DNA of 36,478 nt. Origin: Accumulibacter sp. GTDB lineage: Bacteria > Pseudomonadota > Gammaproteobacteria > Burkholderiales > Rhodocyclaceae. Location of the stretch: assembly GCA_031266435.1 (NCBI GenBank), contig JAISAZ010000037.1, forward strand, positions 1-36,478, given 5' to 3'. Shown here in pieces: positions 1 through 36,478 of this stretch; the stretch's first letter is position 1, and each line of letters starts with the position of its first letter. The position numbers and the translations under genes are program-made. The notes beneath the pieces are model-generated. The model did not search any database. It was not told the DNA's origin and saw only the letters and a list, made by a program, of their open reading frames with translations.

Positions 1-110
1 TTCAGGAGATCAAACGCAGGGCCAGAGGCTTTCGCAACATCGAGAACTTCATCTCCATGATTTATCTCGAAGCCGCTCACCTCGATTTCCATCTCCCCCA
101 CTTGAAATAG
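1..110 (+). CDS. Transposase, C-terminal end only (partial at window edge)
   Basis: An open frame enters from the left edge (codons from base 3) and stops with TAG at 108-110. The 35 visible residues begin QEIKRRARGFRNIENF and go on to ISMIYLEA. The run of basic residues followed by ARGFRNIENF resembles the C-terminal tail of ISL3-type and related DDE transposases, so I read this as the end of an insertion sequence whose body lies outside the window. The catalytic residues are not visible, so the family cannot be fixed. No clear terminal inverted repeat is seen between the stop and the next gene. Confidence 0.6.
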   Translation, partial: QEIKRRARGFRNIENFISMIYLEAAHLDFHLPHLK

Positions 111-125
111 CGAAGAACCGGTAAA

Positions 126-984
126 GTGTTGTCGGTTCTGATCGTCGTCGGGCTATTCGCTGCTTTTCCGGGTCGCTGGGCGTGGGAGAGGAAGCAAAAG
201 CAAGACGCCGCTGTGGCACTCTTTCAGAAAAAGCGAGCGGTCTACGAGGAGCGTTGCAAGACCGTGGCCGGAGAGAAGGTCTACAAGGCGGTGCCCGACG
301 TGGAAGGATTCCTGTTGCTCAAAGTACGACCGCGCGTTGGCGACAAGGAAAAGTCGGACATCCTATGGCCCGGTGCTGCGTTTGCTCTCGAAGAGCCTGC
401 GGAGGATCACATAAAAACCTTTCTCCCTTACGAAAACCCACTTCGCGTGTTTCGCCCGTTTAAACGCAACGAGGGGGGAGGGGTAGACCAAATAATACCG
501 ATTACGCCGCAGACGCGCGGACAACTTGGAAGCATCCTCGCGCCGGGGGGGCGCCCCGGCTACCGCTGGGTGGGCGTTATCGACGAGAAAGACGGGAAGC
601 GTTACCGCTATACTGCAAGTATCAAAGAAGTCACTCGCATGACGAAGGGGGGGGTGAAAAAAATACAATTTACGACCAGAGAGTATGTTCTCGACCGGGT
701 TCCTGCTCCATCCCCCCCCCCGTTACGCGGTGACCTACGAAGATCACGTGATTCCCGAAGAGCGCGCGTTGGGGCTTGCGAGCAGTACGATAAGAGTGCT
801 GGACCAGTGGAGCGGCGAGGTGCTCGGTGAGATGCTACGCTACGCGTGGACCCCCGAGAATCCGACCAAGGCCGAGCCGGCGCTGTGGCTGAGGGCGTAT
901 AAGTGTCCAGGGCATGCGCATGGGTCGGGTTCCGCCACCCGAAAATTTGTCGATCAAGTATTGATTCCCGCCAAGGAGAAATGA
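126..984 (+). pseudogene. Frameshifted membrane-anchored protein of polymorphic-toxin immunity type
   Basis: The gene starts with GTG at 126 (TTG at 129 is an alternative). It opens with a hydrophobic segment (LSVLIVVGLFAAFPG) followed by a soluble domain. The frame holds to about 720, where a run of ten cytosines (712-721) throws it off. The continuation RYAVTYEDHVIPEERALG runs in the +1 frame to TGA at 982-984. With nine cytosines it would be one protein of about 285 residues. The segment RCKTVAGEKVYKAVPDVEGF is echoed in the gene at 1332-1952 (LCEVEGGVHLYRDVGLVDGF), so the two look like paralogues. The family resembles small proteins that sit beside secreted toxin/lipase genes in Neisseria and other betaproteobacteria and may be immunity proteins; that role is inferred. 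It may be phase-variable, decayed, or a homopolymer sequencing error. Confidence 0.55.
712..721 (+). repeat. Poly-C tract (C10) at the frameshift
   Basis: Ten consecutive cytosines lie exactly where the reading frame of the surrounding gene switches. Loss of one C, or gain of two, would restore a single frame. G-runs of seven and eight also occur at 544-550 and 646-653. Such tracts are the usual substrate of slipped-strand mispairing. Confidence 0.8.
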
Positions 985-985
985 G

Positions 986-1174
986 ATGCCGAGCATTGCC
1001 GAATACCTGAAATACGCCAACCTGCAAATGGCCGCCGAGGCCTTGTTCGGATTTGATGCCAATATTACTCCGAATATGACTCCAGGAGAGCGGCTTGATA
1101 TCGGGAGTTGGCCGATGGCAATAGATAGTGCGTGGCTGACTACGGGTAACCGCCGTGCGAGCCTATTACTCTAA
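986..1174 (+). pseudogene. N-terminal stub of a secreted lipase/toxin-like protein
   Basis: The ATG at 986 has a good Shine-Dalgarno sequence (AAGGAG at 973-978) and lies one base after the upstream stop, so the two are co-transcribed. The 62 residues begin MPSIAEYLKYANLQMAAEAL and end GNRRASLLL. The pattern ANLQMAAEAL followed by WLTxGNxRAS is the N-terminus I associate with large betaproteobacterial lipase-like or calcium-binding-repeat effectors. Those continue for many hundreds of residues, and here the frame ends at once. The following 150 bases show no continuation in any frame that I can see. It is therefore read as a remnant left by a deletion. Family assignment is from memory of the motif and is tentative. 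Confidence 0.45.
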
Positions 1175-1331
1175 AAAAACAAGGACTTAGGGTTTTTCAG
1201 CGGATTCGGCATTGCTCAATAGTAGCGAGGGACTTATTTAGAAGACTGGCTTGATGGGCTTGTGTCAACGGGACTGTTCCAGCGTGGATTGGTCTGTTCG
1301 GTGCATTCACCTTAAAAGGTAAGGGCGTAAT

Positions 1332-1952
1332 ATGCTTGGACTATTTGTACTGGCGCTGATTTTCGGCTACATAACATTAATTTCGAAATTATTCAAGCGC
1401 TTTCGCCCTTGGTGGGCGAAAGCGATGGTTGTCGCTGCGGCGATTTGCATCCCAACCGCCGACGCTGTTTATGGGCGGATGAAGCTTAAACGCCTGTGCG
1501 AAGTCGAAGGAGGGGTGCACCTTTATCGGGATGTGGGCTTGGTGGATGGGTTTGAAACGGCCGCATCTTCGGTTCATAAGGATTGGTTAGGATATGGATA
1601 TCAATTCGTCGAAGGAAAGACGATTGATGGAAAACCTGCACGCCTTAGCCGAAATCCCGACGGAACAATCCGACAAGAAATGAATGTGATGCTGAAAAGT
1701 GAATATTCGTTTGGGACAACTATCGGAAACGTAAAAGATACTTATTTCCGAATTGAATACGTTGTCCGTAACCGGAATTCCAGCGAAGTGATTGGCCGAT
1801 TTACTAATATTGGTTTCAACGGTGGCTGGTTTGAGCGCTATATAAATAGAATTGGCGCCGGTAGCCCTGTTGCCGTTTGCGGTAAAAATATCTCAATCAT
1901 TGAATTTGTTACAAAAATTCTCAAACCTATCAATCGGGAGGCGATGAAATGA
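1332..1952 (+). CDS. Membrane-anchored protein, paralogue of the 126-984 gene (possible immunity protein)
   Basis: This 206-residue protein starts at ATG 1332. Two hydrophobic stretches near the N-terminus (LGLFVLALIFGYITLIS and AKAMVVAAAICIP) would anchor it in the inner membrane. The remainder is a soluble domain with two cysteines (in RLCEVEGG and VAVCGKN). Its LCEVEGGVHLYRDVGLVDGF matches the spacing of RCKTVAGEKVYKAVPDVEGF in the frameshifted gene upstream, including the Cys, Tyr, Val and Gly-Phe positions. It lies downstream of the toxin-like stub, and its stop overlaps the start of a second stub, so it belongs to the same effector/immunity-type cluster. No enzymatic motif is seen; an immunity role is inferred only from context. 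The DNA is more AT-rich than the core genes, as expected for an accessory cluster. Confidence 0.6.
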   Translation: MLGLFVLALIFGYITLISKLFKRFRPWWAKAMVVAAAICIPTADAVYGRMKLKRLCEVEGGVHLYRDVGLVDGFETAASSVHKDWLGYGYQFVEGKTIDGKPARLSRNPDGTIRQEMNVMLKSEYSFGTTIGNVKDTYFRIEYVVRNRNSSEVIGRFTNIGFNGGWFERYINRIGAGSPVAVCGKNISIIEFVTKILKPINREAMK

Positions 1953-1984
1953 GCGCGTATAGGTTGAGTCCATATATGGGCTGA
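1949..1984 (+). pseudogene. Start of a further truncated gene (11 codons)
   Basis: The sequence ATGAAATGAGCG places a start codon (1949) overlapping the TGA of the preceding gene, with GGGAGGCG upstream as ribosome binding site. The peptide MSAYRLSPYMG then stops at 1982-1984. The well-formed translation start with almost no gene behind it suggests that the body was deleted. Confidence 0.4.
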
Positions 1985-2349
1985 GGAACGAGAGCTACAA
2001 CGATTCCGTATGCGCGGGAATGATGGAATGGGGAAGATTTGTAAATGGAATGAAACCTTGGGAACGGCGCGCCGTGCCCCTACAAGATCGCGCAGCGTTC
2101 GACGGCGACGCACGGGCGTATGATGCTGTGGTTCCTCCCCTGATAAGGGGAGGATAGGAGGGGTTTGGGTGGCTTGAAAACCCGCCGACGCCCACCGAAG
2201 CGCCAGTAACCCCTTTCATTTCCCCCTTATCAGGGGGAAAGTGGGAAATCCACGCCTCATCGCTCCGCCCAGTGGTTTTCACCCGTTCGTTTTTCCTTCC
2301 GTTGGGGTTAGCAACGCTCACCCCAAACAATGCATTAATGAAAAAGAGG
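1985..2349. repeat. Gene-free stretch with palindromic repeats
   Basis: No gene is seen here. At 2068-2083 lies the GCGCGCCGTGCCCCTAC form of a palindrome that recurs at 11124, 12338, 15146 and 27899. At 2133-2241 a composite element begins with the hairpin CCTCCCCT-GATA-AGGGGAGG (2134-2153) and ends with TTTCCCCCT-TATC-AGGGGGAAA (2219-2240). Between them GGGGTT (2160-2165) and AACCCC (2208-2213) could pair. The two loops GATA and TATC are complementary. A related half-copy lies at 15203-15235. At 2305-2332 is a GTTGGGGTTAGC...CTCACCCCAA palindrome of the type repeated at 3211, 3511, 15314 and 27857. Confidence 0.65.
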
Positions 2350-2475
2350 TCAGGGATCAGGAGACAGAAAAAAACCGATCGGTATTTTGTTGATCTTTCC
2401 CGGCGGCGAAGCCGCCGCTGACCGATCTGATCCCTGTCTCCTGATTCCTGATACCTGATACCTGATACCTGATCC
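2350..2475. repeat. Heptad-repeat hairpin element, copy A
   Basis: The left arm at 2350-2367 (TCAGGGATCAGGAGACAG) is the inverse complement of the right arm, CTGTCTCCTGA..., which continues as a ladder of CCTGATA/CCTGATT heptads to 2475. Between the arms are the palindromes ACCGATCGGT (2374-2383) and GGCGGC-GAA-GCCGCC (2402-2416). The whole can fold into one long stem with internal hairpins. The same layout recurs at 12134, 26167 and 27722. Confidence 0.85.
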
Positions 2476-2479
2476 ATGC

Positions 2480-2508
2480 TTGACGAATTGTATAAAATAA
2501 TCGACAAT
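2480..2508 (+). promoter_or_regulatory. Candidate promoter/operator of the toxin-antitoxin pair
   Basis: TTGACG (2480-2485) could be a -35 box. TATAAA (2491-2496) or GACAAT (2503-2508, 17 bases from the -35 box) could be the -10 box. ATTGT (2487-2491) and ACAAT (2504-2508) form a short inverted repeat around the AT-rich centre, a plausible autoregulatory operator. A very similar TTGACGATTGTTATAAAA stretch stands upstream of the Fic gene at 12441. Confidence 0.35.
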
Positions 2509-2515
2509 CGACCGC

Positions 2516-2821
2516 ATGAACACGATCGAGACGACACCAAGCTTCGATGCTTGGTACTCGGCGTTACGCGACCCGCAGGTGGTATGGCGGGTAAATGCGC
2601 GAATCTTTCGGGCCGGACAGGGCAATTTTGGTGATGCGAAGCCGGTCGGTGAAGGCGTCTTCGAGATGCGTATCCATTACGGTCCGGGGATTCGCGTCTA
2701 TTTCAAGCAGACCGGGCGGACGATTTATTTGTTGCTGGCGGGGGGCGATAAATCTACCCAATCCGCCGACATCAAGGCCGCGCAGGACATCGCGCGGCAA
2801 TTGCAAGACAAGGACGATTGA
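2516..2821 (+). CDS. Toxin of a type II toxin-antitoxin system, RelE/HigB-like
   Basis: This 101-residue protein belongs to the 'addiction module killer protein' branch of the RelE/ParE superfamily, small ribosome-dependent RNases or gyrase poisons. The diagnostic part is the C-terminal half: VFEMRIHYGPGIRVYFKQTGR, then IYLLLAGGDKSTQSADI. It has the G-x-G-x-R-V-Y-F strand and the GGDKSTQ-DI motif that define this branch. The N-terminus FDAWYSALRDPQVVWRVNARI is the usual helical part. The length is normal. The toxin gene precedes its antitoxin (2825-3124) by only three bases, the order usual for this branch. It is flanked on both sides by heptad-repeat elements. Confidence 0.88.
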   Translation: MNTIETTPSFDAWYSALRDPQVVWRVNARIFRAGQGNFGDAKPVGEGVFEMRIHYGPGIRVYFKQTGRTIYLLLAGGDKSTQSADIKAAQDIARQLQDKDD

Positions 2822-2824
2822 ACG

Positions 2825-3124
2825 ATGGACGGAAAAATCAAGACGCGCCGTTGGGATATTCAGGAACACCTGAAAACCGAAGAAGATATGCGGCGCTTCC
2901 TCGAAGCCTGTTTCGAGGAAGCCGGGGACGATCCGGCCTTTCTCGCGAAGGCCTTTGGCGAAATAGCCCGCGCGCGCGGCATGACGGCGCTTGCCCGCGA
3001 GACCGGGCTCCACCGGGATACCCTCTACAAAGCGCTCTCCGGCGGGGGGAACCCCAGCTTCGGTACGGTCGTGAAGGTGGCGCGCGCGCTCGGCTTCAAG
3101 ATGATTCCCCAGCCGATTGCTTGA
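2825..3124 (+). CDS. Antitoxin of the pair, HigA-like helix-turn-helix protein
   Basis: This 99-residue protein matches the 'addiction module antidote protein' type, which binds the toxin encoded just upstream and represses their shared promoter. The N-terminal part (TRRWDIQEHLKTEEDMRRFL) contacts the toxin in related systems. The C-terminal half holds the helix-turn-helix: MTALARETGLHRDTLYKALS, then GNPSFGTVVKVARALGFKM. The start at 2825 follows the toxin stop by three bases, so translation is probably coupled. It appears complete and the pair should be functional. Confidence 0.88.
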   Translation: MDGKIKTRRWDIQEHLKTEEDMRRFLEACFEEAGDDPAFLAKAFGEIARARGMTALARETGLHRDTLYKALSGGGNPSFGTVVKVARALGFKMIPQPIA

Positions 3125-3134
3125 CGGGCAGAGG

Positions 3135-3690
3135 GCAGATGTCAGGCATCAGGGATCAGGAGACGGGAGACAGATGAAAGCCGATCGGTTGGAATGGCGG
3201 ATATAGGTTGGGGTGAGCGAAGCGATGCCCAACGTTCCGCAGGCGCGTATCAGGGATCAGATGAAAACCGATTTCAACCGCGAAAGGCGCGAAAGACGCG
3301 AAAGGTCTGTATTCCCAAAACTTTTTCGCGCGTATCCGTGTTTCGCGGTTCTTGAGTCATCAGCTTCGATGTTGGACTGAACGAATGTGAAGCCCAAGCT
3401 AACCTGGTGGGGTTTCGTCACTCCGGCGGCGAAGCCGTCCCTAACTAATCTGATACCTGTCTCCTGATACCTGATCCCTGAAGTGGCTTGCGCTTCGCGC
3501 AAGCGAGACGTTGGGCATCGCTACGCTCACCCCAACCTATGCGGAATGGGTTGTTTTCGTCACCGCGGCGGCGAAGCCACCGGTCGTTGATCTGATCCCT
3601 GATTCCTGATACCTGATACCTGATTGGCGGCGAAGCCGCCGCTAACTGATCTGTCTCCTGTCCTCTGATTCCTGATACCTGATTCCTGCC
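3135..3690. repeat. Composite repeat block with heptad arms, copy B
   Basis: No gene is seen in this stretch. Forward heptads (GTCAGGCATCAGGGATCAGG) run from 3140, followed by GCCGATCGGT, a GTTGGGGTGAGC...GCCCAAC palindrome (3208-3233) and a second short forward arm at 3249-3261. A run of CGCGAAAG units (3278-3304) is partly mirrored by TTTCGCGGTT (3341-3350). Reverse arms lie at 3449-3480 and 3590-3690, each after a GGCGGCGAAGCC palindrome. A GTTGGGCATCG...CTCACCCCAAC palindrome sits at 3510-3536. Several elements appear nested or stacked. The last reverse arm ends about 25 bases before the SRP RNA. Confidence 0.75.
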
Positions 3691-3716
3691 CTCTGCTTTG
3701 TGTTAAAGTAGCCGTC

Positions 3717-3811
3717 GGCGGGTCCCCTCCGCATTGCAGGGCGGCGAACCTGGTCAGGTCCGGAAGGAAGCAGCCATAGTCGTTTCCGCAAGTGCTGGGG
3801 TCAGGCTCGCC
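3717..3811 (+). ncRNA. ffs: Signal recognition particle RNA (4.5S, small bacterial type)
   Basis: This is the RNA of the bacterial signal recognition particle, which works with Ffh to target membrane proteins co-translationally. The invariant domain IV is plain: GGTCAGGTCCGGAAGGAAGC at 3752-3771, which holds the tetraloop GGAA and the asymmetric internal loop bound by Ffh. The ends pair: GGCGGG (3717-3722) with CTCGCC (3806-3811), and CCCC (3724-3727) with GGGG (3797-3800). A short T-run follows at 3819-3823. GTTAAAGT at 3701-3708 may be the -10 region. The upstream sequence is heptad repeat, and rimO begins 95 bases downstream. Confidence 0.95.
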
Positions 3812-3905
3812 CCTTCGCTTTTTCGCCGTCATCGATCATGCCTTTTTCAAACGCGCCGCACACGCGGGTCGGTCGCCCGATCGCGTCGGCGGCAAGATTT
3901 TTTCC

Positions 3906-5261
3906 GTGAGCGCGCCCGTCGCGCGACTTCCGAAAATCGGCTTCGTTTCCCTCGGCTGCCCGAAGGCGCTCGTCGATTCCGAAGAGATTCTGACGCGCCT
4001 GCTCGCCGAGGGTTATCTGGTTTCGCCGTCTTACGCCGACGCCGACCTCGTCGTCGTCAATACCTGCGGTTTCATCGATGAGGCCGTCGAGGAGTCGCTC
4101 GAAGCGATCGGCGAGGCGCTCGCCGAGAACGGGAAGGTCATCGTCACCGGCTGTCTCGGCGCCCGCGAGAGTCTCGTCCGCGAAGCCTGTCCGCGCGTAC
4201 TCGCCGTGACGGGTCCGCACGCGTCCGACGAGGTGATGCGCCATATCCGCGCCTGCCTGCCTCCGTGGGCCGATTCCTCCTATGCCTTCGATGCGCTCGT
4301 TCCGCCGCAGGGCGTCAAGCTGACGCCGGGGCATTTCGCTTATCTGAAGATTTCCGAGGGCTGCAATCACGCATGTACGTTTTGCATCATCCCTTCCTTG
4401 CGCGGCCCGCTCGTCAGCCGGCCCGTCGGCGACGTTTTGCGCGAGGCGCGCACGCTCGTTGACGCGGGCGTGAAGGAATTGCTGGTGATTTCGCAGGATA
4501 CGGGCGCTTACGGCGCCGACCTGAGATACCGGACGGGGTTTTACGGCGGACGCCCGGTCAGGACGCGGATCGTCGAACTCTGCGAGGCGCTCGCCGATCT
4601 TGGCGTCTGGATCCGTTTGCATTACGTCTATCCTTACCCCGCCGTCGACGGTCTTTTGCCCTTGATGCGCGAAAAAAAAATCCTGCCCTACCTCGATGTG
4701 CCCTTCCAGCACGCGAACGCGCGCATTCTCAGGGCGATGAAGCGTCCTGCCGACGTCGAGAATACGCTCGAACGCATTCGCGCCTGGCGCGCGGTGTGCC
4801 CGGAACTTGCGATTCGGAGTACCTTCATCGTCGGCTTTCCCGGCGAGACCGAGCGCGAATTCGAGGAGCTTCTCGATTTTCTCAAGGAGGCGAAGCTCGA
4901 CCGCGTCGGGTGCTTCGCGTACTCTCCGGTCGAAGGCGCGGCGGCGAACGCTCTGCCGGGGAGGGTGCCCGACACCGAGTGTGAGGAGCGTCGGCGGCGC
5001 CTGATGGAAGTTCAGGAGGATATTTCGGCGGAACGGCTCGCGGCGAAGATCGGACGGGAAATCGAAGTTCTCGTCGACGCCGTCGACGACGAGGGTTGCA
5101 TCGCCCGCTCGGAGGCCGACGCGCCGGAAATCGACGGACTCGTTTTCATCGACGGTTTTTTCGACGCGGAACCCGGCGTTTTTTTGAAGGTGCGCGTCGC
5201 GGACGCCGACGAGCACGACCTTTACGCCGAGGTTTCCGGTGGCGGGGAGAGCGATTCGTGA
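3906..5261 (+). CDS. rimO: Ribosomal protein uS12 methylthiotransferase RimO
   Basis: This radical-SAM enzyme methylthiolates the conserved aspartate of ribosomal protein uS12. The N-terminal MTTase domain has its three iron-sulfur cysteines in [24 protein letters not shown] and VTGCLGARE. The radical-SAM cluster motif CNHACTFC gives C153, C157 and C160. A TRAM domain ends the protein ([20 protein letters not shown] and following). [15 protein letters not shown] with [18 protein letters not shown] is the RimO, not MiaB, signature. I choose GTG 3906 ([17 protein letters not shown]), which gives 451 residues, the normal length. The open frame extends upstream to 3792, but that part lies within the SRP RNA. 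The last four bases overlap the next gene. Confidence 0.95.
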
Positions 5262-6661
5262 GCTTGATCGAGCGGCTTTCCGCGATCGTCGGCGCGGAAA
5301 ACGTGCTGACCCGGCCGGATGACGTGGAGGCGTATTTCATCGACTGGCGGAGGCGTTACCACGGGAGCGCGCGCTGCGTCGTGCGCCCGAAAACGCGCGA
5401 CGAGGTCGCCGGCGTCGTGCGCGCATGCGCCGACGCGGGCGTTGCGATGGTTCCGCAGGGGGGGAATACGAGCCACTGCGGCGCGGGAATTCCCGGCGAG
5501 GACGGCAAATCCGTGCTGATCAGCCTCTCGCGGATGAACGGAATCCGCTCGATCGACCCGACGAACAATACCTTGATCGCCGAGGCGGGCTGCGTTCTGC
5601 AAACGCTCCACGAAGCGGCTTCGAGCGTCGGTCGCCTCTTCCCGCTCTCGCTGGCCGCCGAGGGGAGTTGCCAGATCGGCGGCAACCTCTCGACGAACGC
5701 CGGGGGCGTCCATGTGCTGCACTACGGGACGATGCGCGAACTGACGCTCGGCCTCGAAGTCGTTCTGCCGAACGGGGAGGTCTGGGACGGTCTGCGCGGT
5801 CTGCGCAAGGACAACACGGGTTACGATCTGAAGCAACTTTTCATCGGCGCCGAAGGCACCTTGGGGATCATCACGGCCGCGGTCCTGAAGCTCTTCCCGC
5901 AGCCGAGGACGACGCTGACGGCGTGGCTCGCGGTCGAATCCCCGACGGTCGCGCTCGAAGTCTTCGGCCGTCTGCAAGGCGCGTTCGGCGGCGCGCTGAC
6001 CGCGTGCGAACTCATTTCGGACGTCTCGGTCGACCTCGTGTGCAAGCATATTCCAGGCTCGCGTCCGCCGCTCATCGAGGCGAGTCCCTGGCAACTTCTG
6101 ATCGAACTGACCGACGCGGGCGAGAACGACTCGCTTTTGCCCGCGCTCGAAGACTTTCTGGGAGAAATGCTCGAAAAGGGCGTGCTGACCGACGCCGTCC
6201 TCGCCGACGGCGGCGAGCAGGCGCGGCGCCTCTGGGCCTTGCGCGAAAACATCGGCGAAGCGCAAAAAGCCGAGGGCTTCAGCATCAAGCACGACATTTC
6301 CGTGCCCGTTTCGCGCGTCGCCGAATTCATGAAACGCGCGGATGCGGCGCTTGCGCGGGCTTTTCCGGGGATTCGCATCGTCGCTTTCGGGCATCTGGGC
6401 GACGGAAACCTGCATTACAACCAGTCGAAACCCGACGCCGCCGAAAATTCGGAATTCATCAAATTGCAGCCCCGCGTCAACCGGATCGTTTACGACATCG
6501 TTAATGAATTCGGCGGGAGCATCAGCGCCGAGCACGGTATCGGCCAGCTCAAGCGCGGCGAATTGTTGCGCTATACGAGCGCGGTCGAAGTCCAGACGAT
6601 GCGCGCGATCAAGGATGCGCTTGACCCGCAAGGGCTGATGAATCCGGGGAAGGTTCTGTGA
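5258..6661 (+). CDS. FAD-linked D-2-hydroxyacid dehydrogenase (GlcD/D2HGDH family)
   Basis: This 467-residue flavoenzyme is of the vanillyl-alcohol-oxidase/GlcD fold and should oxidise a D-2-hydroxyacid such as D-lactate, glycolate or D-2-hydroxyglutarate. The N-terminal FAD-binding domain shows [14 protein letters not shown] and [21 protein letters not shown], with [12 protein letters not shown] behind it. The C-terminal substrate domain has [12 protein letters not shown] and [13 protein letters not shown], whose histidines and glutamate bind the metal in D2HGDH and GlcD relatives. The GTG start at 5258 overlaps the rimO stop (GTGA) and has GGGGAGAG upstream. A longer frame beginning at 5096 lies wholly inside rimO and is not used. 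Substrate cannot be settled from sequence; there is no fused iron-sulfur domain, so a separate electron acceptor is expected. Confidence 0.88.
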
Positions 6662-6671
6662 TTTTGGCAAT

Positions 6672-6701
6672 CGTCAAAAAGGTGGGTTTTTCTTTTTGAC
6701 G
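6672..6701. terminator. Hairpin CGTCAAAAAG / CTTTTTGACG
   Basis: A perfect ten-base stem (6672-6681 with 6692-6701) closes a loop GTGGGTTTTT just after the dehydrogenase stop. It is palindromic, with A- and T-runs within the stem, so it could terminate transcription. Two close relatives lie at 22281-22310 and 22453-22482, which makes it a dispersed hairpin family. Confidence 0.65.
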
Positions 6702-6738
6702 AACACTTATTTCTGATCGAAACGTAGAAAGGAAAAAA

Positions 6739-7719
6739 ATGAAAAGCGCTCGCAAAGTCGTCGTCGCCGAATTCGGCGAGCCGGAGGTCATGCAACTGCA
6801 AACGGTCGATCTCGCCGAACCCGGCGCGGGGGAAGTGCGCTTGCGCCAGACGGTCGTCGGCTTCAATTACATCGACATTTATCAGCGTCAGGGAAAGTAC
6901 CCGCTGTCGCTCCCCACGGGGCTTGGGCACGAAGCCGCCGGCGTCGTCGAAGCCGTTGGTGAGGGCGTCACCGATTTTGTTCCGGGCGACCGCGTCGCGT
7001 ACATGAACGCCGGAGTCGGCGCGTACGCGGACTACCGGAACGTCCCCGCCGATCGCCTCGTCGCGATTCCCGAAGGGGTTGGCGACGAAGAAGTCGCGGC
7101 GCTCCTCTTCAAGGGGATCACGGCGCAGTATCTGATCCGGAAAACGCACGTCGTGAAAGCCGGCGAGACCGTCCTCGTCCACGCCGCGGCGGGCGGCGTC
7201 GGGCAGATTCTGTGCCAGTGGGCGAAGGGTCTCGGCGCTTTCGTCATCGGGACGGCGAGCACGCCGGAAAAATGCGCGATCGCGAAAAAAGCCGGCGCCG
7301 ATATTGCGATCGACTATTCGAAGGAAGACTGGACAGACACCCTGCTCAAGGAGACCGGAGGGAAAAAAGCCGACGTCGTCTACGATTCCGTCGGGAAAGA
7401 CACTTTCTATAAGTCGATCGACTGCACGGCGCAATTCGGGATCGTCGTCGTCTTCGGCGCCGCTTCCGGCCCCGCGCCCGCGGTCGAACCCGAATACCTC
7501 AACAAAAAAGGCTGCCTCTACCTGACGCGCCCGTCGGTCTTCCCGCACAACGCGAACCCGCGCGCCTTCCGCGAGAACGCCGCCGACCTGTTTTCCGCCG
7601 TCTCTTCGGGGGTCGTCAAACCGAGCATCGGCGCGCGCTTCGCGCTCAATGATGTCGTGGAAGCACACCGTACGGCGATGTCGCGCAAAACGCAGGGCGC
7701 CGTTTTGATCATCCCTTGA
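6739..7719 (+). CDS. NADPH:quinone reductase, zinc-independent MDR family
   Basis: This 326-residue protein is a medium-chain dehydrogenase/reductase of the quinone oxidoreductase (QOR) branch, reducing quinones or enones with NADPH in the cytosol. The N-terminal GroES-like domain includes VVGFNYIDIYQRQGKYP and LGHEAAGVVEAVGEGV. The Rossmann domain carries VLVHAAAGGVGQILCQWAK, the AAxGGVG nucleotide-binding loop typical of QOR, and GADIAIDYSKEDW. The zinc-binding cysteines of alcohol dehydrogenases are absent. ATG 6739 follows GAAAGGA at a good distance. The C-terminus (ARFALNDVVEAHRTAMSRKTQGAVLIIP) is complete. The last 11 bases overlap convergently with mtfA. Confidence 0.9.
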   Translation: MKSARKVVVAEFGEPEVMQLQTVDLAEPGAGEVRLRQTVVGFNYIDIYQRQGKYPLSLPTGLGHEAAGVVEAVGEGVTDFVPGDRVAYMNAGVGAYADYRNVPADRLVAIPEGVGDEEVAALLFKGITAQYLIRKTHVVKAGETVLVHAAAGGVGQILCQWAKGLGAFVIGTASTPEKCAIAKKAGADIAIDYSKEDWTDTLLKETGGKKADVVYDSVGKDTFYKSIDCTAQFGIVVVFGAASGPAPAVEPEYLNKKGCLYLTRPSVFPHNANPRAFRENAADLFSAVSSGVVKPSIGARFALNDVVEAHRTAMSRKTQGAVLIIP

Positions 7720-8527
7720 GCGTCGCCACGTCGGCGGCGCGCGCGGGGTCCTGCCGGTAAAAGCGCGCAAAGAGCGCGTAAAGCGCCGGGAACTCGCCGC
7801 GCAAGAGCTTCGGCGCCTCGAAGAAGGCTTCGCTCATGACAGCGAAAAATTCTTCGGGGTTCGTCGCGGCGTAATCGTCGAAGCCGTCGGGTTCGCCGGG
7901 ATCGTCGGATTCTTCGGATTCGTCGCTCTCGAACGCGACAACCGCGAAGGTCTGGAATTCGTCGAACGCGGCGTGCAGCGCGTCCTCCCATTCGCCGGCC
8001 GGAATATCGGGCGGAAGCGGCGGGACGCCGTCGATGCGTCCGTCGCGCATATCGAGCTTGTGCGCGAATTCGTGGATCACGACGTTGTAGCCGTCGCCGG
8101 CCATCTTCGCGTCTCCCCACGAAACGACGACGGGTCCGCCCTCCCAGGCTTCGCCGGAAGCGACATCGTCGTATTCGTGCGCCACGCCGGTCTCGTCGAC
8201 GGTGATGCGCGGGACGACGAACTCGTCGGGATAGACGACGATTCCGACCCACCCGTCGTAATACGCGATTCCGAGGTTCAAGATCGGCAGGCAGGCCTGC
8301 GCGGCGACCGAAACGCAGATCGCGTCGGTGATTTCAAGGCCGCCCGCGCCGGTGAATTCCTTTTCGGCGAGAAATCTTTCGCTCAGGCGCTTCAGGCGCT
8401 CCGCTTCATCGGCGGAGAGGCGCGCGAGGAAGGGCAACGCGCCCAAGGTCGCGCGCCAGAGCGCGTCGGGGATTCGCGCCGGCGTCGAAAATCCGCGTAA
8501 GCGGCGCAAAAGTCCGGCCAGAAACAT
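7709..8527 (-). CDS. mtfA: MtfA-type zinc peptidase
   Basis: This 272-residue protein matches MtfA (YeeI), a cytosolic zinc metallopeptidase which in E. coli binds the repressor Mlc and so affects PTS glucose uptake. The metal-binding signature is VIHEFAHKLDM (H152, E153, H156). The characteristic segment EEFFAVMSEAFFEAP near the C-terminus supplies a further acidic ligand in this family. The flanks YYDGWVGIVVYPDEFV and GGPVVVSWGDA are also typical. An Asp/Glu-rich stretch (FESDESEESDDPGEPDGFDDY) is inserted before the C-terminal part and appears peculiar to this protein. The gene starts three bases after the stop of the EamA exporter gene and is probably its operon partner. Confidence 0.9.
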   Translation of the reverse strand: MFLAGLLRRLRGFSTPARIPDALWRATLGALPFLARLSADEAERLKRLSERFLAEKEFTGAGGLEITDAICVSVAAQACLPILNLGIAYYDGWVGIVVYPDEFVVPRITVDETGVAHEYDDVASGEAWEGGPVVVSWGDAKMAGDGYNVVIHEFAHKLDMRDGRIDGVPPLPPDIPAGEWEDALHAAFDEFQTFAVVAFESDESEESDDPGEPDGFDDYAATNPEEFFAVMSEAFFEAPKLLRGEFPALYALFARFYRQDPARAADVATLKG

Positions 8528-8530
8528 CGC

Positions 8531-9451
8531 TTACAGAAGCCTGCGCGAAGTCGTGAGAAAAATCCCCGAAAAAATCAGCGCGATTCCGGCGTAGTGGTAG
8601 AGCCTCGGAATCTCGTCGAGAAAAACGGCCGAGAGCAACGTGCCGAATACCGGCGTCAGGTGGATGAAAAGGCTGGCCTTGTTCGCGCCGACCTCGCCGA
8701 CGGCGCGATTGTAGAAAACGTAGCCCGCGAATCCGGGGAGAACGCCGACATAGACGATCGCGGCAAGCGCTTTCGGCGAAAGCTCGATGAGAAGGCCGCT
8801 GTGAATCTCCCAGGCGTACGCCGGTGAGAGGCAGACGACCCCGATCAGCGTGAAGGCGGCGAGCAGGAGCATCGGATGAATCCCTTCGGGGCGCCAGTGC
8901 AGCCCGATCGTGTAGAGTGCCCAGGTGAAGACGGCGAGCAGCATCCATACGTCGCCGACGTTCAGCGTCAGCCGCGTGAGCGTCGCCGCGTCGCCCCGCG
9001 CGACGATGAGCGTGACGCCGACGAGCGAGACCAGGACGCCGATCCACTCGATGCGCCGCAGCGTTTTTCGCAAAAGGAGCCAGGAAAGCGCGATCGTCGC
9101 GATCGGGACGAAGGAATTGAGAAGGAGCGCGTTCGTCGCGCCGGTATGCCGCAGCGCGAGGTAGGCGAAGGTGTTGTAGCAGCCGACGCCGACGACGCCC
9201 AGGGCGACCGTGGCGAACCAGTTCCGCTTGAGTAGCGGCCATTGCGAACGCAGATGCGGCAGCGCGAAAGGAAGCGTCAGGGCGAAGGCGATCGCCCAGC
9301 GCCAGAACGCCAGCATGAACGGCGGGACAGTGGTGTGCACGGCGCGGCCGACGACCATGTTCCCCGACCAGAAAAGCGACGACAGCGTCAGCAGGACATA
9401 GGGGTGTTCGAGCCGACGGAGCAGCGAGGTATGTGAGAACCGGATGGACAT
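8531..9451 (-). CDS. EamA-family (drug/metabolite transporter) permease
   Basis: This 306-residue inner-membrane protein has about ten hydrophobic segments arranged as two EamA repeats. The first contains SSLFWSGNMVVGRAVHTTVPP and FWRWAIAFALTLPFAL; the second contains VFTWALYTIGLHW and YVGVLPGFAGYVFYNRAVGEVG. VYVGVLPGFAGYVFYNRAVGEVG followed by KASLFIHLTPVFG is typical of DMT-superfamily exporters related to RhtA/YdcZ-type permeases. Substrate is unknown; relatives export amino acids or small metabolites. It lies just upstream of mtfA on the same strand with a three-base gap. The start at 9451 (MSIRFSHTS) gives a short cytoplasmic N-terminus before the first membrane segment. Confidence 0.88.
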   Translation of the reverse strand: MSIRFSHTSLLRRLEHPYVLLTLSSLFWSGNMVVGRAVHTTVPPFMLAFWRWAIAFALTLPFALPHLRSQWPLLKRNWFATVALGVVGVGCYNTFAYLALRHTGATNALLLNSFVPIATIALSWLLLRKTLRRIEWIGVLVSLVGVTLIVARGDAATLTRLTLNVGDVWMLLAVFTWALYTIGLHWRPEGIHPMLLLAAFTLIGVVCLSPAYAWEIHSGLLIELSPKALAAIVYVGVLPGFAGYVFYNRAVGEVGANKASLFIHLTPVFGTLLSAVFLDEIPRLYHYAGIALIFSGIFLTTSRRLL

Positions 9452-9556
9452 GGGCGCGGTGGGGATGGAAAGCTGGGATTATAGCGAGATGCGGCGGACG
9501 GAAACCGGCGAACGGTACGCGAGGCTGATGTTCGCTGCTCAGCGCCGTTCAGGCGG

Positions 9557-9640
9557 TCAAACGCCGCGTTCGCCAGCTTCGCCTTCACCTTGATATGCCG
9601 CGATCAAAAGATTGGCGTTGATATATACCCGTTCAGACAT
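9557..9640 (-). pseudogene. Remnant of a PIN-domain toxin
   Basis: The ATG at 9640 overlaps the end of the antitoxin-like gene by eight bases, the usual layout of PIN toxin-antitoxin pairs. The peptide reads MSERVYINANLLIAAYQGEG and stops after 27 residues. It matches the start of PIN nucleases (VYxDxNxLIAA), but with Asn where the first catalytic Asp is expected. In the next frame AAFDRLNGAEQRTSAS continues plausibly, so one frameshift near 9565 followed by further decay is the likely history. No complete PIN domain remains. Confidence 0.5.
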
Positions 9641-9857
9641 CAGCTACACCACCCCGCCACAAAGCGATTTCCGCATCCAGTGCTTCTCCGTCGATGAGCC
9701 TGCCTCCAGCAAGCACATAGGCACGGCGAATCGCAAGTAATTTGCGGCCCAGTTCGGTACGAGGGCGGTAGCTATCGACGACAGGGTCACCCGTGGGATT
9801 CAATATTTCGGCATCGTCCTGCGAGCAAAACGAGCGAAACTCGAACGCTATATTCAT
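9633..9857 (-). CDS. Small antitoxin-like protein beside a decayed PIN toxin
   Basis: This 74-residue protein contains TGDPVVDSYRPRTELGRKLL followed by AIRRAYVLAGGRLIDGEALDAEI and a terminal RGGV. The pattern (ELGRKLxxIRxAYxxxGGxLxDxxxLDxEIxxxRGGV) is that of short proteins encoded directly upstream of PIN nucleases, where they act as antitoxins. The downstream PIN frame is broken after 27 codons, so this antitoxin seems to be an orphan. No DNA-binding fold is evident. The start at 9857 is 21 bases from the stop of the upstream methylase gene, on the same strand, so it may be read through from there. Confidence 0.6.
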   Translation of the reverse strand: MNIAFEFRSFCSQDDAEILNPTGDPVVDSYRPRTELGRKLLAIRRAYVLAGGRLIDGEALDAEIALWRGGVADV

Positions 9858-9878
9858 GTTCGAAGCGCCTGCTTTCTC

Positions 9879-11027
9879 TCACTTCGCACGGTTGCTCCCG
9901 GAAACCATCCTGAATTCGTAGAGCCGGCATTCGAGTCCGCCGTTGAAAAGCGGAATTTTGCGTCCCGGCGTAAGGCGCATGAGCTTGGGCATGCGCGTGT
10001 CGGAGCTGAGCAGCCAGCAGTTCCATCCGGCGAAACGGCGTTTGAACGCGCTCGCCAGACGCGGGTAGAACGCGGCGAGTTCTTCGAGTTCCGACAGTCG
10101 CTCTCCGTAGGGCGGGTTGGCGACGAGCGTCCCCGGCGTTTCCGTCGGCGCGTCGGTGTCGAGAATGTCTCCCGGTTTCAGCGAAACCGCCGGTAAAAGG
10201 CCGGCGCGGTCGAGGTTGGCGAGCGTCGCGCGCAGTGCGACGGGGGACGAGTCGCTGCCGTAGATTTGTGCGAAGCGGACGGGTTTTGCGCGCGCGTGCG
10301 CGGTTTCGAGCACGGCTTTCCAGATTTCGGGCTGAAAATTCTTCAGGCCTTGAAATCCAAAGCTCCGGCCGCTTGCGCCCGGTGCGATGCCGAGCGCGAT
10401 TTGTACCGCTTCGAGGAGAAAGGTTCCGCTCCCGCACATCGGGTCGTAAAGCGGCGTCCCCGGTTGCCAGCCGGTCATGTGCAGAATGGCGGCGGCGAGG
10501 TTTTCCTTGATCGGCGCGTCGACCGTCTTGCGGCGCAGGCCGCGCTGATGAAGCGGCGCGCCCGATGTGTCGATATAGAGCGTACAGCGCTCGGCGTCGA
10601 TGAAGGCGTGGATGCGGATATCGGCTTCGCGCGTGTCGACGCTGGGCCGCTGGCCGGTCTCCGCGCGAAAGCGGTCGCAGACCGCGTCCTTGATTCGCAA
10701 GGTAATGAATTCGAGGCTCTTCAGCGGGCTTTTGACGGCGGTCACGCCGACGCGGATCGTCTGCGCGGGCGAAAAGAAGCGATGCCACGGCACGTCCTTT
10801 GCCAGCCGGTAGATGTCGTCCTCGACGGCGTAGGGGCCGTGCGCGACGCGCCAGAGAACCCGCGTCGCAATGCGCGAGTAGAGGTTGGCCGAGTAGCACC
10901 CCAGCCAGTCGGAGTCGAAGTGCACGCCTCCGGGGACTCTTTTCAGGTTTTTCAGTTCGAGCGCATCGAACTCTCCTTCAAGCAGCGTTTCGACGCCGCG
11001 CGGGCAGGGTGCGAAAAAATTTTCCAT
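9879..11027 (-). CDS. THUMP-domain rRNA guanine-N2 methyltransferase, RlmL N-domain type
   Basis: This 382-residue protein has the layout of bacterial 23S rRNA m2G methylases (the RlmL N-terminal half). An N-terminal THUMP region covers roughly residues 45-155 (READIRIHAFIDAERCTLYIDTSG, then PLHQRGLRRKTVDAPIKENLAAA). A class I SAM-binding methylase domain follows. The SAM-binding loop is DPMCGSGTFLLEA (residues 195-207) and the catalytic motif is NPPYGER (304-310). The opening MENFFAPCPRGVETLLEGEF is typical. It lacks the second (RlmK) methylase domain of the E. coli fusion. Target G2445 is inferred from the family. The start at 11027 has no strong ribosome binding site. Confidence 0.9.
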   Translation of the reverse strand: MENFFAPCPRGVETLLEGEFDALELKNLKRVPGGVHFDSDWLGCYSANLYSRIATRVLWRVAHGPYAVEDDIYRLAKDVPWHRFFSPAQTIRVGVTAVKSPLKSLEFITLRIKDAVCDRFRAETGQRPSVDTREADIRIHAFIDAERCTLYIDTSGAPLHQRGLRRKTVDAPIKENLAAAILHMTGWQPGTPLYDPMCGSGTFLLEAVQIALGIAPGASGRSFGFQGLKNFQPEIWKAVLETAHARAKPVRFAQIYGSDSSPVALRATLANLDRAGLLPAVSLKPGDILDTDAPTETPGTLVANPPYGERLSELEELAAFYPRLASAFKRRFAGWNCWLLSSDTRMPKLMRLTPGRKIPLFNGGLECRLYEFRMVSGSNRAK

Positions 11028-11123
11028 GCTTTTTTACTCAGATGTCAATAATTGAGGAACGGGTCTTGATTCGTGAATCCCTTTTTTCCCATAGGGGAAG
11101 GACGGAGAGGGGGTGGGTTGTAG

Positions 11124-11143
11124 GGGCACGGCGTGCCGTGCCC
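11124..11143. repeat. Palindrome GGGCACGGC-GT-GCCGTGCCC
   Basis: A nine-base perfect stem lies in the gap between the methylase and SDR genes. The same sequence with small loop changes occurs near 2068, 12338, 15146 and 27899, always between genes and often with CCCTAC attached. Confidence 0.8.
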
Positions 11144-11188
11144 ACCATGGGGAAAGGACAGAGATGTGCATTTCCATGCCGACGCTCT

Positions 11189-12085
11189 TTACAGGGTTTC
11201 ATGTCGAAGGCTTTGTTCGCGCCAAGCGGCTTCGATGCCGTCGACGACGCGCGGAAAGGCGAGGCGCGCGCCGAGTTCGACCTTGATCCGCGTGTTGTCG
11301 ATGCGCCGCGATTCGCGCATGAACGAGAAGCGCGACGGCGTCAGTGTTCGCCGTGCGTCCTCGCGCGAGACGCGCGGCGCGCGCGGCAGGTCGAAGCGGT
11401 CGGCGACGAGGTCGTAATAGTCGCCCATCTTCATTTCCGAGTCGTCGGTCGCGTTGTAGCAACGGTTGGGGCGTCCTCGGCGCAGCGCGGCGCAAACGAG
11501 CGCCGCGAGGTCTTCGGCGTGGATATGATTGGTATAGACATCGTCGTCAGCGGTGAGCGCGGGTGTCGCGTCTTTCAGGCGCCGGAACGGCAGGCGGTCG
11601 GCAGCGTAGATTCCCGGCGCGCGCAGGATGCTCACGCAAACGCCGCTGTCGCGGCCAAAACGCCGCAACCGGCGTTCGGCGTCGACGCGGCGGCGCGCGC
11701 GGTCGGTTTGCGGGGAAAGACGCGCGGTTTCGTCGATCCGCGCACCGTCGGCGTTTCCATAGACGCCGCAGGTGCTGACATAGACGAGGCGCCGAACGCG
11801 CTTTCTGCCGCGCGAGAGCACCGCGATCAGGCGACGCACACGCGTATCGGTCGCGCCGGAATTTTTCGGTGGGGCGAAGTAGAGGACTTTGTCGGCGATT
11901 CCGCGCAAACGATCCAGGCTCGGCGCGAAGTCGAGGTCGCCGACGATCGGGCGGACGCCGCGCGCGCGCCAGAGCGTGAGGTCTTCCGACTCGCGCAACA
12001 AAGCGAAAATCCGGTAACGTTCCAACAGGAGCGGCGCCGTGCGGCGCGCGATATCGCCGCAGCCGACGACAAGAATGGTTTGCAC
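11189..12085 (-). CDS. NAD(P)-dependent epimerase/reductase of the extended SDR family (YeeZ-like)
   Basis: This 298-residue protein opens with a Rossmann dinucleotide-binding motif (ILVVGCGDIARRTAPLL). It continues with VGDLDFAPSLDRLRGIADKV, then YFAPP, the active-site region RRLVYVSTCGVYGNADGARI, and YTNHIHAEDLAALV. The pattern STxGVYG with IHxEDLA is common in atypical SDRs such as YeeZ. The usual catalytic Tyr-x3-Lys is not obvious, since the expected region reads TDRARRRVDAERRLRRFG, so enzymatic activity is uncertain. No substrate can be assigned. It stands alone on the minus strand between a palindrome and a long heptad array. Confidence 0.8.
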   Translation of the reverse strand: MQTILVVGCGDIARRTAPLLLERYRIFALLRESEDLTLWRARGVRPIVGDLDFAPSLDRLRGIADKVLYFAPPKNSGATDTRVRRLIAVLSRGRKRVRRLVYVSTCGVYGNADGARIDETARLSPQTDRARRRVDAERRLRRFGRDSGVCVSILRAPGIYAADRLPFRRLKDATPALTADDDVYTNHIHAEDLAALVCAALRRGRPNRCYNATDDSEMKMGDYYDLVADRFDLPRAPRVSREDARRTLTPSRFSFMRESRRIDNTRIKVELGARLAFPRVVDGIEAAWREQSLRHETL

Positions 12086-12133
12086 GTCGAGATTTTACCG
12101 AATTCGCCCGCATTCTTCCATATCGGAGGACAG

Positions 12134-12337
<204 letters not shown>

Positions 12338-12440
12338 GCGCGCCGTGCCCCTACAATTCCCCTCTCTCTCCGATGCCTCTACCCTCCGGTTTCCAGGAGT
12401 AATCGTTTTCCGGGAAAATTCAACTTTGTTAACCAAAATC

Positions 12441-12501
12441 TTGACGATTGTTATAAAAATAGTCAATATCTCGGATAACGAATTACTTTTTGGACGCGTC
12501 C
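12441..12501 (+). promoter_or_regulatory. AT-rich inverted repeats upstream of the Fic gene
   Basis: TTGAC (12441-12445) and GTCAA (12462-12466) flank an AT-rich centre with TATAAA (12452-12457). Next to the start codon is the perfect palindrome GGACGCGTCC (12492-12501). No Shine-Dalgarno sequence precedes the ATG at 12508, so the transcript may be leaderless. The TTGACGATTGTTATAAAA stretch strongly resembles the region before the toxin at 2516. Confidence 0.35.
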
Positions 12502-12507
12502 CTATAA

Positions 12508-14046
12508 ATGTCGGACTCGATCGGTTATCGTCGTTTGGCGGATCGCTACGGCGTGTCTGCGGTACAGGCTTTTCGCACGGACAGCGCGATTGCAAAAAAG
12601 CGCGCGAGCGAATACGAGAACGGCTACGTCCACGAATACTATTTGCCCGAATCCCGGCCGGCGGATACCTTGGCGGGGCACTTGGGCTTTGCCCTCAAAC
12701 ACGAGGGCGTCCACCTGGAATTCCTATCGCGCCTTTTTGAAGCGATCCCCGCCGCCGAACTCGAAACATGGGTCGCCGCCGAGCCGACGGGACGGTACGC
12801 GCGCCGCGCGGGGTTTTTCTACGAAACCCTGACGGGTCGCCGCCTGAATTTCCCCGGTGTGCGTGCGGGCAACTACGTGACGGCGATTGACGGCGACGCT
12901 TATCTGACGGCGCCTCATCCGCTCAAGGATACGCGCTGGCGCGTGCGTGACAACCTGCCCGGCTCCCGGCGCTACTGCCCGACGGTACTGCGTACCGACC
13001 GGGTACGCGACGCGGAAGCTTATGATTGCGCCCGACGCCTTGCCGAACTCGAGCTCGAATTCGGCGCCGACATTCTGCAACGCGGCGCGGTCTGGCTGAG
13101 CGTCAAGGAAAGCCGAGCCAGCTTTGCCATCGAGCGCGAAGACCGCCACGCAGACCGCGTACAGCGCTTTGCGGCGGCCATTGAGCGCTATTGCGGACGT
13201 TTCGACGACCCGCTCTCCGAATCCGCACTGAGCGAACTCCAGGCCCGGATACTCGGCCCCAAGGCGACTCGCCTCGGTCTGCGTCGATCCCCGGTATTCG
13301 TGGGCGAAGCGGATGCGATGACCGAAGTCGTACATTACATCGCGCCGCATTGGGACGATGCGCCGTCCCTGCTCTCCGGGTTGCGCGACTGCGCCCGTCG
13401 GACGGTTGGGGGTTCGTCGCTGGCGCGGGCTGCCTTCCTGTCGTTCGGCTTTGTCTACATCCACCCGATGTCCGATGGAAACGGGCGCATCTCGCGTTTT
13501 CTGGTGAACGACGTGCTCAGGCGCGACGGAGCGGTGCCGGAACCTTTCATCGTGCCCGTGTCGGCAAGCATCACGCGTTCGGCGTCCCGACGCCGCGCGT
13601 ACGACCGCGCGCTTGAACGGTTTTCGCGGCCGTTCATGCACAAATACGCCGACGCATGGTCGTTTGGTCCCGAACAGGTGGGAGACGACGGCGTACATTT
13701 CAACTTTCGTTTCGACGCCTACCAGGACGCCCTGCACGCTTGGCGTTACCCGGACATGACCGATCACGTCGAATATCTCGCCGAAATCGTCCGCGTTACC
13801 CTCGAAGAGGAAATGCGTGACGAGGCCGCTTATCTGCGCGACCACCGGCTTGCGCGCGAGCGCGTCAAGCGCGTCATCGAATGCCCCGACGGCGAGATCG
13901 ACCGCATCATCCGTTCCGTGCGGGAAAACGGCGGAAAAATCTCGAACAAACTGCGGAAAGAAACCCCGGCGTTGGCCGACGAACGCGTCGCCGAAGAGGT
14001 CGTCGCGGCGATTCGCTCCGTGTTGCCGTTCCGGGCGGGCGGCTGA
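12508..14046 (+). CDS. Fic-family protein (predicted AMP-transferase)
   Basis: Fic domains transfer AMP or related groups onto protein hydroxyls. The 512-residue protein carries the full active-site motif HPMSDGNGRISR, with catalytic His at residue 319 after SFGFVYI. The N-terminal 200 residues are not familiar. The segment ESRASFAIERED (around S205-E209) sits where class II Fic proteins have their inhibitory [S/T]xxxE[G/N] helix. Here it reads SFAIER, so the inhibitory Glu is kept but the following Gly/Asn is Arg. The C-terminus after about 450 (ARERVKRVIECPDGEIDRII, then RSVRENGGKISNKLRKE) looks like a winged-helix end common in standalone Fic proteins. No separate antitoxin gene is adjacent. 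It may act as a stress or phage-response enzyme, but its target is unknown. Confidence 0.88.
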   Translation: MSDSIGYRRLADRYGVSAVQAFRTDSAIAKKRASEYENGYVHEYYLPESRPADTLAGHLGFALKHEGVHLEFLSRLFEAIPAAELETWVAAEPTGRYARRAGFFYETLTGRRLNFPGVRAGNYVTAIDGDAYLTAPHPLKDTRWRVRDNLPGSRRYCPTVLRTDRVRDAEAYDCARRLAELELEFGADILQRGAVWLSVKESRASFAIEREDRHADRVQRFAAAIERYCGRFDDPLSESALSELQARILGPKATRLGLRRSPVFVGEADAMTEVVHYIAPHWDDAPSLLSGLRDCARRTVGGSSLARAAFLSFGFVYIHPMSDGNGRISRFLVNDVLRRDGAVPEPFIVPVSASITRSASRRRAYDRALERFSRPFMHKYADAWSFGPEQVGDDGVHFNFRFDAYQDALHAWRYPDMTDHVEYLAEIVRVTLEEEMRDEAAYLRDHRLARERVKRVIECPDGEIDRIIRSVRENGGKISNKLRKETPALADERVAEEVVAAIRSVLPFRAGG

Positions 14047-14281
14047 ACGGCCTTCCCCCGCTTGCAGGTGTTTTCATTTCGTAGCATTCGTTAGCGCCTG
14101 AGAACAGTTTTACGATGAAGAAAGCGCAGTTTGAAAAGATGTTTATTTGAAGAAAATGGAAGGCCGGTTTCTTTTGATGTCATTCCGATAAACAAGATAA
14201 ACAAACACGATGCCGACCAACAAAAGAAAAGTGTCGGAAAAGTGATAAAAATAGCCTTCAAGGAAAGTCATCGCATTCTAT
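14047..14281. other. Gene-free AT-rich stretch
   Basis: The base composition drops compared with both neighbours. One 11-codon frame starts at 14115 (MKKAQFEKMFI) but is not convincing. No repeat family seen elsewhere in the window is present. It may be degraded foreign DNA. Confidence 0.5.
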
Positions 14282-14878
14282 TCAAGCGGAGGATTTGCTC
14301 TCAGGGTCGTCGCAAGACGGACGTACGCGCACTTCCTGGCGCTTTTTCCATCGCTTGTTTGCGACGAACACGGCAATCCAGAAAATCAGGCTCGCCACCG
14401 CGCCACGATAAACACTGATTCCCAAGGATTTCCTGGCGAGCCGAACGACTTTCTCGTCTTTTACCGTGTAGCGGTTGATGCGCGCGTCGGAATCGATGTG
14501 GACCTCCAATGTGCCGTCGACGTTTCGCCGCGCCTTGTAGCCGAATTCATAGCCACTCGCCATGATGACTTTTTCATAGTCCTTGGTCTCCGGGACTTCG
14601 AGGGACTCTTTGACTCCTCTGCACTGTTCCGCGCAGTTGTAGTCGATTTTTCCCTTGAAATATGTCCGTTCGCGCAAAGACCCGGTGGAAGGATCGCGCG
14701 TGACGACAGAAAACCAACCTTTCTCGAAAAGCTCCCGCGGAATGTTTTTCATGGGCCAAAAGGAATAGCTCAAACGCGTAAATAAAACAAACACCGGGAT
14801 GAAGGTCATGAAACACACAAACCCCAGGTATTTGGAGGCGTTTTTTTTCACGCTCAGGATCGACTTCTTTTCAGGCAT
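14282..14878 (-). CDS. Membrane protein of unknown function with two membrane segments
   Basis: I do not recognise this 198-residue protein. A basic N-terminus (MPEKKSILSVKKNASKY) is followed by a hydrophobic segment at about 18-40 (LGFVCFMTFIPVFVLFTRLS). An extracytoplasmic domain of about 110 residues contains a CAEQC pair. A second hydrophobic segment lies near 151-172 (VYRGAVASLIFWIAVFVAN), and the tail is basic. The two membrane spans around a periplasmic domain, and the segment ASGYEFGYKARRNVDGTLEV, suggest a DUF3592-like layout, but I cannot confirm this. The DNA is less GC-rich than the core genes, and with the preceding Fic gene it may form an accessory patch. Confidence 0.6.
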   Translation of the reverse strand: MPEKKSILSVKKNASKYLGFVCFMTFIPVFVLFTRLSYSFWPMKNIPRELFEKGWFSVVTRDPSTGSLRERTYFKGKIDYNCAEQCRGVKESLEVPETKDYEKVIMASGYEFGYKARRNVDGTLEVHIDSDARINRYTVKDEKVVRLARKSLGISVYRGAVASLIFWIAVFVANKRWKKRQEVRVRPSCDDPESKSSA

Positions 14879-14967
14879 CTGTCCTTACCGTCGTTGGGTG
14901 GTTTTTCAGCCGCCGAATAAAAGTCTATGCCGCCCCCAAGAAAAGTCAATACAGAGGATGGGGGATA

Positions 14968-15145
14968 GATCAGGAATCAGAAGACAGAGGACAGAGGTCA
15001 GAGGACAGAACGGCCTTCGGCCTTAAGTAGTCAGTTGTCTGTAATCAGAAGGAGCGTCCCATCCGACCTCTGAATACTGAAAACTGGTCACGAAGCGAGC
15101 GTCAGCGAGCGTTCTGTATTCTGTCTTCAGTCTTCTGTCCTCTGA
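14968..15145. repeat. Heptad-repeat element, copy D, with a 90-base insert shared with 25945-26035
   Basis: The forward arm (ATCAGGAATCAGAAGACAGA and onward to 15010) pairs with a reverse arm at 15112-15145 (CTGTCTTCAGTCTTCTGTCC). The core differs from copies A and C: after the palindrome GGCCTTCGGCC (15012-15022), bases 15027-15116 are nearly identical to the inverse complement of 25945-26035. The shared part includes GTCAGTTGTCTGTAATCAGA and GGTCACGAAGCGAGCGTCAG. The rest of the gap 14879-14967 shows nothing recognisable. Confidence 0.8.
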
Positions 15146-15396
15146 TGGGCACGGCACGCCGTGCCCCTACGAAAACCCGCGAATACGGTAATCCAACCCA
15201 CATTCCCCCTGACAAGGGGGAAATGAAGGGGGTTTATGACTATTCGGCAAGCGTTTGCACGTTTTCATGCCTACCAAATCGCCCTTATCACCTCGTTCAT
15301 ACGCGTGCGGAACGTTGGGCTTCGTAAACTCAGCCCAACCTATACCAGCTCACGCTTCGCTCTGCCCAAGGTATGCGCCGAGGACAGAATATTCCA
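15146..15396. repeat. Palindromic repeats downstream of mutY
   Basis: GGGCACGGC-AC-GCCGTGCCC lies at 15147-15166 with CCTAC behind it. A half-copy of the 2133-2241 element follows at 15203-15235 (CCCCCTGACAAGGGGGAAAT). A GTTGGGCTTCG...CTCAGCCCAACCTAT palindrome is at 15314-15341. No gene is supported. Frames here end in repeat sequence. Confidence 0.6.
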
Positions 15397-16533
15397 TCAT
15401 TTATGCGCCTGCGGAGCGGTTTTCTTCCCGCTTCGTCGGTTTGGGGCGAAAAGATCGGCTTCGCTTTCGCCCGCGCGTGCGATTTTGAGCAGAGCGCGGA
15501 CAGGGGAGGGGAGCGCGGCGGTTTCGACCCGGTCGAAATCGACCCATTCGAGGCCCGGTTCGGCGGCGACATTGCCCGTACATTCGACGACGCAGACGAG
15601 GGGGAGCATCTTCAGGTGAAAATGGGTGAATGTGTGCTTGAACGGTGGCAGCATCCGCATTTCAAGAAGTCGCGCGCCGCAGCGCGCCGCGTATTCTCTC
15701 GCTTCTGCGACGCCGCCTTCGGGGAGTCCCAGAAGCCCTCCCCAGATTCCCGTCGGCGGGCGCCGTTCGAGCAGGACACGCGCTTCGTCGGTCACGATCA
15801 GGAAGCCCGTTTCGCGCTCGGGGCGGGTTTTCGTCGGGCGCGGCGTGGGAAGCCGGTCCTGCGAGCCTTCCCGGCAAGCGATGCACGACGCGCGAAAAGG
15901 GCACGCGCCGCACAGCGGCTTGGTCCGTGTGCAGATCGCCGAACCCAGGTCCATCAGCCCCTGTGTGTAGCTTTCGATATTTTTTTCGGGTAGAAGCGAG
16001 TCGGCGAGCGCCCACATCGCGTTTTCGAGCTTCGCTTCGCCGGGGAAGCCGTCGATACCGAAACAGCGCGCAAGGACGCGCTTGACGTTTCCGTCGAGAA
16101 TCGCGGCGCGAATTCCAAAGGAGAAAACGGCGATCGCGGCCGCCGTCGATTTCCCGATTCCCTGCAGGCGCGCGATTTCGCGCGGGTCGCGCGGAAAAAC
16201 GCCGCCCGACTCGGCGACGAGGGTTTGGGCGCAGCGGTGGAGGTTGCGCGCGCGCGCGTAGTAGCCAAGCCCCGACCAAAGCTCCAGGACTGATTCGAGC
16301 GGGGCGTGCGCAAGCTCGGCGAGCGTCGGAAAGCGTTCGAGGAATCGCGTGTAGTAGGGGATGACCGCGCCGACCTGCGTTTGCTGGAGCATGACTTCGG
16401 AAAGCCAGACGCGGTAGGCGTCGCGGTTTTTTTGCCAGGGGAGGTCGTGGCGTCCGTGGCTTTTTTGCCACGCGATCAGGCGTTCGGAAAACGCCGCGCC
16501 TCGTTCTTCGATCTTTTCCGGTTTTGCGCGCAT
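15397..16533 (-). CDS. mutY: Adenine DNA glycosylase MutY
   Basis: MutY removes adenine mispaired with 8-oxoguanine. From the ATG at 16533 the protein has 378 residues. The catalytic Glu is in SEVMLQQTQV (E46). The helix-hairpin-helix is LQGIGKSTAAAIAVFSFG (123-140) and the catalytic Asp is in AILDGNVKRV (D147). The iron-sulfur cluster cysteines show C-x6-C-x2-C-x5-C spacing: C201, C208, C211, C217. The C-terminal NUDIX-like domain that reads 8-oxoG is present (ETGFLIVTDEARVLLERRPP). The frame stays open upstream to 16644, but that part overlaps ispE, so the start four bases after ispE is chosen. It is the last gene of the TPR-lolB-ispE-mutY operon. Confidence 0.95.
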   Translation of the reverse strand: MRAKPEKIEERGAAFSERLIAWQKSHGRHDLPWQKNRDAYRVWLSEVMLQQTQVGAVIPYYTRFLERFPTLAELAHAPLESVLELWSGLGYYARARNLHRCAQTLVAESGGVFPRDPREIARLQGIGKSTAAAIAVFSFGIRAAILDGNVKRVLARCFGIDGFPGEAKLENAMWALADSLLPEKNIESYTQGLMDLGSAICTRTKPLCGACPFRASCIACREGSQDRLPTPRPTKTRPERETGFLIVTDEARVLLERRPPTGIWGGLLGLPEGGVAEAREYAARCGARLLEMRMLPPFKHTFTHFHLKMLPLVCVVECTGNVAAEPGLEWVDFDRVETAALPSPVRALLKIARAGESEADLFAPNRRSGKKTAPQAHK

Positions 16534-16537
16534 TTTT

Positions 16538-17395
16538 TTACGCGCCGCGATAAAGCGGGTGTTGGTCGAGTCCGCGGGCGACCCAGCCGCGCATCCCGGG
16601 CGGGAGGGCGCGGGCGACGGCTTGCGCGGATTCTTCGTCTTCAAAAGCGGTGAAGACGCACGCGCCCGAACCCGTCATCATCGCGCGACCGTGCCCGGAA
16701 AGCCAGCGGAGCGCGTCAGCGATCGCGGGGTAGCGTGAAACCGCGACGGCTTCGAGGTCGTTTTTCCAGAGCGCGCTTTTCCAGTCTTCCACGTTGATCG
16801 GCGGCGTGTCACGCATGAGTTCGGGCGCGCCGAAAACGACGGCGGTCGGAACCTGAACCGGGGGTTCGACGACGAGGTAGTAAGCGGGCGGAAGGTCGAT
16901 CGGGTGCAGAATCTCGCCGACGCCTTCGGCGAACGCACTTTGGCCGAAGATGAAGACGGGGACGTCGGCGCCGAGTTTCAGCCCGATTTCCTGGAGTCGC
17001 TTTTTCGGCAGATCGAGCCGCCAAAGCCGATTCAGCGCGATCAAAACGGTCGCCGCGTCCGAACTGCCGCCGCCGAGTCCGCCGCCCATCGGCAGCGTTT
17101 TTTCGACGCGGATTTCGACGCCTTCGTGGCACCCGGTTTCCGCTTGCAGGAGACGCGCCGCGCGGACGGTCAGGTCGCTTTCGATCGGGACGTCCGGCAA
17201 GGGGTCGGTCAGAACGATTTCGGGATTTTTTCGCGGGGCGAGGAAGACGCGGTCGCCGTGGTCGACGAAGCGGAAGAGCGTCTGCAAGAGGTGGCGGCCG
17301 TCGGCGCGCCGCCCGACGACGCGGAGGAAGAGGTTGAGTTTCGCCGGCGCGGGGTAGGTATGAAACCCGTCTCGGCGCGGGGAAGCTTCGGTCAT
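16538..17395 (-). CDS. ispE: 4-diphosphocytidyl-2-C-methyl-D-erythritol kinase IspE
   Basis: This GHMP kinase phosphorylates CDP-methylerythritol in the non-mevalonate (MEP) isoprenoid pathway. The 285-residue protein begins with YPAPAKLNLFLRVVGRRADG, the IspE opening. The ATP-binding GHMP loop is LPMGGGLGGGSSDAATVLIALN. The C-terminal glycine-rich motif is MMTGSGACVFTAF. Length is normal. The ATG overlaps the lolB stop (ATGA). LolB followed by ispE is the standard order in beta- and gammaproteobacteria. There it is usually followed by a tRNA or prs; here mutY takes that place. Confidence 0.96.
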   Translation of the reverse strand: MTEASPRRDGFHTYPAPAKLNLFLRVVGRRADGRHLLQTLFRFVDHGDRVFLAPRKNPEIVLTDPLPDVPIESDLTVRAARLLQAETGCHEGVEIRVEKTLPMGGGLGGGSSDAATVLIALNRLWRLDLPKKRLQEIGLKLGADVPVFIFGQSAFAEGVGEILHPIDLPPAYYLVVEPPVQVPTAVVFGAPELMRDTPPINVEDWKSALWKNDLEAVAVSRYPAIADALRWLSGHGRAMMTGSGACVFTAFEDEESAQAVARALPPGMRGWVARGLDQHPLYRGA

Positions 17396-18066
17396 TGGCT
17401 GGGCGCCGGGTCGGGTCGGGTGCGATTTTCGGGTGCCGCCGCTTCGCCCCAGTCTTCGATCGCCAAACGAAGTTCGGCGTTTCCGTCGGCATGGACGGCG
17501 TGTATCCGCGAAGGCGGCACGTCCGCGTCGTCGCGCGCGTAGGCGTAGTCGACGATCCAGCCCTCATGGCGCAGGCGCTGGATTCGACCGAACGCGTCGA
17601 TATCGGCGTCGTCGGCTTCTTCGTTTTTTTCTTCGCTTTTGCCGCGCCCGAAAACCCAGCCCGCGAGCCGTTCTATTGAAAGTGGATACCCGAGAACGCG
17701 GTGCATCAGGATTTCGGCCTTGGGCGCTTCCTGCGTTTTGCCGTCGGAAAGGACGAGGCGCGCGCCGTTCTCATTGACGTTCATTTCGGCGATGCCCTGC
17801 CCGAAGGACGACGAAAGAAGGAGGGCGTCGGACGCGCCGACGCGCCGCCAGGAAATCCGGCCGTAGTAGTTCTGTTCCTCGTGACGAAACGAAAAGCGCG
17901 CCTCGATCGAAAATTCCGTCGGAATTCCGGTGCGCCGCTGGGTGTCCGCGCGTCGCGGCGACGGCGGAATGGCCGTGCAGGCGCAGAGAATGAGCGCCGT
18001 CAGGAACGGAAGAACGCGCCTCCGCAAGGCCGCGAGACCGGCGAAGAGCGAAGCGCCGTCGCTCAT
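17392..18066 (-). CDS. lolB: Outer-membrane lipoprotein receptor LolB
   Basis: LolB takes lipoproteins from the carrier LolA and inserts them into the outer membrane. From ATG 18066 (MSDGASLFAGLAALRRRVLP) the 224-residue protein has a lipoprotein signal peptide with lipobox LCAC (Cys30). The mature part contains FSIEARFSFRHEEQNYYGRI and the following ISWRR, a typical LolB start of the barrel. A hydrophobic LLLSSSFGQGIAEM loop, MHRVLGYPLSIERLAGWVFG and the late WIVDYAY strand are also characteristic. An acidic stretch (SEEKNEEADDADIDAF) is longer than in E. coli LolB. The frame stays open far upstream inside the TPR gene, but the lipobox fixes the start. The stop overlaps the ispE start. Confidence 0.92.
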   Translation of the reverse strand: MSDGASLFAGLAALRRRVLPFLTALILCACTAIPPSPRRADTQRRTGIPTEFSIEARFSFRHEEQNYYGRISWRRVGASDALLLSSSFGQGIAEMNVNENGARLVLSDGKTQEAPKAEILMHRVLGYPLSIERLAGWVFGRGKSEEKNEEADDADIDAFGRIQRLRHEGWIVDYAYARDDADVPPSRIHAVHADGNAELRLAIEDWGEAAAPENRTRPDPAPSQ

Positions 18067-18077
18067 TCGCGCCGGGG

Positions 18078-19874
18078 TCAGTGGAGTATCCGCTCGATCG
18101 CGGCCTGCAGGACTTCGCTGTCCGGGAAGCGCCTTCTCGCGTCGAGCAGGAGCCGGCGCGCCTCGTCGCCGCGCCCGAGCGCCCAGAGGACTTCTCCGAT
18201 GTGCGCGACGATTTCGGGGTCGTCGTGGTCTTTCTGTGCGCGCTCGAGGTAGGAAAGCGCGGATGAAAATTCGCCCTGGCGGAACAGCACCCAGCCCATG
18301 CTGTCGAGGATGGGGCCTTCGTCGGAGAGCTTGAGCGCCGTTTCGATCAGTTCGCGCGCTTCTGAAAGACGAATATTGCGGTCGGCAAACGAATAACCGA
18401 GCGCGTTGTACGCCTGCGCGCTGTTGGGGCGGAGTTCGATCAGGCGCCGCAAGCGCGTTTCGAGAAGATCCATCCGTCCGAGCTTTTCGGCGAGGAGCGC
18501 TGTTTGATAAAGCAATTCCAGATTGTCGGCGCGCTTTGCGAAAAGACCTTCGAGGAGGTCGAACGCCGCCTGGTGCTCCCCCGCCTTGCGCAGGAAGTCC
18601 GCTTCGACGAGGCCGACCTGGACGAGTTCTTCGTCGGTTCTCGTCTGAATTCCCGACAGGATCCGGCGTGCCTCGGTGATTTGTCCTCGTGCGACCATCA
18701 GGCGCACGCGCCGGAACTGCGCCGGAAGGTAGGAGCTTCCGCGCGTGACGTTGGCGTAATACGAGATCGCCTCGTCGATGCGATTCCCCTTTTCGGCGAT
18801 GCTCCCCAGGTAGAAGTAAGCGGTGCTTTTGTTGCCCCGCGTCAGCGTCAGGAAATGCTTCAAGCGCGCCTCGGCCATCGGCATGTCGTCTTGCTGGACG
18901 CCGAGAAGTCCCAGCGGATAAATGATTTCCGGGTCGTCGGGGTGGAGTTTGGCCAAGTGCTCGAAATGCACCCGCGCGTCGGCGTAGCGCTCGTTCCCGA
19001 GCAGGAGGCGCGCAAGGAAGAGGCGCGGATTGCGAACATCGGGGTGGTCTCCGACGTATCCTTTCAGGAATTCGATCGCGTCGTCCTTCGATACGCGGCG
19101 AGAGAGAAACTGCGCCTGAAACAGCGCGGGTCTGTCCCATTCGGGTTTCAATTCCTGCGCGCGGCGCGCTTCGGCGAGCGCGAAATCGAATCTACCCGCC
19201 GATTCGGCGGCGAGCGCCACCGCGTAATGCGCTTCGGCAAGGTCGGGGAAGGCTTCGCAAACCTCTTCGATCACCTGGAGCACCGCGGGACGGTCGGGGT
19301 TGTCTGCGAACATCCGGTTCAGGCTCAAGAAGTTATCGGGCAGCGATTCTCCGTTTTGCCTGAACATCCGAATCAGCGCCGGCGCGAGGCCGTCGAGTTC
19401 CCTCGAATGGATCTTCAGCCGCGCCAGGAGGTCTTGCGCGCGCTCGGAGCGCGGGTCGACGTCGAGCCAAAGTTCGGCGATCTCACGCGCGGCGGTAAAG
19501 CGCTTTGCGAGGCCTGAGACGATGATCGACCTCTCCATGACCGCCGCGTCGCGCGTACGCAGCGCGAGGTCGGCGTACTCCGCGCTCGCCGTGGCGAGGT
19601 CGCCCCGCTGCAGGGCGACTTCCGCCAGAAGGAGCTGATAGACCGACACGCTGTCGAGGCCGTCGTTCGGCAACAAGCCCGGTTTTTTTGCCGACGCATC
19701 GGGTGTATCCGTGGCCGGTGTGTCGGAGACGGACGGTTCGGACGCTTCAGACGCTTCGGATGCTTCGAACGCTTCGCCCGTGACGGCGTCGGCGAAGGCG
19801 AGGTTCATCGCCAGTGCCGAAAACCCGATAAAAAGAAATAACGCGGAAAACCGCCCAAAAAATTTCCAGAACAT
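18078..19874 (-). CDS. Tetratricopeptide-repeat protein encoded upstream of lolB
   Basis: The 598-residue protein has a signal-like N-terminus (RFSALFLFIGFSALAMNLAFA) followed by a low-complexity ASEASEASE stretch, then many TPR units to the C-terminus. Clear units include LAEAHYAVALAAESAGRFDF, LELLYQTALLAEKLGRMDLL, SAQAYNALGYSFADRNIRLS and GPILDSMGWVLFRQGEFSSA. The last two (YNALGYSFADRN and LDSMGWVLFRQGE) are the signature of the betaproteobacterial TPR protein that precedes lolB. Its exact role is unknown; it is probably periplasmic or membrane-tethered and may help outer-membrane assembly, which is inferred from context. It is the first gene of the operon, 11 bases before lolB. Confidence 0.88.
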   Translation of the reverse strand: MFWKFFGRFSALFLFIGFSALAMNLAFADAVTGEAFEASEASEASEPSVSDTPATDTPDASAKKPGLLPNDGLDSVSVYQLLLAEVALQRGDLATASAEYADLALRTRDAAVMERSIIVSGLAKRFTAAREIAELWLDVDPRSERAQDLLARLKIHSRELDGLAPALIRMFRQNGESLPDNFLSLNRMFADNPDRPAVLQVIEEVCEAFPDLAEAHYAVALAAESAGRFDFALAEARRAQELKPEWDRPALFQAQFLSRRVSKDDAIEFLKGYVGDHPDVRNPRLFLARLLLGNERYADARVHFEHLAKLHPDDPEIIYPLGLLGVQQDDMPMAEARLKHFLTLTRGNKSTAYFYLGSIAEKGNRIDEAISYYANVTRGSSYLPAQFRRVRLMVARGQITEARRILSGIQTRTDEELVQVGLVEADFLRKAGEHQAAFDLLEGLFAKRADNLELLYQTALLAEKLGRMDLLETRLRRLIELRPNSAQAYNALGYSFADRNIRLSEARELIETALKLSDEGPILDSMGWVLFRQGEFSSALSYLERAQKDHDDPEIVAHIGEVLWALGRGDEARRLLLDARRRFPDSEVLQAAIERILH

Positions 19875-20186
19875 CGAGAACCCTCCCCGAATCTCATGCC
19901 TGTCGATGACGGATCGACGCGGACGCGCGACGCAAACGACGCCATATTCCCTGATATATTACCGCAGTTGCCGGGTGAATTCTCCGAATGAAATCTTTGG
20001 AAAAGAGGCTTTTTCTCCGAGTTTCGATCCGTTTTCCGGGGTAATTCGCGTTCGGGCACGATTTCGCGCGTCGCGGCACGTGGAAATATACAGAAATTTC
20101 CGGGATTTGCGATTCAGAGTATTGCGCCGACACCGCATGATGAATGATAGAATGACACACTTTATGTTTTTTGCGGCGGAACGGAC
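19875..20186. promoter_or_regulatory. Divergent promoter region between the TPR operon and the dynamin-like gene
   Basis: This 312-base gap holds no gene and none of the dispersed repeats. It is the only sizeable gap in the window without them. It must carry the promoters of both flanking units. ATATTCCCTGATATATTACC (19950-19969) is a candidate AT-rich element for the minus strand, and TAGAAT (20149-20154) could be the -10 box of the rightward promoter. I see no strong -35 boxes. Confidence 0.4.
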
Positions 20187-22142
20187 ATGACTCTTGCTCA
20201 AAAGATCAACGCCTACAGCGAATGGCGCGTGCAGCTTTCGGAGAAACTCGAGGACTTCCGCCGCTGGCTTTCCGAGAGCGACCTGATCGACCCGGAAATC
20301 GACGCCCGTCTGGACCGCGCGCTCGACAAGCTCCGTGAAGATCAACTGCACATCGCCTTCGTCGCCGAGTTCTCGCGCGGGAAGACCGAGCTGATCAACG
20401 CGATTTTTTTCGCGGGCTACGGAAACCGCATGCTTCCCTCGACGGTCGGGCGTACGACGATGTGTCCGACGGAACTCATGTACCGCGAGGAAAAACCGCC
20501 GTCGATCGAGCTTCTTCCGATCAGAACGCGCAGAACGAGCACGCGTATCAGCGAGTACCGGAATTTTCCCGAAGAATGGACGGTTCTGCCGCTCGACATC
20601 GCGTCCCCCGAAGCGCTCCAGGCCGCGTTGCGCTCCGTCAGCGAGACCGAGCGCGTCCCGATCGACCTCGCGCTTCGTCTCGGCTTCGTCGTCAATAACG
20701 ACGACCCCGCCGCCCTGCACGCCGACGACGAAGGACTCGTCGAAATCCCGCACTGGCGCCACGCCGTCATCAATTTCCCGCATCCCCTGCTGAAAAACGG
20801 TCTGGTCATCCTCGACACGCCGGGTTTGAACGCCATCGGCACCGAGCCGGAACTGACGCTTTCGCTGCTTCCCAACGCGCACGCCGTGCTATTCATCCTC
20901 GCTGCCGACACCGGCGTCACGCACTCCGACCTCGCCGTCTGGAACCAGCACATCAGCGTGTCGAGCAACGCGAAACGCGGTCGCCTCGTCGTGCTCAACA
21001 AAATCGACGGACTGTGGGACGACTTGAAGCCGCAATCCGAAATCGACGACGAAATCGCCCGTCAGATCAGCCATTGCGCGCAGACGCTCGACCTGCCCGA
21101 AAATCAGATCTTCCCCGTTTCCGCCAAAAAAGGTCTCATCGCCAAGGTCAATGACGACGACGCCCTCCTGAAGCGGAGCCGCCTTCTCGAACTCGAACAG
21201 GCGCTTTCCGAAAAACTGACGCCCGCGAAGCAGGAAATCGTCCGCGAGAACGTCTACGCCGAGTTTGCCGACATCTTCTCGAACGCGCGCAGACGTTACG
21301 AAACGCGCCTCGACAGCATTCAGGAGCAGATCGGCGAACTCCAGGAACTGCGCGGAAAGAACACCAACGTCGTCGAATACATGATGGGAAAGATCCGTGT
21401 CGAAAAAGAAGAGTTCGAAACGGGTCTCCAGCGCTACTACGCGGCGCGAAGCATCTTTTCAAAACTGACGAACAAGCTGTTTGCCAGCCTCGGAATCGAA
21501 TCCCTGCACACGCTGATCTCGGCGACGCGCGTATCGATGGACCACGCCAAATTCTCGAACCTGCTTTCGCTGGCGATGGACAATTTCTTCAGCGCTCTGC
21601 GCAGCAACCTCGCCCACTCCGAAACCGAAATCAACGAAATCCAGGCGATGATCGAAGCCGTCTATAAAAAATTCCTCGTCGAATACGGCCTCAAGCTGGG
21701 GACGCCGAAGAGCTTCTCGCTGATGCGTTGCGCCAAGGCGATCGACCACCTCGAAGTCTGGTGCAATACAAACATCAACAACAGGTTCCGGCTCATGACC
21801 AGCGACAAAGAGCGCGTCATCCGGGTCTTTTTCGACGAGGTCGCCGCGCAGACGCGACGGAGCTTCGAGCGCGCCAATCTGGACGCCGAAATGTGGCTGA
21901 AGTCGATCATGTCTCCGCTCGAAAACCAGGTCCGCGAGCACCAGATTCAGATCAAGCGCCGGCTGGAAAGTTTGAAACGCATTCATCAGGCGACCGACAC
22001 GCTCGAAGAGCGGATCAACGAACTCGAACACGTCAAATCCGACCTGCTCGCGCAGATCAATTCGCTCAACCGCATGGGGCAGGGCGTTCTCGACGCGATG
22101 AACGCAACGCCCGCACCTGCTGAGGACGCCGAAGCGGCCTGA
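20187..22142 (+). CDS. Dynamin-like GTPase
   Basis: This 651-residue protein is a bacterial dynamin-family GTPase. The P-loop is VAEFSRGKTELINAIF (GKT near residue 66). A threonine-rich switch I follows (TVGRTTMCPTELMY). Switch II/G3 is LDTPGLNAIGTEPE (D near 210) and G4 is VLNKIDGLWDD (N near 271). The second half is long and helical, with EEQIGELQELRG-type stretches and a final coiled coil (TLEERINELEHVKSDLLAQI). No membrane segment is obvious, so membrane contact would be peripheral. Relatives remodel membranes; some take part in envelope stress or phage defence. It stands alone with its own terminator region, and a Correia-like element begins at its stop codon. Confidence 0.88.
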   Translation: MTLAQKINAYSEWRVQLSEKLEDFRRWLSESDLIDPEIDARLDRALDKLREDQLHIAFVAEFSRGKTELINAIFFAGYGNRMLPSTVGRTTMCPTELMYREEKPPSIELLPIRTRRTSTRISEYRNFPEEWTVLPLDIASPEALQAALRSVSETERVPIDLALRLGFVVNNDDPAALHADDEGLVEIPHWRHAVINFPHPLLKNGLVILDTPGLNAIGTEPELTLSLLPNAHAVLFILAADTGVTHSDLAVWNQHISVSSNAKRGRLVVLNKIDGLWDDLKPQSEIDDEIARQISHCAQTLDLPENQIFPVSAKKGLIAKVNDDDALLKRSRLLELEQALSEKLTPAKQEIVRENVYAEFADIFSNARRRYETRLDSIQEQIGELQELRGKNTNVVEYMMGKIRVEKEEFETGLQRYYAARSIFSKLTNKLFASLGIESLHTLISATRVSMDHAKFSNLLSLAMDNFFSALRSNLAHSETEINEIQAMIEAVYKKFLVEYGLKLGTPKSFSLMRCAKAIDHLEVWCNTNINNRFRLMTSDKERVIRVFFDEVAAQTRRSFERANLDAEMWLKSIMSPLENQVREHQIQIKRRLESLKRIHQATDTLEERINELEHVKSDLLAQINSLNRMGQGVLDAMNATPAPAEDAEAA

Positions 22143-22244
22143 TTCCTTTCCCAGTCCATCCCTGCCATCGTCGACTTCGCCTTGCCGTACTACTTGTACT
22201 GTCTGCGGCTCGTCTTCTCGCCATGAATGAACTGGAAAAGGAAT
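22142..22244. mobile_element. Correia-like MITE, full copy 1
   Basis: About 103 bases are bounded by imperfect terminal inverted repeats of 25 bases: ATTCCTTTCCCAGTCCATCC at the left, and on the right a sequence whose complement is ATTCCTTTTCCAGTTCATTC. The core holds CGCCTTGCCGTAC (22169-22181) then TACTTGTACTGTCTGCGGCT (22191-22210). From memory this is nearly the same as the core of the Neisseria Correia element, whose ends are different. TGA flanks both sides (22140-22142 and 22244-22246), a possible target duplication. No coding capacity. Confidence 0.75.
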
Positions 22245-22280
22245 GACCGCCGCGTGCGAACCTTAAAGCCAAGTCAACCC

Positions 22281-22310
22281 GGCAAAAAGGCGGGTTTTAC
22301 TTTTTGACGG
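22281..22310. terminator. AAAAAG/CTTTTT hairpin, second family member
   Basis: CCGGCAAAAAG and CTTTTTGACGG nearly pair around GCGGGTTTTA. It is closely related to the hairpin at 6672-6701. It lies downstream of the dynamin-like gene and could stop transcription in either direction. Confidence 0.55.
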
Positions 22311-22317
22311 CTTGGAC

Positions 22318-22348
22318 AAAAAAGGGTGGGTTTTGCCCGCCCTTTTTT
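22318..22348. terminator. Strong rho-independent terminator
   Basis: AAAAAAGGGTGGG (22318-22330) pairs with CCCGCCCTTTTTT (22336-22348) with one G-U wobble and a TTTTG loop. The GC-rich stem followed by a T-run on both strands makes it a good bidirectional terminator for the dynamin-like gene and the convergent dprE2. Confidence 0.75.
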
Positions 22349-22409
22349 GAAAGGAAAAGCAAAAGAAAGAGAACTCCAAGGTCGGACTGGTTTGGCGTTG
22401 TTTTTACAT

Positions 22410-22442
22410 GGTTTGAAGGTGGGCTTTGCTCACCTTCAAACC
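22410..22442. repeat. Twelve-base hairpin GGTTTGAAGGTG / CACCTTCAAACC
   Basis: A perfect stem (22410-22421 with 22431-22442) closes a nine-base loop GGCTTTGCT. It has no T-run, so it is more likely a structural or protein-binding element than a classical terminator. Confidence 0.6.
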
Positions 22443-22452
22443 CAAATCAACC

Positions 22453-22482
22453 CGGCAAAAAGTAGGGTTTTACTTTTTGACG
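22453..22482. terminator. AAAAAG/CTTTTT hairpin, third family member
   Basis: CGGCAAAAAG and CTTTTTGACG nearly pair around TAGGGTTTTA, twelve bases beyond the stop of dprE2. On the minus strand it would end the gtrA-dprE1-dprE2 transcript. Confidence 0.6.
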
Positions 22483-22493
22483 ATTCCTAAGCG

Positions 22494-23249
22494 CTAGATA
22501 TTGAGTCTGTAAAAGACGAAGTCGGGCAGGCAGCGCAGGGCGCGCATGACGAGCGACCAGTGGCAGGGGGCGTAGACGACGCCCCGACCCTTGTCGATCG
22601 CATTCACGATCCGGCGCGCGACGCCGGCGGCGGGGGCGAGCGAAGCGCCTTCGGCGCGTAGGCGCGCGGTCATCGGCGTATCCGTCGGGCCGGGTTTGAC
22701 GAGTACGACCCGGATCTTCGTTCCGTAAAAACGGTGTTGCAGACCCTGCGCGTAACGGTCGATCAAGCCTTTTGCCGACCCGTAGACGTAGTTGGACTTG
22801 CGACCGCGATCGCCGGCGACCGACCCGATCAGCGCGATCGTCGCTTCGCGGTTCTCGTCCATCGCTCCGGCGAAAGCCTCGGCGAACAGCACGGGGGATA
22901 CGCCGTTGACTTCGAGCGTCTCCCGGCAGAGCGCGAGGTCGGTCTGGCACGCATCCTGCAAGGGCAGGGCGCCGTGGGCGATCAGCACGATGTCGATCGG
23001 TTCCTGCGCGATCGACGCGACGGTCGATGCGATTTCTTCGGTATCGAGGAAATCGAGTTGCACGATGCGAATGTCGGAAGCCGAACCTCGTACCCTCAAG
23101 TCGGAGGCCACGTGTTCGAGCTTCGCGGCGTCGCGCCCGACCAGAACCAAGTCTGTTGGCCCGCGTTGCGCCCATATCCGCGCGCAGTGTCCGGCGATCG
23201 CCGAAGTGGCGCCGACGACGACTATCCTTCTCCTCTCTTCTTCTTCCAC
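22494..23249 (-). CDS. dprE2: SDR reductase, DprE2-like (2-keto epimerisation intermediate reductase)
   Basis: This 251-residue short-chain dehydrogenase fits DprE2, which reduces decaprenylphosphoryl-2-keto-ribose to the arabinose epimer. The NAD(P)H motif is IVVVGATSAIAGHCARIWAQ, of the ATSAIA type seen in DprE2. The catalytic residues are Ser143 (IALIGSVAGDRGR) and Tyr156-x3-Lys160 (YVYGSAKGLIDRYAQGL). A C-terminal hydrophobic stretch (MRALRCLPDFVFYRLNI) may dock at the membrane. The start is GTG 23249, one base after the dprE1 stop. Its DprE2 role rests on the adjacent dprE1, gtrA and the divergent ubiA homologue. The lipid carrier may be a shorter polyprenol in a proteobacterium. Confidence 0.85.
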   Translation of the reverse strand: MEEEERRRIVVVGATSAIAGHCARIWAQRGPTDLVLVGRDAAKLEHVASDLRVRGSASDIRIVQLDFLDTEEIASTVASIAQEPIDIVLIAHGALPLQDACQTDLALCRETLEVNGVSPVLFAEAFAGAMDENREATIALIGSVAGDRGRKSNYVYGSAKGLIDRYAQGLQHRFYGTKIRVVLVKPGPTDTPMTARLRAEGASLAPAAGVARRIVNAIDKGRGVVYAPCHWSLVMRALRCLPDFVFYRLNI

Positions 23250-23250
23250 T

Positions 23251-24546
23251 TCATATTCCCATCAAACGGCGCGAGAGGCCGGAACTGATCCCGGCGTCGC
23301 GGTATTTCAGAAATTCCTCCACACGCGGGTAGCCGGCCTCGAACAGGGCTTTGGGCATGCGCGCGTCCTTTGCGGGGTAGAGCCGCCCCCCGGCGTTCTT
23401 GACGATCGCGTCGAGCTTTTCGAACAGGCGTTGCGTCCTCTCGCCCCGGCTGGGGAAATCCATCGCGAGCGTGACGCCCGGACGCGGAAAACTCATCATC
23501 CCGAGCGCGTCGCGCGCGCCGAAGGTTTTCAGTACCGCGAGGAAGGAACCTTCCTGCGCCAGGACGATCTCGTTCAGCGCGGCCTGGACGGCGTCCTTTC
23601 CGGTTTCGCGCGGAACGACGAGCTGGTATTGGAAAAATCCCGAAGGCCCGTAGATCCGGTTCCATTCGCGGATGCAGTCGAGCGGGTAGAGGAAGGCGTC
23701 GCAATGCGTGACGCTCCGTCCGGCGCGGCGTTTCCTGAATTCATAATACGCCGAGTTGAAGCAGCGCATCGCCAGCGGGTTCGCCAGGGAAAACGGCGGC
23801 GTAAACGGAACCGAGACGGCCCAGGCGCGAGGCTCGCGCTGGAAGGCTTCGACCGGATTGGCGCGCAGGAAGATTCCGCGACCGAATTTTCCAGAGAGTC
23901 CATCGACCCACGAAACCGTGTGTTCCCATTCCGCCTCGGAAGCGTCGGCGAGTTCGAAGAACTCGTCGAGGTTTTCGTAGGGGATCGTTTCCGCGTCGAG
24001 CCAGGGTCCCTTGATCGGCTTCAGGCGGATGTCGGCATCGACGATCACGCCCGTCAAGCCCATTCCGCCGACCGTCGCCGCGAACCAGTCGGGCTGAAGT
24101 TCGGGGCCGGCTTCGATCGTCTCGCCGTCGGTACGGATCAGACGGACACGGCGAACGTGGTCGCCGAAAGACCCTTCGACGTGATGGTTCTTGCCGTGAA
24201 CGTCGTTTGCGATCGCGCCACCGACGGTGATTTGCAACGTTCCCGGCGTTACCGGCAAGGTCCAGCCGCGCGGGATGAAGATTTTCTGAATCTCTTCAAG
24301 CAGAACGCCGGCCTCGCAGGTCAAAACGCCCGTCTCTTCGTCGAAGGCGATGAAGCGGTCGAGGCCGGTCGTCACCCACAACAAGCCGCCGGGGTTCAGG
24401 CAGACATCGCCGTAACTGCGCCCCATCCCGTAGGCGATTCCCGGATTTTTCCTCGACAGGATATCGCCGACGCTCCCGGCGTCGTAAAGACCGACGAGCT
24501 GATGAAAATGCGCGTCGAGCCGCCCCCACGACGAGACCGGCTTCAT
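23251..24546 (-). CDS. dprE1: FAD-linked oxidase, DprE1-like (polyprenylphosphoryl-ribose oxidase)
   Basis: DprE1 oxidises the 2'-hydroxyl of polyprenylphosphoryl-ribose, the first step of epimerisation to polyprenylphosphoryl-arabinose. The 431-residue protein shows GMGRSYGDVCLNPGG (40-54) and the diagnostic GGAIANDVHGKNHHVEGSFG, with HGKNHH at 117-122. The C-terminus aligns with mycobacterial DprE1 through SFPRPGVTLAMDFP, GGRLYPAKDAR (Lys393, equivalent to the active-site Lys) and YPRVEEF. The position of the benzothiazinone-target Cys387 appears to be Ala361. The start overlaps the gtrA stop (ATGA). The order gtrA-dprE1-dprE2 matches the mycobacterial Rv3789-Rv3790-Rv3791 cluster. Confidence 0.9.
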   Translation of the reverse strand: MKPVSSWGRLDAHFHQLVGLYDAGSVGDILSRKNPGIAYGMGRSYGDVCLNPGGLLWVTTGLDRFIAFDEETGVLTCEAGVLLEEIQKIFIPRGWTLPVTPGTLQITVGGAIANDVHGKNHHVEGSFGDHVRRVRLIRTDGETIEAGPELQPDWFAATVGGMGLTGVIVDADIRLKPIKGPWLDAETIPYENLDEFFELADASEAEWEHTVSWVDGLSGKFGRGIFLRANPVEAFQREPRAWAVSVPFTPPFSLANPLAMRCFNSAYYEFRKRRAGRSVTHCDAFLYPLDCIREWNRIYGPSGFFQYQLVVPRETGKDAVQAALNEIVLAQEGSFLAVLKTFGARDALGMMSFPRPGVTLAMDFPSRGERTQRLFEKLDAIVKNAGGRLYPAKDARMPKALFEAGYPRVEEFLKYRDAGISSGLSRRLMGI

Positions 24547-24959
24547 GCTTGCCTCACGTTGAAAACGTAACGCTTGTCGAGCCGATATTTGCTGAAATAC
24601 CCGATCGCCAGACCGATGATTGCGCCGAGGTATCGCATTTCCTTCGTCCTGAAAAAGAAATGAAAGGCCAATTCACTCCCCCAGAAAATTGCCGTCGTCG
24701 CGACGCCCGTCAAGGCGTAGAACGCGAATACTTGCCCATCGTGCGCGACACTGCGCGGCGTAAAACGGAAAATATAGCGCTTGTCGAGAAAATATTTGAC
24801 GACAAGACCGACCACCGTGCCGACGGCGATCGAAATCTGAATGCTGAATACACCGTTCCAGCAACGGACGACGGCATCCTGCGCCGCGATGTTCGCCGCC
24901 GTCGCAATTAATGCGAAAATAACATAAGCTGTCGTTTGTTTCATCGAATGCCGCGTCAT
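24543..24959 (-). CDS. GtrA-family membrane protein
   Basis: This 138-residue protein has four predicted membrane segments (TTAYVIFALIATAANIAAQD, SIAVGTVVGLVVKYFLD, YALTGVATTAIFWGSELAFHF, LGAIIGLAIGYFSKYRLD). It carries the GtrA repeats KYFLDKRYIF and KYRLDKRYVF. Such proteins are proposed to move or anchor lipid-linked sugars. The homologue beside mycobacterial dprE1 (Rv3789) is linked to arabinan assembly. The two matching KYxLDKRYxF halves are an internal repeat. ATG 24944 (MKQTTAYVIF) is an alternative start that would shorten it by five residues; neither start has a clear ribosome binding site. It is the first gene of the dpr operon. Confidence 0.85.
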   Translation of the reverse strand: MTRHSMKQTTAYVIFALIATAANIAAQDAVVRCWNGVFSIQISIAVGTVVGLVVKYFLDKRYIFRFTPRSVAHDGQVFAFYALTGVATTAIFWGSELAFHFFFRTKEMRYLGAIIGLAIGYFSKYRLDKRYVFNVRQA

Positions 24960-25031
24960 TTGACGATTTTCAACGACTTTTTATCGCTTGTGTCGCCTTT
25001 GCCGCCTTTTCACTCCGCCGACGCCAAGAGT

Positions 25032-25910
25032 ATGTACGATACCACAACACGCCGCGCCTCTCCAGCGAAAGCGCGCGCGTTTCTTCGATTGCTTCGGCCC
25101 AGGCAGTGGCTGAAAAACGCCTTCGTCCTCGCTCCGCTGATGTTTACCGCGAGCTTTCTCGACCCGGATTCCCTGTACAAGGCTTTTTTTGCGGCCTTTC
25201 TGTTTTGCCTCGTCTCGTCTTCGGTCTATATCGTCAACGACCTCCACGACGCAGAGGCGGATCGCCAGCACCCGGAGAAAGCCGCCCGCCGCCCGCTGGC
25301 CTCCGGCGCCGTCTCGAAAAAAGCGGCTTTTTGTCTTCTGGGCTTCCTCACAGCGGCGCTCGCCGCCGGATGCTTTTTCCTGCCCGACGTGGCTCCGGCG
25401 ATCGTCGCCTACGCGCTGCTCAATCTTGCCTACACCTTCGCGCTCAAGAATCTGCCCGTCGTCGACATCTTCTCGATCGCGTCGGGCTTCGTGCTGCGCG
25501 TCCTCGCCGGCGCCGACGCGCTCGACGTCCCGCTCTCGTCGTGGATGTTCATCACGAGCCTGTGCCTCGCGCTCTTCCTCGCCGCCGTCAAACGGCGCCA
25601 GGAACTCGCGCTGAGCGGCGCCGACGGAAGGGAAGTGCTCAAAAAATACTCCGTCGCGCTGATCGACCGCTACGCCGAAATGTCGGCGACCGGCGCGCTG
25701 GTTTTTTACAGCCTCTTCGTCGTCTCGTCGCGTCCTCAACTCGCGGTCACGGTTCCGCTGGTCCTCTTCGGCCTCTTCCGCTACTGGTACGTCGTCGAAA
25801 CGCTCGACGGAGGCGAATCGCCGACCGAAGCGCTGCTCTCCGACGCGACGCTTTTCCTGACGGTCCTTCTGTGGATCGTCGCGTGCGTCTGGGCGCTTTG
25901 GCCGGGCTGA
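25032..25910 (+). CDS. UbiA-family prenyltransferase, polyprenyl-phosphate phosphoribosyltransferase type
   Basis: This 292-residue integral membrane protein matches the UbiA branch that contains mycobacterial Rv3806c. That enzyme joins phosphoribosyl pyrophosphate to decaprenyl phosphate, the step before DprE1. The first Asp-rich motif is VYIVNDLHDAEADRQHPEKA (N69, D70, D73, D77), followed by RRPLASGAVS. The second acidic region is DALDVPLSSWMF and onward. About nine membrane segments follow, ending DATLFLTVLLWIVACVWALW. The start at 25032 (MYDTTTRRASPAKARAFLRL) places the usual LLRPRQWLKN near residue 20; the frame upstream to 24936 would overlap gtrA and adds no family sequence. It is divergent from the gtrA operon. 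A piece of its 3' end is duplicated at 26133. Confidence 0.87.
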   Translation: MYDTTTRRASPAKARAFLRLLRPRQWLKNAFVLAPLMFTASFLDPDSLYKAFFAAFLFCLVSSSVYIVNDLHDAEADRQHPEKAARRPLASGAVSKKAAFCLLGFLTAALAAGCFFLPDVAPAIVAYALLNLAYTFALKNLPVVDIFSIASGFVLRVLAGADALDVPLSSWMFITSLCLALFLAAVKRRQELALSGADGREVLKKYSVALIDRYAEMSATGALVFYSLFVVSSRPQLAVTVPLVLFGLFRYWYVVETLDGGESPTEALLSDATLFLTVLLWIVACVWALWPG

Positions 25911-26166
25911 CAGGAGACAGATGTCAGGAGACAGGAGACAGAGAACAGAGCGCTCGCTGACGCTCGCTTCGTGACCAGTTGTCGGTATTCAGATGTCGGA
26001 TGGGACGCTCCTTCTGATTACAGACAACTGACTACGGAGGCCGAAGGTCGCTCTCTCCTCTGATCCGCCTCTCGGGAGGAGGGAACGAATCGAAGCCTGA
26101 AGTGTCTGACTCATTGAATGCGGATTCTGGAGCGTCACGTGCGTCTGGGCGCTCCGGCCGGGCTGA
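25911..26166. repeat. Repeat block after the UbiA-type gene, with a duplicated gene end
   Basis: Heptads begin immediately after the stop codon (CAGGAGACAGATGTCAGGAG). Bases 25945-26035 are an inverted near-copy of 15027-15116. GAATCGAAGCCTGAAG and following bases to 26132 show nothing clear. From 26133 the sequence CGTCACGTGCGTCTGGGCGC repeats the last codons of the UbiA-type gene (25877 on, with one change), through its stop and into the heptads. Thus a segment of about 66 bases is present twice. Confidence 0.8.
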
Positions 26167-26305
26167 AGGACAGGAGACAGATGTCAGGAGACGGGAGACA
26201 GATGAAAACCGATCGGTGTATCAAAGATTCTTCTCCGGACGAAGGCCGCAAGAATTCTCTGTCTCCCGACATCTGTCTCCTGTCTCCTGATACCTGATCC
26301 CTGAT
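26167..26305. repeat. Heptad-repeat hairpin element, copy E, ending at the cls start codon
   Basis: The forward arm GACAGGAGACAGATGTCAGG continues to 26201 and pairs with a reverse arm at 26259-26304 (CTGTCTCCCGACATCTGTCT and onward). The core has ACCGATCGGT (26209-26218) and a variant GC palindrome (CGGACGAAGGCCG). The last heptad (CCCTGAT) supplies the AT of the ATG that starts cardiolipin synthase at 26304. Confidence 0.85.
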
Positions 26306-27719
26306 GGAATGGATCGCTCGGCATTGGGAAATCCTGGATCTCGTCCTCGTGATCCTCGGGCTGGCGATTTATATCACCGCGTCGCACACCCTGCACCAGC
26401 GCCGCCACCCTTCCGTCGCGGTGGCGTGGTTTTTCGGAATCCTCCTCGTTCCCTATTTCGTTCTTCCGCTTTTTCTGATCTTCGGCATACGCAAGATACG
26501 GATTCCCGGCGTGCGGAAAAACAGAAACCGTGCTTCGGTTCCGTCCCCGGAGAAATACACGACCGCCGCGCGTTGCCAGGAACTCGGCGAAGCGATGCGC
26601 CTGCCGGCGCCGGTCGCTTATACGCATTTCGTCCTGCACGACGACGGAACGCGCTCGCTCGATGCCTTGCGGGAAATCATCGAAGGCGCGGAACGAACGC
26701 TCGATATCTGCACCTACATCCTAGGGCACGACGCGCTGGGGAGTGAAATCGTCGAAAGACTCGAACGCCGCGCGAAAGACGGCGTCAAGGTGCGCTTACT
26801 CATCGACGGCATCGGCGCCTGGCTGGGTGGGCGCAGCTATTTGAATCGCCTGAAAAAAGCGCGCGTCGAGACGGCGCTTTTCGTCCCCCTGTTCGGCTCT
26901 TCGCTGCACGGACGGACGAATCTGCGCAATCATCGCAAGATGGTCATCGCCGACAACACGCGGCTCTGGTGCGGCGGGCGCAACCTCGCCGCCGAATATT
27001 TCGAGGGCGACCCTCGTTCTTTCCTGAAGCGCCGTCCCTGGGCAGACCTGAGCTTCGAACTGCGCGGCGAAGTCGCCCGTCAGGCGGGTCGGCAATTCGA
27101 ATACGACTGGCGCTTCGCCACCGAAAACAGCGTACCCGCCGACTTGCCGTTCTCGGCGGAAGAATCGCCGCGCATGAAGGAAAGAAAGTACGCGCAGCTC
27201 GTCGCCAGCGGCCCCGACAACCCCGACGACACGATCGCGACGCTCCTGATTTCCGCGTGCTTTACATCGCAGCGCCGGATTCTGATCGTGACGCCTTACT
27301 TCGTCCCTGATTTTTCCCTGCTGACCTCGCTTTCGCTCGCGGCGCGGCGCGGAATCGAAGTCGACCTCGTCATCCCCGCGCATTCCAACCACGGTCTCGC
27401 CGACCAAGCGCGGCACCGGCTGCTACGCGAACTCGCCGCGTCGGGAGGCCGCGTCTGGCTCTTCCCGCGGATGATTCACGCCAAGGCCGTCGTCGTCGAC
27501 GACGAACTCGCCCTGTCGGGTTCCGCCAACATCGATGGGCGGAGCCTATACCTCAATTACGAAATGATGATAGCGTTTTACGACCGCGAGACCGTGCAAA
27601 AATTCGCGGCATGGGTCGAAGCGCGCCGCGCCGAGTCGCAAGCCTACGTCGCGCGCGCGCCGGGTTTTCTCAGGGAGTTGCAGGAAGGGCTGATCCTCTG
27701 GCTCGCGTTCCAGCTATGA
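26304..27719 (+). CDS. cls: Cardiolipin synthase, phospholipase D family
   Basis: This 471-residue membrane enzyme condenses two phosphatidylglycerols to cardiolipin. The N-terminus has two membrane segments (WEILDLVLVILGLAIYITAS and VAVAWFFGILLVPYFVLPLF). Two HKD motifs form the active site: NHRKMVIADNTRLWCGGRN (H210) and MIHAKAVVVDDELALSGSAN (H392). The block LDICTYILGHDALGSEIVER and the LLIDGIGAWLG element are typical. The C-terminus ends FLRELQEGLILWLAFQL. The ATG at 26304 lies in the last unit of a heptad array, and there is no Shine-Dalgarno sequence. A downstream GTG within the first membrane segment is a weaker alternative. No phosphatidylserine-synthase features are seen. Confidence 0.92.
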   Translation: MEWIARHWEILDLVLVILGLAIYITASHTLHQRRHPSVAVAWFFGILLVPYFVLPLFLIFGIRKIRIPGVRKNRNRASVPSPEKYTTAARCQELGEAMRLPAPVAYTHFVLHDDGTRSLDALREIIEGAERTLDICTYILGHDALGSEIVERLERRAKDGVKVRLLIDGIGAWLGGRSYLNRLKKARVETALFVPLFGSSLHGRTNLRNHRKMVIADNTRLWCGGRNLAAEYFEGDPRSFLKRRPWADLSFELRGEVARQAGRQFEYDWRFATENSVPADLPFSAEESPRMKERKYAQLVASGPDNPDDTIATLLISACFTSQRRILIVTPYFVPDFSLLTSLSLAARRGIEVDLVIPAHSNHGLADQARHRLLRELAASGGRVWLFPRMIHAKAVVVDDELALSGSANIDGRSLYLNYEMMIAFYDRETVQKFAAWVEARRAESQAYVARAPGFLRELQEGLILWLAFQL

Positions 27720-28010
27720 GTTTCAGGAATCAGGGATCAGGGATCAGATGAACACCGATCGGTGTTTCAACGATCTTTCTCCGGCGGCGAAGCCGCCGCT
27801 AACTGATCTGATTCCTGTCTCCTGATCCCTGATGCCTGATATGCGCCTACGGAATCGTTGGGCTTCACATTCGTTCAGCCCAACCTATACCGCCGCTGGG
27901 CACGGCACGCCGTGCCCCTACAGGTCGGTCACTGACGGGGAAGATCGTTGAACCGCCGATCGGTTTTCATCTGATCCCTGATTCCTGACATCTGATTCCT
28001 GATCCCTGAC
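27720..28010. repeat. Heptad-repeat elements, copies F and G, between cls and mltD
   Basis: Copy F (27722-27841) has the forward arm TCAGGAATCAGGGATCAGGG, the palindrome AACACCGATCGGTGTT (27751-27766), GGCGGC-GAA-GCCGCC (27783-27797) and a reverse arm. A GTTGGGCTTCA...CAGCCCAACCTAT palindrome (27857-27888) and GGGCACGGC-AC-GCCGTGCCC (27898-27917) follow. From 27951 a half-copy in reverse (GCCGATCGGTTTTCATCTGA) ends in CCTGATCCCTGAC directly at the mltD stop codon. No gene is present. Confidence 0.85.
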
Positions 28011-29651
28011 TCAGCGCGCGAGTACGATGCGGAGGATCATCCCGGGGCGGAGTTTTGTCGGCGAAACGCGATTCCAGCGCATCAGGTCGTCGACGGCGAC
28101 GCGGTATTGCCGAGCGATCGACGTGAGCGTATCGCCCGGACGGATCGTGTAGCTCATCGTTCTTTGCATGGGCGCCGACGCGGAGGACGCGGAGGATGCG
28201 GAAGATGTGGAGGACGCGACGGATGCGGATGCGGGGCGTCGGGTCGGGAGACCGTAGGAAGCGGTCGGGCGCGGGATGACCAGGCGTTTCCCGGCGATGA
28301 TGAGGTCGCCGCGCAACTTGTTTTGATGCCGGATTTCCTTGACGGAAACGCCCGTCCGGCGCGCGATGAGCGGCAGCGTGTCGCCCCTGCGGATCGTGTA
28401 GTAGCGCCCGGTCACGAAGCCGGAATCGCGTTCGCTTTCGGGAAACTGCAAGGAGCGCGAGAGCGTTTCGTCGGTGAGCGGTTCTCCGCCCTTGTTTCCC
28501 CGGACGAGAAGGCTCAAACCCGTGCGCGGCGTGAAATTCCTCCCGATGTCGTTCGCGCGCGTCAGGTCGAAGAGCGTCATGTCGAAGCGGCGGGCGACAT
28601 CGTCGAGCGTTTCTCCCGCGCGGAGCGTGGTGAGTTGCCACGAGGCAAGCGGTTTCTTCTTTTCGATGTGTTCCCGGATGTTTTTCGCAAAAACGCCGAC
28701 CTGTCCTTCGGGAAGAAGGATCGGAGACTTTGAGACGATGACCGGCCGGTTGTGCGCGGGGTTGAGCGCAAGGAATTCCTGTTCGGAGAGTTCGGCGAAA
28801 GACGCGGCGAGTTTGACGTCGATGCTCGGCGCGAAGTCGATCGTGTCGAAATACGGCGCGTTGGGGATTTGGAGAATCTCCAGCGCGTTGAGAAGTTCGG
28901 GGTCTCTGAAAATGTTTTTCAGCGCCTGGAGCTTCGGGACGTAATTTCGCGTCTCTTCGGGCATCGAGGCGAGGCTTCGATAATCGGTGGGCAAGCCTTG
29001 ATCCTGATTCTTGGCGATGGCTTTCCCGACGGCGCCGCCGCCCCAATTGTACGAGGCCAGCGCGAGGTGCCAGTCGCCGTGGCGATCGTAGAGCGCTTCG
29101 AAAAAATTGAGCGCGGCGGATGTCGAGGCGAGAATGTCGCGCCGCTCGTCGAGCCACCAGTTTTGTTCGAGTTTGTGATACCGACCCGTCGCCGGAATGA
29201 ATTGCCACAGACCGGAGGCTTTCGAGCGCGAATACGCCATCGGGTCGTAGGCGCTTTCGACCATCGGGAGCAGCGCGAGTTCCATCGGCATTCCGCGCTT
29301 TTCGATCTCTTCGACGATATGGTAAAGGTAGGGACGGCTCCGCGCGACCATCAGCCGGAAACTGTTGGGATGACCCAGATAGATTTCCTGATGGCGGAGA
29401 ACGAGGTCGTCGTCGATGTCCGGCATCGAGAAGCCCTCGCGCATTCGCTGAAAAATGTCCGCGTGCGCAGCGTCGGAATCGGCGGCGTTCGCGGCGTCGG
29501 AGTCTGCGGGAGCCGTTTCGGCGGAGGGGGTTTTTTCAGGAGGAGGGGGTTCCAGCGTCGCGCAGGCGGACAGCCAGAGGAGCGCGAGAAGGAGCGCCGT
29601 GGCGATGGGTCTGCGCGAAAAAGGGCGGGCGGAATGAGTGCGTGCCGGCAT
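28011..29651 (-). CDS. mltD: Membrane-bound lytic murein transglycosylase D with three LysM domains
   Basis: MltD cleaves peptidoglycan glycan strands without hydrolysis, leaving anhydro-muropeptides. The 546-residue protein has a lipoprotein signal ending in LSAC (Cys30). The SLT domain is well preserved: LPMVESAYDPMAYSRSKASG (catalytic Glu132), then LWQFIPATGRYHKL and LALASYNWGGGAVGKAI. Three LysM modules follow: a divergent one near 358-400 (LTTLRAGETLDDVARRFDM), YYTIRRGDTLPLIARRTGV, and the C-terminal MSYTIRPGDTLTSIARQYRV. A Ser/Ala-rich linker separates the last two. The start at 29651 is fixed by the signal peptide. The gene stands alone, and its stop abuts a heptad array. Confidence 0.94.
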   Translation of the reverse strand: MPARTHSARPFSRRPIATALLLALLWLSACATLEPPPPEKTPSAETAPADSDAANAADSDAAHADIFQRMREGFSMPDIDDDLVLRHQEIYLGHPNSFRLMVARSRPYLYHIVEEIEKRGMPMELALLPMVESAYDPMAYSRSKASGLWQFIPATGRYHKLEQNWWLDERRDILASTSAALNFFEALYDRHGDWHLALASYNWGGGAVGKAIAKNQDQGLPTDYRSLASMPEETRNYVPKLQALKNIFRDPELLNALEILQIPNAPYFDTIDFAPSIDVKLAASFAELSEQEFLALNPAHNRPVIVSKSPILLPEGQVGVFAKNIREHIEKKKPLASWQLTTLRAGETLDDVARRFDMTLFDLTRANDIGRNFTPRTGLSLLVRGNKGGEPLTDETLSRSLQFPESERDSGFVTGRYYTIRRGDTLPLIARRTGVSVKEIRHQNKLRGDLIIAGKRLVIPRPTASYGLPTRRPASASVASSTSSASSASSASAPMQRTMSYTIRPGDTLTSIARQYRVAVDDLMRWNRVSPTKLRPGMILRIVLAR

Positions 29652-29737
29652 TCGTATGAAAATTTTTTCCCCGGATGAACCGGCGCATTATACCGGCTTT
29701 GCCGGAGGATTTCTCGTTATGCCATCCGCTTTGCCTG

Positions 29738-30310
29738 TCAAATGCAATCCTGCCACTTGACCATTCGGTCCCGCAGGTTCAGCGTTTCTCCGTCGATGAT
29801 GAAGAAGCCGTCGCCCCGCGCGTGGAAGGAACGCTTTTCTTCGCGGTCGGGGTTGTGCCACGCGCGGACGCCTTCGAGGACAAACTGGTAGGGGCCGCCG
29901 CGCGGGGGTATTTTTCTGACGACGCATTCGAGGTTGGCGAGACATTCTTCGATCAGCGGCGCGCCGCTCTCTTCGCCCAAGCGGTAGGTCAGGCCGAAAC
30001 GGGAAAACTTGTCTACGCTGGCGCCCGAACAATTACCGACGTCGACCGCGATTTCCATCAAGTCGGCGCCGGGAACCGAAACGACGCATCGGCGCGTCTT
30101 GCGCAGGATTTCGTAGCTGTGGTTCCACGGGCCGAGCATGCACCCAAGAAGCGGCGTAAAACCCATTGACATATGGCAACTGACTGTCATGATATTGGCC
30201 TTTCCTTCGCACGCGGTGCCGATCAGGAGGACGGGACCGGATTCAAACCAGGTGAAGGCGCGATCCAGCGGGAATTCACGCAAGGACGAGACAAACGATT
30301 TTTTTGGCAT
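29738..30310 (-). CDS. Flavin reductase-like FMN-binding protein
   Basis: This 190-residue protein is of the flavin reductase-like split-barrel family, which uses FMN or FAD in small redox reactions. Typical segments are GPVLLIGTACEGKANIMTVS, CHMSMGFTPLLGCMLGPWNHS (the flavin-binding part) and TRRCVVSVPGADLMEIAVDV. The C-terminal half includes PLIEECLANLECVVRKIPPRGG. The start at 30310 (MPKKSFVSSLREFPLDRAF) is preferred over 30355, because GGAG stands ten bases upstream and the extra residues look unrelated. The partner and substrate are unknown. The DUF192 gene lies 100 bases upstream on the same strand. Confidence 0.85.
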   Translation of the reverse strand: MPKKSFVSSLREFPLDRAFTWFESGPVLLIGTACEGKANIMTVSCHMSMGFTPLLGCMLGPWNHSYEILRKTRRCVVSVPGADLMEIAVDVGNCSGASVDKFSRFGLTYRLGEESGAPLIEECLANLECVVRKIPPRGGPYQFVLEGVRAWHNPDREEKRSFHARGDGFFIIDGETLNLRDRMVKWQDCI

Positions 30311-30410
30311 GATTTGTGCTCCGGTTGATGAAGCGTCAAGGGGTTGGTAGGTCAATGGTCAGTATGGCTTGGCTGCGAGAATGCGCGGTCGGGGGCGTTC
30401 GGCCAGGTTG

Positions 30411-30860
30411 TCATCGCACGCGAGGCGCTTTTTCGACGCCGCCGATCCGTGTTCCGGCGCGGATCGCTTTACTCGAAAACCATCCGAGATTCATTTCGAG
30501 CGCGTAGCGCGCGGGGCGCGCCGCGCAGTGGTTGTCGTCGGTTTGCGCGCGCATGTCCTCGATATTGATGATCGTGGCGTCCTCGTCGAGGAAAGCGACC
30601 GAAAGAGGGATGAAGGTGTTGCGCATCCACATGCAGTGTTTTCCCGCTTCGGTGAAAATGAAGAGCATCCCCCGGTTGGCGGGCATTTGCCGGCGGTGCA
30701 TCAGACCGCGTTGCCGCGTCTGCGGGTCGGCGGCGACCTCGACCTCGATCCGGTAAAAGCCCGCGTTCAGTTCGAGGAGCGGCGTTTGCGCTTGCGCGAA
30801 GGACGAAAACACGAAAAAAAGAAGCGAAAAGAACTGCGGGCGGAAATTTTTTCGATTCAT
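30411..30860 (-). CDS. DUF192 family exported protein
   Basis: From the ATG at 30860 (GGAG 11 bases upstream) the 149-residue protein has a signal peptide with core FFSLLFFVFSSFAQA. The DUF192 pattern follows: YRIEVEVAADPQTRQRGLMH, then RRQMPANRGMLFIF, the invariant CMWMRNTFIPLSVAFLDEDA, and ALEMNLGWFSSKAIRAGTRI. DUF192 proteins are small secreted barrels found in many bacteria and archaea; their function is unknown. All the usual conserved residues (RGLM, MWMRNT, VLE-like ALEMNxG) are present. Confidence 0.9.
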   Translation of the reverse strand: MNRKNFRPQFFSLLFFVFSSFAQAQTPLLELNAGFYRIEVEVAADPQTRQRGLMHRRQMPANRGMLFIFTEAGKHCMWMRNTFIPLSVAFLDEDATIINIEDMRAQTDDNHCAARPARYALEMNLGWFSSKAIRAGTRIGGVEKAPRVR

Positions 30861-31106
30861 CGGGAACTCCGGGACGTGCAAGACGGTGAAAATGGCGTTA
30901 GAATTTCAGAAAGTGTGGAAAAACGCAAGCGTCCGGGGATTTTATTCCATTTCTTGAGTGATTTGCCGCGCGCGGCGGGCGTTCGGCTACGCCGACGGCG
31001 GTTTTCTGGAGTATCGCGCGCCCCGTTTGAGTGTCAAGGACTTACAGGATATACTAAACGCGCATTTTCGGCCGATTACTGAAACGTCATGGGTTTTGAA
31101 ACGAAT

Positions 31107-31751
31107 ATGAAAAAGATATTTTGCCTCGTCTGTCTCCCGTTCGTCCTCGCAGCCTGCACTCCGCTCGCTTCCGTCTATGAAAGGCAGCCTGGGAAGCCCT
31201 TTGAAAAACCCTCTGGAACACCGACGGCGCCCCTGCCCGACAAGGCGCCGGGCGCGCGCACCGAGCCGGTATACGACGGGCGCGGCGACGTGCATGACGT
31301 TTTTTCCGACCCCGAACCGGACGCGCGGAACGTGGTCTCCGGTGTGGTTTCCGAGGTGACCGACGGGAACCGGCTGACGCTTCGCCGCTCCGACGGCGTC
31401 GAGGTGAAGGTCAGGCTCGCGGGGATCGACGCGCCGGGTTTGAGGCAGCCTTACGGTTTGCGCGCGAGGGACTACCTCGTCAGGATATGCGAGAAAAAAA
31501 GCGCCGAAGTCGTCGTCGAGTCGGTGGACAAAAACAGACAGGTCGTCGGGCGCGTCCATTGTTACGCCGATCCGAATAAAAACCCGATCGATTCGACGCT
31601 CGAACAGTTGAGCCGCGGCGTTGCCTGGGTCGCAAGAGAAAATGCGACCGACACCGAACTCAAAGCGCTCGAAACACGGGCGCGGAGAGGACGGCGTGGA
31701 CTCTGGATCGACCCCAATCCGATCCCGCCGTGGGATTGGAACAAACGATGA
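31107..31751 (+). CDS. Thermonuclease (SNase)-fold lipoprotein, catalytic Glu replaced
   Basis: From ATG 31107 the 214-residue protein has a lipoprotein signal (MKKIFCLVCLPFVLAAC, Cys17) and a proline-rich linker. An SNase domain follows: VVSGVVSEVTDGNRLTLRRS, then KVRLAGIDAPGLRQPYGLRA, VVGRVHCYAD and RARRGRRGLW. Compared with staphylococcal nuclease, the first Arg (R103), the calcium-binding Asp (D108) and the second Arg (R149) are present. The general-base Glu, which normally follows Asp-x-Pro, is Gly111. The protein may thus be inactive as a nuclease and could bind DNA or partners instead. An in-frame ATG at 31089 adds only MGFETN before the signal peptide. Confidence 0.85.
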   Translation: MKKIFCLVCLPFVLAACTPLASVYERQPGKPFEKPSGTPTAPLPDKAPGARTEPVYDGRGDVHDVFSDPEPDARNVVSGVVSEVTDGNRLTLRRSDGVEVKVRLAGIDAPGLRQPYGLRARDYLVRICEKKSAEVVVESVDKNRQVVGRVHCYADPNKNPIDSTLEQLSRGVAWVARENATDTELKALETRARRGRRGLWIDPNPIPPWDWNKR

Positions 31752-31838
31752 GTTGAAGGCGTTTCCCGGCGCGTCGTGAAACCCTTGCCTGAACGGCGAG
31801 AATCGCGTCGGGTGTCACGGGCGGGGTTTCCGGTCTCA
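31752..31838. other. Gap between the nuclease-like gene and the Correia-like element
   Basis: Nothing recognisable is present except the short GC-rich sequence GGGTGTCACGGGCGGGG before the element. Confidence 0.4.
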
Positions 31839-31942
31839 TTTCCATTTCCAGTTCCCCCCACCCTCTGTCGACTTCGCCTTGTGGCACGAGAAGACCTGTG
31901 AAGCGGCTCGGCATCAAAGCATGAATGAACTGGAAAAGGAGT
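31839..31942. mobile_element. Correia-like MITE, full copy 2 (diverged core)
   Basis: About 104 bases have the same terminal inverted repeats as copy 1: TTTCCATTTCCAGTTC at the left, and ATGAATGAACTGGAAAAGGA at the right, identical to copy 1 over 20 bases. TGTCGACTTCGCCTTG (31865-31880) is shared with the other copies. The middle differs from copy 1 except for GCGGCTCG. It lies before nlpD. Confidence 0.7.
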
Positions 31943-32072
31943 CAGGAACAAATCTTTTCCCCTAACTTATTGATTCAATACAAAATATTTTATCCGTCGG
32001 ATGCGGTTTTCATCCATGCCTGAAACGTGGCAAAATGGCACAAAATGAAAGCCATTCGGCTTCGGGAATCGG

Positions 32073-32933
32073 ATGATGAATATTTACGCCAAACTGCTCT
32101 TCGTTGCCGCGTTTCTGTCCGCCTTGTCCGGGTGCGTCGACCAGCCGCCCGCGCCGGTGGTCGGACCGGGCGACCAGCCGTCGTCGACGGTGCCGCAGAA
32201 TATCTACGTCGTCAAACGCGGCGATACGCTCTACAGCATTTCCCGCGAATACGGACTCAACCCCCGCGAACTCGCCGCCGCCAACAATATTGAAAACCCG
32301 GACCAGCTCGCGGTCGGGCAGACGCTGAAAATACCGGTCGCGCCCGCGACAGCGCCTGCGGCGGTCGCCGAGCCGGTCGGTACCGAAACGGCCACGGTCG
32401 AGTCACGACCTCTGGATGGCTCCGGGGCGCCTGCGGCGACCGCTGCGCTCAAGACCGAACCGAAAGCCGGGAAAGAGGCGTACTCCGACGAGGCGTTGGC
32501 AAAAGCGCGCGGGGGAAGCGGCGAGACGAAAACGGAGGCGACGCCGGCGGTCGCCGTCGAAGAAAGCCGCTGGGCATGGCCCGCCGACGGAAAAATCCTT
32601 CAGAATTACAACGGAAACGACAACAAGGGGATCGATATCGGCGGGCGCATCGGCGCGCCGATCGCCGCTGCGGAAGCAGGGCGGGTGATTCTCGTCAGCA
32701 ATACGCTTCGCGGCTACGGCAATATGGTCATCGTCAGCCACGGCGCGAAATTGGTGACCGTTTATGCGCACAACAGCAAGATTTTGGTCAAGGAGAAGCA
32801 ATCGGTTTCACGTGGGCAGAAAATAGCGGAAATGGGTCGAACCGAGACCGGAAAGGTCATACTTCATTTTGAAGTCCGCAATAACGGTCAGGCGCTCGAT
32901 CCGCTCAAATATCTGCCTGCGCGCGCACAGTGA
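32073..32933 (+). CDS. nlpD: NlpD-like LysM/M23 lipoprotein (amidase activator)
   Basis: NlpD is an outer-membrane lipoprotein that activates the amidase AmiC during cell separation. The 286-residue protein has the signal [20 protein letters not shown] with lipobox LSGC (Cys21). One LysM domain lies at about 44-88 ([20 protein letters not shown]). An Ala/Pro-rich linker follows, then a C-terminal M23-type domain ([20 protein letters not shown] onward). The catalytic His of active M23 peptidases is replaced: GIDIGG stands where HxxxD is expected. This is normal for NlpD-type proteins, which do not cleave themselves. The gene overlaps rpoS by four bases, the arrangement usual in proteobacteria. 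An rpoS promoter often lies inside nlpD. Confidence 0.93.
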
Positions 32934-33877
32934 GCATGTCCGAATTTGGCGCTTCCGAGGAAAACGAAGCGCCGGAAACGTGGGCGGCGCTCGACGGCGA
33001 GTCTGAATCGCCGCCGGAGGGTTCTCTTGCGCCCGAACTCGGTTTGCTCAACGACGTAACGCAGTACTACCTCAACGAAATCGGCGCGAAGCCGCTGTTT
33101 TCCCCCAAGGAAGAATTCGAGTGCGCCAGCCTTGCGCGCAAGGGGGACTTCGATGCGCGTCAAAAAATGATCGAGCATAACCTGCGCCTCGTCGTCAATA
33201 TCGCCAAACACTACCTGAACCACGGAATTCCGCTGATCGACCTGATCGAGGAGGGCAACCTCGGACTGATTCGCGCGATCGAAAAATTCGATCCCTCGCG
33301 CGGTTTCCGCTTTTCGACCTACGCGACGTGGTGGATTCGCCAGGGTATCGAACGCGCGATCGCAAACGAGGCGCGAACGGTTCGGCTCCCCGCGCATATT
33401 TCACGCGAAATCAGCCTGATCACGAAGGCGCTCCGCCATCTCGAGGCGGAAACGGGGAAAAAACCTTCGCTGGAACAGGTCGCGCACCTGGCCGATTGCT
33501 CGATCGAGGAGGTTCGCCGCGCGCTCTCGCTCAGCGAGCACGAGGTTTCGCTCGACACGCCGATCAACGCCGACGACCCAAAGCATACGATCGTCGATGC
33601 GATCGTAGACGACGCCGCGAACGGCCCGGAAGATACTTTCCGCCTCCGCGAGGTGATCCGCCTCGTCAATCAATGGGTCACGGAACTGCCGGAGAAGCAG
33701 CGCGTCGTGTTGTCGCGGCGCTACGGTCTGGACGGCACGGAACCCGGAACCTTCGACGAAGTCTCCGCCGAACTCGGCTTGACGCGCGAGCGCGTCCGCC
33801 AGATTCAGATCGAAGCGATCGGTCGCCTCCGCCGCGCGATCAAGCACGGCGGGCTGACGCCGGAAAACCTTTCCTGA
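32930..33877 (+). CDS. rpoS: Stationary-phase sigma factor RpoS
   Basis: RpoS directs RNA polymerase to general stress and stationary-phase promoters. The 315-residue protein shows region 1.2 ([20 protein letters not shown]), region 2 ([20 protein letters not shown], then [20 protein letters not shown]), region 3 ([20 protein letters not shown]) and region 4 ([20 protein letters not shown], then [20 protein letters not shown]). The GTG at 32930 overlaps nlpD (GTGA), but ATG 32936 two codons on is an equally good start. The position directly after nlpD makes the assignment safe. A truncated Correia-like element begins just after the stop. Confidence 0.96.
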
Positions 33878-33920
33878 TTCCCTTTTCGAGAATCGCCCCG
33901 CTCGACTTCGCCTTGCCGTA
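33878..33920. mobile_element. Truncated Correia-like MITE, copy 3
   Basis: Right after the rpoS stop comes TTCCCTTTTCGAGAATCG, then CTCGACTTCGCCTTGCCGTAC (33900-33920). This corresponds to the left end and half the core of copy 1, with about the same spacing. The right half is missing, replaced by the end of the minus-strand helicase gene. The break near 33920 may mark where that block was inserted. Confidence 0.6.
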
Positions 33921-33928
33921 CCGCTATT

Positions 33929-36028
33929 CTATTCGGACAAATCTGCCAAGAACTCCGATGCCGGAGCCACGCCGGAAACGTGCAGGAAGTCCCGCGCCCG
34001 CGTACAAGCCACGTAGAGCAGATGTCGCTCGGTAGCGTAGACCTCGTCCAGATCGCTCTCGTCGCTCACGCTCTCGATGCGCGATTGCAGCGGAATCACC
34101 TCGTCGTCGCAGGCCATCACTGCGACGGTACGGAACTCCAGACCCTTGGCGAAGTGCATCGTGGCGACGGATGCCTTGCCGACCACCGACTGCACCTTCT
34201 CGTCCAAGACCACGAAAGGCATGCCTGCGCGTTGCAGGGCTTGACGGGCGCGTTCCAGTTCAGCCTCGCTACGAACAAACGTACCGATCTCGTGCGGGGC
34301 AAGTCCAGCCTCCGATTGCGCCTTGATCCAGTCGCCAACGCCTTCGATTTCCAAGGCCTCGGATTTGAACTCGCGCACCGTTGGCGCGGGGCCATTGAAC
34401 ACCGACACCGTGCCCTTGCGGGGTTCGACATTGCCGTCTACGTCCGCGATTTCTTCGCCTAGCAAGCGGTCGGCCTGCGAGCGAATCTGATGCGATGTGC
34501 GGTAGTTTACGGTCAGGGTTCGTGAACGACCGCGAACGTCCACGCCGAGGGATTTCCACGAGAACGCTATCTGGAAAATCCGTTGCCCCAAGTCACCCAC
34601 GAAGAATAGCGCATTCGGGCGCGCGCCACCCACGGCGGCCAGAAACTTCAACTGCGCCACCGATACGTCCTGCGCCTCGTCCAGCACCACATGCTCGAAC
34701 AGTGGATGCTTGCGCTTGGGAATTTCGCCCGCCAGCCGCATGAATACACCCGCCATCGAAATCAAACCTTCGGCTTGAAGTTCCTGCCGAACCGCGTCAA
34801 ACACCGACCACAACGATTGCCGCTGCGCATCCGACAATCGGATCTTGCGACCCAGCCGCTTCACATCTCGGTAGTCCTCCCACGTTTGCAACTGCCATGC
34901 ATCTACGATCTGTTGCCATTCACCGAAGAGGAAGGCTTCGCCGAAACGCGAACCGGATACTTTCGCCATGTGCTTTGCCAGCCGCGTCCGTACGTCGTCC
35001 GACGTCGCCAGTTTTGCCTTGCCGAAACTGGCCTCAAAGAGCCGCAATCCCACAGCATCCAATGCGGCGACCTCGATGCGCTCGCCCAAATGCGGCTCGG
35101 AACTGATCAGGTACCGCAGTTTGGCGCGCAGCGCCGTCGCCAAAGCTTCCGAAAATGTCGTCAGCAACACTCGCGTATCCGGGTTGGCGCGTGCCAAGTG
35201 TGCGGCGCGATGTAGTGCCACGATGGTCTTACCGGTGCCCGCCGAGCCGGAAACACGCGCCGGACCGTTGTAGTTGCGCTCGACGAACTGACGCTGATCC
35301 GGGTGCAGGAAGATCGTCCACTTCTCCCACGGATACTTGAAAGCACGCTCCAGTTCTTCAACATTCGCCACCACGCGGAAACGACGCAGGGCATCGGGAT
35401 GCTCGAAGGGGTCGGCATCGGGCTGCACCACCAAGGCGGTTTTGGGTGTACCGCCTGTCGCCAGTTCCAGCAACGCCTCGCTGGCCTCGGCGGGAAGGTG
35501 CTCGGCGAGATCGAGTAGCGAATCCTCGTCCGCTTTTCGTACTTCATCCAGCCATTCCACCGGCACGCCAAAGCCCAGCAACAAAGCTTCCGATGTCTGC
35601 GCGAACAGCAAGGGCTTGGTCGCGGGCACGGCAGCAACCTGAACGCGCATCGGCGGCGCCAATTCTTCCACGTATTTGGGAACGCGGATTTCCTCCACAC
35701 GCTCGCGTACTTCCACGAACTGCGCCGCGCCCGTGGTGGGATGCACTTCAAGTTTGCGCCGTTCCGTCCACGCATACGCCTTGTCGTGATGATCGACAAA
35801 GCACAGCAACAGGCTGCTGGCCGATTTGTGGACGATCAGGCGGATGTCGCTCCCCACCCTTGCCGACCAGAAGTTCTTGTCTTTCGATTGGTCGACCCGG
35901 TGCAACTGCATGCCCGGATTCGCCGGATTCACCTGCATGTCAAAGACGGTGGTCTTGACGGCTTTCTGCTCGTCCCCGGTCAGCCGCGCAAGGCTGTCGG
36001 TGAAGGTGTCGGCGATGCGGAAGTCCAT
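33929..36028 (-). CDS. SF1 (UvrD/Rep-type) helicase with an N-terminal RelE-like domain
   Basis: From ATG 36028 the 699-residue protein has two parts. Residues 1-93 (MDFRIADTFTDSLARLTGDE through SARVGSDIRLIVHKSASSLL and DHHDKAYAWTERRK) have the strand order and RxG-xxR-IV pattern of RelE/ParE toxins. After a linker of about 165 residues comes a complete SF1A helicase: Walker A VSGSAGTGKTIVALH (about 259-273), Walker B VVLDEAQDVSV, motif IV-type TVNYRTSHQIRSQADRLL, motif V MHFAKGLEFRTVAVMACDDE, and motif VI LLYVACTRARDF. The start is chosen because it lies four bases after the stop of the upstream macro-like gene. Fusions of this kind occur in accessory DNA; a defence role is inferred. Confidence 0.88.
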   Translation of the reverse strand: MDFRIADTFTDSLARLTGDEQKAVKTTVFDMQVNPANPGMQLHRVDQSKDKNFWSARVGSDIRLIVHKSASSLLLCFVDHHDKAYAWTERRKLEVHPTTGAAQFVEVRERVEEIRVPKYVEELAPPMRVQVAAVPATKPLLFAQTSEALLLGFGVPVEWLDEVRKADEDSLLDLAEHLPAEASEALLELATGGTPKTALVVQPDADPFEHPDALRRFRVVANVEELERAFKYPWEKWTIFLHPDQRQFVERNYNGPARVSGSAGTGKTIVALHRAAHLARANPDTRVLLTTFSEALATALRAKLRYLISSEPHLGERIEVAALDAVGLRLFEASFGKAKLATSDDVRTRLAKHMAKVSGSRFGEAFLFGEWQQIVDAWQLQTWEDYRDVKRLGRKIRLSDAQRQSLWSVFDAVRQELQAEGLISMAGVFMRLAGEIPKRKHPLFEHVVLDEAQDVSVAQLKFLAAVGGARPNALFFVGDLGQRIFQIAFSWKSLGVDVRGRSRTLTVNYRTSHQIRSQADRLLGEEIADVDGNVEPRKGTVSVFNGPAPTVREFKSEALEIEGVGDWIKAQSEAGLAPHEIGTFVRSEAELERARQALQRAGMPFVVLDEKVQSVVGKASVATMHFAKGLEFRTVAVMACDDEVIPLQSRIESVSDESDLDEVYATERHLLYVACTRARDFLHVSGVAPASEFLADLSE

Positions 36029-36032
36029 AGAG

Positions 36033-36401
36033 TCACACACCATTCTTTGCGGACCTGATATCAAGAAGATTGATCTGATTGATCTTGTCTTTGTGAATAA
36101 CGATGGTTAATTTTGCGGGATATTTGAATCGCACTTCGCTGATTTTGAACGTCCAAAGCATGATTTTTAGCAGGTCTTCGTCAGAAGTGTTTTTCTGTCC
36201 TTTGAAGCGTGTAATCCCGGAGCCAAAGATAGTAGTGGAGATGCTCTGCTGGGCGTATATGTTATTTACCTTGTCCCAGAAGTTGATCAAAAATTCCAAG
36301 TACTCTGGCGTGGTTAGCACGGCTTTGTTGTTTTCATCGAACTTGGAGAAGGCTGTGAGAGGCCTCCTCGAAAAACCTCTCCTGATCTGGTATAATTCCA
36401 A
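36033..36401 (-). pseudogene. C-terminal remnant of a Thoeris-type macro-domain (DUF6430-like) protein
   Basis: The frame runs from ATG 36401 to TGA 36033-36035. Its first 15 or so codons (MELYQIRRGFSRRPL) lie within the end of the neighbouring insertion sequence. The genuine part begins near AFSKFDENNKAVLTTPEYLE. The segment STTIFGSGITRFKGQKNTSD, then EDLLKIMLWTFKISE and KLTIVIHKDKINQINLLDI, resembles the end of the macro-like domain of ThsA and DUF6430 proteins (IxGxGITR, LLKxxLxxFKxS, LTIVI). The N-terminal part is lost to the IS. The DNA is clearly AT-richer than the helicase gene. The stop lies four bases before the helicase start, so they formed an operon. Identification is from motif memory. 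Confidence 0.5.
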
Positions 36402-36478
36402 TATCCTGAATTATACGAAAGGGGCCACAGATGAAAGTGAGAAGCGCGATCAAGCTTGATCTGTTTGCTGAAGAACGC
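36357..36478 (+). mobile_element. Left end of an IS5-like insertion sequence (continues beyond the window)
   Basis: The sequence changes character near 36357, where GAGAGGCCTCCTCG begins the likely terminal repeat. A promoter-like TATAAT (36391-36396) follows, together with a perfect inverted repeat GTATAATTC / GAATTATAC (36390-36398 and 36408-36416). The transposase gene starts at 36431. The exact end and its target duplication need the right side of the element. Confidence 0.6.
36431..36478 (+). CDS. IS5-family transposase, N-terminus only
   Basis: ATG 36431 follows AAAGGGG (36418-36424), a good ribosome binding site. The 16 visible residues, MKVRSAIKLDLFAEER, match the opening of IS5-family transposases (RSAIKLDLFAEE followed by a GDPL motif). 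The gene runs off the window edge. Confidence 0.75.
   Translation, partial: MKVRSAIKLDLFAEER

Follow-up and report, generated by a model that had tools for sequence, protein, structure and literature searches.

The stretch of DNA analysed here, the window, is 36,478 nucleotides long (contig C28 in a genome assembly of Accumulibacter sp. that totals 2.66 Mb in 121 contigs and is 95.77% complete), and it raises the question of what a core close to that of the Neisseria Correia element (CREE, nemis) is doing between ends of a different kind. The preliminary description listed three copies of a Correia-like MITE; all three are real, two as full elements and one as a left half, whereas a Correia core common to them is not. 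Sequence and alignment identify copy 1 (22142..22244, + strand) as a full element with ATTCC...GGAAT ends and a Correia-type core, and the TGA noted on both of its sides is present (22140-22142 and 22244-22246, both +) as the two halves of a target duplication, the left one being the stop codon of a dynamin-like gene (20187-22142). Copy 2 (31839..31941, +), flanked on each side by TCA (31836-31838 and 31942-31944), is also full and carries a second core variant (CGGCAC... / ...CTGTGAAGCGGC type) without the Correia core. The sequence TCGACTTCGCCTTG, at up to two mismatches, matched the window five times, three of them exactly (shuffles: mean 0.64, largest 3). The idea that the family tunes neighbours such as rpoS found no support: just a half element, copy 3 (about 33877..33921, +; left half only), lies 3' of an rpoS-like gene (32930-33877), in whose stop codon it begins, and copy 2 has an SNase-domain gene on one side and a LysM/M23 (nlpD-like) gene on the other. 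Promoters of the CREE type, also proposed, did not appear either, as a simple consensus scan of 401-base stretches around copies 1 and 2 found no sigma-70-like site.

Other features of the window can be recorded here. A 45-nt direct repeat of terminator-like hairpin sequence, 91% identical, lies just 3' of copy 1 (22265-22309 and 22438-22482), and a second repeat behind copy 1, AGAGAACTCCAAGG(C/T)CGGACTGG (22368-22390), also adjoins another element copy in the own and sister genomes (L080:310-332; L351:15843-15865; for this repeat L082, L277 and L001 are one place). Positions 3717-3814 (+) match the bacterial small SRP RNA (RF00169, 70.5 bits).

Well over 100 copies of the palindromic element, each of ~100 bp, are present in the genome. 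The sequence CGACTTCGCCTTG matched it 127 times at up to one mismatch, against 5 for the reversed control, and the end TTCCTTTTCCAGTTCATTC matched 227 times at up to three mismatches, against 2 for its control; a typical full copy reads ATTCC(A/T)TTTCCAGTTCATCCC ... ATGAATGAACTGGAAAAGGAAT, with a length of about 97-105 bp. After removal of duplicates, 84 places remained, of which the 61 with both exact ends were used and 23 dropped. Identical 3-mers flank 41 of these 61 full copies (TGA 26, TCA 13, TTA 1 and TAA 1; type TNA), whereas 10,000 permutations of the right flanks produced 20.8 identical pairs on average and never more than 33. Because the flanking repeat is direct rather than inverted, it does not simply continue the inverted repeat but represents a duplication of the target. 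Comparing 13 sites with 288 kb of a sister genome (G024) revealed unoccupied sites with a single TGA (L014 and L044) or a single TCA (one site of L045). Three more full copies (L028, L099 and that at the remaining L045 site) are likewise absent from the matching place, as is a truncated copy (the second element of L014), and the junctions there have diverged; four sites (L057, L105, L025 and L080) are occupied in both genomes, and two (L026 and L102) are complex. With terminal inverted repeats, target duplications and empty sites, the element belongs to the MITE class, as proposed, and is non-autonomous and mobile.

Among 91 distinct full copies, 50 carry a Correia-type core in both halves and 17 have variant B in both; a further 15 are mosaics, and the other 9 could be classed on one side at most. 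Copies without the Correia-type core have thus spread in this genome, indicating that the core is not needed for transposition there. The mosaics join halves of the two core variants, as if modules had been swapped between copies. One copy in the own genome, L064 (G000:C5), combines a Correia-type core with quite different, fully complementary arms (ATTCCGCTTGCAAACCG...) and TAA/TGA flanks.

We compared the copies in the window with a Correia reference, locus L152 (G078), whose sequence TATAGTGGATTAAATTTAAACCAGTAC identifies it as a Correia element when the search pattern of PMC2649163 is applied and one mismatch allowed. Copy 1 agrees with the L152 core at 37 of 39 positions, with a local score of 32 against a largest value of 14 in 1000 shuffles, so that its similarity to Correia is significant. 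The likeness attributed to the other listed copies is weak in copy 3 (14 nt, score 14 against a shuffle maximum of 12, which is marginal) and absent from copy 2 (score 9, below the shuffle maximum of 12). The ends are unlike those of Correia, as had been observed: CREE begins TATAGTGGATTAA... and the window family ATTCC(A/T)TTTCCAGTTC..., arm-to-arm alignments score 5 and 3, and the 26-bp Correia repeat ends TATAG[CT]GGATTAA... are not found. Moreover, the target site of CREE is TA in the portion of PMC2649163 available. Since both ends and target site differ, copy 1 is not a CREE, and membership of that family is refuted. That a true CREE was carried over from Neisseria is accordingly very improbable: the core identity of 37/39 is what one would expect of such a transfer, but the different ends, the TNA rather than TA target, the other host and the recurrence of the core with other ends in many genera all speak against it.

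This recurrence is broad. Searched order-wide at up to three mismatches, CCGTACTAYTTGTACTGTCTGCGGCT was found in 41 of 399 genomes and 21 of 159 genera, against 0 for the control, and one exact core pattern gave at least 102 matching stretches in named genomes. Hosts among the matches listed are Neisseria, Cupriavidus, Ralstonia, Vogesella, Chitiniphilus, Andreprevotia, Aquitalea, Crenobacter, Pseudogulbenkiania, Acidovorax, Methylotenera, Oxalobacteraceae, Uliginosibacterium and three Pseudomonas species. The cores lie within palindromes of unrelated arms, including GAGCCGCTAACAAAACC, GAGGTCGTTTCAAAAAG, TATAGTGAAACAAAATAG and TATAGCGGATTAACTTAAC, beside ATTCC in the own genome. A covariance model matched at least four of 369 genomes of the class (the own, one of the same order and two others), a lower bound given strict filters and just 17 candidates scored per genome. 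Four plasmid records, from Eleftheria terrae and Cupriavidus metallidurans, matched a query consisting of a partial element plus flank; phage sequences gave no element match. One locus, L135 (G242:C11:56595-56950), is a tandem array of four core matches at 110 bp spacing that resembles the tandem arrays of the betaproteobacterial repeat element (BRE), and tandem core elements also occur at L177. At L116 (G058), two oppositely oriented core elements ~1 kb apart have two TPP riboswitch matches in their vicinity.

If the arms differ by host, where do they come from? The preliminary description suggested searching for a full-length transposon with the same ends, and none with ATTCC-type ends turned up in the own genome or its genus. 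The 20 sites with the end sequence apart from a core, among the matches listed, are all short or truncated elements; four PF01609 loci of the own genome and one in G024 were rejected as autonomous partner, being without ATTCC ends. The genus was covered by 28 genomes, of which only G000 (189 matches) and G024 (72) are rich in the arm pattern; the other 26 have 0-7 matches, near controls. Repeats of the REP/REPIN type, which depend on a Y1 (RAYT) transposase for their movement, are likewise short palindromes at high copy, but such an origin is hardly credible here, as Y1_Tnp (PF01797) has 0 matches in the own genome (95.77% complete) and the target duplication is 3 bp, which Y1 enzymes are not known to make.

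Another host provides a lead. Neisseriaceae bacterium JH1-16 (G798) carries two insertion sequences (IS) of ~870 bp (L296 and L300) with the ends TTAGAGCCGCTAACAAAACC and TCAGAGCCGCTAACAAAACC; two frames of L296 match DUF4096 and DDE_Tnp_1, of the IS5 family, and by inspection the IS interior is unlike the core. The short core elements L161 and L222 of the same genome have GAGCCGCTAACAAAACC as their left arm end (L228 and L229 differ once), so that in this host the arms equal the ends of a resident IS5-family element. A comparable IS is present in Andreprevotia lacus (L295, G803). For some IS5-family enzymes a 3-bp TNA duplication is expected, and the target type together with the G798 case suggests that an IS5-type enzyme moves the window family.

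The core itself is structured. In copy 1 it occupies 22174..22218 (+), scoring 59.5 bits with covariance model R1 (E 7.4e-12, genome), and contains a GTAC - TACTT - GTAC hairpin (22187..22199, +) between the strands TTGCC (22182-22186, +) and TGTCTGC (22200-22206, +). An ungapped alignment of 45 columns, built from 135 candidates reduced to 41 by removing those more than 80% alike, gives the layout stem, TTGCC, GTAC, five-base loop, GTAC, TGTCTGC, stem. The GTAC hairpin is paired in 41 of 41 sequences, and 69.5% of cells pair in the 8-bp stem. In these sequences, which share ancestry, 71 cells are changed on both sides, against 34.7±4.7 in shuffles (0 of 500 reach this value), and the covariation score is 0.294 against 0.126 in shuffled alignments; slid versions of the structure give up to 48 cells and a score of 0.123. 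Less decisive is the number of pairs changed on both sides (8 against 6.8; 9 of 500 shuffles), and additional types of pair are no more numerous than in shuffles (27 against 24.9; 93 of 500). The stem thus covaries while the internal loops and the GTAC hairpin stay nearly constant across genera, which bears out, for structure, the earlier suggestion that the core is conserved. At curated scores, no Rfam family matches the element, either in the window or in 22 loci, and around copy 1, at E≤10, nothing came close to a curated score. The right arms of many non-Neisseria elements hold an unpaired insert that is GCGNAGC-like on the bottom strand (for example AGCGAAGCG); the DNA mini-hairpin d(GCGAAGC) is very stable.

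Instead of selection, a mutational process could also produce covariation of this kind, with template switching correcting quasi-palindromes. Palindromes are known to undergo such correction, and the arms, which are long, often perfectly complementary and yet different between copies, would fit it. It could make arms covary, yet it would not keep internal loops unpaired: the mispaired TTGCC and TGTCTGC strands should have been erased as well, and they are nearly constant across genera and at the Pseudomonas locus described below. We therefore regard a purely mutational origin of the covariation as distinctly unlikely.

In Pseudomonas the core occupies a fixed position. Within the genus of G593 (Pseudomonas group) it occurs in 23 of 56 genomes, once in 21 and twice in two, and these 25 loci together with three from named Pseudomonas make 28. 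In 26 of the 28 the core lies 34-41 nt 3' of a pstB-like stop and ahead of a phoU-like start, with its top strand in the operon; the two exceptions are each the second match in their genome. Among 20 distinct pstB-phoU sequences, from species that share ancestry and therefore represent few independent events, 33 cells are changed on both sides against 13.7±2.2, and the covariation score is 0.350 against 0.125 (slid versions ≤0.086), with no excess of further pair types over shuffles (8 against 8.2). The TTGCC and TGTCTGC strands are nearly constant at this locus too. The fixed position argues for inheritance under constraint over fresh insertion. Our literature search, which covered few subscription papers, found no RNA structure described for pstB-phoU.

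Orientation relative to genes is biased at stop codons. Counting genes of at least 100 codons with a stop within 12 nt of an element, on the basis of rough, ORF-based gene calls (at least one call in the window, 22792-24570 on the + strand, conflicts with a dehydrogenase gene on the opposite strand), abutting genes read the top rather than the bottom strand of the core at a ratio of 19:5 in the own genome (91 elements), 9:0 in the G024 stretches (20 elements; this set overlaps the own one by orthology) and 23:5 in other hosts (89 elements). For facing gene ends at any distance to ~400 nt the ratios are 45:44, 15:10 and 45:33, respectively. With varied settings and similar genes collapsed, the bias in other hosts was 17-26 against 2-9 (p 0.0005 to 0.014). 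Away from stops, duplications in the own genome are nearly balanced between TGA (24) and TCA (19), so target preference does not explain the orientation bias. Strand asymmetry in the mismatches points elsewhere: A.C outnumber G.T mismatches in the arms by 150:19 in the own genome (64:19 without one fixed position) and by 58:18 in other hosts, and number 10:15 in the stem. The A.C excess in the arms would favour pairing of the bottom strand, whereas abutting mRNAs carry the top strand.

These observations bear on whether the core works in DNA or in RNA. It could be a DNA-level device with no RNA role, serving either as a folded site that a nucleoid protein or transposase binds, or as a spacer by which a long palindrome escapes destruction. 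The elements are mobile, their arms are under an end-type constraint, and the wobble asymmetry gives no support to the strand found in mRNAs, all as such a device would have it; on the other side stand the orientation bias at stop codons, the vertically kept in-operon copy with its compensatory stem changes, and the many copies in the own genome that spread without a Correia-type core. On balance we hold the DNA-only reading to be unlikely.

We instead consider it probable that the family consists of a portable, structured core to which IS ends are fitted interchangeably, and that this core acts in transcripts close to the 3' ends of genes. The window family would be one of a superfamily of non-autonomous elements, each with a conserved, folded core of ~45 nt within long complementary arms that vary by host lineage. 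A transposase would use the arms as its terminal inverted repeats, with, in this family, a 3-bp TNA duplication. The core would be kept for what it does in the transcript, where its likeliest role is that of a structured site, in the 3'-UTR or between cistrons, with an effect on how the mRNA is processed or how stable it is; an effect of this kind, involving RNase III, has been published for Correia elements. Such action is suggested by the orientation bias, the position in the pst operon and the RNase III processing of Correia-containing mRNA reported in the text available of PMC10969869. A bolder reading, possible but on the doubtful side, is that a portable structured RNA module extends beyond Neisseria, refitted with the ends of resident IS, spread as MITEs to gene 3' ends in one orientation and domesticated at least once, at pstB-phoU in Pseudomonas, with its loops and GUAC hairpin binding a conserved host factor.

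A sequence thought special to Neisseria thus looks like a widely shared portable module, and, if it is one, its function becomes open to study in soil bacteria and by comparison across many genera. Ends held in common with resident IS5-family elements offer a testable model for how Correia-type elements are mobilised, and the fixed pst operon copy of some Pseudomonas is a single-copy locus at which the effect of the core could be measured.

Among known systems, the family shares with MITEs in general its short length, terminal inverted repeats, target duplication, empty sites and lack of coding capacity; a structured core common to many genera with unrelated ends is, to our knowledge, unusual for them. 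The IS5-family IS of G798 has TNA-type flanks and ends equal to the arms of the core elements in the same host, but it is ~870 bp long, encodes a transposase, by inspection lacks the core, and has ends unlike those of the window family.

CREE is closer in build, at 107 bp (L152) against 101-103 bp, both being palindromic, non-coding and of high copy. It differs in host, in ends and in its TA target as against the 3-bp TNA duplication, and about half of the sampled window-family copies carry another or mosaic core, unlike CREE. In the available portions of the work compared (PMC3110155, PMC2649163, PMC10969869, PMC5039591 and PMC2267715), two papers, one of them PMC2649163, term the Correia element Neisseria-specific, and a search in N. 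meningitidis recovered just the central 46-bp NEMIS core (PMC2267715). Among the papers listed by the literature search, which covered few subscription papers, none tied Correia to other genera, and a text search with core strings matched Neisseria papers and unrelated ones.

A last comparison concerns priority. The element may be identical with BRE, which is known from Bordetella, Polaromonas, Delftia, Acidovorax and others, with only the Correia link being new, a serious possibility that we place somewhat below even. The two are similar in size (~90 bp for BRE), belong to the same host order, have Acidovorax in common and form tandem copies in some genomes, and one BRE copy lies in an expressed sRNA region, all according to the available text of PMC3110155, in which BRE is not tied to Correia. 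The likeness, drawn by comparison of descriptions only, lies in size class, host order and tandem copies. BRE (2011) may therefore belong to the superfamily, and part of the wide distribution reported here may be in print already.
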